Shown here in pieces: positions 1 through 64,000 of a DNA stretch of 64,000 nt. Each line of letters begins with the position of its first letter. Within the stretch, counting starts at the first letter, position 1. The notes beneath the pieces were generated by a model. That model worked only from the letters and a program-made list of their open reading frames with translations. It searched no databases and had not been told where the DNA came from. This stretch comes from Streptomyces sp. NBC_01788 (GTDB lineage: Bacteria; Actinomycetota; Actinomycetes; Streptomycetales; Streptomycetaceae): NCBI RefSeq assembly GCF_035917575.1, contig NZ_CP109090.1, positions 2,294,001 through 2,358,000 on the forward strand, in the 5' to 3' direction. Made by a program: the position numbers and the translations under genes.

Positions 1-198
1 GAACCGGGCGACCGACCGCGCCCCGGCCACGTCACCCACGTCGGCGGCGAACGTCAACGCGCCCGGCACCCCGGCCCCGTGCAGCACCTCGCCCCGACGG
101 CCGAGCAGCAGCACCCGGTCCCCGCCGGTCGCGAAGGTCAGCGCCGCGGCGAGTCCGATCCCCGTACCGCCCCCGCTGATGACGACGTTGCGACTCAT
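1..198 (-). CDS. SDR-family oxidoreductase, N-terminal part (cut by window edge)
   Basis: The ATG is at 198 on the minus strand and the reading frame runs off the window start after 66 codons. The N-terminus reads NVVISGGGTGIG, the glycine-rich TGxxxGxG nucleotide-binding turn of classical short-chain dehydrogenases. An Asp-Val pair near residue 60 (AADVGD) fits the adenine-ring-binding position. The substrate cannot be told because the catalytic Tyr-x-x-x-Lys region lies outside the window. The gene is read in the same direction as the antiporter and starts about 50 bp beyond the antiporter stop. Confidence 0.85.
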   Translation of the reverse strand, partial: MSRNVVISGGGTGIGLAAALTFATGGDRVLLLGRRGEVLHGAGVPGALTFAADVGDVAGARSVARF

Positions 199-250
199 GG
201 GCCGGAGCGTACCGAGACGGCACCGGCCGGTCCCGGATGTCGGGCGCGGC

Positions 251-1837
251 TCACCGCAGACTGCGTACGTCCAGGTGGCGCAGTACCCGGTCCACGATCT
301 CCGGGTCGGCCCCCGGCTCCCTGCGCGCCGCCAGCACCTCGTGCCGCGCCGCGCTCAGCATCTCGCTCTGGATCCGCCGCAGCCGCTTCAGCCTCCGTAC
401 GCGCTTGTCGTGGCCCTCCCTGCGCTCCTCCTCCCCCCACTGCGGGCTGATCCGCAGCCCGATGTCGAAGGCCCGCCGCAGCATCTGCTCGGACAGCTCC
501 TCCGGCAGTTCCTCGACCTCCTCGATCTCCCGCAGCCGCCGTCTGGCCGCCCGCGAAGCCCGCGCCGCCAGTTCCTCCTCGAACTCCTTCTCCCGTTCGG
601 TGTCCGCCCGCACCCCCAGCCGTTTGACCAGCCACGGCAGCGTGAGCCCCTGGAGGACGAGCGTCGCCATGATCACCCCGAAGGCGATGAACACGATCTC
701 GTCCCGGTCGGGGAAGGGCGCGCCGCTGTCCGTCCTCAGCGGAATGGCCAGGGCGAGCGCCACCGAGGCCACCCCGCGCATCCCGGACCACCACATGACG
801 ACGGTCTCCCGCCAGGTCATGGGGATGTCCTCCTCGTAGTCCCGCAGGGCGTGCAGCCGTCTGGTGAGCCAGGTGGCCGGCAGCAGCCACACCAGCCGCA
901 CGAGCACCACCACGCCCACGACCACGCCCGCCCAGCCCAGCAGCTCGCCCCAGCGGCCCGAGGCGGTGCGCAGCGCGTTGTGCAGTTCGAGGCCGATCAG
1001 CCCGAACGCGACCCCGGTGACGAGCGTGTCCACGACGTCCCAGACGGTGTGCCCGGCCAGCCGGGTCATCACGTCGTCGGCGTCGGAGGCGTACTCCGCC
1101 AGGAACAGCGCGGTGGTGAGCACGGCGAGGACCCCGGAGCCGTGCAGCTCCTCGGCCAGCACGTAGGAGGCGTACGGCACGAGCAGCGTCAGCCCGATCT
1201 GCAGGGTCGGGTCCCCCAGCAGGTCCAGCACCTTGTTCGTGCCCCAGCCGAGCAGCATGCCGACGGCCACCGCCACCACCGCGGACAGCACCAGGTCGAG
1301 CCCGGCCCGCCAGGCCGAGAACTCCCCGCTGACGGCGGCGGCGATGGCCACGTGGTAGAGGACGATGGCGGTGACGTCGTTGAACAGCCCCTCGCCCTCC
1401 AGGATCGACACCAGGCGGCGCGGCAGCCCGAGCTGTCCGGCCACGGCGGTCGCAGCGACCGGGTCGGGAGGCGCGACCAGCGCGCCCAGGGCCACGGCGG
1501 CTGCGACGGACAGCCCCGGCACGATGGCGTGGGAGACGAGAGCGACACAGAAGGTGGTGACGAACACCAGCGCCACGGCCAGCAGGAAGATCGGCCGTTT
1601 GTGCGCCGTGAACTGCCGCCAGGACGTGCGCCGTACGGCGGCGTAGAGCAGCGGCGGCAGCAGGGCGGGCAGGATCAGGGCGGGCGGGATGTCGATGTTG
1701 GGCACGAAGTGGAGCACGGCGAGGGCGATCCCGAGCAGCGTCATCAGGACCGGCGCGGGCAGCCCGAGCCGGTCGCCGACCGGGACGCTGATCACGGCCC
1801 CCAGCAACACGACGAACAGCAGGGCCAACTGATCCAC
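251..1837 (-). CDS. Na+/H+ antiporter, CPA1 family
   Basis: Integral membrane cation/proton exchanger of about 528 residues. The first about 400 residues are a run of hydrophobic helices; the core contains ALVAPPDPVAA and EGEGLFNDVTA, the conserved motifs of CPA1/NhaP exchangers (ion-binding Asp residues in the PPDP and FND stretches). The C-terminal about 120 residues are charged, helical and probably cytoplasmic. I chose the GTG at 1837 because GGAG lies eight bases upstream and the protein then begins directly with the first helix. An upstream GTG at 1867 has no ribosome site. The gene follows the acetyltransferase gene on the same strand. It probably serves pH and Na+ homeostasis. Confidence 0.88.
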   Translation of the reverse strand: MDQLALLFVVLLGAVISVPVGDRLGLPAPVLMTLLGIALAVLHFVPNIDIPPALILPALLPPLLYAAVRRTSWRQFTAHKRPIFLLAVALVFVTTFCVALVSHAIVPGLSVAAAVALGALVAPPDPVAATAVAGQLGLPRRLVSILEGEGLFNDVTAIVLYHVAIAAAVSGEFSAWRAGLDLVLSAVVAVAVGMLLGWGTNKVLDLLGDPTLQIGLTLLVPYASYVLAEELHGSGVLAVLTTALFLAEYASDADDVMTRLAGHTVWDVVDTLVTGVAFGLIGLELHNALRTASGRWGELLGWAGVVVGVVVLVRLVWLLPATWLTRRLHALRDYEEDIPMTWRETVVMWWSGMRGVASVALALAIPLRTDSGAPFPDRDEIVFIAFGVIMATLVLQGLTLPWLVKRLGVRADTEREKEFEEELAARASRAARRRLREIEEVEELPEELSEQMLRRAFDIGLRISPQWGEEERREGHDKRVRRLKRLRRIQSEMLSAARHEVLAARREPGADPEIVDRVLRHLDVRSLR

Positions 1838-1869
1838 GCTCAGCGCTCCGGGACGTCGGACGTTCACAC

Positions 1870-1888
1870 GGCAGGCTTCAAGCCTGCC
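1870..1888. repeat. 19-bp perfect palindrome between GNAT gene and antiporter
   Basis: The sequence GGCAGGCTT-C-AAGCCTGCC is a perfect 9-bp inverted repeat around one central base. It lies 33 to 51 bases upstream of the preferred antiporter start and downstream of the acetyltransferase stop. A one-base loop is a poor hairpin, so a protein-binding operator is at least as likely as a terminator. Confidence 0.5.
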
Positions 1889-1925
1889 ATGCCGCCCCGC
1901 TCACCGGCCGCTTCGGACCCGCGGG

Positions 1926-2393
1926 CTACAAGGCGCGCCGCATCGCGCGGTGCGGGATGCCCGCGTCGGGGAACTCCGGTCCGTACGCCGCGTAACCCAG
2001 CCGCTCGTAGAAGCCGAGCGCGTGGCTCTGCGCGTGCAGGTCCACCGCCGTGAGGCCACGCGCCCGTGCCGCGTCCTCGATCGCGCGCACCAGGGCCGCG
2101 CCGACGCCGAGACCGCGTGCCTCCTCGGTGACGGCGAGCCGTCCCAGGGAGCCGAGGGCCGGGTCGCCGCCGGTCTTCGCGGCGGCCTCCGCGCCGTGCA
2201 GCAGCCGCCCGGTGCCGAGCGGCACACCGTCGTCGCGGACCGCCAGCACGTGCACGGCGACGGCGTCGTACTCGTCGTACTCGATGTCCTGCGGGACGCC
2301 CTGCTCGACGACGAAGACCTCCTTGCGCACCGCGAAGCACGCCTCGCGGCCGGCAGGGTCCCCGACGACGCGCACCTCGTAGGGCACGCTCAT
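1926..2393 (-). CDS. GNAT-family N-acetyltransferase
   Basis: Protein of 155 residues with the GNAT acetyl-CoA fold. The N-terminal half carries the [17 protein letters not shown] stretch typical of the YjdJ/ElaA-like branch. The acetyl-CoA loop lies in [17 protein letters not shown] (R/Q-x-x-G-x-G/A pattern). The ATG at 2393 overlaps the rluD stop codon as ATGA, so it is very likely translationally coupled to the pseudouridine synthase gene. An ORF extension further upstream is only out-of-frame overlap with rluD. The acetyl acceptor is unknown. Confidence 0.85.
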
Positions 2394-3334
2394 GCGTACG
2401 TCTCCTCGCGGACCTGGTCCAGTGCCTTCTGGAGGTCCTCGGGGTAGTCGCTGGCGAACTCCACCCACTGGCCGTCGCCGGGGTGCTCGAAGCCGAGCCG
2501 GACCGCGTGCAGCCACTGGCGGGTCAGCCTCAGCCGCTTGGCGAGGGTGGGGTCGGCGCCGTAGGTCAGGTCACCGACGCAGGGGTGGCGGTGGGCGGCC
2601 ATGTGGACGCGGATCTGGTGGGTGCGTCCGGTCTCCAGCTTGACGTCGAGCAGGGAGGCCGCGCGGAACGCCTCGATCAGGTCGTAGTGCGTGACGGACG
2701 GCTTGCCGTCGGCGGTGACCGCCCACTTGTAGTCGTGGTTCGGGTGCCTGCCGATGGGCGCGTCGATGGTGCCGCTGGTCGGGTCGGGGTGGCCCTGGAC
2801 CAGGGTGTGGTAGCGCTTGTCGACCGTGCGCTCCTTGAACTGGCGCTTGAGCGACGTGTACGCGTACTCGGACTTGGCGACCACCATCAGGCCCGAGGTG
2901 CCGACGTCGAGGCGGTGCACGATGCCCTGGCGCTCGGCGGCGCCGGAGGTGGAGATGCGGTAGCCGGCCGCCGCGAGGCCGCCGATCACGGTCGGGCCGG
3001 ACCAGCCGGGGCTGGGGTGCGCGGCGACGCCGACCGGCTTGACGATCACGACCACGTCGTCGTCGTCGTGCACGATCTCCATGCCCTCGACCGGCTCGGC
3101 GACCACCTGCACGGGCGCGGGTGCCTGCGGCATCTCGACCTCGAGCCAGGCACCGCCGCGCACCCGCTCGGACTTGCCGGCCACCGTGCCGTCGACCAGC
3201 ACCTTGCCCGTGGCGGCCAGCTCCGCCGCCTTCGTACGGGAGAAGCCGAACATCCGGGAGATGGCGGCGTCGACGCGCTCGCCCTCCAGGCCTTCGGGCA
3301 CGGGCAGGGTACGGATCTCGGGAAGCGTGCTCAC
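2390..3334 (-). CDS. RluD/RluA-family ribosomal large subunit pseudouridine synthase
   Basis: Converts specific uridines of 23S rRNA to pseudouridine. The 314-residue protein has an N-terminal S4 RNA-binding domain (about residues 18-75, with [19 protein letters not shown]). The catalytic domain follows, with the signature [16 protein letters not shown]; Asp143 is the expected nucleophile. The start is GTG at 3334. The gene lies directly downstream of lspA (42-bp gap), an arrangement common in actinobacteria, and its stop overlaps the GNAT start. Which uridines it modifies (RluD-like positions versus others) cannot be read from sequence alone. Confidence 0.92.
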
Positions 3335-3376
3335 CCGTCGAGTATGCCGGACCGGTCCGGCGTTCCCGTCCCGGGC

Positions 3377-4090
3377 TCAGTCCTTGTGGACGGTCCCGTC
3401 CGGGTCGAGGCCGCGGAAGGAGAGCAGCACGATCAGGATGCCGCCGCAAACGATCGCCGAGTCGGCGAGGTTGAACACGGCGAAGTGCTTGGGCGAGATG
3501 AAGTCGACCACGGCGCCCTCGAAGACGCCCGGCGCCCGGAAGAGCCGGTCGGTGAGGTTGCCCAGCGCGCCGCCGAGCAGCAGGCCCAGCGCGATGGCCC
3601 AGGGCAGGCTGTAGAGCTTGCGCGCGAGGCGGGCGATCACCACGATCACGGCGGCCGCGATGACCGTGAAGATCACGGTGAAGGCCTCGCCGAAGCCGAA
3701 GGCGGCGCCCGCGTTGCGGATCGCCTCCAGTTGCAGCCAGTCGCCGATGAGCCGGATCGGCGGGCGGTGCTCCAGCTTGGCGACCACGAGCATCTTGCTG
3801 GCCAGGTCGAGGGCGTAGGCGATGGCCGCGACCGTGAACAGCACGGCGATCCGGCGCCGGCCGCGGGGCCGCTCGGCGGCGGGTGCCCGTCCGTCCGCGC
3901 CGGCCGGCGTCCCGCTCGTCCCGTCCGGGCCCGCCGCCGTGCCGCCGGTGCCGGGCCCGCCCGCCGGGGCCTGTGCCCCTTCGGCGCCGGACGGGCCGAC
4001 CGGGGCGGTGTCCCCTCCGGGTCGCTGCCGCCCCGCTCCCGCCGCCCCCGGAGTGTCCGGCGTACCGATGATGCGCTCCGCCTCTGCCAC
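3377..4090 (-). CDS. lspA: Lipoprotein signal peptidase (signal peptidase II)
   Basis: Membrane aspartyl protease that removes signal peptides from diacylglyceryl-modified prolipoproteins. The protein has 237 residues, longer than the usual about 165 because about 70 polar Gly/Pro/Ala-rich residues precede the first membrane helix. The core has four hydrophobic helices, the conserved [10 protein letters not shown] segment, and the two catalytic-Asp motifs (GNLTDRLF and [14 protein letters not shown]). The GTG at 4090 has AAGGGA just upstream. It is followed by rluD, with which it is probably co-transcribed. Confidence 0.95.
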
Positions 4091-4151
4091 GTGAGTCCCT
4101 TGACCTAGGTACCTGACTGAGGACGAGACTACGGCACGCCTCGTACCCGGT

Positions 4152-6173
4152 TCAGTACCGGCGTTCCTGCTTCTGCTTGCACTCCACGCACAGGGTGGCC
4201 CGCGGGAAGGCCTGCATGCGGGCCTTGCCGATGGGGTTGCCGCAGGTCTCGCACAGGCCGTAGATGCCCGCGTCGAGCCGTTGCAGGGCCCGCTCGCTCT
4301 GGGTGAGCATCTCGCGCGCGTTGGCGGCCAGCGCCATCTCGTGCTCGCGGGTGATGTTCTTGCTGCCGGTGTCCGCCTCGTCGTCGCCCGCGCCGTCGCC
4401 GGAGTCCCGCATCAGGCCCGCGAGGGACTCCTCGGACGAGGTGATCTCGGCGCTCAGCCGCTCCATCTCGGACTCCAGCTCCGCGCGGGCCTCCGAGACC
4501 TCCTCCAGGGTCCAGGGGTCCTCGCCCGGGCGTACCGGGAGGTCGGCCGGATCCACCGCCGCGGCGATGCGTGCCTTGGGCACGGCGGTCTTGGCCGCCG
4601 CGGCCGTGCCAGGGGTCTTCTTCGCAACCACTGTCGTGGCTCCCGTCTGCTTCGCGGCCCGCGCCGCGCCCGCCTTCTTGGCCGTCCTCTTCCTGCCCGC
4701 ACCAGCACCGGAGACACCAGGAGCCACCACATGCCCCGCATCGTCCCCGCCCCCCGCCCCACCGCCCCGATCGCGCACGGTCCCCCCGCTCCCCGTCCGC
4801 CCGGCCTCCCGGGTCCCCGCGCCCTCGACGGCAGCCCCGTCGGCCACCGACTCCTCGCCGGCAGCGACCACCGCCCGCCGAGCGCCCTCTCGGCCCGCCT
4901 TACGGGTGACCCGCTCCTCCTCGGCGGCCGCACCCCCGCCGGAAGCCACCACCGACCGACGAGTGCCCTTGCCTCCCGCCTTACGAGTGGCCCCTCCCCC
5001 GTTGGCCCTCCGCGCACCCGGCTCCTCGACGACACCGCTGTCGGCGGCCGCGTCGACGGTCCCCATCGAGTCCTCGCCGGCGGCCTGCTCCTCCTCGGCG
5101 GCCGCACCCCCGCCGGAAGCCACCACCGACCCACGAGTGCCCTTGCCTCCCGCCTTACGAGTGGCCCCTCCCCCGTTGGCCCTCCGCGCACCCGGCTCCT
5201 CGACGACACCGCTGTCGACTGCCGCGTCGACGGTCCCCATCGAGTCCTCGCCGGCGGCCTGCTCCTCCTCGGCGGCCGCACCCCCGCCGGAAGCCACCAC
5301 GGACCCACGAGCGCGCTTTGCGCCCGCCTTACGGGTGGCCTCCTTGCCGGTGGCCGCCCTCCGGGCGCCCGGCTTCTCGGCGGCGCTGTGGGTGCCCGCG
5401 CTCCCGCAGTCGGTGTGCTTTCCCCCGGGCCTTTCGGACACGGCAGGTCCGGCCGCCACCGCGGCGCCCGCTTCCTCGCCCGCGGCGTGCTTCTTCACGG
5501 CCTCCCGTGCGGCACCCACGCCACGCCCGTCGGCCGCGCCACCATCGGCAGGGGCCTTCCCCGTGCCCGGCCGCTCGGCGGCGGCCTTCTTCGCGGCTGT
5601 CCGGGCTGTGCGCGCGCCCCTGCCGGCGGCATCCGCCGCGGAGAGGCTCTCGGCCGCCTTCTCCCCCGCGTCCGGGGCCTCCGCGGGCTCCGGCCCGGCG
5701 GGGGGCTTCCCCGGCGTGGTCCGCTCGCCAGGGGGCTTCTTCGCCGTGGCGCCCCTGGAGCGGAGTTCCGCGGCGGCGGGGCGCCGCTCAGGCGCCGCCC
5801 TGCCCGCCGCCGGCTTCTTCGCGGCGGCCTTCCGCGTGCCCTTCGCGGGAGCCGGCTGCGCCGGTTCCCGGGGCGCCGCCGTCGGCTCCCCCGCGGCAGC
5901 CGGTTCCTCCCCGGCCGGCCCCTGCCCGCGCCCGGCCGTGTTCGCCCTTGCCGTCGGGCCCCTGCGCCCGCGTCCGGTCGTCGGTCCGGCCTCGGCCGTC
6001 CGCTTCTGCTTCGGCGTGACCGGCTCCTTCATGGCCACCGCCTCCTTCGCGGCCCCGCCTGATGCCCTGGCCGCCGCTCGGGTGGTCTTCCTGGCCGCGC
6101 CGCCGGCGGCATCGGGACCGGTGCCCCGGGACCTGCCGGACGCCGACTGCTCGGCGGTCTGCTTCGCCACCAT
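4152..6173 (-). CDS. TraR/DksA-family zinc-finger protein with long Ala/Lys/Gly-rich N-terminus
   Basis: The last about 130 residues form a DksA/TraR-like unit: a helical hairpin ([20 protein letters not shown] onward), a [15 protein letters not shown] knuckle and a second Cys-x-x-Cys, together a four-Cys zinc finger. Known family members bind RNA polymerase through its secondary channel or other sites. The preceding about 540 residues are low-complexity, rich in Ala, Gly, Lys, Arg and Glu with AKK/ARK-like patches resembling histone H1 tails, and contain a 58-residue tandem repeat. The ATG at 6173 has GAAGGGG upstream; the frame stays open further but lacks such a site. Total 673 residues, much larger than a typical DksA (about 150). 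A DNA- or nucleoid-binding role for the tail is inference. Confidence 0.85.
4914..5330 (-). repeat. 174-bp in-frame tandem repeat, about 2.4 copies
   Basis: The marker tcggcgg followed by the same flanking bases recurs at 4921, 5095 and 5269, exactly 174 bp (58 codons) apart. Neighbouring copies are nearly identical at the DNA level, including synonymous positions. Each unit encodes a segment with [24 protein letters not shown] and [11 protein letters not shown]. The number of units is an obvious candidate for strain-to-strain variation. Confidence 0.85.
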
Positions 6174-6186
6174 GGCCGCGGCCCCT

Positions 6187-6199
6187 TCACATATTGTGA
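6187..6199. promoter_or_regulatory. Short inverted repeat next to the TraR/DksA-like start
   Basis: TCACA-TAT-TGTGA lies 14 to 26 bases upstream of the ATG at 6173, in a locally AT-rich patch unlike the surrounding GC-rich DNA. It overlaps the region just upstream of the ribosome site, so it could be an operator. No regulator is assigned. Confidence 0.35.
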
Positions 6200-6432
6200 T
6201 CTTGCTCGCGAATCGTGCTGGGACGATAAATCGACTTGAGTCCCGCGGCAACGGGGCACGCCGCCCGATTCGCCCGCCTCGCGCGGATCGCGCGGCCGGC
6301 ATGCATGCGTTGTGCCCAGCTCGCCGCCACGTAATCCGACGAGCCGCACGTCCTACGATCCGGACGGCGCCGCCGCGCAACCGGGTCACCACCGGACGGA
6401 AAATCGGTTCGGCCCCGGTCGCCGGGGCGCCG

Positions 6433-6438
6433 TACACT
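6433..6438 (+). promoter_or_regulatory. ileS: Possible -10 element (TACACT) for ileS
   Basis: TACACT at this position would start transcription near 6445, about 15 bases upstream of the base of T-box stem I and so consistent with the leader. The -35 region is not clear (TTCGGC at 6408 is a poor match). The rest of 6174-6432 shows no gene; it is a divergent promoter region. Confidence 0.35.
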
Positions 6439-6454
6439 GGGCGGAGCGAAAAGC

Positions 6455-6747
6455 GTGGATGGGGACGAGTAGCGGCGTACGCAGCCAAGAGCGACCCGGG
6501 GACGGTGTGAGCCCGGGGGCGAGCGCGACGCGAAGATCACCCCGGAGCCGCCGGAAGAAAGCCCCCAGCACCGAGCCAGGGGCCGGTAGAACCGGTATCG
6601 CGACCTCAATGAGGGGGCTCGTCGGAGCGTACGGCGCACCGGTGGGCCAAGGAGGGTGGTACCGCGGGAGCGCGCCGCACACGGCGTGGACACACAAAGG
6701 CTCTCGTCCCTCCGACGGAAGGCAGCACATCCGCCGGAGGAAGCTCG
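6455..6747 (+). promoter_or_regulatory. ileS: T-box riboswitch (tRNA-Ile sensing, translational type)
   Basis: Leader RNA that measures uncharged tRNA-Ile. Visible parts, in order: a basal helix GGGG (6461-6464) with CCCC (6540-6543); an AGTA motif (6468-6471); a specifier loop GAAGATCA with Ile codon ATC at 6536-6538; and the T-box TGGTACCGCG beginning at 6657, whose TGG can pair with the tRNA acceptor end. GGAGGG (6651-6656) can pair with CCCTCC (6708-6713). The same CCTCCG (6709-6714) can instead pair with CGGAGG (6735-6740), which is the ribosome site. These two helices exclude each other, so regulation is of translation. This type is established for actinobacterial ileS. Confidence 0.92.
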
Positions 6748-9700
6748 TTGAATACGCAGCCGCAGTACCGCCAGGTGCCCGCGCAGGTCGACCTGCCCGC
6801 CCTCGAGCACGCCGTGCTCGACTTCTGGCGCGAGCAGAAGATCTTCGCCAAGAGCCTGGAGCAGTCCGAGGGCCGCCCCGAGTGGGTGTTCTACGAGGGC
6901 CCGCCCACCGCCAACGGCATGCCGGGCGCCCACCACATCGAGGCGCGCGTCTTCAAGGACGTCTTCCCCCGCTTCCGCACCATGCGCGGCTACCACGTGG
7001 CCCGCAAGGCCGGCTGGGACTGCCACGGCCTCCCGGTGGAGCTGGCGGTCGAGAAGGAGCTCGGCTTCAGCGGCAAGAAGGACATCGAGGCGTACGGCAT
7101 CGCCGAGTTCAACGACAAGTGCCGCGAGTCCGTGCTCCGCCACACCGACGCGTTCTCCGAGCTGACCACCCGCATGGGCTACTGGGTCGACCTCGACGAG
7201 GCCTACGTCACCATGGAGCCCGAGTACATCGAGTCCGTCTGGTGGTCGCTGAAGGAGATCTTCAACAAGGGCCTGCTGGTCCAGGACCACCGCGTCGCCC
7301 CCTGGTGCCCGCGCTGCGGCACGGGACTGTCGGACCACGAGCTGGCCCAGGGCTACGAGACGGTCGTCGACCCGTCCGTCTACGTCCGCTTCCCGCTCAC
7401 CTCCGGTCCGCTCGCCGGCCAGGCCTCGCTCCTGGTGTGGACGACGACCCCGTGGACGCTGGTGTCCAACACCGCGGTCGCCGCGCACCCCGAGGTGACC
7501 TACGTGGTCGCGACGGACGGTACGGAGAAGCTCGTCGTCGCCGAACCGCTCGTCGCCAAGGCACTCGGCGAGGGCTGGGAGACCACGGGCGAGACCTTCA
7601 CGGGCGCCGAGATGGAGCGCTGGACGTACCAACGCCCGTTCGAGCTGGTGGAGTTCACGGAGCCGGCCCACTACGTGGTCAACGCCGAGTACGTCACCAC
7701 CGAGGACGGCACGGGACTGGTCCACCAGTCCCCCGCCTTCGGTGAGGACGACCTGAGGGTCTGCCGCTCCTACGGCCTGCCGGTGGTCAACCCCGTCCGC
7801 CCCGACGGCACGTTCGAGGACGACGTCCCGCTGGTCGGCGGCGTCTTCTTCAAGAAGGCGGACGAGAAGCTCACCGAGGACCTCGGCGAACGCGGCCTGC
7901 TCTTCCGGCACGTGCCGTACGAGCACAGCTACCCGCACTGCTGGCGCTGCCACACCGCGCTGCTGTACTACGCGCAGCCGTCCTGGTACATCCGCACCAC
8001 CGCGATCAAGGACCGGCTGCTCGAGGAGAACGAGAAGACCAACTGGTTCCCCGAGAACGTCAAGCACGGCCGGTACGGCGACTGGCTGAACAACAACATC
8101 GACTGGGCGCTGTCCCGCAACCGCTACTGGGGCACGCCGCTGCCGATCTGGCACTGCGAGGACGGCCACCTCACCTGTGTCGGCTCCCGCGCGGAGCTGA
8201 CCGCCCTGACCGGCACCGACCAGTCGGAGCTGGACCCGCACCGCCCGTTCATCGACGACGTCGCCTTCCCGTGCCCGCAGTGCGAGAAGACGGCCACACG
8301 CGTGCCCGAGGTCATCGACGCCTGGTACGACTCGGGTTCGATGCCGTTCGCGCAGTGGGGCTACCCGTACAAGAACAAGGAGCTGTTCGAGAGCCGGTAC
8401 CCGGCGCAGTTCATCTCCGAGGCGATCGACCAGACCCGCGGCTGGTTCTACACGCTGATGGCGATCGGCACGCTGGTCTTCGACAAGTCCTCGTACGAGA
8501 ACGTCGTGTGCCTGGGCCACATCCTCGCCGAGGACGGCCGGAAGATGTCCAAGCACCTGGGCAACATCCTCCAGCCGATCCCGCTCATGGACCAGCACGG
8601 CGCGGACGCGGTGCGCTGGTTCATGGCGGCCGGCGGCTCGCCGTGGGCAGCCCGCCGGGTGGGCCACGGCACCATCCAGGAGGTCGTCCGCAAGACGCTC
8701 CTGACCTACTGGAACACGGTCGCCTTCCAGGCCCTGTACGCCCGTACGTCGGCCTGGGCGCCCACCGAGGCGGACCCGGCCCCGGCCGACCGCCCGCTGC
8801 TCGACCGCTGGCTGCTCAGTGAGCTGCACGCGCTGACCGACCAGGTCACGCAGGCCTTGGAGGCGTACGACACACAGCGCGCGGGCAAGCTGCTGTCGGC
8901 GTTCGTCGACGACCTGTCGAACTGGTACGTCCGCCGCTCGCGCCGCCGGTTCTGGCAGGGCGACAAGGCCGCGCTGCGCACGCTGCACGAGGTGCTGGAG
9001 ACGGTGACCAGGCTGATGGCGCCGATCACCCCGTTCATCACCGAGCGGGTCTGGCAGGACCTGATCGTGCCGGTGGCCCCGGGCGCCCCGGAGTCGGTGC
9101 ACCTGGCCTCCTGGCCGGAGGCGGACCTCGGGGCGATCGACCCGGAGCTGTCGAAGCAGATGGTGCTGGTGCGCCGCCTGGTGGAGCTGGGCCGTGCCAC
9201 GCGCGCGGAGTCGGGCGTCAAGACCCGCCAGCCGCTGTCCCGGGCCCTGGTCGCGGCGGCGGGCTTCGAGTCCCTGGACCGGGAGCTGCACGCGCAGATC
9301 ACAGAGGAGCTGAACGTCTCCTCCCTGGCATCGCTGAGCGAGGTCGGCGGGTCCCTGGTGGACACCACCGCCAAGGCCAACTTCCGTGCACTGGGCAAGC
9401 GATTCGGCAAGCGGGTGCAGGACGTCGCCAAGGCGATCGCGGGCGCGGACGCGGCGGCGCTGTCGCTGGCGCTGCGCGAGGGCACGGCGTCGGTGGAGGT
9501 CGACGGCGAGACGGTGACGCTCGCGCCGGACGAGGTGATCATCACCGAGACCCCGCGCGAGGGCTGGTCGGTGGCGTCCGACTCCGGTGCCACGGTCGCC
9601 CTTGACCTGGAGATCACGGAGGAGCTGCGCCGTGCCGGGCTGGCCCGGGACGCGATCCGGCTGATCCAGGAGGCCCGCAAGAACAGCGGCCTCGACGTGG

Positions 9701-9888
9701 CCGACCGGATCGCGCTGCGCTGGACCGCGACGGATCCGGCGACCATCGCCGCCCTCGGCGAGCACGCGTCGCTGATCGCCGAGGAGGTCCTGGCGACGGA
9801 CTTCGCCCAGGGCGAGGCGGACGCCTCCTACGGCGCCCCCTTCACCGACGAGGGCCTGTCCCTGACCTTCCGCCTCCACAAGGCGTGA
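6748..9888 (+). CDS. ileS: Isoleucyl-tRNA synthetase
   Basis: Charges tRNA-Ile; cytoplasmic class I synthetase of 1046 residues. The ATP-binding HIGH-type motif lies in GMPGAHHIEARVFKD (about residue 61). The second motif is KMSKH (residues 599-603) rather than KMSKS. A C-terminal anticodon-binding region follows (about 690-900). Sequence style and length resemble the eukaryote-like IleRS (type 2). The start is TTG at 6748 with GGAGGA six bases upstream, the same site sequestered by the T-box leader. An ATG does not occur in frame nearby. The gene is convergent with divIVA and followed by two hairpins. Confidence 0.97.
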   Translation: MNTQPQYRQVPAQVDLPALEHAVLDFWREQKIFAKSLEQSEGRPEWVFYEGPPTANGMPGAHHIEARVFKDVFPRFRTMRGYHVARKAGWDCHGLPVELAVEKELGFSGKKDIEAYGIAEFNDKCRESVLRHTDAFSELTTRMGYWVDLDEAYVTMEPEYIESVWWSLKEIFNKGLLVQDHRVAPWCPRCGTGLSDHELAQGYETVVDPSVYVRFPLTSGPLAGQASLLVWTTTPWTLVSNTAVAAHPEVTYVVATDGTEKLVVAEPLVAKALGEGWETTGETFTGAEMERWTYQRPFELVEFTEPAHYVVNAEYVTTEDGTGLVHQSPAFGEDDLRVCRSYGLPVVNPVRPDGTFEDDVPLVGGVFFKKADEKLTEDLGERGLLFRHVPYEHSYPHCWRCHTALLYYAQPSWYIRTTAIKDRLLEENEKTNWFPENVKHGRYGDWLNNNIDWALSRNRYWGTPLPIWHCEDGHLTCVGSRAELTALTGTDQSELDPHRPFIDDVAFPCPQCEKTATRVPEVIDAWYDSGSMPFAQWGYPYKNKELFESRYPAQFISEAIDQTRGWFYTLMAIGTLVFDKSSYENVVCLGHILAEDGRKMSKHLGNILQPIPLMDQHGADAVRWFMAAGGSPWAARRVGHGTIQEVVRKTLLTYWNTVAFQALYARTSAWAPTEADPAPADRPLLDRWLLSELHALTDQVTQALEAYDTQRAGKLLSAFVDDLSNWYVRRSRRRFWQGDKAALRTLHEVLETVTRLMAPITPFITERVWQDLIVPVAPGAPESVHLASWPEADLGAIDPELSKQMVLVRRLVELGRATRAESGVKTRQPLSRALVAAAGFESLDRELHAQITEELNVSSLASLSEVGGSLVDTTAKANFRALGKRFGKRVQDVAKAIAGADAAALSLALREGTASVEVDGETVTLAPDEVIITETPREGWSVASDSGATVALDLEITEELRRAGLARDAIRLIQEARKNSGLDVADRIALRWTATDPATIAALGEHASLIAEEVLATDFAQGEADASYGAPFTDEGLSLTFRLHKA

Positions 9889-9931
9889 GCCACCGGGGGA
9901 CGGCGCCCAAGGGCGTCGCTCCCCCACCCCG

Positions 9932-9970
9932 GCGGGGAGCCCACCGGCCACAGGCCGGAGGGCTCCCCGC
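9932..9970. terminator. Hairpin downstream of ileS
   Basis: GCGGGGAGCCC (9932-9942) pairs with GGGCTCCCCGC (9960-9970), with an inner GGCC/GGCC helix. It lies 44 bases after the ileS stop. No U-tract follows, as is common in Streptomyces. Confidence 0.7.
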
Positions 9971-9996
9971 ACCGCTTGAAGGGGCGCCGCATACGG

Positions 9997-10032
9997 GAAC
10001 GGCCCCGGAGGGACATCCCTCCGGGGCCGTTC
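9997..10032. terminator. 16-bp perfect hairpin between convergent ileS and divIVA
   Basis: Sixteen contiguous base pairs (9997-10012 with 10017-10032) enclose the loop ACAT. Being symmetrical it can end transcription from both ileS and divIVA, which converge here. Confidence 0.85.
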
Positions 10033-10077
10033 TCTCAGGCTGCCGATGCCTAGTCGTCAGAACCCTTCAGGGTTCCC

Positions 10078-11328
10078 TCAGTTGTCGTCCTCGTCGATCA
10101 GGAAGCCGCGCATGGGCGACGGCGCCTGACCCATCGGGGCCGGACCCTGCGGACGCACGGGGGCCATCGGCTGGGTCATCGCCGGGGCCATCTGCTGCTG
10201 ACCGCCGTAGGACGGACCGGACGGGCCGGGCGCACCGCCCATCGGCTGACCGCCGTAGGACGGGGCACTCGCGCCGGCCGGGGCCATGGAGGGCGCCGGG
10301 GACGGCGGCAGGGACGGGGCCGCGGGGGTGCGCGGCGGGGCGAGGGAGTCGTCGGCCTGCGTCTCCAGCTGGCGCAGCTGCGACTCCAGGTACGACTTCA
10401 GGCGCGTGCGGTACTCGCGCTCGAAGCCGCGCAGGTCCTCGACCTTGCGCTCCAGCGTGGCGCGGGCGGACTCCAGGGAGCCCATCGCGACGCGGTGCTT
10501 CTCCTGCGCGTCCCGCTCCAGGGCGTCGGCCTTGGCACGGGCGTCACGCTCCAGACCCTCGGCACGCGAACGCGCCTCGCCGACGATCTTGTTGGCCTCG
10601 GAGCGCGCCTCGGCGATCGCCTGGTCGGCGGTCTGCTGGGCCAGCGACAGGACGCGCGCGGCGCTGTCGCCACCGGGACCCTGACCCATCGGACCGGGAC
10701 CTTGACCCATCGGACCGGGACCCTGACCCATCGGGCCGGGGCCACCCATGGGACCGGGGCCACCCATCGGGCCGGGACCCATCTGGCCCTGCATCTGGCC
10801 CTGCATCTGACCCTGCATCGGGTTCTGCATCTGGCCCTGCATAGGGTTCTGCATCTGACCCTGCATCGGGCCAGGCCCCTGACCCATCGGACCGGGACCC
10901 ATCTGGCCGGGGCCAGGACCGCCGGGACCACCGGGACCCTGGGGACCCTGACCGCCCGGACCTGCCGGAAGCTGCGGAGCACCGCTGGGCAGCTGGGGCG
11001 GGCCACCCATGGGGCCGCCCATCTGCTGCTGCGGCGGGCCCGATATCCCGGCGGGCACAGGCGCGCCGGGACCTCGCATGCCCTGCTGCTGAGGATGCGG
11101 TGGCTGCTGCTGGTCCTCCGGAGGCTTGCGCATGTTCTGCTGGTTCTGGGCAGCAGCACGCGTCGCGGCGGCCAGTTTGGCGCGCAGGTCCTCGTTCTCG
11201 CGGAGCAGTCGGGTCAGCTCGGCTTCGACCTCGTCGAGGAAGGCATCGACCTCGTCCTCGTCATAGCCTTCTCGGAGGCGGACGGTCGTGAACTGCTTGT
11301 TCCGCACGTCCTCGGGGGTCAACGGCAT
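10078..11328 (-). CDS. divIVA: DivIVA, polar growth organiser
   Basis: Coiled-coil cytoskeletal protein that marks hyphal tips, recruits the wall-synthesis machinery and sets branch sites in Streptomyces. The start [34 protein letters not shown] is the conserved N-terminal membrane-curvature-binding domain (about residues 1-60). A long Pro/Gln/Gly/Met-rich linker (about 75-215) precedes the main coiled coil (about 220-325) and a Pro/Gly/Gln-rich tail ending DEDDN. The linker contains tandem repeats. Ribosome site GAGGTGAAGAG precedes the ATG at 11328. It is the last gene of the dcw block. Confidence 0.97.
10675..10930 (-). repeat. divIVA: Short tandem repeats encoding the DivIVA linker
   Basis: Imperfect 21-bp units (GQGPGPM) occur three times near 10680-10735, then 18-bp units (GGPGPM). 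Next come 12- to 24-bp units encoding QGQM and QNPM. All keep frame. The block encodes the flexible spacer between the N-terminal domain and the coiled coil and looks prone to expansion or contraction. Confidence 0.75.
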
Positions 11329-11380
11329 CTCTTCACCTCAACGTAGTCATCGGCAGTCGGCAAGACCGTATCGTCCACAG

Positions 11381-11671
11381 TCACGTCGCGAAGTTCCCCA
11401 CGAAGTAGATCAGGATGTAGACGATGATCATCAGTACGAAGAAGGACAGGTCGAGCGCCACGCCCCCGAGACGCAGCGGCGGGATGAACCGCCGCAGAAG
11501 CTTCAGCGGTGGATCGGTGACAGTGTAGGTGGCCTCCAGAACGACCACCATCGCCTTGCCGGGTTGCCACGAGCGGGCGAACTGGAACACATAGTCCATG
11601 ACCAGCCGGAAGATCAGCACGATGAGGAACACCGTCAGCGCGATGTAGAGAACCTCCATGGCCACACGCAT
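11381..11671 (-). CDS. sepG: YggT-family membrane protein SepG (YlmG)
   Basis: Small membrane protein of 96 residues with two YggT hydrophobic segments: residues about 5-30, and about 68-93 after the loop PPLKLLRRFIPPLRLGG, which is the family signature. In S. coelicolor the homologue SepG helps place SsgB at sporulation septa and influences nucleoid shape (known from the literature). It lies between sepF and divIVA, 51 bp from the sepF stop. A start at the fifth codon (MEVLYIAL) is also possible. Confidence 0.9.
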   Translation of the reverse strand: MRVAMEVLYIALTVFLIVLIFRLVMDYVFQFARSWQPGKAMVVVLEATYTVTDPPLKLLRRFIPPLRLGGVALDLSFFVLMIIVYILIYFVGNFAT

Positions 11672-11722
11672 GATCGGTGCTTCCCTCTCCCCTGTTCCGT
11701 GCCTGTTCTACGGTGGTGCGTC

Positions 11723-12364
11723 TCAGCTCTGGTTGAAGAACCCGCCCTCTGCGATGCGGGCCTTGTCCTCCGCCGTGACATCGACGTTAGCAGGCGACAA
11801 CAGGAACACCTTCTGCGTCACCCGCTCGATACTGCCGTGAAGACCAAACACCAAACCGGCGGCAAAGTCGACAAGTCGCTTCGCGTCTGTGTCATCCATC
11901 TCAGTCAGATTCATGATCACCGGGGTGCCCTCACGGAAGTGTTCCCCGATGGTACGGGCCTCGTTGTAGGTCCGGGGGTGAAGTGTGGTGATCCGGTACG
12001 GCTCTCGTTCCGACACGACCTTGGGCATGATCACCGGTGCGTTCTTCTCCAGGCTTGCGCGGTCTTGTGTGATGGACGCCACGGGCGCGATGCGCGCGGG
12101 GCGCCCGGATTCCGCCGGGAGCGAAGCGGAATGCGACACCGGTTCGCGGGGCGCCGGAGGCTGCGCCACTCGCACCGGTTCATCCCTTTGGGGCTGATGT
12201 GCACCATGCGGCTGGTGCGGCGGATCGTGCCGTCGGCGGTCCCGCTCGGGTTCCGGGTCCAGCTCGGGTTCGAAGTCGTCATCGGGGTCGAATCCCCGGC
12301 CGTCGTACCCATCGTCCTCCACGAGGCCGAGGTAGACCGCCATCTTGCGCATCGCGCCGGCCAT
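11723..12364 (-). CDS. sepF: SepF, FtsZ-ring membrane anchor
   Basis: Protein of 213 residues. The N-terminus [14 protein letters not shown] is the expected amphipathic membrane-binding helix. An acidic/basic disordered linker (about 15-100) leads to the C-terminal SepF fold (about 110-200; [24 protein letters not shown], split here by description only), which binds the FtsZ tail. The ATG at 12364 has GGAGGA eight bases upstream. The longer open frame upstream is not needed. It is essential for Z-ring function in actinobacteria, which lack FtsA and ZipA. Confidence 0.93.
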
Positions 12365-12491
12365 GCTCTGAGTCCTCCGCTCTGTGGTGGATCCGCTGAC
12401 GACCGCCAAGTGCCCGCGATCCACGAGGTCGTTGCGCCCCGTTGGGCGATATTGACCATATTTTCTGCTGTGGTCCGACTTCTTGGCGACG

Positions 12492-13211
12492 TTACCCGAG
12501 CCTGGGGCGGACTCCGAGTACCGCGCTGCCGACGCGCACATGTGTCGCCCCGGCGGCCACGGCCTGTTCGAGGTCCCCGCTCATCCCTGCCGAGACCATG
12601 GTGGCAGCCGGATGGGCAGCGCGCAGGTCGGTCGACAAATCCATGAGGCGCTCGAACGCGGCCTGTTGCCGGCCGGCGTACTCCCCGGTCAGCGGGGCGA
12701 CGGTCATCAGCCCGTCGAGGCGCAACCCCTCGGAGCGGGCGACGAGGTCGGCCAACTCTTCGATTCCACCGGGCCCCACACCCCCTCGCTCGCCGCGTCC
12801 GCTCTCCCCCGCGTCGAGTGCCACCTGGATGAGGCAGCCGAGCTCGCGCTCCGCCCGCACGGCCTCCCTGGAGAGCGCGGTGACGAGCCGGGAGCGGTCG
12901 AGGGACTGGACGACATCGGCGTAACCGACCACGGATCGCACTTTATTGGTCTGAAGTTGACCAACAAAATGCCACGTCAGGGGCAAGTCAGCGCACTCGG
13001 CGGCCTTGGGCGCCGCCTCCTGGTCCCGGTTCTCGGCGGTGTGGCGCACGCCGAGTTCCGACAGGATCCGCACATCCGATGCCGGGTACGTCTTGGTGAC
13101 CACGATGAGGGTCACTTCCTCCCGTGCCCGGCCCGCGGCCGCGCACGCGGCGGCGATACGCCGCTCCACCTTCGCCAGGTTCGCGGCGAGTTCGTTCCTA
13201 CGGTCCGTCAT
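12492..13211 (-). CDS. YggS/PLPBP-family pyridoxal-phosphate-binding protein
   Basis: Single-domain PLP protein of 239 residues with the alanine-racemase-like barrel but no known catalysis; the family controls vitamin B6 and amino-acid homeostasis. The PLP-lysine motif is in [29 protein letters not shown] and [24 protein letters not shown] are the other family signatures. It sits six bases downstream of the ylmD homologue and precedes sepF, as in many Gram-positive dcw clusters (ylmE). Confidence 0.92.
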
Positions 13212-13217
13212 GCCCCA

Positions 13218-13946
13218 TCAGTCCAGCCAGACATAGCCCGCGAGCCGACCGGTGGTGCGGTCGCGGCGGTACGAGAAGTGATCGCCCGACTCCCGCGTGC
13301 ACACCGGCGACTGCTCCCGGTCGTGCACCCCGAGGCGCTCGAGCTGCGCGTGCACGCCGGCGCTCACGTCGACGGCCGGCGTGCCCCAACTGGTCTCGGC
13401 GTACGCCGCCGGTTCGATCGCGGCCACCTCGGCGCGCAGGTCCTCCGGCACCTCGTAGCACCGGCCGCACACGGCGGGTCCGGTGCGGGCGGTGATGCGG
13501 TCCGGCCGGGCGCCGAGCGACTCCATCGCGTCGACCGCGGCCGGGACGACCCCCTTGATCATGCCGGGCCGCCCGGCGTGGACGGCGGCGGCCACACCGG
13601 CCACCGGGTCGGCCAGCAGCACCGGAACGCAGTCGGCGGTGAGCACGGCGAGGGCGAGCCCGCGGGTCGCGGTCACCAGTCCGTCGACCGGCGGGGTGAG
13701 ACGCGTGGTCCACGGCCCGTCGACCTCGGCGATGTCGTTGCCGTGCACCTGGTTCATCCAGACCACCCGGTCCGGGTCGAGTCCGAGCGAGGTGGCGGCC
13801 AGGCCGCGATTGGTGCGTACCGCGCCGGGATCGTCGCCGACCGCGCCGCCGAGATTGAGCTCCTCGTACGGAACGGCGCTCACCCCGCCCCACCGGTCGG
13901 TGAAGGCGAAGTGCGCGCCGCTCACGGTGTCGCGCCCACCTATCAC
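13218..13946 (-). CDS. YfiH/LACC1-family protein (YlmD), purine nucleoside phosphorylase/oxidoreductase fold
   Basis: Protein of 242 residues in the multicopper polyphenol oxidase/LACC1 family, whose members have purine nucleosidase or phosphorylase activity. Metal-ligand motifs visible: MNQVHGNDI (His), [12 protein letters not shown] (Cys) and [15 protein letters not shown] (His). The start is GTG at 13946, which overlaps the ftsZ stop as GTGA, implying coupled translation with FtsZ. The role next to ftsZ is unknown. Confidence 0.9.
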
Positions 13947-15154
13947 TTGAGGAAGTCCGGTACGTCCAGCTCCTCGGCCGCGCTGTCGGAGTAGCTGCGC
14001 GGCGACGGCGTGACGGGCGGGGTCACCGGCGGAAGGTCCTGCACCGGCTCGGGGGCGACGGGCTCCGGCTCCTCCTTCGGCGTCACGCTGCCGAGCGAGC
14101 CGAAGGTCGGGCGGCTCTCGGGCTGCCGCACCGGGGTGGGCTCCTCGCGGCGGGCCGGGGGCGGGGCGGAGGCCGAACCGAGGACGTTGTCCCGGCGGGC
14201 CGGAGGCTGGCCGCCGTCGAAGCCGGCCGCGATCACGGTGACCCGGACCTCGTCGCCGAGGGCGTCGTCGATGACCGCGCCGAAGATGATGTTGGCCTCG
14301 GGGTGCGCCGCCTCGCTGACGAGCTGGGCGGCCTCGTTGATCTCGAACAGACCGAGGTCGCTGCCGCCGGAGATGGACAGGAGCACGCCCCGGGCGCCGT
14401 CGATGGAGGCCTCGAGGAGGGGAGAGGAGATCGCCATCTCGGCCGCGGCCACCGCGCGGTCGTCGCCGCGGGCCGAGCCGATGCCCATGAGCGCCGAGCC
14501 GGCCTCGGACATGACGGACTTGACGTCGGCGAAGTCGAGGTTGATCAGGCCGGGGGTGGTGATCAGGTCGGTGATGCCCTGCACACCGGACAGCAGCACC
14601 TGGTCCGCGGACTTGAACGCGTCGAGCACGCTGACCTGGCGGTCCGAGATGGACAGCAGCCGGTCGTTGGGGATGACGATGAGGGTGTCGACCTCTTCGC
14701 GGAGCTCGGCGATGCCGTCCTCGGCCTGGTTCGCGCGGCGCCGCCCCTCGAAGGTGAACGGACGCGTGACCACGCCGATGGTGAGGGCGCCCAGCGAACG
14801 CGCGATGTTGGCCACGACGGGCGCGCCGCCGGTACCGGTGCCGCCGCCCTCACCGGCCGTCACGAAGACCATGTCGGCCCCCTTGAGGACCTCCTCGATC
14901 TCCTCACGGTGGTCCTCGGCGGCCTTGCGGCCGACGGCCGGGTTGGCCCCGGCGCCGAGTCCGCGCGTGAGTTCGCGGCCGACATCGAGCTTGACGTCGG
15001 CGTCGCTCATCAACAGCGCCTGCGCGTCGGTGTTGATGGCGATGAACTCGACGCCCTTGAGACCGACCTCGATCATCCGGTTGATGGCATTGACACCACC
15101 GCCGCCGACACCGATGACTTTGATGACTGCGAGGTAGTTCTGCGGTGCTGCCAC
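13943..15154 (-). CDS. ftsZ: FtsZ, tubulin-like cell division GTPase
   Basis: Forms Z-rings at vegetative cross-walls and the ladder of sporulation septa. The protein has 403 residues: N-terminal GTPase domain with the tubulin signature GGGTGTG (near residue 105), the T7 loop ([11 protein letters not shown]), and a Pro/Glu-rich linker. It ends in the conserved tail DVPDFLK that binds SepF. The start is GTG at 15154 with AGAGG upstream. A 278-bp upstream gap holds regulatory repeats, in keeping with the separate sporulation promoters known for Streptomyces ftsZ. Confidence 0.98.
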
Positions 15155-15432
15155 GTCGAAGGCCTCTCGCCTCGAGTTACGTGTCGCCGCCTCGCGGTCC
15201 TGCCGCGATCCGACGACTGATGCCGAATGGGACGGTCCGAACGCCGACCCGAACCCTAACCCTGAAGTTTAGGGTTACCAGTGTGTCTGTTCCTTGAAGT
15301 CTTCGGAACAGGACACTAAGTCGACAAGTGGCGCCCGTTCAACGAACACGCCGAACCTCCCGTTTTTCTTTTCACCCTATGTGATCAGCCATAGCGCCGC
15401 CCAACCAGGGTGTTGGCCTGCGCAGATGTGCG
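15155..15432 (-). promoter_or_regulatory. ftsZ: ftsZ promoter region with inverted repeats and GACAC sites
   Basis: The largest gap in the ftsI-divIVA stretch and locally AT-richer. Seen: AACCCTAA (15252-15259) with TTAGGGTT (15269-15276); TGTTCC (15288-15293) with GGAACA (15305-15310); and GACAC on the plus strand at 15312-15316 and on the minus strand at 15283-15287. GACAC is the reported core bound by WhiA. A possible minus-strand promoter is TTGAAC (15337-15342) with TTAGTG (15314-15319), spacer 17. Multiple promoters including a developmental one are known in S. coelicolor; assigning them here is inference. Confidence 0.6.
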
Positions 15433-16230
15433 TCAACTCCCGGATGACGCCGGGGCGGTGGGAACCCTGACGTCGAAGTGCCGTGCCCCGGGGGACGCTT
15501 TCATCAGCGCGGCCAGCGTGCGGGCCTTCAGCCGGCCGTTCTCGCTGCTGCCCCAGGCGACGGTCCGGCCGCCGCTCAACTCCAGTGAGATGTCGTCGTA
15601 GGTACGGACCTTGACGACCCGGGTCTCATGGGCGACCGCGGCGGGAATCCGTCCGGCGACCGCGACCGCCTCGCGCACCAGCCGGGCCTCGCCGAAGCGG
15701 CGCAGGCTCGCGGCTGCCGCGCTGGAGCGGGAAAGCGACAATTCCAGCAGGGGCACGCCTTTCGGCACCTGTGAAACCGTGGCGAACCGGACACCCTTCG
15801 CGTCCACTTCGACGAACTTCCCGCCCTTTTCCTCCACCATGACCGGAGTGCGCTCGACCACTTTCAACCCGATTCCGTGGGGCCATGAGCGCACCACGTC
15901 GACCGAGTCGATTCGGGGCAATTCACGACGCAGCCGGGCCTCCACCGCATCGGTGTCGACGGAAATCAACTGCGTTCCGAGCCGCACTCCGGCGGCGGCC
16001 CGCACCTGAGCGGGTGTCAGGACCGTGACACCGGAGACGGATACGTGCTCCACCCGCGTCCACCGCGAGCCGTACAGCACCCACAGGGAGCCGGCACAGA
16101 GGCAGACCAGGGCCAGCGAAAGGACGATGATCGTACGAGGGCGCAGCCGTCTCAGCCGGCGGACCAGAGGCGGGCCGGACGACGACTCCTGCTGGCGTTC
16201 ACCGCGCTCCGCGGTCGTCGCTCCGGCCAC
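15433..16230 (-). CDS. ftsQ: FtsQ/DivIB, divisome protein
   Basis: Bitopic membrane protein of 265 residues. A basic cytoplasmic segment (RRLRRLRPR) precedes one transmembrane helix (about residues 35-55). The extracellular POTRA domain follows (WTRVEHVSVSGVTVLTPAQV, about 57-130) and then the FtsQ beta domain ending near residue 250. It links the Z-ring to septal wall synthesis through FtsL and FtsI. The start is GTG at 16230. It lies 28 bp downstream of murG. Dispensable for growth but needed for sporulation septa in S. coelicolor (literature). Confidence 0.95.
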   Translation of the reverse strand: MAGATTAERGERQQESSSGPPLVRRLRRLRPRTIIVLSLALVCLCAGSLWVLYGSRWTRVEHVSVSGVTVLTPAQVRAAAGVRLGTQLISVDTDAVEARLRRELPRIDSVDVVRSWPHGIGLKVVERTPVMVEEKGGKFVEVDAKGVRFATVSQVPKGVPLLELSLSRSSAAAASLRRFGEARLVREAVAVAGRIPAAVAHETRVVKVRTYDDISLELSGGRTVAWGSSENGRLKARTLAALMKASPGARHFDVRVPTAPASSGS

Positions 16231-16258
16231 GCTCTCAAGCCCTTCCGTGCATACGGTC

Positions 16259-17347
16259 CTAACGGTGCGAGGCGATGGCCTCGTACACCATGCCGACGAG
16301 CAGCTCGTCGGCGTCCCGGCGGCCGAACTCCCCGGCGGCGCGGGACATCTGGTACAGCCGGTGCGGATCGGCGAGCACGGGCAGGACGTTCTGCTGCAGC
16401 CACTCGGGGGTGAGTTCCGCGTCGTCGACCAGCAGTCCGCCGCCGGCCTTGACCACCGGCTGGGCGTTCAGCCGCTGTTCACCGTTGCCGATGGGCAGCG
16501 GGACGTAGGCGGCCGGGAGCCCGACGGCGGAGAGTTCGGCGACGGTCATCGCGCCGGCGCGGCAGAGCATCATGTCGGCCGCGGCGTACGCGAGGTCCAT
16601 GCGATCAAGGTAACTTACCGGGATGTAGGGCGGCATTCCCGGCATCTGCTGCACCTGCGGCAGGTCGTTCTTCGGGCCGACCGCGTGCAGGATCTGGATG
16701 CCGGCCTGCTGGAGCCAGGGCGCGACCTGCTGGACCACCTCGTTGAGGCGGCGGGCGCCCTGTGAGCCGCCGGAGACCAGCAGGGTGGGCAGGTTCGGGT
16801 CGAGCCCGAACGCCGCGCGGGCCTCGGGGCGCATGGCCGCCCGGTCCAGGGTCGCGATGGCGCGGCGCAGCGGGATGCCGATGTAGCGGGCACCGCGCAG
16901 CTTGCTGTCGGGCGTGGAGACGGCGACCTGGGCGGCGTACCGCGAACCGATCTTGTTGGCCAGGCCCGGCCGGGCGTTGGCCTCATGGATGACGATGGGC
17001 ACACCGAGCCGCTTGGCGGCCAGGTAGCCGGGCAGGGCGACGTAGCCGCCGAATCCGACCACGGCGTCCGCCTTGGTGCGCTCCATGATCTGCTCGGCCG
17101 CCTTGATCGTGCCGCGCAGCCGTCCCGGAACGGTGATCAGCTCCGGGGTGGGTTTGCGTGGCAGCGGCACCGCCGGGATGAGCGCGAGCTCGTAGCCCCG
17201 CTCGGGTACGAGCCGGGTCTCCAGGCCGCGCTCCGTGCCCAGGGCCGTGATCCCCACGGTCGGGTCCTGCCTGCGCAGGGCGTCCGCGAGGGCGAGCGCG
17301 GGCTCGATGTGGCCCGCGGTACCTCCGCCGGCGAGTACGACATGCAC
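16259..17347 (-). CDS. murG: MurG, lipid II-forming GlcNAc transferase
   Basis: Transfers GlcNAc from UDP-GlcNAc to lipid I on the inner membrane face, giving lipid II. Of 362 residues, the first motif GGGTAGHIEPALALA (residues 7-21) and the C-terminal half motif SGGSQGARRLNEVV mark the two Rossmann-like domains. The AVGLPAAYVPLPIGNGEQRLNA segment binds the sugar nucleotide. GTG start at 17347, six bases after the ftsW stop, so it is co-translated with ftsW. Confidence 0.97.
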   Translation of the reverse strand: MHVVLAGGGTAGHIEPALALADALRRQDPTVGITALGTERGLETRLVPERGYELALIPAVPLPRKPTPELITVPGRLRGTIKAAEQIMERTKADAVVGFGGYVALPGYLAAKRLGVPIVIHEANARPGLANKIGSRYAAQVAVSTPDSKLRGARYIGIPLRRAIATLDRAAMRPEARAAFGLDPNLPTLLVSGGSQGARRLNEVVQQVAPWLQQAGIQILHAVGPKNDLPQVQQMPGMPPYIPVSYLDRMDLAYAAADMMLCRAGAMTVAELSAVGLPAAYVPLPIGNGEQRLNAQPVVKAGGGLLVDDAELTPEWLQQNVLPVLADPHRLYQMSRAAGEFGRRDADELLVGMVYEAIASHR

Positions 17348-17353
17348 CGAAAT

Positions 17354-18739
17354 TCACCGCTCTCCGGACGAACGCGCCGCCGAGGCGCGCCGTCGCATCG
17401 TGTTCCATCTCCGAGGCTCGCGACCGGATCCACGGTCGGATCTCCGGCCGGGCGCGGAGCCTCCTGCCCGCTTTCTACCAAAGCGAGGTTGCCGCATGGC
17501 AAGCGCCGCCCGCGCAGCGGGCTCGTCACGCGCGAAGGCGATCAGCAGCCCGATGGCGAACATGGTCGGCAGCAGGGCGGATCCTCCGTAGGAGAACAGC
17601 GGGAGCGGGACGCCGGCGATCGGCAGCAGACCGAGCACCGCACCGATGTTGATCACCGCCTGCACGGTGATCCAGGTGGTCACGCCTCCCGCGGCATACC
17701 TCACGAAGGGGTCCTCCGTGCGTCCGGCCACGCGGATGCCCGCATAGCCTAGAGCGGCGAACAGGGCGAGCACCGACAGCGTCCCCGCGAGACCCAGTTC
17801 CTCGCCGGTGACGGCGAAGATGAAGTCGGTGTGGGCTTCGGGGAGTTGGCCCCATTTCTCCACACTGGCACCGAGTCCGGAACCGAACAGCCCGCCGGAG
17901 GCCAGGGCGTAGATGCCGTGCACCGCCTGCCAGCACTTGGTCGCGTCGCTCGAGCCGACGCAGGCGAACCGGCCGAGGCGGTTGGCGCTCGTCTGGATCA
18001 GCAGGAAGCCGATCACCCCGGCGAACGACAGCACCCCCACGAAGAGCCGGGTGGGCGCCCCCGCCAGCCACAGCAGGCCGAACAGGATCGCGGTGAGGAT
18101 GATCGCGGTGCCCATGTCGCCGCCGAGCATGATCAGCCCGAGCAGCATGAAGGCGACCGGGACGAGCGGCACCAGCATGTGCTTCCACTGGGTCAGCAGC
18201 CGCTTGTCCTGTTTGCGCGCGATGAGGTCGGCGCCCCACAGCACCAGCGCCAGCTTGCCGATCTCGCTGGGCTGGATCTGGAAGGAGCCGCCCAGCGCGA
18301 TCCAGTTCTGGTTGCCGTTGACCGCCACCCCTATCCCCGGCACCTGCACCAGCGCCATCAGGACCACCGCGCCCGCCAGGATCGGGTAGGCCAGCGCCCG
18401 GTGCAGCCTGACCGGCATCCGGGCGGCGAGCAGCAGCAGCCCGGCGCCGATCGCGGCCGCGAGGAGCTGTTTGCGGAAGAAGTACGAGCCCGGCAGCGCC
18501 TTCTGCAGCGCGGTGATCTGGGAGGCCGAGTAGACCATCACCAGACCCAGCACGGTGAGCAGCAGGCTGCCGCCGAGGATCAGGTAGTAGGCGGTCAGCG
18601 GCCGGTCCCAGGCCCGGCGCGCGCGGACGACCAGGCTCGCCACGGAGCGCCCGCCCGGGGGCCGGCCGGGCGCCGGCCGCCGGACGGCCCGCTGCACGGG
18701 CGGGCGGCCGGTACGGCTGCTGCCGGGGCTACCGGGCAT
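17354..18739 (-). CDS. ftsW: FtsW, SEDS septal peptidoglycan glycosyltransferase
   Basis: Polytopic SEDS protein of 461 residues with about ten membrane helices after a Pro/Arg-rich cytoplasmic N-terminus of about 45 residues. GNQNWIALGGSFQIQPSE and VGLLLPLPIAGVPLP-type segments (here GLLPIAGVPLPLFSYGGS) are SEDS signatures. A basic, Arg/Ser-rich C-terminal tail follows. It polymerises lipid II together with FtsI. The ATG is at 18739, 96 bp after the murD stop, the biggest internal gap in the murE-murG run; a separate promoter there is possible. Confidence 0.96.
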   Translation of the reverse strand: MPGSPGSSRTGRPPVQRAVRRPAPGRPPGGRSVASLVVRARRAWDRPLTAYYLILGGSLLLTVLGLVMVYSASQITALQKALPGSYFFRKQLLAAAIGAGLLLLAARMPVRLHRALAYPILAGAVVLMALVQVPGIGVAVNGNQNWIALGGSFQIQPSEIGKLALVLWGADLIARKQDKRLLTQWKHMLVPLVPVAFMLLGLIMLGGDMGTAIILTAILFGLLWLAGAPTRLFVGVLSFAGVIGFLLIQTSANRLGRFACVGSSDATKCWQAVHGIYALASGGLFGSGLGASVEKWGQLPEAHTDFIFAVTGEELGLAGTLSVLALFAALGYAGIRVAGRTEDPFVRYAAGGVTTWITVQAVINIGAVLGLLPIAGVPLPLFSYGGSALLPTMFAIGLLIAFARDEPAARAALAMRQPRFGRKRAGGSAPGRRSDRGSGREPRRWNTMRRRASAARSSGER

Positions 18740-18835
18740 CGGGTCCTCCGCTGTACGTCGGCCGCGCGAGTACGGCTCGGCTCACGGGTCCCACGCCTCC
18801 CTCCCGAGGTCGCCCGGCAGCGGGGGCGGCCGGGA

Positions 18836-20263
18836 TCAGGCGCCGAGTCCGGATACGGCCTCCGCGAACGCCTCGCCGCGCCTGTTGTAGTTGGCGAACA
18901 TGTCCATGGAGGCGCAGGCCGGGGCCAGCAGTACCGTGTCGCCGGGCCGTGCGAGCCGCCGCGCCTCCTGGACGGCCTGGAGCATCGCCCCAGTGTCGGT
19001 CCGGTCGAGGTCGACGACGGGTACCTCCGGGGCGTGTCGCGCGAGGGCCTCACGGATGAGCGCGCGATCGGCTCCGATGAGGACGACGCCGCGCAGCCGC
19101 TTCGCCGAGTTCGCGACGAGCTCGTCGAAGGTCGCGCCCTTCGCCAGACCGCCCGCGATCCACACGATCGACTCGTAGGCCGCCAACGAGGCCTGCGCCG
19201 CGTGGGTGTTGGTGGCCTTGGAGTCGTCGACGTAGGCCACGCCGTCCACGTCGGCCACGTGCGCGATGCGGTGGGCGTCCGGAGTGAAGGCCCGCAGGCC
19301 GTCCCGGACGGCCTGCGCCGGGACGCCGAAGGCGCGTGCCAGGGCCGCCGCGGCGAGGGCGTTGGCGATGTTGTGCGGGGCGGGCGGAACGACGTCGGAG
19401 ACCTCGGCGAGCTCCTGGGCGTTCTTCTGCCGGTTCTCGACGAAGGCGCGGTCGACGAGGATGCCGTCCACGACGCCGAGTTGGGAGGGGCCTGGCGTGC
19501 CGAGCGTGAACCCGACGGCTCGGCAGCCCTCCTCGACGTCCGCCTCGCGCACCAGGTCCTCGGTCGCCCTGTCGGCCACGTTGTAGACGCAGGCGACGCG
19601 ATTGCCCTCGTAGATACGGCCCTTGTCGGCCGCGTAGGCCTCCATGGAGCCGTGCCAGTCGAGGTGGTCGGGGGCGAGGTTGAGGACGGCGGCGGAGTGG
19701 GCGCGCAGCGAGGGCGCCCAGTGGAGCTGGTAGCTCGACAGCTCCACCGCGAGGACGTCATAGGGCTCGTCGCCGAGCACGGCGTCCAGCAGGGAGACGC
19801 CGATGTTGCCGACGGCCGCCGTGCGCAGGCCCGCCGCCTTCAGGATGGAGGCGAGCATCTGCACGGTGGTGGTCTTGCCGTTGGTGCCGGTCACGGCGAG
19901 CCATGGGGCTGCTTTTCTGCCGTCCCGGCCGCGCAGCCGCCAGGCGAGTTCGACGTCCCCCCAGACGGGTACGCCGGCCTGCCCGGCGGCGCGGAAGAGC
20001 GGCTTGTCCGGCCGCCAGCCGGGCGCGGTGACGATCAGCTCGGTGCCCTTGGGCAGGGTGTCCCCGTCACCGAGGCGCACGGTGACCCCGAGGGCCTCCA
20101 GCTCGGCCGCCTGGGCCCGGGCGCGCTCGTCGTCGCCGTCGTTGACGACGGTGACGTGCGCGCCGAGGCCGTGCAGGACCCTGGCCGCCGGGACACCGGA
20201 CACTCCGAGTCCCGCGACGGTGACGTTCTTTCCCTGCCAGTCGGTCACTTGTCCGCTGCCCAT
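18836..20263 (-). CDS. murD: MurD, UDP-MurNAc-L-Ala-D-Glu ligase
   Basis: Adds D-glutamate to UDP-MurNAc-L-alanine using ATP. The protein has about 475 residues: N-terminal Rossmann-like domain ([17 protein letters not shown]), Mur ligase ATP loop TGTNGKTTT (Lys130) and the C-terminal ligase domain with the [20 protein letters not shown] region. I chose the ATG at 20263, which overlaps the mraY end by 19 bp. A GTG at 20248 that overlaps the mraY stop as GTGA is an alternative; neither has a strong ribosome site. Confidence 0.96.
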
Positions 20264-21318
20264 CCCGCGTAGAAGAGGCCCAGTCCGACAATCACACAGA
20301 TGCCCTGGATGATCCAGAAACGGACCACGATGAGCACTTCGGACCAGCCCTTGAGTTCGAAGTGGTGCTGGAGCGGCGCCATCCGGAAGACACGCTTTCC
20401 GGTGAGCCGGAAGGAGCCGACCTGGATCACCACCGACATGGTGATCAGCACGAACAGGCCGCCCAGCAGCGCGAGCAGCAGCTCGGTGCGGGAGCAGATC
20501 GCCAGGCCCGCGAGCACACCGCCGAGCGCGAGCGAACCGGTGTCGCCCATGAAGACCTTGGCGGGCGAGGTGTTCCACCACAGGAAGCCCAGGCAGGCGC
20601 CCATGAGCGCGGAGGAGACGACCGCGAGGTCGAGCGGGTCACGCACCTCGTAGCAGGCGTTGGGGTTGGTCAGGGTCATCGCGTTGGCGCAGGACTCCTG
20701 GAACTGCCAGACGCCGATGAAGGTGTAGGCGCCGAAGACCAGGACGGAGGCGCCGGTGGCGAGACCGTCCAGACCATCGGTGAGGTTCACGCCGTTCGAC
20801 ATCGCGAGAATCATGAACAGCGCCCAGATCACGAACAGCACGGGGCCGATCGTCCAGCCGAAGTCGGTGATGAACGACAGCTTCGTGGAGGCTGGGGTGT
20901 TGCCGCGGTTGTCGGAGAACTGCAGCGCGAGCACCGCGAAGGCGATGCCGACGGTCAGCTGGCCGGCCATCTTCGCCTTGGCGCGCAGGCCCAGCGAACG
21001 GCGCTTGACGATCTTGATGTAGTCGTCGAGGAAGCCGACCAGGCCCATGCCGACCATCAGGCCGAGCACCAGCAGACCCGAGTAGGTCGGGGTGTAGCCG
21101 GTGATCACCTTGGACAGGAAGTAGGCGGCGACCGTGGCCAGGATGAAGGCGATACCACCCATGGTCGGCGTACCGCGCTTGCTGGCGTGCTCACGCGGGC
21201 CGTCGTCGCGGATGTACTGGCCGTAGCCCTTGCGGGCCAGGAGCTTGATCAGCAGCGGGGTGCCGACCAGCGTCAGGAAGAGGCCAATGACTCCCGCGAA
21301 CAGGATCTGCTTCATCAT
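20245..21318 (-). CDS. mraY: MraY, phospho-MurNAc-pentapeptide translocase
   Basis: Integral membrane enzyme that transfers phospho-MurNAc-pentapeptide to undecaprenyl phosphate, making lipid I. The 357 residues have about ten membrane helices. Catalytic loops include [21 protein letters not shown] and [11 protein letters not shown], with the HHHFE-type segment [13 protein letters not shown]. The ATG at 21318 overlaps the murF stop as ATGA. The order murF-mraY-murD is standard. Confidence 0.97.
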
Positions 21319-22730
21319 CGGGCTGCGACCTCACCCTCGGCACCGTTCTCGAGCAGCGCCTGGGCGACACTCTCGAGGCCGACCGAACGGGACGCCTTCA
21401 CGAGAACGACGTCCCCCGGGCGCAACTCGCTGCGCAACAGGTCGATCGCCGCCTGTGCGTCGGACACGTGCACCGACTCCTCACCCCACGAACCCTCGTT
21501 ATATGCGCCCAGTTGCAGCCAGGACGCTTCCCTGCCCCCGACCGCGACGAGCTTGCTGACGTTGAGCCGGACGGCCAGCCGTCCGACCGCGTCGTGCTCG
21601 GCGAGCGCCTCGTCCCCGAGCTCGGCCATCTTGCCGAGCACCGCCCAGGTCCGCCGTCCCGCGCCCATGGCCGCGAGCGCGCGCAGAGCGGCTCGCATGG
21701 ACTCGGGGTTGGCGTTGTAGGCGTCGTTGACGACCGTCACGCCGTCCGGGCGCTCGGTGACCTCCATCCGCCAGCGGGAGAGGGAGCCCGCCTCGGAGAG
21801 CGCGGTCGCGATCTCAGTTGCGGACATGCCCAGCTCATGGGCGACGGCGGCCGCGGCGAGCGCGTTCGACACGTGATGCTCACCGTACAGGCGCATCGTC
21901 ACATCGCTTGCACCGGAGGGTGTGTGAAGCCTGAAGGCGGGCTGTCCGCTGTCCGTGAGTCTCACGTTCTCTGCGCGTACGTCCGCTTCGCCGGACTCTC
22001 CGAAAAGGATCACCTTCGCCTTCGTACGGGAGGCCATGGCCCGTACCAACGGGTCGTCGGCGTTCAGGATCGCGGTTCCGCCGTCCTCGGCCGCGGGCAG
22101 GCTCTCCACCAACTCGCCCTTCGCCTGGGCGATCTGCTCACGGCCGCCGAACTCGCCGATGTGGGCGGTGCCGACGTTGAGCACCAGGCCGACCCTCGGC
22201 GGGGTCAGCCCGGTCAGGTAGCGGATGTGGCCGATGCCGCGGGCGCCCATCTCCAGCACGAGGAACCTCGTCTCCTCGGTGGCGCTCAGCGCGGTCAGCG
22301 GCAGCCCGATCTCGTTGTTGAGGGAGCCGGGCGTGAACACGGTCGGCGCCTTGCGCCGCAGCACCTGCGCGACGAGGTCCTTGGTGCTCGTCTTGCCCGC
22401 GGAGCCGGTGAGGGCGACGAGGGTCGCGCCCAGCCGTTCGACGACGTGGCGGGCGAGGGCGCCGAGGGCGGCCTGCACGTCCTCGACGACGATCGCGGGC
22501 ACGCCGACGGGGCGGGACGCCAGCACGGCGGCCGCGCCCGCCTCGACGACGGCCGCGGCGAAGTCGTGGCCGTCCACGCGCTCGCCGACGAAGGCGACGA
22601 AGAGGCTGCCGGGCACCACCTCGCGGGAGTCGCGGACCACCGGCCCGGTGACCTCCGCGGACGGATCCGGTATGTCGTACGTCTTCCCGCCGACGGCTGC
22701 TGCGATCTCGGCGAGGGAGAGGGCGATCAC
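21315..22730 (-). CDS. murF: MurF, UDP-MurNAc-tripeptide--D-Ala-D-Ala ligase
   Basis: Completes the stem pentapeptide by ATP-dependent addition of D-Ala-D-Ala. About 471 residues: substrate-binding N-terminal domain ([11 protein letters not shown]), ATP loop [13 protein letters not shown], central [10 protein letters not shown] region and the ligase domain with [15 protein letters not shown]. The GTG at 22730 is preferred because it begins [10 protein letters not shown] and lies four bases after the murE stop. The open frame continues upstream but only inside murE. Confidence 0.96.
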
Positions 22731-22734
22731 AAGT

Positions 22735-24255
22735 TCATCCCTGGGTCTTCTGGATAGCTTCGCGAAGCACCTGGCGGTCGTCGAAGGGACGGACCACTCC
22801 GGCGATGTCCTGGCCCTGTTCATGGCCCTTGCCCGCGACCAGCACGGTGTCCCCGGGCTGCGCGCGGTCGACGGCGGCGGCGATCGCGGCGGCCCGCTCC
22901 TCGAAGAGGAGGACCTCGCCGCGCTCGTGCGCGGGCACCGAGGCCGCGCCCTCGAGCATGGTGGCGAGGATCGCCAGGGGATCCTCGGAGCGGGGGTTGT
23001 CGGAGGTCAGCACGACGATGTCGGCGAGCCGGGCCGCGGCGGCGCCCATCGGCGCGCGTTTGGTCTGGTCGCGGTCCCCGCCGCAGCCGAGCACGATGTG
23101 CAGCCGTCCCTTGGTGACCTTGCGCAGCGCCTTGAGGACAGACTCCACGGCGTCCGTCTTGTGCGCGTAGTCGACGACCGCGAGGTACGGCTGGCCGACG
23201 TCGACGCGCTCCAGACGGCCCGGTACGCCCGGAACGGCTGCGATGCCGTCGGCGGCGGACTGCGCATCGAGGCCCGCGGCGGCCAGGGCGACCACGGCGG
23301 CCAGCGTGTTGGCGACGTTGAACGGGCCCGGCAGCGGCGATCTGGCGGCGATCCGCCGGCCCTCGGGACCGACCACGGTGAAGGCGGAGTCGACCGGGCC
23401 GATCTGGACGTCCTCGGCGCGCCAGTCGGCGTCGGGGTGGCCCTCGGCGGAGTAGGTGACGACCGGGACCGTGGCCTCCCTGATCAGCCGGCGCCCGTAC
23501 TCGTCGTCGATGTTGACCACGCCGAGCCTGCTGCGCTCCGGCGTGAACAGCTGCGCCTTGGCCTGGAAGTAGTCCTCCATGCCGGAGTGGAACTCCATGT
23601 GCTCCGGGCTGAGGTTGGTGAAGACAGCGATGTCGAAGACGCAGCCGTCGACGCGGCCGAGCACCAGGGCGTGGCTGGAGACCTCCATGGCGACCGCCTC
23701 GACCCCGCGCTCACGCATCACCGCGAACAGGGCCTGGAGGTCGGTGGCCTCGGGGGTGGTGCGCTCGGACTTGATGCGCTCGTCACCGATGCGCATCTCG
23801 ACGGTGCCGATCAGTCCGGTGGACTTCACGGTCCGCAGGCCGCCCTCGACGAGGTAGGCGGTGGTGGTCTTGCCGGAGGTGCCGGTGATGCCGATCTGGA
23901 GCAGGTCGCGCCCTGGCCGGCCGTAGATCGTGGCCGCCAGCTCGCCCATCCGCCCGCGTGGGTCGTCCACGGCCAGGACCGGCAGGCCGGTGGCGGCGGC
24001 GCGCTCGACGCCGGACGGGTCGGTGAGCACGGCGACCGCGCCCAGGCTCGCCGCCTGGGTGACGAAGTCGGCGCCGTGGGTGCGGGCGCCGGGCAGGGCC
24101 GCGTACAGGTCGCCGGGGCGCACGGCGCGCGAGTCGTGGGTGATGCCCATGACCTCGGCGGCGCCGTCCGGAGCGGTGACCCCCAGCTGATCGGCGAGCT
24201 CCGCGAGGGGGGCGGCGGAGACCCGAGCCGGTCGCGGCGGTCCCGGATATGTCAC
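22735..24255 (-). CDS. murE: MurE, UDP-MurNAc-dipeptide--diamino acid ligase
   Basis: Adds the third residue (LL-diaminopimelate in Streptomyces, from known wall chemistry) to UDP-MurNAc-L-Ala-D-Glu. About 506 residues: N-terminal UDP-binding domain (THDSRAVRPGDLYAALPG), ATP loop GTSGKTTTAYLVEG, and the C-terminal domain with TSDNPRSEDPLAI, the amino-acid-selectivity motif (DNPR). GTG at 24255 has GAAGGG seven bases upstream. A GTG at 24423 would add 56 Pro/Ser-rich residues and cannot be excluded. Confidence 0.94.
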   Translation of the reverse strand: MTYPGPPRPARVSAAPLAELADQLGVTAPDGAAEVMGITHDSRAVRPGDLYAALPGARTHGADFVTQAASLGAVAVLTDPSGVERAAATGLPVLAVDDPRGRMGELAATIYGRPGRDLLQIGITGTSGKTTTAYLVEGGLRTVKSTGLIGTVEMRIGDERIKSERTTPEATDLQALFAVMRERGVEAVAMEVSSHALVLGRVDGCVFDIAVFTNLSPEHMEFHSGMEDYFQAKAQLFTPERSRLGVVNIDDEYGRRLIREATVPVVTYSAEGHPDADWRAEDVQIGPVDSAFTVVGPEGRRIAARSPLPGPFNVANTLAAVVALAAAGLDAQSAADGIAAVPGVPGRLERVDVGQPYLAVVDYAHKTDAVESVLKALRKVTKGRLHIVLGCGGDRDQTKRAPMGAAAARLADIVVLTSDNPRSEDPLAILATMLEGAASVPAHERGEVLLFEERAAAIAAAVDRAQPGDTVLVAGKGHEQGQDIAGVVRPFDDRQVLREAIQKTQG

Positions 24256-24451
24256 GGAAGCGCCCTTCTGGGTGGTTTGGGACTGATCAGCGTGTGGCAC
24301 GGCGGTGAGCGTACCGGGCGTACCCGCCGTCGGGCTAAAAAGGGGATCGCGCGCAGCCCCGTCCGGAGCGGACGAGGGCCGGGGCGACGGGCGTTTCCCG
24401 GGGCCGGGAGTGATCGTTGTCACGGGCTGGTTCCTGGTCGTTCTGTTCCGG

Positions 24452-26407
24452 TCACGGCTTGAAGTCGACGGGCAGGTTCGCGGCCTGCGCGCCGGTCGGC
24501 GGCACCTGGAGCGTCTTCAGCGCGAACTCCATGACCTCCTTGTAGATCGGGCCGCAGATCTGGCCGCCGAAGTAGCTGCCCTTGGTGGCGTTCTGGATCG
24601 CGCAGTAGACAGTGACGCGCGGGTTGTCGGCGGGCGCGAACCCGGCGAAGGAGGAGGTGTAGCCGTGGTATCTGCCGGTGTCCGGATCCACGCGGTTGGC
24701 CGTGCCGGTCTTGCCCGCCACCCGGTAGCCGGGGATGCGCGCCTTGACGCCGGTGCCCTGCTCGTCGTCCACCACGGACTCCAGCATCTGCGCGAGCGTC
24801 TTCGCCGTCCTGGCGCTCACGACCCGTGTGCTCTCCGGCTTGGCGGCCGGCGTGAAGCGGCCGTCGGCGCCCTTGGTCCCGCGCACCAGCGTCGGCTGCA
24901 CCCGCACTCCGCCGTTGGCGATCGTGGAGTAGACGGAGGCCGCCTGTACGGCGTTGATGGCGAAGCCCTGGCCGAACGGGATCGTGAACTGCTGCGACGT
25001 GGACCACTTGTCGGGCGGAGCGAGGATGCCCCTGGTCTCGCCGGGGAAGCCGAGTCCGGTCGGCTCGCCGATGCCGAACTTGCGCAGATAGGAGTAGAGG
25101 ACCTTGTTGGCCTCCGGCTGCGTCCCGCCGAGCTGGCCGGTGGCCAGGATGGTGCCGATGTTGCTGGACTTGGCGAGCACTCCGTTCAGGGTGAGGTACC
25201 AGGTGGCGTGGTCGACGTCGTCCTGGAAGAGACGGTCGCCGCGGTGCAGCCGGTTGGGCACGACGACGTGGGTGAGCGGAGTCGCCGCGTTCTCCTCCAG
25301 TACGGCGGCCATGGACATGACCTTGGCGGTGGAGCCGGGCTCGTAGGCGTCCTGGAGGGCGGCGTTGCCCAGCGCGGACGGGTTGGCGTGGGCCAGGTCG
25401 CCCGGGTCGAAGCCCGGGGAGTTGGCCATGGCAAGGATCTCGCCGGTGCGGGTGTCCTGGACGATGACGTAGCCGCGGTCCGCCCCGGACTTCGCCACCT
25501 GCTCGGCGATGGCGTTCTGGGCGGCCCACTGGATGTCGCGGTCGATGGTGAGCTCGGTGTCGGAGCCGGGCACCGCGCGGGTCTCGGTGGAGCCCGCGGT
25601 GGGCACCTCGCGGCCGCCGGACTGGGCGTAGCGGATCTTGCCGGGCTTGCCGGCCAGCTGCTCGTTCAGCTGCTGCTCCACACCGCCGCCGCCCTTGCCC
25701 TCGGCGTTGACCCAGCCCAGTATCCCGGCGGCGAGGTCGCCGTTGGGATAGACCCGCTTGCTGCTGGGGTCGGAGAAGACGCCGGCGAGCACGTTGACGG
25801 TGGCCTTGTCCTTCTGGGCCTTCTTCACTAGGGCCGTCTTCAGGTCCTTGATCTGCTTCCAGACCTGCGGGGTCTCGCGGCGGGCGAGCAGGACGTAGCG
25901 GGTGTTCGGCGTGCGGAGCCTGGCGGCGAGGGCCGCCTGGTCCTGGCCGAGGATCGGGGCGAGCAGCGCGGCCGCCTGCTCGGGGCCGTCGCCGATGCCG
26001 AGCTGGGCGCGGGTGAACATGGTGGGGTCGGCGGTGATGTCGTCGGCGTCCACGCTGGTCGCCAGGTCGACGCCGTTGCGGTCGGTGATGCGGCCCCGCT
26101 CGGCGGCCAGGGTGTGCACCACGTACCGGTTCTCCTCGGCCTTGGCGGCGTACGCGCTCGCGTCGAAGGCCTGCACCTGCAGCAGCCGTACGGCGAAGAC
26201 GAGCAGCACCAGGGTCAGCGCCAGAGTGACCAGGCGCAACCGCGGGCGGGGGCTGCCGAGCCGGATGCGCGCGGCCTGGGGGCGGGCCGGGGCCGGACGG
26301 CGGGCCGGCCGGGCACCGGGGCCGGGGCCGGGGCGCTGCCGGGCGGCCGGCCGCGCCGGCCCGGCGGGTCCGGGCACCCGGCGACGCGGCGGTTCCCTGT
26401 CGGACAC
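24452..26407 (-). CDS. ftsI: FtsI (PBP3), septal transpeptidase
   Basis: Class B penicillin-binding protein that crosslinks septal peptidoglycan. About 651 residues: Pro/Arg-rich cytoplasmic start, one membrane helix (LRLVTLALTLVLLVFAVRLL, about 60-80), dimerisation domain, then the transpeptidase with STAK (Ser359), SSN and KTG (Lys566). GTG at 26407 is preferred because AGGTGA lies five bases upstream. A GTG at 26416 would overlap the stop of the short upstream ORF as GTGA. The upstream junction is duplicated (see the repeat entry at 26380-26815). Confidence 0.95.
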   Translation of the reverse strand: MSDREPPRRRVPGPAGPARPAARQRPGPGPGARPARRPAPARPQAARIRLGSPRPRLRLVTLALTLVLLVFAVRLLQVQAFDASAYAAKAEENRYVVHTLAAERGRITDRNGVDLATSVDADDITADPTMFTRAQLGIGDGPEQAAALLAPILGQDQAALAARLRTPNTRYVLLARRETPQVWKQIKDLKTALVKKAQKDKATVNVLAGVFSDPSSKRVYPNGDLAAGILGWVNAEGKGGGGVEQQLNEQLAGKPGKIRYAQSGGREVPTAGSTETRAVPGSDTELTIDRDIQWAAQNAIAEQVAKSGADRGYVIVQDTRTGEILAMANSPGFDPGDLAHANPSALGNAALQDAYEPGSTAKVMSMAAVLEENAATPLTHVVVPNRLHRGDRLFQDDVDHATWYLTLNGVLAKSSNIGTILATGQLGGTQPEANKVLYSYLRKFGIGEPTGLGFPGETRGILAPPDKWSTSQQFTIPFGQGFAINAVQAASVYSTIANGGVRVQPTLVRGTKGADGRFTPAAKPESTRVVSARTAKTLAQMLESVVDDEQGTGVKARIPGYRVAGKTGTANRVDPDTGRYHGYTSSFAGFAPADNPRVTVYCAIQNATKGSYFGGQICGPIYKEVMEFALKTLQVPPTGAQAANLPVDFKP

Positions 26408-26815
26408 TTCCGTCACCTGCCGAGAGTCGAAATCGAAACGAACCGGAACACAACGGCGCCCACCGGACGCCGCGACGACTTCCTCCAGGCCACGTCCGTC
26501 GAGACGTGAGCGGGCCGGGCCGCACCCCGGAGCGCCGGGGCGGCGGACAGGACAACCCCGGAAGCCGCACACGGCCGGACGCCCGGCGCAGCGGGCCCGG
26601 CCGGACCGGACACCCGGCGACGCGGCGGTTCCGTCGCGGACACGACCGGCGAGACCGGAGCGAGTCGGGGCACGGCCGTGACCGCCGGAACGGGGCGTAC
26701 TGCTCCCCCGGAGGCCGAACACAACGGGGCCCCCGGCCCGGCGGGCCCGGGCAGGCCGGGCGGCGGGCGGCGGGGCGGTTCGCCGGCGGGCACGGCCGTC
26801 ACCTGCCGGGGGCCG
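26380..26815 (-). repeat. Triplicated ftsL-ftsI junction
   Basis: Three copies of the ftsI 5' coding segment lie in direct orientation, marked by GGCGGTT on the plus strand at 26388, 26624 and 26774. Copies at 26388 and 26624 share at least 22 identical bases (the run encoding EPPRRRV). The outer copies also share CGGCAGGTGACGG, which is the ftsL stop plus ribosome site. The middle copy has lost that site. Spacings are 236 and 150 bp, so frame is kept only between the two upstream copies. A second shared word, ACACAACGG, recurs at 26447 and 26718. Confidence 0.75.
26413..26793 (-). CDS. Short Pro/Arg-rich ORF between ftsL and ftsI, built from ftsI 5' duplications
   Basis: A 126-codon open frame starts at GTG 26793 with AGGTGA five bases upstream, the same spacing as the ftsI start. 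A GTG at 26802 also overlaps the ftsL stop as GTGA. It ends in TGA at 26413-26415, which overlaps a GTG in the ftsI frame as GTGA. The protein begins MPAGEPPRRPPPGLPGPAG and later contains TEPPRRRVSGPAGPAA. Both resemble the FtsI start SDREPPRRRVPGPAGPA. No membrane helix or catalytic domain is present. It may be translated only as a coupling device, or be a by-product. I do not know a family for it. Confidence 0.45.
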   Translation of the reverse strand: MPAGEPPRRPPPGLPGPAGPGAPLCSASGGAVRPVPAVTAVPRLAPVSPVVSATEPPRRRVSGPAGPAAPGVRPCAASGVVLSAAPALRGAARPAHVSTDVAWRKSSRRPVGAVVFRFVSISTLGR

Positions 26816-27395
26816 GGGTCGTGGCCGGGGCGGCGGGCGTGGTGCCGCCCAGGGCCGGGACGGGGCCCTGGGCGGGTGGCGGCGCCGCGTTCGTGGTGGG
26901 GAGTACCGCGTTCGTGGTGGAGGGTGCGGTGTCCGTGGTTGCCGGGGCCGTGGCGTCCGCGGTGGACGGCGAGGGGGTGAGCGCCTCGGGCGGCAGCAGC
27001 GACAGCGGCGTCTCCTCCGCGGGAGGCGGCTCCGGGGCGGCCGAGGGGACGCCCTTGACGGTTCCGTCGGCGTTCAGGAAGGCCGGGTCGCCGCCGGGCA
27101 CCATGCCCAGTTGCCGGGCGCGGAGCTGGAGGGCGTCCGGGGCGGAGTAGGAGTCGATGTCCCGCTGGAGGGCCTGCTCCTCGTCGGTGAGGTTCTTGGT
27201 GTCCTTCTGGAGCCCCTCCCGCTGGAACGCGCCCTCGCTGAGCGCGGAGTTCAGCATCAGCAGCCCGATGAGGCCACCGCCGAGCAGCAGCACGACGAGG
27301 AGGACGAACGGGGTGCGGGCGGCCTGCCCCCGGCCCGCCGGGAAGAGCCGGGCGAGCCGGGCGGCCCGGCCTCTCAGTTCGGGTTTCCTGCTCAC
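26799..27395 (-). CDS. ftsL: FtsL-like septum protein
   Basis: Small bitopic divisome protein of 198 residues. A basic cytoplasmic start (SRKPELRGRAARLARLFP) precedes one membrane helix (about residues 28-50). A short extracellular coiled coil follows (EGLQKDTKNLTDEEQALQRDI), then a Pro/Thr/Ala-rich tail of about 85 residues. Assignment rests on size, topology and the position between rsmH and ftsI. GTG at 27395 has GGGGAG just upstream and lies 13 bp after the rsmH stop. FtsL joins FtsQ (and DivIC) to activate FtsW/FtsI. Confidence 0.9.
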   Translation of the reverse strand: MSRKPELRGRAARLARLFPAGRGQAARTPFVLLVVLLLGGGLIGLLMLNSALSEGAFQREGLQKDTKNLTDEEQALQRDIDSYSAPDALQLRARQLGMVPGGDPAFLNADGTVKGVPSAAPEPPPAEETPLSLLPPEALTPSPSTADATAPATTDTAPSTTNAVLPTTNAAPPPAQGPVPALGGTTPAAPATTPAPGR

Positions 27396-27408
27396 TGCTC
27401 CCCCTGGC

Positions 27409-28365
27409 TCACTCGACGTCCTTCCTGACGCGCTCGGCGCCGCGCAGCCGGGCCGGCGCCGCCCGCCGGTTCTCGGCGATCTCCTCCTCGGTGGGAAGTT
27501 CGGCACCGCGGGTGAGCAGCTTGAGCCGGGGCTGGTAGCGCTCGGGCACGACCGGGAGCCCCGGGGGCGCGGTCGACGCCGCACCGGCCGCGAACACCTG
27601 CTTGACCAGGCGGTCCTCCAGGGAGTGGTACGACAGCACGGCGATCCGCCCGCCGACGTCCAGCGCCTTCACCGCGGCCGGGATCGCCCGCTCCAGCACG
27701 GCGAGCTCGCCGTTGACCTCGATCCGCAGCGCCTGGAAGGTGCGCTTGGCCGGGTTGCCGCCGGTGCGCTTGGCGGCCTGCGGCAGCGCGTCGCGGATCA
27801 GCTCCACCAGCCGGGCGCTGTTGGTGAACGGCTCCTTCTCGCGCTCGCGCACGACGGCGGCCACGATCCGCTTGGCCTGCTTCTCCTCGCCGTACGCCCG
27901 CAGCAGGCGGACCAGCTCGCCGGGCGGGTAGGTGTTGAGGACCTCGGCGGCGCTGATCCCGGTGCTCTGGTCCATGCGCATGTCCAGGGGCGCGTCCTGC
28001 GCGTAGGCGAAGCCGCGGTCGGCCTCGTCGAGCTGCATCGAGGACACCCCGAGGTCGAACAGGACGCCCTGTACCCGCGGCACGCCCAGGCGGTCGAGCA
28101 CGTCGGGCAGCTCGTCGTAGACGGCGTGCACCAGGGTGGCCCGGTCGCCGAAGGGTGCCAGGCGCTCCCCGGACAGGCGCAGGGCCTCCTTGTCCCGGTC
28201 GAGGGCCACCAGCCGCGCCTCGGGGAAGCGGGTGAGCAGCGCCTCGCTGTGTCCGCCGAGGCCGAGTGTGCAGTCGACGACCACCGCTCCCGGCCGCTCC
28301 AGGGCGGGCGCCAGCAGGTCCAGGCACCGCTGGAGCATCACGGGGACGTGTCGGCTGTCGGTCAA
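27409..28365 (-). CDS. rsmH: RsmH (MraW), 16S rRNA m4C1402 methyltransferase
   Basis: SAM-dependent enzyme that N4-methylates C1402 in the ribosomal decoding centre. The 318 residues begin with the family block [14 protein letters not shown]. The SAM motif is [33 protein letters not shown] and [15 protein letters not shown] are further signatures. Start codon is TTG at 28365 with GAGGG upstream; no better start is in frame. First gene of the dcw operon here. Confidence 0.95.
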
Positions 28366-28780
28366 GGAGCCCTCTCAGTCCGGCGCGTCCCGCACGCACC
28401 GCCGGATCGCCGACCGCTCGGTAAAGAAAAGGGCCTGCCGGCGCCGGAAGCGTCAGCCGACCGGAAGCGGGAGGAGGCCGAGCCGTACGTACGCGCCGCG
28501 CACGTGGGGAGACCGCCGGCGCGTCGGCCGGGGCCTGTGGGGAATGCAGTACAGCGGGGAGGGCCACGCCTCCCGCTTCGCGTCACTTTAGTGCACCCTG
28601 TCTCGCGGTCAATCAACCGGCCTGCGCGTCGCCCGTCGGAGCAGCGGCGGCACCGCGGGACGAAAATTCACTCGGACGGGTGCGGGTTCGCCCTGGGTGT
28701 GGGGTCCCTCACAACAAGCCATGACGGGGTTCTTTGTACCGTCTCACGACAGGACCCGGGCCCCGGCGCCCACTAACGTC
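28366..28780. other. 415-bp divergent promoter region between rsmH and the carbonic anhydrase gene
   Basis: No convincing gene. The place just upstream of rsmH where mraZ would be expected is empty. It holds one good promoter candidate facing rsmH (next entry) and a CCGGCGCCGG palindrome at 28438-28447. An untranslated leader of about 210 bases before rsmH is implied if that promoter is used. No clear promoter was seen for the carbonic anhydrase. Confidence 0.6.
28585..28612 (-). promoter_or_regulatory. rsmH: Candidate vegetative promoter of the dcw operon
   Basis: On the minus strand TTGACC (28612-28607) and TAAAGT (28590-28585) are separated by 16 bases, a good match to the principal sigma factor consensus. 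Transcription would begin near 28578 and read rsmH, ftsL, ftsI and onward. Confidence 0.5.
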
Positions 28781-29335
28781 ATGAGTATGACGACTTCTGC
28801 ATCAGTTCCTGCCGGGTCCGAGGGCGCCATAGACCGTCGTGGCACTGTCACCGACCGTCTCGCGGAGGCGAACCAGCAGTACGCCGCCGCGTTCACCGAT
28901 CCGGGGATGGACGCCCGGCCCGTGCTGAGGGTCGCGGTCGTGGCCTGCATGGACGCCCGTCTCGACCTGCACGCCGCGCTCGGCCTGGAACTCGGCGACT
29001 GTCACACCATCCGCAACGCGGGCGGCGTGGTCACCGACGACGTCATCCGCTCCCTCACCATCAGCCAGCGGGCCCTGGGCACCCGCAGCGTCGTGCTGAT
29101 CCACCACACCAACTGCGGCCTGGAGTCCCTCACCGAGGAGTTCCGGCACGAGCTGGAGATGGAGGTCGGGCAGCGTCCGGCCTGGGCCGTGGAGGCCTTC
29201 CGGGACGTCGACCAGGACGTGCGGCAGTCGATGCAGCGCGTGCGCACCTCGCCGTTCCTGGTGCACACCGACGACGTGCGCGGTTTCGTCTTCGACGTCA
29301 GGACGGGCCGGCTGCGCGAGATCGACCCCGCCTGA
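28781..29335 (+). CDS. Beta-class carbonic anhydrase
   Basis: Zinc enzyme interconverting CO2 and bicarbonate. Of 184 residues, the zinc and catalytic residues of the beta class are present: ACMDARLD (Cys56, Asp58, Arg60), HTIRNAGG, and HHTNCG (His109, Cys112). The start could be ATG 28781 or ATG 28787; both lack a strong ribosome site. Divergent from the dcw operon. It probably supplies bicarbonate for carboxylations; a link to division is not suggested by sequence. Confidence 0.92.
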   Translation: MSMTTSASVPAGSEGAIDRRGTVTDRLAEANQQYAAAFTDPGMDARPVLRVAVVACMDARLDLHAALGLELGDCHTIRNAGGVVTDDVIRSLTISQRALGTRSVVLIHHTNCGLESLTEEFRHELEMEVGQRPAWAVEAFRDVDQDVRQSMQRVRTSPFLVHTDDVRGFVFDVRTGRLREIDPA

Positions 29336-29610
29336 CCGCCGCACGCGCGCCGGGCCGTCGGTCCGGTGCGCGGTATGCCGCCGTCACCAGCGAAAGCCGC
29401 AAGCACCGACATATCGCGGCCAGTTGTCCACAGGCGAGTGACACGAATCGGTAACGGCGGCAAGAATGCGGGGGTGGCCTCACGCGCGATCCTTCGCGCG
29501 TGGTGCCTGATTCGGGGTGGGCCGGTCCGCACAGCAGAGCGTCGGCCCGGAAATTTGGGGTATCCCCCGCTCGCCGACGAGCGCGGGGAAGGGCCGAGGA
29601 GGGCCGCCGG

Positions 29611-30683
<1,073 letters not shown>

Positions 30684-30684
<1 letters not shown>

Positions 30685-32057
30685 TGACGGACGCGGGGAC
30701 GGCGCACGCGGAGGACGACCACGGGGAGCGGGGCGGCGTCCGCACCGCGCTGGCCGGTCTGACCACCCGCGGGCGTTCCTTCCTGGCCGCCGGCATCGCC
30801 GCCGCGATCTGCGCCTACGTCCTCGGCCAGGGCGACCTGCTGCGGGTCGGGCTGCTGCTGGCGGCGCTGCCGCTGGTGTGCGTCACGGTGCTCCTGCGCA
30901 CGCGTTACCGGGTCGCCGGCAGCCGCCGGCTGTCCCCCGCGCGCGTGCCCGCCGGCAGCGAGGCCCGGGTGCACCTGCGGATGGACAATGTCTCGCGGCT
31001 GCCCACCGGCCTGCTGATGCTCCAGGACCGGGTGCCGTACGTACTCGGACCGCGGCCCCGTTTCGTGCTCGACCGGGTCGAGCCGGGCGGCCGCCGTGAG
31101 GTGTCCTACCGGGTCCGCTCCGACCTGCGCGGACGGTATCCGCTGGGCCCGCTGCAACTGCGGCTGACCGACCCCTTCGGGATGTGCGAACTGACCCGTT
31201 CCTTCTCCGCCCACGACACCCTGACCGTGATCCCGCGGGTTGAGCCGCTGCCCCCGGTGCGCCTGAGCGGCGACGCCAACGGGTACGGCGACGGGCGGCA
31301 GCGCTCGCTCGCCCTGGCCGGCGAGGACGACGTCATCCCGCGCGGCTACCGCTACGGCGACGACCTGCGCCGCGTGCACTGGCGGTCCACCGCGCGCTAC
31401 GGCGAGCTGATGGTGCGCCGCGAGGAACAGCCGCAGCGCGCCCGCTGCACGGTGCTCCTCGACACCCGGGCGCTCGCCTACCTGGGCGCGGGCCCCGACG
31501 CGGCCTTCGAGTGGGCCGTCTCCGGCGCCGCGTCGGTCCTGGTCCACATGCTGGAGCGGGGCTTCTCGGTGCGGCTGCTGACCGACACCGGCAGTTCCGT
31601 GCCCGGCGAGGGCGGCGGCGGGTTCGCGGGGTCCGGCCAGGAGCCGGCGGACGCGGCCGGGCTGATGATGGACACCCTGGCCGTGATCGACCACTCCGAC
31701 GGGGCGGGCCTGTCCCGCGCCTACGACGTGCTGCGCGGCGGCAACGAGGGACTGCTGGTGGCCTTCCTCGGCGACCTCGACGAGGCGCAGGCCGCGGTCG
31801 CCGCCAGGATGCGGCAGCGCAGCGGCGGCGCGGTCGCCTTCGTCCTGGACAGCGAGGCCTGGGCCCGGGAGCCGGGCGACGTACCGGGTCCCGTGTCCGA
31901 GACCGACGACCGCCTCCGGCTGCTGCGCGACGCGGGCTGGACGGCCGTGCCCGTACCCAGGGGCGCCCGCCTGGACGAGCTGTGGCGCCGGGCGGACCGG
32001 GAGCGCACGAGCGCGGGCGCGGCCGGTGGAACGGGACTGGGCGGGGGACGGTCATGA
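30684..32057 (+). CDS. DUF58-domain protein
   Basis: About 457 residues: two N-terminal membrane helices (SFLAAGIAAAICAYVLG and LLRVGLLLAALPLVCVTVLL), a beta-rich stretch, and then the DUF58 signature YRYGDDLRRVHWRSTARYGELMVR (quoted in parts: GDDLRRVHW, STARYGELMVR). A von Willebrand A-like C-terminal half follows. The ATG at 30684 shares its A with the moxR stop (TGATG); a GTG at 30681 is also possible. Partner of the MoxR ATPase. The biochemical function is not known. Confidence 0.88.
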
Positions 32058-32149
32058 ACGCCGTGACGAGCCGGGCGGTACCAAGCCGGTACCAGGGCCG
32101 GCACGACGTGCCCGCGGGCGGCACCTGCGGCGGGGAGGGGTCGGCATGA
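32054..32149 (+). CDS. 31-codon ORF overlapping both neighbours by ATGA
   Basis: The ATG at 32054 overlaps the DUF58 stop (ATGA) and its own TGA overlaps the transglutaminase start at 32146 (ATGA). GGGGGA lies about six bases upstream of the ATG. The product is polar, with the start MNAVTSRAVPSRYQ and a Gly/Cys-containing end, and has no predicted domain. It could be a translational relay that hands ribosomes to the transglutaminase gene, or a small protein. Confidence 0.4.
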   Translation: MNAVTSRAVPSRYQGRHDVPAGGTCGGEGSA

Positions 32150-34566
32150 GCGGGCGCACGCGGTTGGCGCTGTGCGCGGCGGCGGCGACGTTGATGGCGT
32201 CGTGCTCGCTGCTGCCGCTGGTCTCCCCCGCCTCGTGGATCCTCCAGGTCGTCCTGATGCTGGCGGTGCAGTCGGGGGTCGGCGCGGTGGCCCGGCGGAT
32301 ACCGCTGGCGCGGCCGCTGACCGTGGCGGCGCAGGCCCTGGCCACGCTGATGCTGCTCACCCTGGTCTTCGCCCGGGCACACGCCTTCGCGGGGCTGGTC
32401 CCCGGCCCCGAGGCCTTCCGGCACCTGGCCGAACTGCTGCGGGCGGGCGCGGACGACGTCGGGCGGTACGCCACCCCGGCGCCGCAGACCGACGGCATCC
32501 GCCTGATGCTCGTCGCCGGCGTCCTGGTGATCGGACTGATCGTGGACGCGCTCGCGGTGACGTTCCGCAGCGCGGCCCCCGCGGGCCTGCCGCTGCTCGC
32601 CGTGTACTCCGTGGCCGCCGGCCTGTCCGACGGCGGTACCGGCTGGTGGTGGTTCCTGGTCGCGGCCGCCGGCTATCTGATGCTGCTGCTGGCCGAGGGC
32701 CGGGACCGGCTCTCGCAGTGGGGGCGGGTGTTCACCGGGGCACCGCGCGAGGGAGTCCGCGAGGCGGGCGGCGCGACCGCGCCGGTGCGCACCGGGCGCC
32801 GGATCGGCGCACTCGCCCTCGGCATCGCCCTGGTGGCGCCGCTCGCCCTGCCGGCGATGGGGGGCGGACTGCTCGGCGGCGCCGGAAACGGCGTCGGCCC
32901 GGGCAGCGGGGACGGCGGCACGATCTCCGCGGTGAACCCGCTGGTGTCACTGCGCGACAACCTGAACGTCGACCAGGACCATACGGTCATCACCCTGCGC
33001 ACGGACACGTCCGACACCTCGAACCTGTACCTGCGGATCGTGTCCCTGGACGACTTCGACGGCACCGCCTGGAAGCCGTCCCAGCGGCACATCGTGAGCG
33101 TGCCCGACCGGCTGCCCGCTCCCCTGGGCCTGGACGGCGGCGTCAAGCGCACGGAGATCACCACGACGATCTCGGCGTCCACGTCGTACGCGCAGGACTG
33201 GCTGCCGATGCCGTATCCGCCGACCGCCGTGCGGGTCAAGGGCAGTTGGCGCTACGAGCCCGTCGGCATGACCCTCGTCGGCGACCACCGGCAGACCACG
33301 CGCGGGCTGACCTACGAGGTGAAGAGCCTTCAGGTGCGCCCGACCGCCGAGCAGCTCGCCAAGGCGCCGGAGCCGCCGGCGGCACTGAGGCGCGAGTACA
33401 CCAAGGTGCCCCCGTCGCTGCCGGCGGACGTCGCGAGCACCGCCCGCCGGGTCACCCGGGGCGCGGCGAACAACTACGAGCGGGCGGTCGAGCTCCAGGA
33501 CTGGTTCGCCCTCGAAGGCGGCTTCCGTTACGACACGCAGGTCGAGGCGGGCAGCGGACCGCAGGCCGTCTCGCGGTTCCTGGAGGACAAGCGCGGCTTC
33601 TGCGTGCACTTCTCCTTCGCGATGGCCGCCATGGCCCGCACGCTGGGCATACCGGCCCGCGTCGCGGTGGGCTTCGCACCGGGCGCCGCGCAGGGCGACG
33701 GCACCGTGGCGGTGGGTCTGAAGGACGCGCACGCCTGGCCCGAGCTGTACTTCGAGGGCGTCGGCTGGACCCGCTTCGAGCCGACCCCGACACGCGGCAC
33801 GACGCCGTCGTACACCCAGCCGGAAACGCCCGGCACCAGCCTGCCGGAGCAGTCGGCGCCGTCCCAGGACGCGAGCACGGCGCCCTCCGCCGCGCCGTCG
33901 GTGGACCAGAGCTGCCCGCCGGAGCTGCGGAAGCTCCAGGAGTGCGGGGGCCCGTCCGCGCAGGCCGTGCCGGTCGAGGGCGGCGGCCCGAGGTGGCACG
34001 CCCTGCTGGGCTGGACGCTGGGCGGCCTGCTGGTCGTAGCCCTGCCGCTGTCGCCGCTGCTGTGGCGCCGGCGGATGCGCTCCGTGCGGCTGGGCGCGCA
34101 CGGGCGCGGCGAGGCGGACGCGGGGTCGCACATCCTGGCGGTCTGGCAGGAACTGGGCGACACCGCCTGGGACTTCGGGATCCTGCCGGACGATTCGCGC
34201 ACCCCGCGCAAGGCGGCCGCCCGGATCGTCCGCCTCGGGCGTCTCGACGAGGTGGCCGCGGCCTCGGCGCACCGGCTGGCGGACGCGGTCGAGCAGGTCC
34301 TCTACGCGCCGCGCCCGCGTCCGGTGGCGGGGCTCGCCGAGGACGCCCGGCGGGTCACCGCCGGCCTGCGGGACACGGCGTCGCGCCGCACCAGGCTGCG
34401 GGCCGCACTGGCGCCACGCTCGGCCGTGCGCGTGGTCTGGGCGGCATCGGCCCGGTGGAACGCGTTCCGGTCCCGTGTCGCCGCCCGCGTCGCCGGCGCC
34501 CGGGCGGCGCTGCGCGGGTCGGCGGGACGGCGGGACCCGGGGGACGAGGCCGAGGCCTCCGGCTGA
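32146..34566 (+). CDS. TgpA-like membrane transglutaminase-domain protein
   Basis: About 806 residues. The first about 210 residues hold six or seven membrane helices. An extracellular transglutaminase core follows with GFCVHFSFAMAAMARTLGIP (Cys486 is the nucleophile) and DAHAWPELYFEG (His529). The third catalytic position lies in TRFEPTP. Then come a Ser/Pro/Thr-rich spacer, a membrane helix (HALLGWTLGGLLVVALPLSP) and a cytoplasmic C-terminal domain of about 150 residues. The ATG at 32146 has GGGAGGGG upstream. Last gene of the moxR operon. Confidence 0.9.
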   Translation: MSGRTRLALCAAAATLMASCSLLPLVSPASWILQVVLMLAVQSGVGAVARRIPLARPLTVAAQALATLMLLTLVFARAHAFAGLVPGPEAFRHLAELLRAGADDVGRYATPAPQTDGIRLMLVAGVLVIGLIVDALAVTFRSAAPAGLPLLAVYSVAAGLSDGGTGWWWFLVAAAGYLMLLLAEGRDRLSQWGRVFTGAPREGVREAGGATAPVRTGRRIGALALGIALVAPLALPAMGGGLLGGAGNGVGPGSGDGGTISAVNPLVSLRDNLNVDQDHTVITLRTDTSDTSNLYLRIVSLDDFDGTAWKPSQRHIVSVPDRLPAPLGLDGGVKRTEITTTISASTSYAQDWLPMPYPPTAVRVKGSWRYEPVGMTLVGDHRQTTRGLTYEVKSLQVRPTAEQLAKAPEPPAALRREYTKVPPSLPADVASTARRVTRGAANNYERAVELQDWFALEGGFRYDTQVEAGSGPQAVSRFLEDKRGFCVHFSFAMAAMARTLGIPARVAVGFAPGAAQGDGTVAVGLKDAHAWPELYFEGVGWTRFEPTPTRGTTPSYTQPETPGTSLPEQSAPSQDASTAPSAAPSVDQSCPPELRKLQECGGPSAQAVPVEGGGPRWHALLGWTLGGLLVVALPLSPLLWRRRMRSVRLGAHGRGEADAGSHILAVWQELGDTAWDFGILPDDSRTPRKAAARIVRLGRLDEVAAASAHRLADAVEQVLYAPRPRPVAGLAEDARRVTAGLRDTASRRTRLRAALAPRSAVRVVWAASARWNAFRSRVAARVAGARAALRGSAGRRDPGDEAEASG

Positions 34567-34577
34567 GGAGTCGCACG

Positions 34578-34616
34578 CGTGAGGGGCTGACCACCATCGG
34601 TGGTCAGCCCCTCACG
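34578..34616. terminator. 18-bp perfect hairpin after the transglutaminase gene
   Basis: Eighteen base pairs (34578-34595 with 34599-34616) and loop ATC, between convergent genes, so it can serve both. Confidence 0.88.
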
Positions 34617-34640
34617 TCGGAACTGTGGGTGTGCGGCGGG

Positions 34641-35039
34641 CTAGCGGCCGCCCTGCTCGTCGCGGCGGCGCTGCCAGCGCTCCTCGATGCGGTCCATCAT
34701 GGAACGCTTCTGACGGGCCGGACGGCGGGCCTGCGGACCGCCTGCTGCGGCCTGCTCGCCCGGCTTGGGAGCCTTGCGCCAGCCGGTCACGACCAGTACG
34801 GCACAGCCCAGCATGACCAGGAAGCCCACCACACTGACCCAGATGAGCTTCTGGACGACCATTCCTGCCATGAGGAGCGCGATACCTACGAGGAAGCCCA
34901 CGACCGCCTGGTAGACCCGCCGCCGGGTGTACGTACGCAGCCCGCTTCCCTCGAGCGCCGACGCGAACTTGGGATCTTCGGCGTACAGCGCTCGCTCCAT
35001 CTGCTCGAGCATGCGCTGCTCGTGCTCCGAGAGCGGCAC
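34641..35039 (-). CDS. DUF3040 membrane protein
   Basis: Actinobacterial protein of 132 residues. The N-terminus PLSEHEQRMLEQMERALYAEDPKFA is the DUF3040 block (given here as the segment PLSEHEQRMLEQMERAL). Two adjacent membrane helices follow (about residues 45-85) and a basic tail (RQKRSMMDRIEERWQRRR) ends it. GTG 35039 has GAGGAGG upstream. Its position beside the division gene region is conserved in Streptomyces as I recall; no function is assigned from sequence. Confidence 0.85.
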   Translation of the reverse strand: MPLSEHEQRMLEQMERALYAEDPKFASALEGSGLRTYTRRRVYQAVVGFLVGIALLMAGMVVQKLIWVSVVGFLVMLGCAVLVVTGWRKAPKPGEQAAAGGPQARRPARQKRSMMDRIEERWQRRRDEQGGR

Positions 35040-35315
35040 GGAGTCCTCCTCATCGTGCAGTCGCCGGGGCGACTCGGGGGGTCCCTTAAGGATAGGCGGG
35101 AATCGCCCCCGTGAAACCCGCCCCTCTGCGCCAATTGGCCAACCGGAACCCGCCATGTCGGTCCCGGTCCGCTGAGGCTTCCATTCCCCGGCGGGCAGGC
35201 CGTCATGCCGGACGGTCTCCTTCGATCATACGGCGCCGAGCCCGCGTCCGGGCGGCCTGTGGCGGACTGCATGCCCGGCCGCCGCGCCGGTGGGCGGCCC
35301 GTACCGCGGGGCGGC

Positions 35316-36143
35316 TCAGGCCTCCGCCGCGCCCCTGGTCTCACCGAGTACGTGGAGCTGCGTGGCCACGGAGTGGAACGCGGGCCGCTCGGCCGCCGCC
35401 GCCTCCAGCTTCAGCAGGGCGTCCAGCGCCCCGGGCTCGGTGTCCACGAGCACGCCGGGCACCAGGTCGGCGAAGATCCGCACCCCGTGCACGGCGCCGA
35501 CCCGCAGGCCCGCGCCCTCGACGAGCGCGGTGAGCTGCTCGGCGGTGAAGCGGCGCGGCATCGGGTCGCCCTCGCCCCAGCGGCCCTCGGGGTCGTCGAG
35601 TGCCTGCCGGGCCTCCTTGAAGTGCCCTGCCAGGGCGCGCGCGAGCACGGCGCCGCCGAGACCGGCGGCGAGCACACTCAGGATGCCCTCGGAGCGCAGG
35701 GCGGCCACCGCGTTGCGCACGCCCTCGGCCGGGTCGTCGACGTACTCCAGGACGCCGTGGCACAGCACGGCGTCGTAGCCGCCGCGCTCGACCACGTCGA
35801 AGAGGCCGTGGGCGTCGCCCTGGACGCCCCGCACCCGCTCGGCCACACCGGCCTCGGCGGCGCGGCGCTCCAGTGCGAACAGCGCGTTGGGGCTGGGGTC
35901 GACGACGGTGACCCGGTGGCCGAGCCGGGCGGCGGGCACGGCGAAGTTGCCGCTGCCGCCGCCGGTGTCGAGGACGTCCAGGGAGTCCCGGCCCGAGGCC
36001 TTGACCCGGTGGTCGAGGGCGTCGTGCAGGACCTCCCAGACCACGGCGGTACGGAGAGAGGCGCGTGGACGAGAGGGGTCGGAGCGCAGCGACGCGGGTT
36101 GAGAGTGGTGGTGGGAGGCGGGCGGGCGCATCGGGTCCGACAC
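35316..36143 (-). CDS. Class I SAM-dependent methyltransferase
   Basis: About 275 residues. SAM-binding motif I is VLDTGGGSGNFAVPAARLG; motif II (VTVVDPSPNALFALERR) ends in Asp for the ribose; DAVLCHGVLEYVDDP is the later core. The fold and the tail resemble CmoM/UbiE-type small-molecule or tRNA methyltransferases. The GTG at 36143 has GAGGAG six bases upstream. A much longer frame upstream in the track is an artefact of high GC. The 276 bp between it and the DUF3040 gene hold no visible gene. Confidence 0.88.
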   Translation of the reverse strand: MSDPMRPPASHHHSQPASLRSDPSRPRASLRTAVVWEVLHDALDHRVKASGRDSLDVLDTGGGSGNFAVPAARLGHRVTVVDPSPNALFALERRAAEAGVAERVRGVQGDAHGLFDVVERGGYDAVLCHGVLEYVDDPAEGVRNAVAALRSEGILSVLAAGLGGAVLARALAGHFKEARQALDDPEGRWGEGDPMPRRFTAEQLTALVEGAGLRVGAVHGVRIFADLVPGVLVDTEPGALDALLKLEAAAAERPAFHSVATQLHVLGETRGAAEA

Positions 36144-36247
36144 GGTTGACTCCTCGGCGCGGCACCGCCTCTTGCGCGGCGGAGCGATCGGGCTGCCCCT
36201 CCCCGCCCGGCACACCGGAACTGGAAGGGCTTCAGGCGCCCTCCACC

Positions 36248-36817
36248 CTATTGCCTCCACCCCCCGACCTGCCCCTCGGCTCCACGGCCCCCGCCGTCGC
36301 CGCCCCGCCGGGGGGCGGGGCGGGGAAGGACCGGCTGGAGGAGGAGCAGGCGCTCGACCAGGCGGATGAACATCCCCACGTCCCGTATCAGGTCGTCGGC
36401 GTCCCGTTGGCCGACCGCGCCCCGGATCCCGGCCTCGGCGCGGGCGCGGCGCGCGGCGCCCGCGGCGAACAGCGCGCTCCACTCGGCGAGTTCGGGCGCG
36501 ATCTCGGGGAGCACTTCCCAGGCGCTCCTGATGCGGGCCCGGCGGCGCGGGGCGGGATCCGGGCGCCCTCGCGCGGCGAGCACGGCGGCCGCGGTGCGCA
36601 GCGCGGCGAGGTGGGCCGTCGCGTACCGCTCGTTCGGGGTGCGGAGGGCGGTGGCCTCCTCCAGGCCCTCGCGGGCCTGGGCGAGCAGGCCGAGGGCGGC
36701 GGGCGGGGCCGGGGCCCGGCGCGGAACGGGGTGCACGTCGCTCGCCGGGCCGGTCAGTGAGGGGGCAGGGCCGGTGGCGCGGTGCCGACGGGCGGCGGCT
36801 GCGGACGAGTTGGCCAT
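36248..36817 (-). CDS. SAV_6107-type HEPN-domain protein
   Basis: Protein of 189 residues. After a basic disordered start of about 45 residues comes an alpha-helical HEPN-like region (LGLLAQAREGLEEATAL to MFIRLVERLLLLQP). It contains RYATAH, an R-x4-H pattern like the catalytic motif of HEPN ribonucleases. The ATG at 36817 has GGAGG six bases upstream. Divergent from a TetR gene. Whether it cuts RNA is unknown. The C-terminus is a Gly/Arg-rich tail. Confidence 0.75.
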   Translation of the reverse strand: MANSSAAAARRHRATGPAPSLTGPASDVHPVPRRAPAPPAALGLLAQAREGLEEATALRTPNERYATAHLAALRTAAAVLAARGRPDPAPRRRARIRSAWEVLPEIAPELAEWSALFAAGAARRARAEAGIRGAVGQRDADDLIRDVGMFIRLVERLLLLQPVLPRPAPRRGGDGGGRGAEGQVGGWRQ

Positions 36818-36842
36818 GACGAACCTCCTGTCGTCTGGGTGA

Positions 36843-36882
36843 CGGCACGGGTGCCGTATGTGCCCATCGTGCGGTATGGCAC
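36843..36882. promoter_or_regulatory. Inverted-repeat cluster, candidate TetR operator
   Basis: CGGCAC-GG-GTGCCG (36843-36856) is a perfect 6-bp inverted repeat. GTGCCGTA (36851-36858) is matched, with one mismatch, by TATGGCAC (36875-36882) after 16 bases. The cluster sits between the divergent HEPN and TetR genes, where an autoregulating TetR protein would bind. Confidence 0.45.
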
Positions 36883-37016
36883 TGACAATCCGTCCCGACC
36901 AGGCATTTCGCCTCGGCCGTCGGTGAGGGAAGGCCCATGCGCCGGGCCCGCGGCGCGGCCGGCGGGCCTCCCCTGCCGCGCCCTTGGCGTGGTGCCGGCC
37001 TGTGACAATCAGGGCC

Positions 37017-37646
37017 ATGGAACTCAGCAGCGCCACGCCGGGCGGCCGTACCCGCCGCGAGGCCACCCGGCAGAAGCTCTACGAGGCCGCCGTCACCCTC
37101 ATCGCCGAGCAGGGGTTCTCCGCCACCACGGTGGACGAGATCGCCGAGCGGGCGGGGGTCGCCAAGGGCACCGTCTACTACAACTTCGCCAGCAAGTCCG
37201 TCCTCTTCGAGGAGCTGCTGCGGCACGGCGTGGGACTGCTCACCGCCTCTCTGCGCGAGGCGGCCGACCGTACGGCGCGGGAGGGCGGCAGCCGGGTCGA
37301 CGCCCTGGACGCCATGGTCCGCGCCGGGCTCGTCTTCATCGACCGCTACCCGGCCTTCACCCAGCTCTACGTGGCCGAGCTGTGGCGCACCAACCGTTCC
37401 TGGCAGTCCACGCTCCTGGTGGTGCGGCAGGAGGCGGTCGCGGTCGTCGAGGGCGTACTGCGCGACGGCGTGGCGAACGGGGAGTTCAGCGAGGACGTCG
37501 ACGTGCCGCTGACCGCGGCGGCGCTGGTCGGCATGGTGCTGGTGGCCGCGCTGGACTGGAAGTCCTTCCAGCCGCAGCGTTCCCTGGACGACGTGCACGC
37601 GGCGCTGTCCCGGCTCCTTCAGGGACGGGTCAGCGGACGCCTCTGA
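37017..37646 (+). CDS. TetR-family transcriptional regulator
   Basis: Repressor-type protein of 209 residues. The N-terminal DNA-binding domain (about 12-60) has the helix-turn-helix FSATTVDEIAERAGVAKGTV followed by YYNFASKSVLFEELL, the TetR hallmark. The C-terminal ligand domain has no assigned ligand. The ATG at 37017 (MELSSATP) is the natural start, though its ribosome site is weak (AGG seven bases upstream). Likely regulates itself and the divergent HEPN gene. Confidence 0.92.
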   Translation: MELSSATPGGRTRREATRQKLYEAAVTLIAEQGFSATTVDEIAERAGVAKGTVYYNFASKSVLFEELLRHGVGLLTASLREAADRTAREGGSRVDALDAMVRAGLVFIDRYPAFTQLYVAELWRTNRSWQSTLLVVRQEAVAVVEGVLRDGVANGEFSEDVDVPLTAAALVGMVLVAALDWKSFQPQRSLDDVHAALSRLLQGRVSGRL

Positions 37647-37687
37647 GGCCGCGGCCTCCCAAGGCCGCCCGGCACGGTCCACGCACA

Positions 37688-37747
37688 GGGAGACGCCGGC
37701 GCGCCCTGGCCGCGTCCCCCGCGGGCCACCACGCACCGGCGTCTCCC
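37688..37747. terminator. Long hairpin downstream of the TetR gene
   Basis: GGGAGACGCCGG (37688-37699) pairs perfectly with CCGGCGTCTCCC (37736-37747). The 36-base interior can fold further through GGCC/GGCC. The remainder of the 294-bp gap to the next gene shows nothing else clear. Confidence 0.7.
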
Positions 37748-37940
37748 GGTCGAGGGCCACGCCGTTCCGCCGCCCCGTGTCGGCGGTGCCGGTGTGCCCT
37801 TTCCCGTGCCTCCGACTCTTCCGTGCGCACGGGTCGCGTCACATCCGTGCGCGTACTCATCTCGCTTGCTAGGTACGGATACTCAGTCCTGTGTGCCCGC
37901 CCCCGGGACTCCGCGCGGCCCGCTGGCTACGATCGCCTCC

Positions 37941-38558
37941 GTGTCCGTACTCCCCATGGTGTTCACAAGCGGCTGGGCCAGCGGCATCAACGCGTACGCG
38001 GTGGTGCTGCTGCTCGGCGTGTTCGGTGCGACGGGACTGAGCGACGACGTCCCCGGCACCCTGCAGCGGCCTGAGGTGCTGATCGCGGCGGCCGTGCTGT
38101 TCGCGCTGGAGGCGGTCGCCGACAAGATCCCCTACGTGGACTCGGTGTGGGACACGGCGCACACCGTGATCCGCCCGGTCGCCGGTGCCTGGGTCGGCGC
38201 GCTGCTCGCGGGGCAGAGCGGCTCGCTGTCGGACGTCACCGCGGGCCTGGTCGGCGGCGGTACGGCACTGGCCAGCCACTTGGTGAAGGCCGGGACGCGC
38301 ATGGCGGTCAACACCTCGCCCGAGCCCGTGAGCAACATGGTCGTGAGCCTGGCCGAGGACCTCGGCGTGGCCGGAATCGTCACCTTCGCGATCTTCCATC
38401 CGCTGGCCGCGGCGATCATCGCGGGCGTCCTGCTGCTGGCCGGGATCGTGATCGTCGCCTTCCTGGTCTCCCGGATCCGGCGCTTCCTGCGCCGCAGGGC
38501 CCAGCGGCGGGAGGAGAAACGCCGGCTCGCGGCCGAGGCGGGGTCCCCGCCGGGCTGA
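37941..38558 (+). CDS. DUF4126 membrane protein
   Basis: About 205 residues with four to five membrane helices. The N-terminal block FTSGWASGINAYAVVLLLGVFG and the KIPYVDSVWDTAHTVIRPVAGA segment (parts: SGWASGINAY, IPYVDSVWDTAHTVIRP) identify the DUF4126 family. A basic cytoplasmic tail (RRIRRFLRRRAQRREEKRR-like) ends the protein. GTG 37941 was chosen because it begins just before the first helix. Function unknown. Confidence 0.82.
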   Translation: MSVLPMVFTSGWASGINAYAVVLLLGVFGATGLSDDVPGTLQRPEVLIAAAVLFALEAVADKIPYVDSVWDTAHTVIRPVAGAWVGALLAGQSGSLSDVTAGLVGGGTALASHLVKAGTRMAVNTSPEPVSNMVVSLAEDLGVAGIVTFAIFHPLAAAIIAGVLLLAGIVIVAFLVSRIRRFLRRRAQRREEKRRLAAEAGSPPG

Positions 38559-38646
38559 GCGCGCCCGTGCCCTCGCGCGGCTGGGAAACCGCTGGTCAGC
38601 GCCCCCGAGACCGGGATTGTCAGTGGCGGTCGATAAAGTCGCGCAC

Positions 38647-40143
38647 ATGGCACGGATTGCGGTGATCGGCGCCGGGATGGGCGCGATGGCGGCCGCCGCC
38701 CGGCTGGCCGTCGCGGGCCACCGGGTGGCGGTGTACGAGCGTACGGACACGTACGGCGGCGCGCTGCGCCGGTTCGAGCGGGACGGCTTCGCCTTCGACA
38801 CCGGCCCCGGGCTGCTCCCGCTGCCCGCGGTCCATCGCGATCTGTTCGTCAAGACCGGCAAGGAGCCGCTGGAGGACCGCGTCGAGCTGGTCCAGGTGGA
38901 CCCGTCCGCACGGCACGTCTTCGCGGACGGGACCGAGGTGTCCCTGCCGAACGTCTCGCGCGCGGGCGTCGTCGCCGCTCTGGACGAAGCCCTCGGCGCG
39001 GGCGCCGGTCAGCGCTGGGGCGACTTCCTGGTGCGGGCCCGCGAGGCCTGGGACCGCGCCCGCCGCCCGCTCCTGGAGGAGCCGCTGTGGCCCAACTGGC
39101 AGGTGCTGGCCGAGCGCGAGCCCTACCCGGCGGTGCCGCACAAGCGCCTGCTGCGCACCCGCCGGGCCGGCACGCTCGCCGAGGTCGGTGCCTGGGAGCT
39201 GCGCGACCCGCGGCTCGCCGCCCTCCTGGAGAGCCACGCGCTCGCGTACGGCCTCGATCCGCGGACCGCTCCGGCGAGCGCGGCCGTACTGCCTTACCTG
39301 GACCACGCCTTCGGCACCTGGTACGTGCGCGGCGGCCTGCGCGAGCTGGCGCGCGCGGTGTACGAGCGGTGCCTGGCCCGCCGGGTCGAGTTCACCTTCG
39401 GCGCCGAGGTCGGGGGAATCGTCGACAAGGACGGCCGGGCGGCGGGCGTGGAGCTCGCCGACGGGACCGTGGCCGAGGCGGAGTTCGTGGTCGCCGGTGT
39501 GCCGCCGCGAATGCTGGACGGCATGGTCCGGGGCACGGCCCTGCGCGGTGCGGGAGAGGTGCCGCCGCAGCCCGGGGCGCCCAGCCGTCTGACCGTGCTG
39601 CTGGCCCTGCGCGGCGGCCGTCCGGAGGGGACGGCCCACCGGACCGTGGTGCACACCGAGGAGCGCGCGGCCGAACTCGACGCGCTGTTCGGCGCGGCCT
39701 CCGGGCTGCCCGAGCGGCCCACCGTCTCGGTGTCGCGTCCCGGGGATCCGGCGCTGGTTCCGGACCCGGAGCACGAGGCGGTGACGCTCACGGCGACGGT
39801 CCCCGCGTCCGCCTCGGCGGACCTCCGGGCGCAGGCCGACCGGATGATCGCCGTCGCCTCGCGGGCGATACCCGGCCTCCGCGACCGCCTGCTCTGGCAC
39901 GAGGTGCGTACCCCGGCCGACATCGCCCGGGTGACGGGCGCGGAGGGCGGGGCCGTCCCCGCACCGGCGCTCGCGGCCGACCGGGGGCGCCTGCTGCACC
40001 CGGCGAACACCACGGGGCTCGCGGGCTTGTTCACCGTGGGCGGCTGGTCGCATCCCGGGGGCGGGCTGCCGCACGCCGGGATGTCGGGGGCGCTGGTGGC
40101 CGGACTGATCGTGGAGGGACCGGAGTTCCGCGGCTCCCAGTGA
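38647..40143 (+). CDS. FAD/NAD(P)-dependent oxidoreductase, phytoene desaturase-like
   Basis: About 498 residues. The N-terminal dinucleotide motif AVIGAGMGAMAAAARLA is followed by YERTDTYGGALRRFERDGF, the extended FAD-binding signature of amine oxidase/phytoene desaturase-type flavoproteins. GPGLLPLPAVHRDLF and the C-terminal LFTVGGWSHPGGGLPHAGMSG segment complete the FAD site. The C-terminal motif HPGGGLP closely resembles carotenoid desaturases/isomerases. The substrate is unknown; no carotenoid genes are nearby. Confidence 0.85.
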   Translation: MARIAVIGAGMGAMAAAARLAVAGHRVAVYERTDTYGGALRRFERDGFAFDTGPGLLPLPAVHRDLFVKTGKEPLEDRVELVQVDPSARHVFADGTEVSLPNVSRAGVVAALDEALGAGAGQRWGDFLVRAREAWDRARRPLLEEPLWPNWQVLAEREPYPAVPHKRLLRTRRAGTLAEVGAWELRDPRLAALLESHALAYGLDPRTAPASAAVLPYLDHAFGTWYVRGGLRELARAVYERCLARRVEFTFGAEVGGIVDKDGRAAGVELADGTVAEAEFVVAGVPPRMLDGMVRGTALRGAGEVPPQPGAPSRLTVLLALRGGRPEGTAHRTVVHTEERAAELDALFGAASGLPERPTVSVSRPGDPALVPDPEHEAVTLTATVPASASADLRAQADRMIAVASRAIPGLRDRLLWHEVRTPADIARVTGAEGGAVPAPALAADRGRLLHPANTTGLAGLFTVGGWSHPGGGLPHAGMSGALVAGLIVEGPEFRGSQ

Positions 40144-40155
40144 GCCGGGGAACTT

Positions 40156-41163
40156 TCAGAAACGGTACTGCTCGTCGTAGCCCGTGCCGTGCTGCGGCTG
40201 CCCCTGGTTGCCGTCCTGGTACGGGTAGGCCTGCTGCTCCGGCGGGAGTTCGCCGCCGTAGGACTCGTCGGTGCGCTGCTGCGGGACCCAGACCCCGCCG
40301 GCCGGGGTCTCCGCGCCGTAGCCGGCGTAGGCGTCCTGGGTGCCGTAGTCCTGCTGGCCGTACCCCTGCTGGGCATAGCCGGTGTCGTAGGAGCCGTCGT
40401 AGGTCTGGGTGCCGGCGTACGGGTCGGAGTAGGCGGCGTACTGCTGCTGGCCGGAGGCGTCGTAGCCGTAGCCCTGCTGCCCGTAGCCGGAGTAGTCGTA
40501 CGCGTGGCTCTGGTCGGCGCCCTGGGCCGCGCTCGCGTACTGGTCCTGGGTCTGGCCGCCCCCCGGGTAGGGCGACTGCGTGCCGCCCTGGTGGGCCGAG
40601 CCGCCGTACACGCCGTAGGTGCCGGTCTCGTCGGGCAGGGGCTGCGGCTCGTACACGGCGGTGGCCTCGGCGGCCGCGGGCTCGGCGACGGGGGTCCCCT
40701 CGCCCGAACGGAGCTGGGAGTGGGGGGCGGCGGGGGTGAAGACGTCGTCGTGGTCGTCGTCGCCGTGGCCGTAGGGCTGACCCTCGTGTCCGTGCAGGGC
40801 CTGCATGGTGCCGGTGTCGCCGTCGGACGCCTCGAGGCCGGAGACCTCCAGGGCCGGGTCCTGATACTCGGCCTTGCCGCGGCGGCGCGGCTTGCCGCCC
40901 TCTGCCTCGGGGCGGTTGACCGCCCAGCCCTCCGCGAAGCCGCGCCGGAAGGACAGCGTCACGTAGGTCTGGCCGACCGCGAAGGCGGCCGCGCCGGCAC
41001 CGATCACGATGACGGAGGGGATCAGGACCCCGAGGACGACACCGAGGAAGCCGCCGAAGGCCAGCAGCCGCCAGCGCAACCGTGCCTTGTACTGCAGCAG
41101 CACCTCGCCCAGCAGCCACAGCGCGACGATGCCGAACGCGATGTAGAGGACCGTCCAGCCCAT
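40156..41163 (-). CDS. Membrane protein with Tyr/Gln/Gly-rich low-complexity tail
   Basis: About 335 residues. Two N-terminal membrane helices (WTVLYIAFGIVALWLLGEVLL and LLAFGGFLGVVLGVLIPSVI, trimmed) are followed by a basic loop, an acidic/His stretch (about 115-145), and then about 170 residues very rich in Tyr, Gln, Gly, Ser and Ala. Short words such as YGQQGYGYD and QQYAAYSDPYAG recur. The composition is like prion-like domains. The ATG at 41163 has GAGAGGGG upstream. No family recognised with certainty. Confidence 0.8.
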   Translation of the reverse strand: MGWTVLYIAFGIVALWLLGEVLLQYKARLRWRLLAFGGFLGVVLGVLIPSVIVIGAGAAAFAVGQTYVTLSFRRGFAEGWAVNRPEAEGGKPRRRGKAEYQDPALEVSGLEASDGDTGTMQALHGHEGQPYGHGDDDHDDVFTPAAPHSQLRSGEGTPVAEPAAAEATAVYEPQPLPDETGTYGVYGGSAHQGGTQSPYPGGGQTQDQYASAAQGADQSHAYDYSGYGQQGYGYDASGQQQYAAYSDPYAGTQTYDGSYDTGYAQQGYGQQDYGTQDAYAGYGAETPAGGVWVPQQRTDESYGGELPPEQQAYPYQDGNQGQPQHGTGYDEQYRF

Positions 41164-41219
41164 GTACGCCCCTCTCCCAGTGGCCGCTACGCAGTGTGTC
41201 CTACGCGGGTGCGGCCGGT

Positions 41220-42143
41220 CTAGGTCCGCGGCCGGTGGTGCAGACCCAGGTTCTCGTAGATTTCCAGCGTCGCCGTGGAGTTGTTGAGCGTGATGAAGTG
41301 CAGCCCGGGCACTCCCTCGGCCCGCAGTCGGGCACAGAACTCGGTGGCGAACTCGATCCCAAGGGAGCGTACCGCCGCCGGATCGTCCGCCGCCGCGCGG
41401 ATCCGCTCTTTGAGGTCGTCCGGGATGGCGGCGTTGCTGAGTTGGGGCAGACGCTCGAGCATCTTCACGCTCGTGACCGGCATGATCTCGGGAATGACGG
41501 GTGTCGCGCAACCGGCGGCGGCGACGCGGTCGCGCAGGCGGAGGTACGACTCCGGCTCGAAGAACATCTGCGTGATCGCGTAGTCGGCGCCCGCCCGGCA
41601 CTTGTCGACGAAGTGCGCGACGTCGGTGTCCCAGTCGGCGGAGCGCGGGTGCATCTCCGGGAAGGCCGCCACGCCGACGCAGAAGTCGCCCGACTCCTTG
41701 ATGAGCCGGACGAGTTCGGCGGCGTAGGTCAGCCCGCGGGGGTGCGGTACCCAGTCGGCCATCGGGTCGCCGGGCGGGTCGCCGCGCACGGCGAGCATGT
41801 TGCGGATCCCGGCGTCGGCGTACTGGCCGATGATGTTGCGCAGCTCGGCGACGGAGTGGTTGACGGCGGTGAGGTGCGCCACCGGGGTGAGCGTCGTGTC
41901 GGACACGATCTGCTCGGTCGCCTTGACCGTGCCCGCGCGGGTGGAGCCGCCGGCACCGTACGTCACCGAGACGAAGTCGGGGGCGACGGCCTCGACCCTG
42001 CGCAGCGCGTTCCACAGGTTGCGCTCGCCCTTCGCCGTCTTCGGCGCCCAGAACTCGAAGGAGTAGGTGCTCTTGCCGGTGGCGAGCATGTCACGCACGG
42101 TGCGTGCGCGATCAGTCCTGGTGGATGCGGTTCCGAGGGCCAT
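41220..42143 (-). CDS. metF: MetF, methylenetetrahydrofolate reductase
   Basis: Flavoenzyme making 5-methyl-THF for methionine synthesis. The 307-residue barrel has the N-terminal Glu motif [21 protein letters not shown] and [13 protein letters not shown] are family blocks; [10 protein letters not shown] completes the FAD-binding side. The ATG at 42143 is the first in frame. Upstream, the terminator of thiE lies between the two genes, so metF probably has its own promoter in 42144-42223. Confidence 0.95.
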
Positions 42144-42223
42144 ACTGGCAGGCTATCCAGGGCACGGCGGTCTCCCAACCGAGCACTGGAAATTTGCCTG
42201 GATTGTCGGCTTCTTGTCCACCC

Positions 42224-42275
42224 TTCGGACAGCGGGGCCGGAAATGAGCGGGTCGGACCCGGCCGGCTGTCCGAA
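42224..42275. terminator. Hairpin between thiE and metF
   Basis: TTCGGACAGC (42224-42233) pairs perfectly with GCTGTCCGAA (42266-42275). An inner GGCCGG/CCGGCC helix extends it after a small internal loop. It lies 44 bases beyond the thiE stop, as expected for a terminator of that gene. Confidence 0.8.
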
Positions 42276-42318
42276 AAGTGAGACGCCGGGACGGCCGGCC
42301 TCCGGCCGGGACGGGCCC

Positions 42319-42996
42319 CTACCCCGCCTGCCTCAGCCGCTCGGCGAACTGGGCCGCCGCCGCTCCGGGGTCGTCGGCCTCGGTGATCGCCCGGACCACG
42401 ACGACACGGCGGGCGCCGGCCTCCAGGACCTGGTCCAGGTTGCCGAGGTCGATGCCGCCGATGGCGAACCAGGGCCGGTCGGTGCCCAGCGAGGCGGTGT
42501 ACCGGACCAGGTCGAGGCCGGGGGCGGGACGCCCCGGCTTGGTGGGCGTGGGCCAGCAGGGTCCGGTGCAGAAGTAGTCCACGCCGTCCTGCGCGGCCGC
42601 GGCGGCGGCCTCGTCCTCGGCGTGCGTGGACCGGCCGATCAGGACGCCGTCGCCGAGGACGGCGCGGGCGGCGGGCACCGGAAGGTCCCCCTGCCCCAGG
42701 TGCAGCACATCGGCGCGGGCCGCGTGGGCGACGTCCGCCCGGTCGTTGACCGCGAGCAGCTTCCCGTGCCGGGCGCACGCGTCGGCGAACACCTCCAGCA
42801 GGTGCAGCTCCTCCTCCGCCTCCATGCCCTTGTCCCGCAACTGCACGACGTCGACGCCCGCCGCCAGCACCGCGTCAAGGAACCCGGCCAGGTCTCCCTG
42901 CCGCCTGCGGGCGTCCGTGCACAGGTACAGGCGCGCGGCACCGAGCCGGTCACGGGCGTCGGCTGCGGCATCGGCGACGGCAGCGGTCTCAGGCAT
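42319..42996 (-). CDS. thiE: ThiE, thiamine-phosphate synthase
   Basis: Joins hydroxymethylpyrimidine diphosphate with thiazole phosphate to make thiamine monophosphate. The 225 residues of TIM-barrel type contain [38 protein letters not shown] (parts), [10 protein letters not shown], and the thiazole/phosphate loop [38 protein letters not shown] ends the barrel. ATG 42996 has GGGGGA upstream. It works with the thiO-thiS-thiG operon about 2 kb away on the opposite strand. Confidence 0.93.
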
Positions 42997-43138
42997 ACGC
43001 GGGTCCCCCCGAGTCGTCGGTTCCGTGGCTCGTCCGGCCACTCGGACGGACCCTATCCGCCCCTCCCGGCCGGCCGGTGCGGTCACCGCCCGCCCGGCCG
43101 CGAGGGCCGCGGCCGGGGGGCGTGGAGGAACGGCCGGG

Positions 43139-43504
43139 TCAGACGGCGAGGGCCTGGGCGCGGCGCTTCACCTCTGTGCCACGGTTCTCACTCAGGGCCT
43201 GGGCGGGGGTGCCCGGCAGGGACGGGTCGGGGGTGAACATCCATTCGATCATCTCTTCGACCGTGAAGCCGTCGTCCCTCAGGAGCGTCAGGGTGCCGGA
43301 CAGGCCCTTGACGACCTTGTCGCCGTCGATGAAGGCGGCGGGGACGTGCAGCGCGCGGTTCTCACCCCGGCGTACGGCGATGAGCTGGCCCTCCTTGACC
43401 AACTGCCGCACACGTGTCACCTCGACGCCGAGCTGTTCGGCGATGTCGGGAAGGGTGAGCCAGTCAGGGACGAGAGCGTCGATCTTCGTGTCAATCTCGG
43501 TCAC
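43139..43504 (-). CDS. Rv2175c-family DNA-binding protein
   Basis: About 121 residues with a winged-helix/helix-turn-helix of the excisionase-like type ([32 protein letters not shown], in parts: [25 protein letters not shown]). A C-terminal four-helix extension follows. The M. tuberculosis homologue Rv2175c is a substrate of the kinase PknL, whose gene adjoins it; here a PASTA kinase gene lies about 4 kb away. Start GTG 43504 is tentative, as GTG 43510 is close and neither has a clear ribosome site. Confidence 0.85.
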
Positions 43505-43570
43505 GGACACAAGCGTGCCATCTGCCACTGACACTCGGAAGCCAGGCCCGTCCACCCGGGGACGTGTGCG

Positions 43571-44800
43571 TCACGCGGTCGCCGCCTTCAGAGGCCTCGC
43601 CGGGTCCGCCAGCAGCCGCGGATCCATGGGCGTGCCGGACTCGATCAGCCGCCGCCCCTGCGCCAGATCCCGCGGCCGGCCGACGGCCAGCAGGGCGACG
43701 AGCCGGCCCTCGCGGAGCCAGCAGACCGTCCACGCCGGCCCGGTGCGATCGCCGCGCCAGACGACGGCGTCGGCCGACGTGTGGTGTCCCGCGTACTGCA
43801 CGAAGCGCCCGAACTGCTCGGACCAGAAGTACGGCACCGGGTCGTAGACCACGGGCGTGAGGCCGACGATGTCGGCCGCGACCGTGCGCGGACCCTGGAG
43901 CGCGTTGTCCCAGTGGTGGATCAGCAGGCGCTCGCCGTACCGTCCCGAGGGGAAGGAGGCGCAGTCGCCGACCGCGTACACGTCCGGCACGGACGTGCGC
44001 AGATGGTCGTCCGCCAGGACGTCCCCGTGCGGGCCGAGCTCGATGCCGGAGCCGGCCAGCCAGTCCGTGGCGGGGCGCGCGCCGACCCCGACCACGACGG
44101 CGCCCGCGGGGAGTCGAGAGCCGTCGTCGAGGACGACCGCTCCGGGTTCGACGCGCTCCACGCGCGCGTGGGTGCGCAGTTCGGTGCCGCTGTCGGCGTA
44201 CCAGGCGGTCATCGGCTCGGCCACCTCCGCGGGCAGCGCCCCGGCGAGCGGGCGGTCCGCGGCCTCCACGACGGTCACGGCGCAGCCCGCCTCGCGCGCG
44301 GCGGTGGCGAACTCGGCGCCGATCCAGCCCGCGCCCACGACCACGATGTCGTGCTGCTCGGTGAGCACCGGCCGCAGCCGTTCGGCGTCGTCCAGGGTGC
44401 GCAGCAGGTGGACTCCCTGCACGCCCTCCGTGCCGGGCAGCCGGATCGGCTCGGCGCCGGTGGCCAGGACGAGGACGTCGTACGGCACCGGTCCGGCCGA
44501 GCTCTCCAGCACGCGAGCGCCGGGCCGCACGGCCAGTGCCTCGCAGCCGAGCCGCAGTTCGAGGCCTAGCGCCTCGAAGTCGATGTCGAAGGCGGAGCCC
44601 TCGGCCTTGCCGAGCAGGACGGCCTTGGACAGCGGGGGCCGGTCGTAGGGCTGGTGGGGTTCGGCGCCGATCAGTGTCACGGTGCCGGTGAAGCCCTGCT
44701 CGCGCAGGGCGACCGCGGTCTGCACACCGGCCATGCCGGCACCCGCGACGACCACGCGCCGCGGCCCCGATGTGCCCTGTTCCTGCGTCTGGTCGCTCAC
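43571..44800 (-). CDS. FAD-dependent pyridine nucleotide-disulfide oxidoreductase (ferredoxin reductase type)
   Basis: About 409 residues. The FAD motif is VVVAGAGMAGVQTAVAL and the NAD(P)H motif is VVVGAGWIGAEFA. VYAVGDCASF marks the second FAD contact. The C-terminal reductase domain contains PYFWSEQFGRFVQYAG, a feature of rubredoxin, ferredoxin and nitrite-reductase-like partners. GTG 44800 was chosen (GGTGA upstream) over TTG 44818. It is divergent from the thiamine operon. Confidence 0.88.
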   Translation of the reverse strand: MSDQTQEQGTSGPRRVVVAGAGMAGVQTAVALREQGFTGTVTLIGAEPHQPYDRPPLSKAVLLGKAEGSAFDIDFEALGLELRLGCEALAVRPGARVLESSAGPVPYDVLVLATGAEPIRLPGTEGVQGVHLLRTLDDAERLRPVLTEQHDIVVVGAGWIGAEFATAAREAGCAVTVVEAADRPLAGALPAEVAEPMTAWYADSGTELRTHARVERVEPGAVVLDDGSRLPAGAVVVGVGARPATDWLAGSGIELGPHGDVLADDHLRTSVPDVYAVGDCASFPSGRYGERLLIHHWDNALQGPRTVAADIVGLTPVVYDPVPYFWSEQFGRFVQYAGHHTSADAVVWRGDRTGPAWTVCWLREGRLVALLAVGRPRDLAQGRRLIESGTPMDPRLLADPARPLKAATA

Positions 44801-44989
44801 CTGATCACCATAATTCAACTGACGCGGCGTCAGTCAGGGGCGTGCGGGGTGACCCGCTCCACAACCGGCCCCCACGACCTGCCCCACAGCCTCTTCCCCC
44901 ATGCCCGCCCGCCGCGCGGCCGCCCCTCGCACGCGGGAGGCTCACCTACCGGGGTGGTGTCCCGCGGGCTAGGGTGGCGACCGTACAAG

Positions 44990-45090
44990 CACTCGCGGGA
45001 GCCCGGACGCACCGGGCTGAGAGGGAGGCTGGCGGCCTCCGACCGTACGAACCTGATCCGGGTCATGCCGGCGAAGGGAGGGGCTGGACG
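44990..45090 (+). promoter_or_regulatory. thiO: TPP riboswitch (THI element)
   Basis: Conserved blocks: GGGCTGAGA (45014-45022) and ACCTGATCCGGGTCATGCC (starting at 45051), then GGCGAAGGGA. These are the pyrimidine- and pyrophosphate-sensing parts of the TPP aptamer, with P2 formed by GCCCGG/CCGGGC at its start. The 3' end (AAGGGAGGGG) is also the ribosome site for thiO at 45094, so binding of TPP likely blocks translation. The rest of the 293-bp gap upstream is a divergent promoter area. Confidence 0.93.
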
Positions 45091-45093
45091 CCC

Positions 45094-46260
45094 ATGTCGT
45101 TGCCACGTACGTCCGACGTCCTCGTCGTGGGGGGCGGAATCATCGGCCTGGTGACGGCCTGGCGCTCGGCGCAGCGCGGGTTCGCCACGGCCGTGGTGGA
45201 CCCCGAGCCGGGCGGCGGGGCCGCACAGGTGGCCGCCGGGATGCTGGCCGCCGTCACCGAGCTGCACTACGGCGAGCAGACGCTGCTCGCACTCAACCTG
45301 GCCTCCGCCCGCCGTTACCCGGACTTCGCGGCCGAGCTGACCGAGCTGACCGGCCACGACCTCGGCTACCGCCGCTGCGGCACCCTCGCCGTCGCGCTGG
45401 ACGCCGACGACCGCGCCCACCTGCGGGAACTGCACGACCTTCAGCGCCGCTCGGGTCTGGAGTCCGAGTGGCTGTCCGGGCGGGACTGCCGCCGCCTCGA
45501 ACCGATGCTCGCGCCGGGCGTGCGCGGCGGGTTGCGGGTGGACGGCGACCACCAGATCGATCCGCGGCGGCTCGCCCGCGCCCTGGTCGCGGCCTGCGAG
45601 CGGGCGGGCGTGGTCTTCCACCGCGCCTGGGCCGAGCGGCTCACCGTGGCCCGGGGCCGGGCAACGGGCTGTGTGCTGCGCGACGGCACCGCGCCGGTCG
45701 CGGACCGGGTGGTGCTCGCCGCGGGCAGCCTCAGCGGACGGCTCGCGGGCGTCCCGGACGAGGTGCTGCCGCCGGTGCGGCCGGTGAAGGGGCAGGTGCT
45801 GCGGCTGACGGTGCCGAAGCGGTACGCGCCGTTCCTGAGCCGCACTGTGCGGGCCGTGGTGCGCGGCAGCCAGGTCTACCTGGTGCCCCGGCTCGACGGC
45901 GAGCTGGTCGTCGGGGCCACGAGCGAGGAGCTGGGCTGGGACACGACGGTGACGGCGGGCGGCGTGTACGAGCTGCTGCGCGACGCCCACGAGCTGGTGC
46001 CGGGGATCACCGAGCTGCCGCTCACGGAGACCCGGGCGGGACTGCGGCCCGGCTCCCCCGACAACGCGCCGCTGCTCGGCCCGACCGGCCTCGACGGCCT
46101 GCTGCTCGCCACCGGGCACTACCGCAACGGCGTACTGCTCACGCCGGTCACCGGTGACGCCATGGCGCACGTCCTGACCACCGGCGAGCTGCCGGACGAG
46201 GTCCGCCCCTTCTCCCCCAGGCGTTTTTACGCCGCGGCACTCACGGAGCAGCCCGTATGA
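45094..46260 (+). CDS. thiO: ThiO, glycine oxidase
   Basis: FAD enzyme oxidising glycine to iminoglycine for the thiazole ring. About 388 residues: N-terminal DVLVVGGGIIGLVTAWRSA, the FAD/substrate block VAAGMLAAVTELHYGE, and the C-terminal TRAGLRPGSPDNAPLLGPTG with LLATGHYRNGVLLTPVTG. ATG 45094 is just downstream of the TPP riboswitch. Its stop overlaps the thiS start as ATGA. Confidence 0.95.
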   Translation: MSLPRTSDVLVVGGGIIGLVTAWRSAQRGFATAVVDPEPGGGAAQVAAGMLAAVTELHYGEQTLLALNLASARRYPDFAAELTELTGHDLGYRRCGTLAVALDADDRAHLRELHDLQRRSGLESEWLSGRDCRRLEPMLAPGVRGGLRVDGDHQIDPRRLARALVAACERAGVVFHRAWAERLTVARGRATGCVLRDGTAPVADRVVLAAGSLSGRLAGVPDEVLPPVRPVKGQVLRLTVPKRYAPFLSRTVRAVVRGSQVYLVPRLDGELVVGATSEELGWDTTVTAGGVYELLRDAHELVPGITELPLTETRAGLRPGSPDNAPLLGPTGLDGLLLATGHYRNGVLLTPVTGDAMAHVLTTGELPDEVRPFSPRRFYAAALTEQPV

Positions 46261-46457
46261 ACATCTCCGTCAACGGTGAGCCTCGCCGGGTCGCGCCCGG
46301 CACGTCACTCGGCTCCGTCGTGGAGGCGCTGAGCGCGGCACCCTCCGGGGTGGCCGCCGCCCTCAACGAGACCGTCGTCCCGCGCGCGCGGTGGTCGTCC
46401 ACGGCGCTGGCCGAGGGCGACCGCGTCGAAGTGCTGACCGCCGTCCAGGGAGGCTGA
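46257..46457 (+). CDS. thiS: ThiS, sulfur-carrier protein
   Basis: Ubiquitin-like carrier of 66 residues that ends in the required Gly-Gly, on which a thiocarboxylate is formed. NGEPRR and LNETVVPR are family traits. The ATG overlaps the thiO stop by ATGA and the gene is followed three bases later by thiG. Confidence 0.95.
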   Translation: MNISVNGEPRRVAPGTSLGSVVEALSAAPSGVAAALNETVVPRARWSSTALAEGDRVEVLTAVQGG

Positions 46458-47255
<798 letters not shown>

Positions 47256-47367
47256 CCGGTCAGCTCCCTCGCGCGGGTGCGTTCAGCGCGTCACAGGTCG
47301 GCTTCAGTCCCGCCGCGACACTGTCCGCGATCCGTGTGTGTCCGTGACGGCTCGTAGACTCGCCCGC

Positions 47368-49329
47368 GTGGATACGACCCTTCAGGACCCTCTCGTCGGG
47401 CAGGTGCTCGACGGCCGCTATCGCGTCGACGCACGGATCGCCGTCGGCGGGATGGCCACGGTCTACCGGGCCCTGGACACCCGACTCGACCGGGTCCTCG
47501 CGCTCAAGGTGATGCACCCGACGCTCGCGGCCGACGGCTCGTTCGTGGAGCGGTTCATCCGGGAGGCCAAGTCGGTCGCACGGCTGGCCCACCCGAACGT
47601 GGTGCAGGTCTTCGACCAGGGCACGGACGGGACGTACGTGTACCTCGCCATGGAGTACGTGGCCGGCTGCACCCTGCGTGACGTGCTGCGCGAGCGCGGG
47701 GCGCTCCAGCCGCGCGCGGCGCTGGACATCCTGGAGCCGGTGCTCGCCGCGCTGGGGGCCGCACACCGGGCCGGGTTCGTCCACCGCGACATGAAGCCGG
47801 AGAACGTCCTGATAGGGGACGACGGCCGGGTCAAGGTCGCCGACTTCGGGCTGGTGCGGTCCGTGGACACGGTGACGAACACCACGGGTGCCGTCCTCGG
47901 CACCGTCTCCTACCTCGCGCCGGAGCAGATCGAGCGCGGCACCGCCGACCCCCGGGTCGACGTGTACGCGTGCGGGGTCGTGCTGTACGAGATGCTGACC
48001 GGCGGCAAGCCGCATCAGGGCGAGTCCCCCGCCCAGGTGCTGTACCAGCACCTCCACGAGGACGTGCCGGCCCCGTCGGCCGCCGTGCCGGGACTCGCCC
48101 TCGAACTGGACGAACTGGTCGCGGAGGCCACCGCGCGCACCCCGGACATCCGGCCGCACGACGCGGTCGCGCTGCTCGCGCGGGTCCGCGAGGCGCGGTC
48201 CGCGCTCAGCCCGGACCAGCTGGACGCCCTGCCGCCGCAGGCCCTCACCGCGGAGCACGACAACGCCGAGGACCGTACGAGCGTCATCCCGCGCGCGCTG
48301 ACGACACGGATCCGTGGCGGGAAAGCCGGGGGGGCCGGGGGGGCCGAGGACGGCGCACCCTCCGCGGCCGCCCTCAACCGCACCAGCCGGCTCCAGGCGC
48401 CCCCGCCCCCACCGCAGCCGTCCGGCGTGCGGCGCCCCGGGCCGCCCCGGCGCACCCTGCTCACGGTGGTCGCCGCCGTCCTGCTGGTCCTCGGGGTCGG
48501 CGGGGGCGTGTGGTACATCAACTCCGGCCAGTTCACGAAGGTCCCGCCGCTGCTGGCGAAGACCGAGGCGCAGGCCAGGGAGCGGCTCAAGGAGTCCGGT
48601 CTCGACGTCGGCCGGGTCGAGCACGCCTACAGCGACACGGTCCGGCGGGGCACGGTCATCAGCACCGACCCGCGGGCGGGTGCCAAGATCCGCAGCCACG
48701 GCTCGGTGACGCTCACGGTCTCCGACGGTCCGGAGACCGTGCGGGTGCCCGATCTGAAGGGCCGCCGGCTGGACGAGGCGCGGGCCCATCTGAAGCAGGA
48801 CGGCCTGGAGCCCGGCATGGTGAGCCGGGAGTTCAGCGACGACGTTCCCCGTGACGTGGTGATCAGCACGGATCCCGGGGCGGGCACCGACCGGCACGCG
48901 GGCTCGGCGATCGCGCTCACCGTCAGCAAGGGCCGCGCGGTGGACGTCCCGGACGTCACCGGCGAGGACCTGGACGAGGCGCAGTCCGACCTGCGGGACG
49001 CCGGTCTGAAGGTGCGGATCTCCTCCGAGCAGGTCACCTCCGAGTTCGACAAGGGCCAGGTCGCCCGGCAGAGCCCGGCGGGCGACAGTGAGGCCGCCGA
49101 GGGCGACACGGTCACGCTGACGCTGTCCAAGGGGCCGGAGATGGTGCAGGTGCCGGACGTGACCGGCAACAGTGTCGGCGACGCGAAGAACACGCTGCAG
49201 AAGGCCGGCTTCCAGGTGCGGGAGGACCGCGGGCTGCTGGGGCTGTTCGGCGACACCGTCAAGAAGCAGTCGGTGAAGGGCGGCGACCGGGCGCCGAAGG
49301 GCTCGACGATAACGATCACCATCCGCTGA
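47368..49329 (+). CDS. pkaF: PASTA-domain Ser/Thr protein kinase
   Basis: Membrane kinase of about 653 residues. The kinase domain (about 11-270) has the glycine loop IAVGGMATVY, Lys47 (LALKVMHP), catalytic HRDMKPENV (Asp141) and DFG (159), with activation loop TVTNTTGAVLGTVSYLAPEQ. A juxtamembrane linker and one helix (TLLTVVAAVLLVLGVGGGV, about 363-383) lead to four extracellular PASTA domains ending at the C-terminus. PASTA domains bind muropeptides or lipid II. I chose GTG 47368 by its natural start; GTG 47338 is an alternative. Gene name follows S. coelicolor SCO2110 as I recall. Confidence 0.93.
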   Translation: MDTTLQDPLVGQVLDGRYRVDARIAVGGMATVYRALDTRLDRVLALKVMHPTLAADGSFVERFIREAKSVARLAHPNVVQVFDQGTDGTYVYLAMEYVAGCTLRDVLRERGALQPRAALDILEPVLAALGAAHRAGFVHRDMKPENVLIGDDGRVKVADFGLVRSVDTVTNTTGAVLGTVSYLAPEQIERGTADPRVDVYACGVVLYEMLTGGKPHQGESPAQVLYQHLHEDVPAPSAAVPGLALELDELVAEATARTPDIRPHDAVALLARVREARSALSPDQLDALPPQALTAEHDNAEDRTSVIPRALTTRIRGGKAGGAGGAEDGAPSAAALNRTSRLQAPPPPPQPSGVRRPGPPRRTLLTVVAAVLLVLGVGGGVWYINSGQFTKVPPLLAKTEAQARERLKESGLDVGRVEHAYSDTVRRGTVISTDPRAGAKIRSHGSVTLTVSDGPETVRVPDLKGRRLDEARAHLKQDGLEPGMVSREFSDDVPRDVVISTDPGAGTDRHAGSAIALTVSKGRAVDVPDVTGEDLDEAQSDLRDAGLKVRISSEQVTSEFDKGQVARQSPAGDSEAAEGDTVTLTLSKGPEMVQVPDVTGNSVGDAKNTLQKAGFQVREDRGLLGLFGDTVKKQSVKGGDRAPKGSTITITIR

Positions 49330-49334
49330 CGGCG

Positions 49335-49359
49335 GCCCGGCGGCCGCGGGCCGCCGGGC
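49335..49359. terminator. Hairpin between the PASTA kinase gene and nfo
   Basis: GCCCGGCGGCC (49335-49345) pairs perfectly with GGCCGCCGGGC (49349-49359) around GCG. It begins six bases after the kinase stop and ends 18 bases before the nfo start, so it could also shape nfo translation. Confidence 0.7.
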
Positions 49360-49377
49360 GCGTGACACCCTGAACGG

Positions 49378-50268
49378 GTGAGCAGTCAGCGGTCCCGTCC
49401 CCTCCCCGGTCCCCTCCGCAACCCGATCGGCGGCCATGTGCCCGTCGCCGGCGAGCTGCACTCCGTGGGCATGTCCTACGCCCGTGACCTCGGCGCGGAG
49501 ACCGTGCAGGTCTTCGTCGCCAATCCGCGCGGCTGGGCCACGCCCGCGGGCGATCCGCGGCAGGACGAGCGGTTCCGCGCGGCCTGCTCCGAGCAGTCGG
49601 TCCCGGCGTACGTCCACGCCCCCTACCTGATCAACTTCGGCTCCCACACCGAGGCGACCGTGGAGCGGTCGGTGGAGTCGCTGCGGCACTCGCTGCGGCG
49701 CGGCCGGGAGATCGGCGCGCTGGGCGTCGTCGTGCACACCGGCAGCGCGACCGGCGGCAGGGACCGGTCGGTCGCGCTGAAGCAGGTGCGGGAGCACATG
49801 CTGCCGCTGCTCGACGAGCTGACCCACGACGACGACCCGTACCTGCTCCTGGAGTCCACCGCGGGCCAGGGTGCCTCGCTGTGTTCGCGCACCTGGGACT
49901 TCGGGCCGTACTTCGAGGCGCTGGACGCCCATCCGAGGCTGGGCGTGTGCCTGGACACCTGCCACATCTTCGCCGCCGGGCACGACCTGACCGGCCCGGA
50001 CGGCATGCACCAGACGCTGGACCTGCTGGTGGAGACGGTCGGCGAGGGCCGGCTGAGGCTGATCCACGCCAACGACTCCAAGGACGTGGCCGGGGCGCAC
50101 AAGGACCGGCACGAGAACATCGGCGCCGGCCACATCGGCGAGGACCCCTTCCGCGCCCTGATGACGCACCCCGCCACCGAGGGCGTCCCGCTGGTCATCG
50201 AGACCCCGGGCGGCAAGGAGGGCCACACGGCGGACGTGGAGCGCCTGAAGCGGCTCAGGGACGCCTGA
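49378..50268 (+). CDS. nfo: Endonuclease IV (AP endonuclease)
   Basis: Repairs abasic sites; TIM-barrel metal enzyme of about 296 residues. Metal-binding motifs: VHAPYLINFGSHT, GVVVHTGSATGG, LLESTAGQGASL, GVCLDTCHIFAAGHDL, HANDSKDVAGAHKDRHENIG (in parts) and VIETPGGKEGH. GTG start at 49378. Convergent with the sulfite-oxidase-like gene. Confidence 0.92.
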   Translation: MSSQRSRPLPGPLRNPIGGHVPVAGELHSVGMSYARDLGAETVQVFVANPRGWATPAGDPRQDERFRAACSEQSVPAYVHAPYLINFGSHTEATVERSVESLRHSLRRGREIGALGVVVHTGSATGGRDRSVALKQVREHMLPLLDELTHDDDPYLLLESTAGQGASLCSRTWDFGPYFEALDAHPRLGVCLDTCHIFAAGHDLTGPDGMHQTLDLLVETVGEGRLRLIHANDSKDVAGAHKDRHENIGAGHIGEDPFRALMTHPATEGVPLVIETPGGKEGHTADVERLKRLRDA

Positions 50269-50304
50269 CGGACACGGTGAGGGCGTGAGCGGCCGGGACG
50301 GGCG

Positions 50305-50961
50305 TCACAGTTCCGGCCCGTCCCCCGGTTCCTCCTGGTAGGAGTAGCGCTGTTCCTTCCAGGGGTCGCCGAGGTTGTGGTAGCCGCGCTCCTCCCAGAA
50401 GCCGCGGCGGTCGGCGGTCATGTACTCCACGCCGCGGACCCACTTGGGGCCCTTCCAGGCGTACAGGTGGGGGACGATCAAGCGGAGCGGGAAGCCGTGC
50501 TCGGCGGTGAGCAGTTCGCCGTCCTTGTGCGTGGCGAACAGGGTGCGCTCCGAGGTGAAGTCGGACAGGCGCAGGTTGGAGCTGAACCCGTACTCCGCCC
50601 ACACCATCACATGGGTGACGTTCGCCGCGGGCGGGGCGATGTCCAGGACGGTGCGCGCGGGGATGCCGCCCCACTCGGCGCCGGTCATGCTGTACTTCGT
50701 GACGCAGTGCAGGTCGGCCACCACGGTGGTGTACGGCAGGGCCGTGAACTCCTCGTGGGTCCAGCAGTGCTTCTCACCGTCGGCGGTGGCGCCGAAGACC
50801 CGGAAGTCCCAGCGTTCGGGACGGAACTTGGGCACGGGTCCGTAGTGCGTGACCGGCCAGCCGCGCTGGAGTCGCTGTCCCGGCGGGAGTTCCGGCTGTG
50901 CCGCTCCCGTCGGCACTGCTCCAGACGCGTCTCCTGACGCGCGTTCCACCGGCTGACCCAT
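50305..50961 (-). CDS. Sulfite oxidase-like molybdopterin oxidoreductase
   Basis: Protein of 218 residues with the oxidoreductase molybdopterin fold (YedY/SuoX type) but without signal peptide, heme or dimerisation domains. Cys86 in ADLHCVTKYS is the expected Mo ligand. GGIPARTVLDIAPP and FPLRLIVPHLYAWKGPKWVRGV are further signatures. ATG 50961 has GGATGGAG upstream. Known homologues are annotated as sulfite oxidase-like; the natural substrate is unknown. Confidence 0.87.
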   Translation of the reverse strand: MGQPVERASGDASGAVPTGAAQPELPPGQRLQRGWPVTHYGPVPKFRPERWDFRVFGATADGEKHCWTHEEFTALPYTTVVADLHCVTKYSMTGAEWGGIPARTVLDIAPPAANVTHVMVWAEYGFSSNLRLSDFTSERTLFATHKDGELLTAEHGFPLRLIVPHLYAWKGPKWVRGVEYMTADRRGFWEERGYHNLGDPWKEQRYSYQEEPGDGPEL

Positions 50962-51025
50962 GACTCCATCCTGACAGACCGGAGAGGGTGCACATGACCA
51001 GTCGAGGGGCAATTAGGGCAACTCG

Positions 51026-51045
51026 CAGTAAGTATGCACTTACTG
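51026..51045. promoter_or_regulatory. bfr: 20-bp palindrome upstream of bfr
   Basis: CAGTAAGT-ATGC-ACTTACTG is a perfect 8-bp inverted repeat, AT-richer than its surroundings, 71-90 bases upstream of the bfr ATG and about 65 bases from the divergent sulfite-oxidase-like start. It is not an iron-box consensus. The regulator is unknown. Confidence 0.55.
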
Positions 51046-51115
51046 GACGACTGTGTGCGCCGGTGCAATCATGCGCGAGATCGGCCCAGAGACGTTCGGA
51101 AGGAGCCCCGCCGCC

Positions 51116-51634
51116 ATGCAAGGCGACCCCGAGGTGATCGAACTGCTCAACGAGCAGCTGACCGCGGAGCTCACCGCGATCAACCAGTACTTCCTGCACT
51201 CCAAGCTCCAGGACCACAAGGGCTGGACGAAGCTCGCCAAGTACACCCGTGACGAGTCGTTCGACGAGATGCGGCACGCGGAGCTCCTGACCGACCGCAT
51301 CCTGCTGCTGGACGGCCTGCCGAACTACCAGCGGCTCTTCCACGTCCAGGTCGGGCAGACGGTGACCGAGATGTTCCGCGCCGACCGGCAGATCGAGGTC
51401 GAGGCCATCGACCGGCTGCGCCGGGGCGTGGAGCTGATGCGCGACAAGGACGACATCACGTCGGCGAACATCTTCGAGGCGATCCTCGCCGACGAGGAGC
51501 ACCACATCGACTACCTGGACACCCAGCTGGAGCTGGTCGACAAGCTGGGTGAGGCGCTCTACCTCTCGACCGTCGTCGAGCAGAGCCAGCCGGACCCGTC
51601 GGGCCCCGGCACGCACAGCTTCTCCAGCCACTGA
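51116..51634 (+). CDS. bfr: Bacterioferritin
   Basis: Iron-storage protein that forms 24-subunit cages. The 172 residues contain the ferroxidase ligands Glu18, Glu51, His54 and (in LADEEHHIDYLD) the later Glu/His pair, and Met52 (DEMRHAE), the heme-binding residue between subunits. ATG 51116 has AAGGAG upstream. Convergent with bfd, which encodes its partner ferredoxin. Confidence 0.95.
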   Translation: MQGDPEVIELLNEQLTAELTAINQYFLHSKLQDHKGWTKLAKYTRDESFDEMRHAELLTDRILLLDGLPNYQRLFHVQVGQTVTEMFRADRQIEVEAIDRLRRGVELMRDKDDITSANIFEAILADEEHHIDYLDTQLELVDKLGEALYLSTVVEQSQPDPSGPGTHSFSSH

Positions 51635-51651
51635 GGCGGCCACCGGCCGCC
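51635..51651. terminator. Short hairpin between convergent bfr and bfd
   Basis: GGCGGCC (51635-51641) pairs with GGCCGCC (51645-51651) around ACC, directly after the bfr stop. Confidence 0.55.
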
Positions 51652-51658
51652 AGGCCCA

Positions 51659-51919
51659 CTAGGCGGCGTCGCCCAGCTCCTCGGGACCGGCGCCGGACGT
51701 GCGGCCCGTGAGCGGCGCGAGCGCCGGGCCGCCCTGGTCGATCAGTTCCCGGCGCGGGCAGGCGCCCCGGCCGAGCAGTGCCTGGATGCGGCGCACGCAG
51801 CCGCCGCAGTCGGTGCCCGCCTTGCAGACGGAGGCGATCTTGCGCGGAGTGCAGGCGCCGTTGTCCGCGTGCTGCTTGACCTGCTGTTCGGTGATGCCGA
51901 AGCAACTGCACACGTACAC
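51659..51919 (-). CDS. bfd: Bacterioferritin-associated (2Fe-2S) ferredoxin
   Basis: Delivers electrons to release iron from bacterioferritin. About 86 residues with Cys4 and Cys6 (VCSCFGITEQQV) and Cys38 and Cys41 (TDCGGC), the four cluster ligands. GTG 51919 was chosen because GGAGGTGA, complementary to the 16S rRNA end, lies five bases upstream; the GTG at 51928 lies inside that site. An iron box lies upstream. Confidence 0.92.
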   Translation of the reverse strand: MYVCSCFGITEQQVKQHADNGACTPRKIASVCKAGTDCGGCVRRIQALLGRGACPRRELIDQGGPALAPLTGRTSGAGPEELGDAA

Positions 51920-51970
51920 GCCGTTCACCTCCCGCCGGGATCGGTTCAGTGGTGCCGCCCCGAATCTCGG

Positions 51971-51989
51971 TGAGGCAAACCTAACCTTA
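51971..51989 (-). promoter_or_regulatory. bfd: Candidate iron box (DmdR1/IdeR/DtxR site)
   Basis: On the minus strand the 19 bases TAAGGTTAGGTTTGCCTCA match the DtxR/IdeR consensus TTAGGTTAGGCTAACCTAA at 14 of 19 positions. It lies 52-70 bases upstream of the bfd start, in a promoter position. Iron-dependent repression of bfd by DmdR1 is inferred. Confidence 0.65.
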
Positions 51990-52018
51990 CTCACCGCATG
52001 AATGCCGGAAAAGTGGGA

Positions 52019-52048
52019 GGGGCGCGGATTTCGTGTGATCCGCGCCCC
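52019..52048. terminator. Hairpin downstream of aroH
   Basis: GGGGCGCGGAT (52019-52029) pairs perfectly with ATCCGCGCCCC (52038-52048), 36 bases beyond the aroH stop on the minus strand. Confidence 0.75.
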
Positions 52049-52083
52049 ACTTCACGTGCACGCGCCCGCGACGGGCGGGTGCC

Positions 52084-53436
52084 TCACTGGTCCCGGTACA
52101 TCTCCGCGACCAGGAACGCCAGGTCCAGGGACTGGCTGCGGTTCAGACGCGGGTCGCAGGCGGTCTCGTAGCGCTGGTGCAGGTCGTCGACGAAGATCTC
52201 GTCGCCGCCGCCGACGCACTCGGTGACGTCGTCGCCGGTCAGCTCCACATGGATGCCGCCGGGGTGCGTGCCGAGCCCCTTGTGCACCTCGAAGAAGCCC
52301 TTGACCTCGTCGAGCACGTCGTCGAAGCGGCGGGTCTTGTGACCGGAGGCCGCCTCGAAGGTGTTGCCGTGCATCGGGTCGGTCACCCAGGCCACCACCG
52401 CGCCCGAGGCCGTGACCTTCTCCACCAGCTCCGGGAGCCGGTCACGGATCTTGTCGGCGCCCATGCGGACGATGAACGTCAGCCGGCCCGGCTCCCGCTC
52501 GGGGTCGAGGCGGTCGATGTACCGCAGCGCCTCCTCGGGTGTGGTCGTCGGGCCGAGCTTGATGCCGATCGGGTTGCGGATGCGCGAGGCGAACTCGATG
52601 TGCGCGTGGTCCAGCTGCCGGGTGCGCTCGCCGACCCACACCATGTGCCCGGAGACGTCGTACAAGTGCCCGGTGCGCGAGTCGACGCGGGTCAGCGCCG
52701 ACTCGTAGTCGAGCAGCAGCGCCTCGTGCGAGGAGAAGAACTCGACGGTCTTGAACTCCTCCGGGTCCGTGCCGCAGGCACGCATGAAGTTGAGCGCGTT
52801 GTCGATCTCGCGCGCGAGCTGCTCATAGCGCTGGCCGGACGGGGAGGACTTCACGAAGTCCTGGTTCCAGGCGTGCACCTGGCGCAGGTCGGCGTAGCCG
52901 CCGGTGGTGAAGGCGCGCACCAGGTTCAGCGTGGAGGCGGACGTGTGGTACATCCGCTTCAGGCGCTCGGGGTCCGGGATGCGGGCGGCCTCGGTGAACT
53001 CGAAGCCGTTGACCGAGTCGCCGCGGTAGGTCGGCAGGGTCACGCCGTCGCGGGTCTCGGTCGGCTTGGAGCGCGGCTTGGAGTACTGGCCGGCGATCCG
53101 GCCGACCTTCACCACCGGCACCGAGGCGGCGTACGTCAGCACGGCGCCCATCTGGAGCAGGGTCTTGAGCTTGTTGCGGATCTGGTCGGCGGACACGGCA
53201 TCGAACGCCTCGGCGCAGTCGCCGCCCTGGAGGAGGAACGCCTCTCCCTTGGCGACGGCCGCCATCCGGGCGCGCAGCTGGTCGCACTCGCCCGCGAAGA
53301 CGAGCGGCGGATACGACTCGAGGTCCGCGATCACTGCGCGCAGAGCCTCGGGGTCGGGGTACTCGGGCTGCTGCGCCGCGGGCAGGTCTCGCCAGGTGTT
53401 GCCAGCGCTCGCGCTGGTCTTAGCGTTCACGGTCAC
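52084..53436 (-). CDS. aroH: Class II DAHP synthase
   Basis: First step of the shikimate pathway: phosphoenolpyruvate plus erythrose-4-phosphate to DAHP. The 450 residues are the plant-like class II type: FLLQGGDCAEAFD, RIAGQYSKPRSKPTE, and the metal/phosphate-binding GDDVTECVGGGDEI and DPRLNRSQSLDLAF. Start GTG 53436 gives MTVNAKTS, which fits recalled Streptomyces homologues; GTG 53430 is the alternative. Close to trpEG, it supplies chorismate for tryptophan and other aromatics. Confidence 0.94.
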   Translation of the reverse strand: MTVNAKTSASAGNTWRDLPAAQQPEYPDPEALRAVIADLESYPPLVFAGECDQLRARMAAVAKGEAFLLQGGDCAEAFDAVSADQIRNKLKTLLQMGAVLTYAASVPVVKVGRIAGQYSKPRSKPTETRDGVTLPTYRGDSVNGFEFTEAARIPDPERLKRMYHTSASTLNLVRAFTTGGYADLRQVHAWNQDFVKSSPSGQRYEQLAREIDNALNFMRACGTDPEEFKTVEFFSSHEALLLDYESALTRVDSRTGHLYDVSGHMVWVGERTRQLDHAHIEFASRIRNPIGIKLGPTTTPEEALRYIDRLDPEREPGRLTFIVRMGADKIRDRLPELVEKVTASGAVVAWVTDPMHGNTFEAASGHKTRRFDDVLDEVKGFFEVHKGLGTHPGGIHVELTGDDVTECVGGGDEIFVDDLHQRYETACDPRLNRSQSLDLAFLVAEMYRDQ

Positions 53437-53532
53437 CCCACCAAGATTACGGGGTCGCCCGTCGGGCCCCCTCCTCCGTTCAGCCAATGAGACGGACGGC
53501 GCCCGGTCGGGAATGTCCCTCCCCGGAATTGT

Positions 53533-54762
53533 TCAGGCGCCGGCGCCGACGTCGAGCTGGTCGCGGTCGATGTTGATGGTCACCGCTCCGTACGTCTCGG
53601 TCCTGTTGCCCGCGTACTGGTGGATGCGTTGGTGACCGGCCCACAGACCGGCCGGAATGGCGGTGTGGACGGTGGTGTTCTCACCGTTCCAGTGCGCGAA
53701 GTGGATCACGTCGGGCAGGGTGACCTTGCCGGCGTTGCCGACCAGGTCGGCGACCAGGGACGAGACGCTGCCGTACGCGCCGGAGCGGTAGCCCAGTTCG
53801 TGCAGCCGCTCGGTCCAGGCCTCCAGGTAGCCGAGCACGCGCGCGGTGAGGGCGCGGCCCGGCGTGTACTGCTCCAGGTCGTTGTAGAGCACCGACCCCT
53901 TGGCGAAGCCGAGCGCCACCGCCTGGGCGACGGCGTCCTCCGCGGCCTCCCTGCCCTGCGGCGCGGGATCGTTGATCGACGCGCAGGAGTTCTGGCAGCT
54001 CCCGGATCCGGAGCCGGGCTGCGGGCCGACGTAGAGCGGGAAGAAGCGCCACCCGTCCGCGTACTGCGTCTGCACCCACTCGGCGGTCAGCTTCGCCTGG
54101 GCGCAGGCGCGGTTGACCCCGCCGATGTAGACGCCGACGGCTCCGTAGGGCGAGTTGTCCCGCCAGGCGTTCATGGCCGTCCGGCTCGGCGCTGTGCAGG
54201 TGTCGAAGCCCCTGCCCTGATACGCGGTCGCGTCGGCGGGCACGGCCCGCGCGGACGGCGCCTGGTCGTGTTCCCCGGTGACGGCGGCGGCGACGGGGAG
54301 TCCGGCGCTGCGCAGTACCCGCTGGATCTCCGCGCGGTTCTCGCCGTACGGGGCCGTGACGGAGATTCCCTCGTTGGTGGCGGTCCCCCGGTAGACGCGG
54401 GACGTGCGGTCCTCGGTCACCGAGGCCTTCGTCGCCGGCGCCGGCTGCACCCACAGGGCCTCGGTGCGCCCGACGGCGCGGGCCGGGCAGTCCTGCCGCT
54501 CGCCGGGGACGCCGAGGTAGACGGCGTGCCGGTCGAAGCGGACGCAGGCGGTCGGCTCCTGGTCGAGGTCGACGACGGGCCAGCCGGCCGGAACGGTGAA
54601 GCTGTGGCCGCGGTAGCTGACGGTCTTCGTGGCGTCGTCGGCCGCCGGGCGGGCGGCGGCCGGGGCGCCGGCGGCGAGCACCGCGCAGGCGCTCAGCGCG
54701 GTCAGCGCACGTCTCAGGCGGGGACGGGGCCGGGCCTGGTGGGGTGATCGTGGGGCGGGAAT
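53533..54762 (-). CDS. Secreted DUF1906 (glycoside hydrolase-like) protein
   Basis: About 409 residues. A twin-basic N-terminus and hydrophobic stretch (RRALTALSACAVLAAGAPAAA) form a signal peptide. Region 40-165 is uncharacterised. The C-terminal domain (about 185-405) has GRGFDTCTAPSRTAMNAW and VLYNDLEQYTP (likely acidic catalytic residues), ending NIDRDQLDVGA as in glycosidase-like barrels. No ATG, GTG or TTG fits the signal peptide. ATT at 54762 has GAGGAG at ideal spacing (six bases). A GTG at 54822 gives 20 extra residues but no ribosome site. Confidence 0.85.
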   Translation of the reverse strand: MPAPRSPHQARPRPRLRRALTALSACAVLAAGAPAAARPAADDATKTVSYRGHSFTVPAGWPVVDLDQEPTACVRFDRHAVYLGVPGERQDCPARAVGRTEALWVQPAPATKASVTEDRTSRVYRGTATNEGISVTAPYGENRAEIQRVLRSAGLPVAAAVTGEHDQAPSARAVPADATAYQGRGFDTCTAPSRTAMNAWRDNSPYGAVGVYIGGVNRACAQAKLTAEWVQTQYADGWRFFPLYVGPQPGSGSGSCQNSCASINDPAPQGREAAEDAVAQAVALGFAKGSVLYNDLEQYTPGRALTARVLGYLEAWTERLHELGYRSGAYGSVSSLVADLVGNAGKVTLPDVIHFAHWNGENTTVHTAIPAGLWAGHQRIHQYAGNRTETYGAVTINIDRDQLDVGAGA

Positions 54763-54958
54763 GGCGTCCTCCTCGGTCGGGCACGGGCGGCGCGCGGCGG
54801 ACGCCGGGCACGCTCGGCACACGGTCGACGCGGACCCTCTTTCCACCCCGCGCGGCCGCCGGAAACCGGCCTGTGCTGCGTACGGGCGACACGGCCGCCG
54901 GGGACCGTCGCGGGCCGGACAGGGCCGCGCGGCGGGCCGATGCGGTAGGGTGCCGGGC

Positions 54959-55021
54959 ATGTTCGCGCACTCGACCCAGAACCAGAACTGGTGGTGGACC
55001 GCTTCTCCGGCGGCCCGCTGA
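54959..55021 (+). CDS. trpL: trp leader peptide
   Basis: A 20-codon ORF with three consecutive Trp codons (residues 11-13, QNQNWWWTA) lies about 110 bp upstream of trpEG and is followed by a terminator hairpin. This is the classical attenuator design, and a closely similar leader was described for S. venezuelae trpEG as I recall. Confidence 0.93.
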   Translation: MFAHSTQNQNWWWTASPAAR

Positions 55022-55042
55022 CTGCGCGTATCCCACACTTCG

Positions 55043-55069
55043 CGAAGGCCGCCCGAGGGGCGGCCTTCG
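55043..55069 (+). terminator. trpL: trp attenuator terminator hairpin
   Basis: A 12-bp stem (55043-55054 with 55058-55069), loop GAG, begins 21 bases after the leader-peptide stop. When Trp-tRNA is scarce a ribosome stalled at Trp11-13 should favour an alternative upstream fold. No U-tract follows, as often in Streptomyces. Confidence 0.85.
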
Positions 55070-55131
55070 GCGTTCGTGGCGTCCTGGCCGTTCCTCACCG
55101 ACATCGATCGACATCGACGGAAGAGGAACCC

Positions 55132-57048
55132 ATGGACCTGGCACGGCTGCTGCACGACCCCCGCCCCTTCGCCCTGCTGCGCCGCCGTACCCCGGGGCAC
55201 GACCACGACCTGGTCGAGGTGCTGCTCGGCCCGGTGACCGCTCGCGACCGCCTGGCCGACCTGCCCGACGAGGGCCTGGCGCTCGTACCGTTCCGGCAGA
55301 TCCGCGAGCGCGGCTTCGACGTCCGCGACGACGGCACCCCGCTGCTGGTGCTGACGCCCGAGGAGTCGGGTACGGTGCCGCTCGCCGAGGCCCTGGCGCA
55401 GCTCCCCGCGCACCGGGTGCGCGTCGAGGGCGGCGGCTTCGACGTCGGCGACGAGGAGTACGCGGAGATCGTCGGGCGGGTGCTGCGCGAGGAGATCGGC
55501 GCGGGCGAGGGCGCGAACTTCGTGATCCGGCGGACGTACGAGGGGGAGATTCCGGGCTTCGGGCGGGCCGACGCGCTGGCGTTGTTCCGGCGGCTCCTGG
55601 AGGGCGAGCGGGGGGCGTACTGGACGTTCGTGGTGCACACCGGGGACCGGACGCTGGTCGGCGCCAGCCCCGAGGTGCACGTGCGCATGTCCGGCGGGAC
55701 GGTCGTGATGAACCCGATCAGCGGGACGTACCGCTACCCGGCCGAGGGGCCGACGCCCGAGCACCTGCTCGGCTTCCTCGCCGACGGCAAGGAGATCGAG
55801 GAGCTGTCGATGGTCGTCGACGAGGAGCTCAAGATGATGTGCACCGTCGGCGACATGGGCGGGGTGGTCGTCGGACCGCGCCTGAAGGAGATGGCGCACC
55901 TCGCGCACACCGAGTACGAGCTGCGCGGCCGGTCCTCCCTGGACGTGCGCGAGGTGCTCAAGGAGACCATGTTCGCCGCGACCGTCACCGGGTCGCCGGT
56001 GCAGAACGCCTGCCGGGTCATCGAACGCCACGAGAGCGGCGGCCGCGGCTACTACGCCGGCGCGCTCGCCCTGCTCGGCCGCGACTGCGGCGGCGCGCAG
56101 ACCCTGGACTCCCCCATCCTCATCCGCACCGCCGACGTCGACGCCCGCGGCCGGCTGCGCGTACCGGTCGGCGCCACCCTCGTCCGCGGTTCGGACCCGG
56201 CGGGCGAGGTCGCCGAGACGCACGCGAAGGCGGCGGGCGTGCTGACCGCGCTGGGCGTACGGCCCGGCCGGCCGCGCGCGGAGCGGTCGGGGCCCCGGCT
56301 CGCCGACGACCCTCGGGTGCGGGCGGCCCTGGACGGTCGGCGCGCGCTGCTCGCGCCGTTCTGGCTGCGGATGCGCGGCGGAGGCTGCGCACCGCAGTCG
56401 GAGGCCGGGGGAAGCGCACCGGGACTCACCGGGCACACCCTGGTCGTGGACGGCGAGGACACGTTCACCGCGATGCTCGCGCACGTGCTGCGGTCGTCGG
56501 GGCTGACCGTCGGAGTCCACCGCTACGACGAGCCCGGACTGCGCGCGGCCGTGCTCGCGCACGAGGGACCGGTCGTCCTCGGCCCCGGGCCCGGCGATCC
56601 GTGCGACGCGGCCGACCGGAAGATGCGGCTGCTGCGCGCGCTGACCGCGGAGGTGCTCGCCACGCACCGGCACGGCGTTCTCGGGGTCTGCCTCGGGCAC
56701 GAGCTGATCGCGGCCGAGCTGGGACTGGAGATCGTCCGCAAGGCGGTGCCCCACCAGGGCGCCCAGAGCCGGATCGACCTGTTCGGCCGGGCCGAGACCG
56801 TGGGCTTCTACAACAGCTATGTGGCGCACTGCGACGACGAGGCGCACGCCGAGCTGTCGGCGCACGGGATCGAGGTGAGCCGGAGCGCGTCCGGTGAGGT
56901 GCACGCGTTGCGCTCCGCGCGGTTCGCGTCGGTGCAGTTCCACCCCGAGTCCGTGCTGACGCTGAACGGCCAGGCGATCGTCAGCGCGCTGCTGGCCGGT
57001 CAGCCGCGCGGCGCCGGCGTGCACGGCGAGCCGCGGCGCGTGCCGTAG
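55132..57048 (+). CDS. trpEG: Fused anthranilate synthase (TrpE-TrpG)
   Basis: Converts chorismate and glutamine to anthranilate. The 638 residues hold an N-terminal chorismate-using domain (about 1-400; MNPISGTYRYP, ELSMVVDEELKMM, RVIERHESGGRGYYAG). A short linker follows and then the glutamine amidotransferase domain (about 425-620) with GVCLGHE (Cys520), FHPES (His/Glu). ATG 55132 has GGAAGAGGA upstream. Controlled by the Trp leader. Fused types also serve phenazine or ADIC pathways, but the attenuator supports tryptophan synthesis. Confidence 0.94.
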   Translation: MDLARLLHDPRPFALLRRRTPGHDHDLVEVLLGPVTARDRLADLPDEGLALVPFRQIRERGFDVRDDGTPLLVLTPEESGTVPLAEALAQLPAHRVRVEGGGFDVGDEEYAEIVGRVLREEIGAGEGANFVIRRTYEGEIPGFGRADALALFRRLLEGERGAYWTFVVHTGDRTLVGASPEVHVRMSGGTVVMNPISGTYRYPAEGPTPEHLLGFLADGKEIEELSMVVDEELKMMCTVGDMGGVVVGPRLKEMAHLAHTEYELRGRSSLDVREVLKETMFAATVTGSPVQNACRVIERHESGGRGYYAGALALLGRDCGGAQTLDSPILIRTADVDARGRLRVPVGATLVRGSDPAGEVAETHAKAAGVLTALGVRPGRPRAERSGPRLADDPRVRAALDGRRALLAPFWLRMRGGGCAPQSEAGGSAPGLTGHTLVVDGEDTFTAMLAHVLRSSGLTVGVHRYDEPGLRAAVLAHEGPVVLGPGPGDPCDAADRKMRLLRALTAEVLATHRHGVLGVCLGHELIAAELGLEIVRKAVPHQGAQSRIDLFGRAETVGFYNSYVAHCDDEAHAELSAHGIEVSRSASGEVHALRSARFASVQFHPESVLTLNGQAIVSALLAGQPRGAGVHGEPRRVP

Positions 57049-57067
57049 CAAGAAACGCGCGCACCAA

Positions 57068-57096
57068 GGGCGCCGCCGGTCAGGTCGGCGGCGCCC
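57068..57096. terminator. Hairpin between convergent trpEG and pfkA
   Basis: GGGCGCCGCCG (57068-57078) pairs perfectly with CGGCGGCGCCC (57086-57096) around a seven-base loop. Confidence 0.75.
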
Positions 57097-57132
57097 CCGG
57101 TGCGGTCCCCGGACGGGGAGGCCGTGGCGGGG

Positions 57133-58161
57133 TCAGCCGAAGAAGACCCCGACCTCCTCGTACAGCTTCGGGTCGACCGTCTTCAGCTTCACGGTGGCCT
57201 CCCCGATCGGCACTCGGACGATGTCGGTGCCGCGCAGGGCGACCATCTTGCCGAAGTCGCCGTCGCGGACGCAGTCGACGGCGTGCAGGCCGAACCGGGT
57301 GGCCAGCCAGCGGTCGAAGGCGCTGGGCGTGCCGCCGCGCTGGATGTGCCCGAGGACGGTGGTCCGTGCCTCCTTCCCGGTGCGTGCCTCGATCTCCTTG
57401 GCCAGCCACTCGCCGACCCCGGACAGCCGTACGTGTCCGAAGGAGTCGCGCGAGCCGTCCTTCAGGACCATGTCGCCGTCCTTGGGCATGGCACCCTCGG
57501 CGACGACGACGATCGGGGCGTACGACGCCTTGAAGCGGGAGGTGATCCAGGCGCACACCTGGTCGACGTCGAAGCGCTGTTCGGGGATGAGGATGACGTT
57601 CGCGCCGCCGGCGAGGCCGGAGTGCAGGGCGATCCAGCCGGCGTGACGGCCCATCACCTCGCAGACCAGGACCCGCATATGGGACTCGGCGGTGGTGTGC
57701 AGCCGGTCGATCGCCTCGGTGGCGATGCCGACCGCGGTGTCGAAGCCGAAGGTGTAGTCGGTGGCCGACAGGTCGTTGTCGATGGTCTTGGGCACGCCCA
57801 CGCAGGGCACGCCGTACTCGTCGCTCAGTCGCGCGGCGACGCCGAGGGTGTCCTCGCCGCCGATCGCGACGAGCGCCTCGACCTCCTGCTTGGCGAGGTT
57901 GTCCTTGATCCGCCGGATGCCGTCCTCCTGCTTGAGGGGGTTGGTCCGTGAGGAGCCGAGGATGGTGCCGCCCCGGGGCAGGATGCCGCGCACCGCGGGG
58001 ATGTCGAGACGGATGGCGTCGTTCTCGAGGGGGCCGCGCCAGCCGTCCCGGAAGCCGACGAAGTCATAGCCGTACTCCTGCACGCCCTTGCGGACGATGC
58101 CCCGGATGACGGCGTTGAGCCCGGGGCAGTCGCCGCCTCCGGTCAGTACTCCGACCCGCAT
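57133..58161 (-). CDS. pfkA: 6-phosphofructokinase
   Basis: Phosphorylates fructose-6-phosphate in glycolysis. The 342 residues contain LTGGGDCPGLNAVIRG and the phosphate-donor site AIGGEDTLG (Asp104) and VPKTIDNDL (Lys125, Asp130). MGRHAGWIA and GHIQRGGTPSAFDR complete the sugar site. ATG 58161 has GAAGGGA upstream. The donor motif is of the type seen in actinobacterial group III PFKs, where ATP versus PPi use is not predicted by these residues alone. Confidence 0.93.
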   Translation of the reverse strand: MRVGVLTGGGDCPGLNAVIRGIVRKGVQEYGYDFVGFRDGWRGPLENDAIRLDIPAVRGILPRGGTILGSSRTNPLKQEDGIRRIKDNLAKQEVEALVAIGGEDTLGVAARLSDEYGVPCVGVPKTIDNDLSATDYTFGFDTAVGIATEAIDRLHTTAESHMRVLVCEVMGRHAGWIALHSGLAGGANVILIPEQRFDVDQVCAWITSRFKASYAPIVVVAEGAMPKDGDMVLKDGSRDSFGHVRLSGVGEWLAKEIEARTGKEARTTVLGHIQRGGTPSAFDRWLATRFGLHAVDCVRDGDFGKMVALRGTDIVRVPIGEATVKLKTVDPKLYEEVGVFFG

Positions 58162-58325
58162 GGAAAAGTCCCTTCGCCGCGGTTGCCTGGTGAAGGTCAC
58201 GCTAATGGTGACGCACGTCACTTCGGCATGGGGCGGAGAGTCAATTCCACTGAATTGTCGGGTAGTTGATCACGGAGAAACCACTCGAAAGGGGTATGGC
58301 CGCACGTATGCGAGTTGACTCGCCC

Positions 58326-59003
58326 CTACTCGCCGTCGAGTCCGCGTTCGATGGCGTACCGCACCAGCTCCACCCGGTTGTGCAACTGGAGCTTGCCCAG
58401 GGTGTTCTGGACGTGGTTCTGGACCGTCCGGTGGGAGATCACCAGACGCTCGGCGATCTGCTTGTAGCTCAGGCCCTTGGCGACCAGGCGCAGCACCTCG
58501 GTCTCGCGGTCGGTGAGCCGGGGCGCATTCGGCTCACCGGCGTCCGCGGCGGGCGCGGGCTCGGCGGCCAGGCGCCGGTACTCGCCGAGGACCAGACCCG
58601 CCAGGCCCGGGGTGAACACCGGGTCGCCCACGGCCGTGCGGCGCACCGCGTCCAGCAGCTCCTGCGTGGAGGCCGACTTCAGCAGATAGCCCGTGGCGCC
58701 CGACTTCACCGCCTCCAGCACATCGGCGTGCTCACCGCTCGCGGACAGCACCAGCACGCGCAACGCCGGGTCGGCGCCGACGAGTTCCTTGCAGACCTGG
58801 ACCCCTGGCTTCGCGGGCAGGTTGAGGTCCAGGACGAGCACCTGGGGCGCGGCGGCCCTGGCACGGCGCACCGCCTGCTCGCCGTCGCCCGCGGTGGCGA
58901 CCACCTCGAAGCCGGCCTCGGCCAGGTCGCGGGCCACGGCGTCGCGCCACATCGGGTGGTCGTCGACCACCATCACTCTGATCGGGCCCTGCTCCTCGCT
59001 CAT
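58326..59003 (-). CDS. macR: Response regulator, NarL/LuxR type
   Basis: About 225 residues. The receiver domain carries the acidic pair in MVVDDHPMWRDA and phospho-acceptor Asp59 (VLVLDLNLP). The C-terminal LuxR helix-turn-helix has LTDRETEVLRLVAKGLSYKQ and IAERLVISHRTVQNHVQN. Its ATG overlaps the kinase stop as ATGA. By position and neighbour it matches S. coelicolor SCO2120 (MacR), a regulator of morphogenesis and actinorhodin, as I recall. The symbol is by inference. Confidence 0.88.
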   Translation of the reverse strand: MSEEQGPIRVMVVDDHPMWRDAVARDLAEAGFEVVATAGDGEQAVRRARAAAPQVLVLDLNLPAKPGVQVCKELVGADPALRVLVLSASGEHADVLEAVKSGATGYLLKSASTQELLDAVRRTAVGDPVFTPGLAGLVLGEYRRLAAEPAPAADAGEPNAPRLTDRETEVLRLVAKGLSYKQIAERLVISHRTVQNHVQNTLGKLQLHNRVELVRYAIERGLDGE

Positions 59004-60325
59004 CGGTTCTCCGCCTTCCCCCGTGTCCGGGACGCGCCCTTCGCGCCCCTCGTGCGCCCGGTGTCGTCCGCGGTGCCGGTGGTGTCCACGGCGCCCGCGT
59101 CCTTGGGCACGTTCAGTTCGACCTCCGTGCCCTGGCCGGGCACCGAGATCAGCTCGGCGGTACCGCCGATGTCGCGCAGCCGGCCCCGGATCGACAGAGC
59201 CACCCCGAGCCGGCCCTCGCCCTCGGCCTGGGCGAGCCGCCCCTGGGGGATGCCGGGACCGTCGTCCCGCACGGTCACGATCACCGACTCCGGCTCGTCC
59301 TCGACCAGGATCCAGGCCCGCGCGCCCTCGCCCGCGTGCCGGCGGACGTTGTCCAGCGCGGCCCCGACGGCGGCGGCCACCTCGCGGGCGGCGGCGGGTC
59401 GCAGCAGCACCGGGGCGCCCGGTTCGGCGAGGCTGACCCGGGCGCCGACGTACGGGGCGAGCAGCGCGCGCAGGTCGATGGGCCCGTCGGGCTCGCCGGT
59501 CGTGTCCTCGTCGTCCTCGTGGTCCTCGTCGACGGTCCGGACGATCGCGCCCCCTGAGGTGTCCCCGTCCGCGCCCCCTGACGCCCTGGGAAGCGGGACC
59601 AGCCCGCCGGAGACCAGGGTGCGCAGCGCCACCTCCTGCTCACCCGCCAGCCGGCCCAGTTCGGCGGCCTCGCCCCCGATGACCGCACCGCGCCGCTGCA
59701 CCATGGCGAGCACCTGGAGCACGCTGTCGTGGATGTCCCGGGCCAGGCGCTCCCGCTCCCGGGTGACCGCCTCGATCTCCAGGGCGCGGGCGAGGGTGCG
59801 CTCGGAGGCGCGGGCCACCTCGACGACATAGCCGATGGCGATGGAGGCGACCCACACCAGGATCACGTTGTGCACGGTGTCGCGGGTCGGGGCGCCGCGC
59901 TCGACCAGGTTGGCGGCGGCGACCGCGGTGGAGGCGACCGCGGCCCAGCGCCAGCCGCCCTTGAGGGCGAAGGCGAGGACGGAGCCGGCGGTCCAGATCG
60001 ACGGCAGGGTCGGGCCGCCGTCCACGATCCGCGCCTGGGCGTCGGCGACGGGGGTGAGGAGGATGCCGGTCAGCGCCAGGGTGAGGTCGGCGGCCAGGAA
60101 GCGCCTGGTGCAGCTCGCGGCGTTCGCGACCTTGGGCAGTGTGGCCACGGTCCACACGGACAGCACGCAGTAGTAGGCGATGGCGACTCCGGGGCGCGGG
60201 AACCGGTCGTAGCCGGTGGCGAACAGGCCGACCGCGTAGAGCATGGTCAGCACCCGGTATCCGGCGAGCGCGCGCCACATCGGCTGCTCGACCGACATCC
60301 TCATCACGCGTTGCCGCTTCGGCAT
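59000..60325 (-). CDS. macS: MacS-family sensor histidine kinase
   Basis: About 441 residues. Five or six N-terminal membrane helices (about 15-170) precede a HisKA_3-type dimerisation/phospho-acceptor site, RERLARDIHDSVLQVLAM (His199). The ATPase domain follows, with NVRRHAGEGARAW and VTVRDDGPGIP. There is an acidic insertion (about 262-290). ATG 60325 is preceded by an uninterrupted run of ten G residues (on the minus strand) that serves as the ribosome site. It is 23 bp from the acyltransferase stop. Confidence 0.9.
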   Translation of the reverse strand: MPKRQRVMRMSVEQPMWRALAGYRVLTMLYAVGLFATGYDRFPRPGVAIAYYCVLSVWTVATLPKVANAASCTRRFLAADLTLALTGILLTPVADAQARIVDGGPTLPSIWTAGSVLAFALKGGWRWAAVASTAVAAANLVERGAPTRDTVHNVILVWVASIAIGYVVEVARASERTLARALEIEAVTRERERLARDIHDSVLQVLAMVQRRGAVIGGEAAELGRLAGEQEVALRTLVSGGLVPLPRASGGADGDTSGGAIVRTVDEDHEDDEDTTGEPDGPIDLRALLAPYVGARVSLAEPGAPVLLRPAAAREVAAAVGAALDNVRRHAGEGARAWILVEDEPESVIVTVRDDGPGIPQGRLAQAEGEGRLGVALSIRGRLRDIGGTAELISVPGQGTEVELNVPKDAGAVDTTGTADDTGRTRGAKGASRTRGKAENR

Positions 60326-60348
60326 GTCCCCCCCCCCGGCGGTTCGCC

Positions 60349-61275
60349 CTACTCCGCCTGCTTCTCCTTCTCGGCCTTCTCGGTCATGTCCTTCTCGGCC
60401 TTCTCGGCCCGCCCGAGCGCCGCCTTCGCCGCCTCCTGGGCCTTGCCGGCCGCCTTCCCCGCAGCTTCCTGGGCCTTGCCGGCCGCCTGCTGGACCCTGT
60501 CGGCCGCCGTCCCCGCCGCCTGCTGGACCCTGTCGGCCGCTGTCCCGGCCGTTCGCCCCGCCGCCTTCTCCGCTTCCCTCTCGGCCTTGGCCGCCTCCGC
60601 GATCTGCCGCTTGGCCGCGGTCGCGTAGACGTCGACGTACTCCTGGCCGGAGAGCTTCATGATCTCGTACATGACCTCGTCCGTCACCGCCCGCAGCACG
60701 AAACGGTCGTGCGCGAGGCCCTGGTAGCGGCTGAAGTCCAGTGGCTTGCCGATGCGTATGCCCGGGCGCATCAGCTTGGGCACGACCTTCCCGGGCGGCT
60801 GGATCTTCTCCGTGTCGATCATGGCGACCGGGATGACCGGCGCTCCGGTGGCCAGGGCCACGCGGGCGAGTCCGCCCGGCTTGCCGCGGTAGAGGCGGCC
60901 GTCGGGCGAGCGGGTGCCCTCCGGGTAGATGCCGAACAGCTCGCCGCGCTCCAGCACCTCTATGCCGCTCCTCACCGCCGCCTCGCCCGCGCCGCGCGAC
61001 CCGGAGCGGTCCACGGGGAGCTGGCCGACGCCCTTGAAGAACGCGGCGGTGAGCCGGCCCTTCACCCCGGGCGTGGTGAAGTACTCGGCCTTCGCGATGA
61101 AGGTGACCGGGCGGTGGAGCATCACCGGCAGGAAGAAGGAGTCCGAGAAGGACAGGTGATTGCTCGCCAGAATGGCGGGACCCTCGTCCGGGATGTTCTC
61201 CAGGCCTTCCACCCAGGGCCGGAAGGCGATCTTCAGCGGCCCCCCGATGGCGACCTTCATCGTGCCGTAGAACAA
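60349..61275 (-). CDS. 1-acylglycerol-3-phosphate acyltransferase with helical Ala/Lys tail
   Basis: PlsC-type enzyme making phosphatidic acid; about 308 residues. The catalytic motif is NHLSFSD (His40, Asp45), the phosphate-binding motif YPEGTRSPDG, with GKPGGLARVAL later. The last about 80 residues are a repetitive, charged, helical tail (GTAADRVQQAAG units, then AEKAEKD). TTG 61275 was preferred: GGAAGG lies seven bases upstream and gives MFYGTMKVAI. The ATG at 61260 lacks a site. First gene of an acyltransferase-macS-macR operon. Confidence 0.9.
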   Translation of the reverse strand: MFYGTMKVAIGGPLKIAFRPWVEGLENIPDEGPAILASNHLSFSDSFFLPVMLHRPVTFIAKAEYFTTPGVKGRLTAAFFKGVGQLPVDRSGSRGAGEAAVRSGIEVLERGELFGIYPEGTRSPDGRLYRGKPGGLARVALATGAPVIPVAMIDTEKIQPPGKVVPKLMRPGIRIGKPLDFSRYQGLAHDRFVLRAVTDEVMYEIMKLSGQEYVDVYATAAKRQIAEAAKAEREAEKAAGRTAGTAADRVQQAAGTAADRVQQAAGKAQEAAGKAAGKAQEAAKAALGRAEKAEKDMTEKAEKEKQAE

Positions 61276-61407
61276 CCGAGTGCCTTCCTGTGTGTGTCGA
61301 TCAGACGATACCGCCGGGCTGCCTTCCGTGGGACCGACGGCCCTGGTCGGTGTCAGTACCGTCGCGTACGGTGAAGTACCAGCAATCGACGACCACAGGA
61401 GAGCCAC

Positions 61408-62187
61408 GTGCCGGTGCTCCCCGGAGCCGAGCCGTTCCGCCACGAGGGCGGGGAGGTCGGTGTCCTCCTCTGCCACGGCTTCACCGGTTCCCCCCAGTCA
61501 CTGCTGCCCTGGGGGCGGTACCTCGCCGGACGCGGCCTGACCGTCTCCCTGCCGCTGCTGCCCGGGCACGGCACCCGCTGGGAGGACATGCAGCTCACCG
61601 GCTGGCCGGACTGGTACGCGGAGGTGGACCGCGAGCTGCGGGTGCTGCGCGAGTCGTGCACGCGCGTGTTCGTGGCCGGGCTGTCCATGGGCGGCGCGCT
61701 GGCGCTGCGGCTGGCCGCCCGGCACGGGGACGCGGTCGCGGGCGTCGTGGTCGTGAACCCGGCCCACAAGGTGCACGGCCTGTCCGCGTACGCCCTGCCG
61801 GTGGCCCGCCATCTCGTACGGACCACGAAGGGCATCGCGAGCGACATCGCGCTGGAGGGCGCCGCCGAGCTGGGGTACGACCGGGTACCGCTGCACGCCG
61901 CGCACTCGCTCAGGAACTTCTTCCGGATGCTCGACGGCGAGCTGCCGCAGGTCACCCAGCCGCTGCTGCTTCTACGCAGCCCGCAGGACCATGTGGTGCC
62001 GCCGGTCGACTCGGCCCGGATTCTCGGCCGGATCTCCTCCACGGACGTCACGGAGGTGCTGCTGGAACACAGCTACCACGTCGCGACGTTGGATCACGAT
62101 GCGGACCGGATCTTCGAGGAGAGCTACGCATTCATCGGCCGGCTCGCACCCAGTGTCGGCAAGGAAGGGACGACGGCAGGTGGCTGA
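61408..62187 (+). CDS. Alpha/beta-hydrolase (carboxylesterase)
   Basis: Monoacylglycerol lipase/carboxylesterase-like protein of 259 residues. The nucleophile is Ser93 in GLSMGG, the oxyanion segment CHGFTGSPQS, the acidic residue in SPQDHVVPP and the catalytic His in LEHSYHVATLDHD. GTG 61408 has CAGGAGAG upstream. It is divergent from the acyltransferase and overlaps the next gene by eight bases. Natural substrate unknown. Confidence 0.9.
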   Translation: MPVLPGAEPFRHEGGEVGVLLCHGFTGSPQSLLPWGRYLAGRGLTVSLPLLPGHGTRWEDMQLTGWPDWYAEVDRELRVLRESCTRVFVAGLSMGGALALRLAARHGDAVAGVVVVNPAHKVHGLSAYALPVARHLVRTTKGIASDIALEGAAELGYDRVPLHAAHSLRNFFRMLDGELPQVTQPLLLLRSPQDHVVPPVDSARILGRISSTDVTEVLLEHSYHVATLDHDADRIFEESYAFIGRLAPSVGKEGTTAGG

Positions 62188-63022
62188 GCACGACTCCGAC
62201 CGCGAGAACCGCGACGGCCGTGAGCCGGCAGAACCGGGCGAACCGGCCGGCCCGGTCACACCGGCCGGACCAGTGGGACCGTCCGAACCAGCCGGACCGT
62301 CCGAATCCGTCGGACCGTCCGAACCGGTCGGAGCGGCCGAACCCGCCGGGCCGGCCGAGCAGCGCGCCGAGCCCGGCGTGCCCGCCGGCAAGAAGGGCTC
62401 CGGCTTCGACGAGGACGCCGCCTGGGCGGCGATCGTCGCCGGGTACGGCGAGGAGCCGCCGGACCCGCCGGGCTCCAGGCCGTTCCGGCCGATCGAGGAC
62501 CTGGCGTTGCCGCCGGACCCGACGCCGGACGTCGAGAAGCCGTGGAAGGACCGAAAGGACCGGAAGGACGAGACCGGGAAGACCGGCAAGGACGCCGAGG
62601 GCGACGGGAACGGCGCGGCCGGCGAGGACGGCGAGAGCGAGGAGGGCCCCTCCGCCCCCGCCGGGCGGCTGGGCAGCTCGGTCTCCTTCGCGCCCGGTGT
62701 CGGCAATCGCGGTGGGGGACCGCGCGACTACTCGCTCGCCGAACCGTCCGACGACGACTTCGACGCGAGCGACGAGGGACACTTCGTCCCGCCGGAGCCG
62801 CCCCCGCTGCCGTCGGCCGACGCGACCGCGAAGTTCGCCTGGCTCGCGGTGATCGGCGGCCCGGTCCTGCTCCTGCTGGCCGTCCTGTTCGGCTGGGACA
62901 TGACGTGGTGGCTCGCCGTGCTCGGCATAGGCGGCTTCCTGGGCGGCTTCGCGACGCTGGTGACGCGCATGAAGACGGACGACGACGACAACGACGACCC
63001 GGGCCGCGGGGCGGTGGTCTGA
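62180..63022 (+). CDS. Pro/Glu-rich protein with C-terminal membrane hairpin
   Basis: About 280 residues. The first about 60 consist of repeated proline-containing words (EPAGP, GPSEP, AGPV), followed by an acidic region with a helix (DEDAAWAAIVAGYG) and Asp/Lys-rich disorder. Two close membrane helices (about 216-262: WLAVIGGPVLLLLAVLFGW, WWLAVLGIGGFLGGFATLV) and an Asp-rich tail end it. GTG 62180 is inside the carboxylesterase end, so translation is coupled. No family is recognised with certainty. Confidence 0.8.
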   Translation: MAEHDSDRENRDGREPAEPGEPAGPVTPAGPVGPSEPAGPSESVGPSEPVGAAEPAGPAEQRAEPGVPAGKKGSGFDEDAAWAAIVAGYGEEPPDPPGSRPFRPIEDLALPPDPTPDVEKPWKDRKDRKDETGKTGKDAEGDGNGAAGEDGESEEGPSAPAGRLGSSVSFAPGVGNRGGGPRDYSLAEPSDDDFDASDEGHFVPPEPPPLPSADATAKFAWLAVIGGPVLLLLAVLFGWDMTWWLAVLGIGGFLGGFATLVTRMKTDDDDNDDPGRGAVV

Positions 63023-63052
63023 GCCCGGGTCCCCGCGACTCGGCCCCCGGCC

Positions 63053-63114
63053 CCGGGGTCTTTCGTCTGGATCAGGCCGGATCAGCCCGGCCTGATCCGG
63101 ACGAGAGGCCCCGG
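63053..63114. terminator. 28-bp continuous hairpin between convergent genes
   Basis: Positions 63053-63080 pair with 63087-63114 without bulge (25 Watson-Crick and 3 G-U pairs), leaving loop ATCAGC. It ends next to the stop of the following gene at 63115 and serves as bidirectional terminator. Confidence 0.9.
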
Positions 63115-63873
63115 CTAGGAAAGTGCCGGGACCCTGAGGGCGGCCAGTACCGGGCGGTGGTCCGTGGAGGCCTTCAGGTCCGCCTCCGTCACTCCCGGCA
63201 GGCCCAGCGGTACGCCGCAGCCGAGGATTTCGACGTCCCGGGTGGCGAAGAGGGCGTCGATGCGCCGGTGGGGGCCGGTGGACGTCCAGGTGGCCTCCGC
63301 GCCCCAGGGTGCGGTGGCCCAGCCGTCCTGGAGCGAGTCGGCCAGCCGCCGGAACGCCGGGCCGTCCGGGCCCTCGTTGAGGTCGCCGCCCGCCACCGCG
63401 TGCTCCACACCCATCCCGGCCAGCCGGTCAAGCAGCACCCCGGCCTGGTCGTACCGCTCCTCCGCGTTCAGCGAGAGGTGGCAGCTGACGACGCCGAGCC
63501 GGGCGCCCCCGAACCGGACGACCGCCGTCGCGAGGCCCCGCCGGTGCAGTCCGGGGGTGAGCGGCAGCAGGACGTCCTCGGTGCGTTCCACGGTGGCCCG
63601 CAGCGAGCAGAGGATCGCCGGGCCCGAGGCCGTCGCGCCCCCGGTGAGGATCACCAGGTCCGCGGCCGCCGCCAGCCGGGCCAGCTTCTTGCGCCAGCGG
63701 AAGAAGCGCGGCGCCTCCTGGACGAGGACGAGATCGGGCGCGCAGGCGCGGATCACCCGGGCCAGCGCCTCGGTGTCGTCCCGCATCGACCGGATGTTGT
63801 GGCTCAGGACGCGGATGACGGCGGAACCATCGGGCTCCGTGCGGGAGTTGGGCAGCAGCATGACGATCAACAT
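63115..63873 (-). CDS. Endonuclease/exonuclease/phosphatase-fold protein
   Basis: About 252 residues of the EEP (DNase I-like) fold. Motifs: VLSHNIRSM (Asn), VLVQEAPRFF (metal-binding Glu), VVSCHLSLN (His), AVAGGDLNEGPDG (catalytic Asp/Asn) and STDHRPVLAAL (final Asp-His). No signal peptide is evident. ATG 63873 and ATG 63861 are both possible and both lack a clear ribosome site. Substrate (nucleic acid or phospholipid/phosphoinositide) is not predictable. Confidence 0.85.
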   Translation of the reverse strand: MLIVMLLPNSRTEPDGSAVIRVLSHNIRSMRDDTEALARVIRACAPDLVLVQEAPRFFRWRKKLARLAAAADLVILTGGATASGPAILCSLRATVERTEDVLLPLTPGLHRRGLATAVVRFGGARLGVVSCHLSLNAEERYDQAGVLLDRLAGMGVEHAVAGGDLNEGPDGPAFRRLADSLQDGWATAPWGAEATWTSTGPHRRIDALFATRDVEILGCGVPLGLPGVTEADLKASTDHRPVLAALRVPALS

Positions 63874-63962
63874 ACGCCGCGGCCGGGCTCACCCGCGGTA
63901 CGGCGGCGCCCACCGGTCCCGGGCGGACGGGGACGGTGGGCGCGCCCGGGGTGCGACCGGCG

Positions 63963-64000
63963 CTACATGATCGGGTCGGGCTCCCGGGCGAGGTCCGCCG
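63963..64000 (-). CDS. glkA: Glucokinase, last 12 codons (cut by window edge)
   Basis: The minus-strand frame entering from the window end reads ADLAREPDPIM and stops at TAG 63963-63965. This matches the C-terminus of Streptomyces ROK-family glucokinase GlkA as I remember it, and the position after the EEP-fold gene agrees with S. coelicolor gene order (SCO2126). The assignment rests on 11 residues and synteny. Confidence 0.7.
   Translation of the reverse strand, partial: ADLAREPDPIM

What the first reader, a model, noticed from the sequence alone, without database searches (positions are those of the whole stretch)
26380..26815. Triplicated ftsL-ftsI junction with an inserted coupled ORF
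Three direct copies of the ftsI 5' segment (marker GGCGGTT at 26388, 26624, 26774) lie between the end of ftsL and the real ftsI. The outer two keep the ribosome site AGGTGA and a GTG start at identical spacing; the middle copy has lost them. The result is a 126-codon ORF (26413-26793) inserted between two divisome genes that are usually adjacent. Its N-terminus resembles the FtsI cytoplasmic start, so it could compete for the partners of the FtsI N-terminus or simply tune FtsI translation. An ancestral junction would have been ftsL stop/AGGTGA/ftsI start without a gap.
Basis: partly seen in the sequence, partly recalled or inferred. Interest (0 to 1): 0.8.

Follow-up and report, generated by a model that had tools for sequence, protein, structure and literature searches.

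The report
Duplicated gene junction forms relay ORF
Between two Streptomyces cell-division genes the short "stop here, restart here" signal has been copied in tandem, leaving a reading frame that probably carries the ribosome from one gene to the next rather than making a useful protein; such copies recur in other Streptomyces, and in the genomes examined they nearly always keep that frame.

Summary
On the minus strand, ftsL (stop at 26799) and ftsI (start 26407) are separated by three diverged copies of their own junction and a 126-codon ORF (26413-26793) that starts like ftsI and ends like ftsL. Most genomes surveyed have one junction, 4-5 nt between stop and start, with the ftsL stop inside the ftsI ribosome site (AGGTGA). 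Expanded junctions recur: 7 of 69 measurable named genomes, plus the window and others found by motif or homology. Of 16 distinct copy spacings 15 are 2 mod 3, the phase that ends the inserted ORF on the TGA inside the next AGGTGA; one is 0 mod 3 and fuses in frame to ftsI; none is 1 mod 3. A same-species genome differs by 9 nt. The peptide is nearly unconstrained (dN/dS 0.71-1.04 in five close pairs, 0.56-0.80 in five distant; ftsL 0.15-0.43 in the close pairs) and no homolog was found. Best reading: recurrent tandem duplication of a stop/SD/start module, kept where it preserves ribosome hand-over from ftsL to ftsI. Translation is not shown. Closest known: mycobacterial MIRUs, which are mobile; this repeat is local.

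The parts
27409..28365 (-). rsmH (mraW) upstream gene, 318 aa
   Evidence: ORF list; Pfam Methyltransf_5 E 9.9e-112
27392..27412 (-). possible 6-codon mini relay ORF between rsmH and ftsL (GTG overlaps rsmH TGA, TGA overlaps ftsL GTG)
   Evidence: read directly from the sequence; function inferred, and this junction is not restricted to one phase in relatives
26799..27395 (-). ftsL, 198 aa, ends ...PAPGR stop
   Evidence: weak DivIC Pfam match below the curated cut-off; gene order
26791..26807 (-). start module GGCAGGTGACGGCCGTG: ftsL stop inside the SD, then GTG of the inserted ORF
   Evidence: identical in same-species genome G660/L144, which was found by this motif
26413..26793 (-). inserted (relay) ORF, 126 codons plus TGA; starts ftsI-like, ends ftsL-like (LGR stop)
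   Evidence: open in G660 with a 9-nt indel
26708..26815 (-). junction copy A (next to ftsL)
26558..26665 (-). junction copy B, internal; SD/stop lost; in frame with copy A (spacing 150 = 0 mod 3), 236 nt from copy C (2 mod 3)
26322..26429 (-). junction copy C, the ftsL-type stop / ftsI start next to ftsI
26405..26421 (-). end module GGCAGGTGACGGAAGTG: stop of inserted ORF inside the SD of ftsI, then ftsI GTG
   Evidence: the commonest form in relatives
24452..26407 (-). ftsI (PBP3), 651 aa
   Evidence: Pfam Transpeptidase E 3.2e-72

Best explanation
The segment spanning the ftsL 3' end and the ftsI 5' end was duplicated in tandem (at least twice here) and has since diverged. The stop codon of ftsL lies inside the Shine-Dalgarno of the next ORF (AGGTGA) with a start codon 5 nt after the stop, so each new copy created a ready-made ORF that begins at an ftsI-like GTG and stops at the next module. 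Ribosomes finishing ftsL would restart on the inserted ORF, finish on the ftsI ribosome site and restart on ftsI. The insert is thus a relay that preserves ftsL-to-ftsI translational coupling across a gap that would otherwise break it. Selection keeps the frame and the end modules and hardly the peptide. Shown: the repeats, their recurrence, the phase rule and weak or absent constraint on the peptide. Inferred: translation of the insert, reinitiation and the fitness cost of uncoupling.
For: (1) The single 4-5-nt junction is the common state. Expanded junctions occur in 7 of 69 measurable named genomes, found by length and not by motif (of 80 named loci 10 could not be measured and L049 was dropped for a run of N). 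(2) Phase: 15 of 16 distinct spacings are 2 mod 3, the other is 0 mod 3 (in-frame N-terminal extension of ftsI), none is 1 mod 3; binomial P 7.7e-7 if independent. Named genomes only: 6 of 7, P 0.007. One test for each of six origins as I grouped them: 6 of 6, P 0.0014. (3) Control: rsmH-ftsL spacers use all three phases, 17/21/10 of 48 distinct values for phases 0/1/2 (88 loci); Fisher P 0.0004 against the commonest phase. (4) The same-species genome differs by 9 nt with the frame kept. (5) dN/dS of the insert 0.036/0.042, 0.158/0.224 and 0.205/0.198 in three close pairs, against ftsL 0.010/0.042, 0.037/0.087 and 0.016/0.104. (6) Flanking modules: 0 of 102 sites changed, against 72 of 564 in the middle (two of the three pairs were found by the motif). 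(7) Paper: in E. coli and Haloferax an intergenic gap of about 20-38 nt nearly abolishes reinitiation (PMC10666635; abstract and Discussion part 1 read).
Against: No expression or ribosome data. Absence of stops alone is weak: about 2.3 stops expected and P 0.10 for none in five pairs, because GC-rich DNA has few stops; in the window the other two forward frames are also open from the relay GTG into ftsI. Spacings within one family share ancestry, and some inserts of different families share short matches, so origins may be fewer than six. dN/dS is 0.71 in one close pair and 0.56-0.80 in five distant pairs, so weak constraint on the peptide is not excluded. The ftsI head just after the end module also changed (8 of 65 sites). 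ftsI has its own SD and might start independently. The paper itself reports rival studies that favour scanning over long gaps.
Confidence: 0.62

Rival explanations
1. Neutral by-product: repeats between two GC3-periodic coding ends align codon phase to codon phase, so duplications join frames in phase by mutation bias, and nothing selects for coupling.
For: Stop-free frames are only weakly unexpected (P about 0.10). The other 8 local repeats of this window, inside long ORFs, are all at offsets of 0 mod 3.
Against: Insert lengths differ by multiples of 3 within families (386/395/425; 305/302; 239/275). Spacers at the neighbouring rsmH-ftsL junction are not restricted to one phase. End modules stay unchanged while the middle drifts (with the ascertainment caveat).
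Confidence: 0.16
2. The insert must be translated to stop Rho-type polarity on the rest of the dcw operon; exact hand-over to ftsI is secondary.
For: A long untranslated stretch in a GC-rich transcript would be a polarity risk (established knowledge, recalled). The inserts with spacing 2 mod 3 are all open.
Against: Polarity alone would accept frames that overrun the ftsI start or end near it. Observed ORFs end exactly on the TGA in the ftsI SD, or fuse.
Confidence: 0.11
3. The 126-residue product is a working small protein, for example a decoy of the FtsI cytoplasmic N-terminus.
For: The start resembles FtsI (VPAGEPPRRPPPGLPGPAGP against VSDREPPRRRVPGPAGP). Several relatives keep near-identical heads. 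dN/dS of 0.56-0.80 in five distant pairs and 0.71 in one close pair.
Against: dN/dS 0.86-1.04 in the other four close pairs; no Pfam family; no homolog for this product or for the S. tuirus product; product length 35 to 212 residues across genomes.
Confidence: 0.06
4. An inserted mobile repeat of the MIRU kind.
For: MIRUs appear to insert at start codons with a coupled ORF (review PMC12548453, passages read).
Against: In the own genome the insert matches only itself, the adjacent ftsI head and one weak 48-nt place. In the loci shown the ends of the insert resemble the local ftsI head and ftsL tail.
Confidence: 0.03

Closest known systems
Mycobacterial interspersed repetitive units (MIRUs; Supply et al. 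1997, known here only through the review PMC12548453)
   Same: Repetitive DNA between genes carries an ORF coupled to the next gene, likely letting the operon tolerate the insertion
   Different: MIRUs appear mobile and couple by a 4-nt overlap at the insertion site. Here the repeat is local, made from the junction itself, and couples through a stop inside the SD with 5 nt to the start
Termination-reinitiation (TeRe) gene pairs (Huber et al. 2019, abstract seen; 2023, abstract and part of the Discussion read)
   Same: Stop and start lie within a few nt of each other next to an SD
   Different: A third, nearly unconstrained ORF is interposed and bridges two genes by two successive hand-overs
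Ribosome-delivering uORFs and bicistronic designs (PMC12548453 passages)
   Same: A short ORF whose role is to deliver a ribosome, not a protein
   Different: It lies inside an operon between two conserved genes and arose by junction duplication

Membership tests
Translationally coupled (TeRe) gene pair | stop and next start overlap or lie within about 10 nt | tested here: met
   5 nt between the ftsL stop and the insert start, and between the insert stop and the ftsI start
Translationally coupled (TeRe) gene pair | translation of the downstream ORF depends on the upstream one | not testable with these tools
   needs reporters; spacing phase 15 of 16 at 2 mod 3 is indirect support
MIRU | many dispersed copies in the genome | tested here: not met
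   own-genome search: only the local copies and one weak 48-nt match
MIRU | coupled by a 4-nt stop/start overlap at the insertion site | tested here: not met
   stop lies inside the SD, 5-nt spacer
Functional small protein | amino-acid sequence under clear purifying selection | tested here: inconclusive
   dN/dS 0.71-1.04 in five close pairs (three of them share members), 0.56-0.80 in five distant pairs with uncertain alignment; ftsL 0.15-0.43 in the close pairs
Functional small protein | recognisable family or homologs | tested here: not met
Functional small protein | translated product detected | not testable with these tools
   no ribosome or proteome data
Structured regulatory RNA | known family or unusually stable fold | tested here: not met
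   no Rfam match up to E 1; fold z-score -0.16

The most novel reading that the evidence does not exclude
Stop/SD/start junctions are self-propagating gene seeds: tandem duplication of such a junction inside an essential operon instantly makes a translated relay ORF whose peptide hardly matters and which is retained only in the hand-over phase. This would be a general route for operon spacers and new small ORFs in high-GC actinobacteria. The rsmH-ftsL junctions of Streptomyces sp. CoH27 (L049, 106-codon ORF) and sp. NBC_00620 (L077, 85-codon ORF starting like ftsL) would be further cases, though other long spacers there (L115, L125) were not shown to follow the phase.
Probability: 0.33. Interest if true: 0.7.

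Novelty: new variant of a known kind. Interest (0 to 1): 0.5.

Why it matters
It offers a natural experiment on whether translational coupling between divisome genes matters for fitness: related genomes carry junction copies 60 to 644 nt apart whose peptide drifts while the hand-over phase is kept. It also shows a simple way to create a new ORF inside an essential operon, and warns that such ORFs should not be read as small proteins from openness alone.

Tried and rejected
Hidden repeats in drafts: 10 of 80 named loci have contigs ending near the ftsI start, which suggested unresolved duplications. In none of those ten genomes does the stretch after ftsL share a 15-mer with the start of the ftsI contig (in S. 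tricolor, L135, the ftsL frame runs on into other sequence instead of ending). I read the breaks as GC-rich sequencing dropout, which is an inference.

First tree discarded: unaligned rows gave branch lengths of 3-4. Replaced by a codon alignment.

L049 looked like an ftsL-ftsI fusion; a run of N lies in its ftsL tail, so the locus was dropped from the count. L062 (+81 nt) was not counted as an expansion: its ftsL stop is followed by the usual 5-nt spacer and start, so the extra length is in the ftsI N-terminal part. Expansions under 50 nt over the median were not looked for.

Stop-free frames as proof of coding: too weak (P 0.10). Codon-position GC of the window insert is flat (0.79/0.75/0.82), unlike an ordinary Streptomyces gene (recalled comparison).

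Promoter or terminator: no promoter-like site; 2 terminator-like sites on the minus strand (0.2 expected by shuffling) with short stems, not followed up. Rfam and fold: nothing.

The genus search centred on G404 returned only genomes already held under earlier handles; no new expansion. The first motif search with one mismatch was too noisy and its listing was cut.

Full report
What is there. The window holds a Streptomyces dcw cluster on the minus strand: rsmH (27409-28365), ftsL (26799-27395), ftsI (24452-26407), then murE and murF ORFs (murE and murF named from gene order and sequence, not scanned). Between ftsL and ftsI lie three copies of the same junction, with marker GGCGGTT at 26388, 26624 and 26774, two of them 69% and 70% identical to the third over 108 nt and above shuffled controls. 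The outer copies keep the module GGCAGGTGACGGnnGTG. Its TGA is the stop of the upstream ORF, it lies within AGGTGA (a Shine-Dalgarno match, recalled), and the GTG follows after 5 nt. The ORF between them (26413-26793) reads from an ftsI-like start to an ftsL-like end (...LGR stop). The middle copy has lost stop and SD but sits in frame with the first copy (spacing 150 = 0 mod 3) and 236 nt (2 mod 3) from the last, so the path to ftsI stays open.

Ancestral state and recurrence. Loci of 80 named genomes, the best matches to the window's ftsI, and of relatives give the usual state: ftsL stop, 4 or 5 nt, ftsI start. By length alone (50 nt or more over the median) 7 of 69 measurable named genomes are expanded: S. 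olivaceoviridis, S. spinosus, S. barringtoniae, S. djakartensis, S. tuirus, S. griseus NRRL WC-3645 and S. viridochromogenes (the window and L049 are not counted, and L062 is longer inside ftsI). In a motif survey 225 of 392 genus genomes hold the exact motif; all genomes with two or more matches on one strand were looked at (listed or searched again), and 7 have two or three copies within 1 kb: G000, G009, G026, G284, G319, G350, G404. This is a lower bound: G007 carries an expansion with a changed motif. S. tuirus holds three modules 275 nt apart with identical ORFs. On an ftsI tree of 98 rows, 14 expanded rows need 8 changes, at least 6 forced by well-supported branches. Some may be losses: S. 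massasporeus (L107) has a single junction inside an otherwise expanded clade. Trimmed inserts match within families, but a few short matches also join families (for example G009 with G404, and S. spinosus with the window, 39 nt), so an older common origin is not excluded.

The phase rule. Distinct spacings between successive modules are 113, 176, 203, 218, 239, 248, 275, 302, 305, 368, 386, 395, 425, 437 and 644 (all 2 mod 3) and 60 (0 mod 3). With this module, 2 mod 3 is exactly the phase in which the ORF started by one module ends on the TGA in the next. The value 60, in S. viridochromogenes, has a damaged first SD (GGCATGTGA) and simply extends ftsI in frame. Treated as independent, 15 of 16 has P 7.7e-7. 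Conservative versions give 0.007 (named genomes only, 6 of 7) and 0.0014 (six origins as I grouped them). The neighbouring rsmH-ftsL spacer is a control: its 48 distinct lengths (88 loci) fall 17/21/10 in phases 0/1/2. It is an imperfect control, since phase 1, the direct relay phase there, is the commonest and ftsL has an SD of its own. The motif survey cannot see expansions whose modules decayed, so the length-based named set is the cleaner test.

The peptide. Ten pairs were computed. Five close pairs: same species 0.036/0.042 (nine nonsynonymous, five synonymous), S. olivaceoviridis with S. spinosus 0.158/0.224, S. djakartensis with G284 0.205/0.198, S. tuirus with S. djakartensis 0.232/0.225, S. 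tuirus with G284 0.267/0.291; ratios 0.71-1.04. ftsL in the same pairs has ratios 0.15-0.43, and ftsI, where measurable, 0.15-0.24; in the same-species pair only 39 ftsI codons could be compared and none differs. Five more distant pairs give 0.56-0.80, with uncertain alignments. Both modules are unchanged (0 of 102 sites) while the middle differs at 72 of 564; two of those three pairs were found by the motif, and the ftsI head beyond the end module also differs (8 of 65). No Pfam family, no homolog for the window product among 1,419 candidates or for the S. tuirus product among 176, no Rfam match, an ordinary fold.

How it most likely works. Termination-reinitiation in native E. coli and Haloferax pairs collapses with gaps of about 20-38 nt (PMC10666635, abstract and first part of the Discussion; that text also cites studies that favour long scanning). 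A 386-nt insert would therefore uncouple ftsI unless an ORF bridges it. The duplicated module supplies start and stop, so the insert is a relay. Selection would then act on phase and modules and hardly on the peptide. Translation and the coupling effect are inferred.

Comparison. [quoted passage not shown] the original paper was not seen. The principle (an inserted ORF that keeps coupling) is the same; origin, mobility and geometry differ, and the own genome holds no dispersed copies. Nine literature searches listed no title or abstract start on an ftsL-ftsI junction duplication in Streptomyces; three papers were opened (PMC10666635, PMC12548453, and PMC6728339 as abstract and outline), the other hits, among them PMC4255298, were not, and most subscription papers are not held.

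Verdict.

Noticed in passing
L049 1994-2314 and L077 2179-2461: Expanded rsmH-ftsL spacers (ftsL start 316 and 279 nt after the rsmH stop) hold open ORFs that begin by overlapping an upstream stop (GTGA) and end overlapping the ftsL start (GTGA). The L077 ORF (85 codons) follows a short first ORF and begins VSRKPEL like ftsL; the L049 ORF (106 codons) contains 10-codon repeats.
   Followed up: partly
L034-L113 (80 named loci): Contigs end at or near the ftsI start in 10 of 80 draft genomes; the ftsL side shares no 15-mer with the ftsI side.
   Followed up: yes
L035 1-40: The contig of Streptomyces sp. NTH33 begins with what looks like an untrimmed Nextera sequencing adapter (resemblance recalled).
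   Followed up: no
window 4152-6488 (-): Long ORF ending in a DksA/TraR-like zinc-finger region (resemblance recalled) with a repeat-rich part: 174-nt direct repeats, 96% identical, at 4910-5340.
   Followed up: no
window 10078-11328 (-): DivIVA-like protein (recalled) with a glutamine/methionine/proline/glycine-rich repetitive linker.
   Followed up: no
L107 2960-3060: S. massasporeus has a single junction within a clade of expanded genomes, suggesting loss by recombination between the repeats.
   Followed up: partly
window 26727-26739 and 26446-26461 (-): Two short terminator-like hairpins inside the insert (0.2 expected by shuffling).
   Followed up: no
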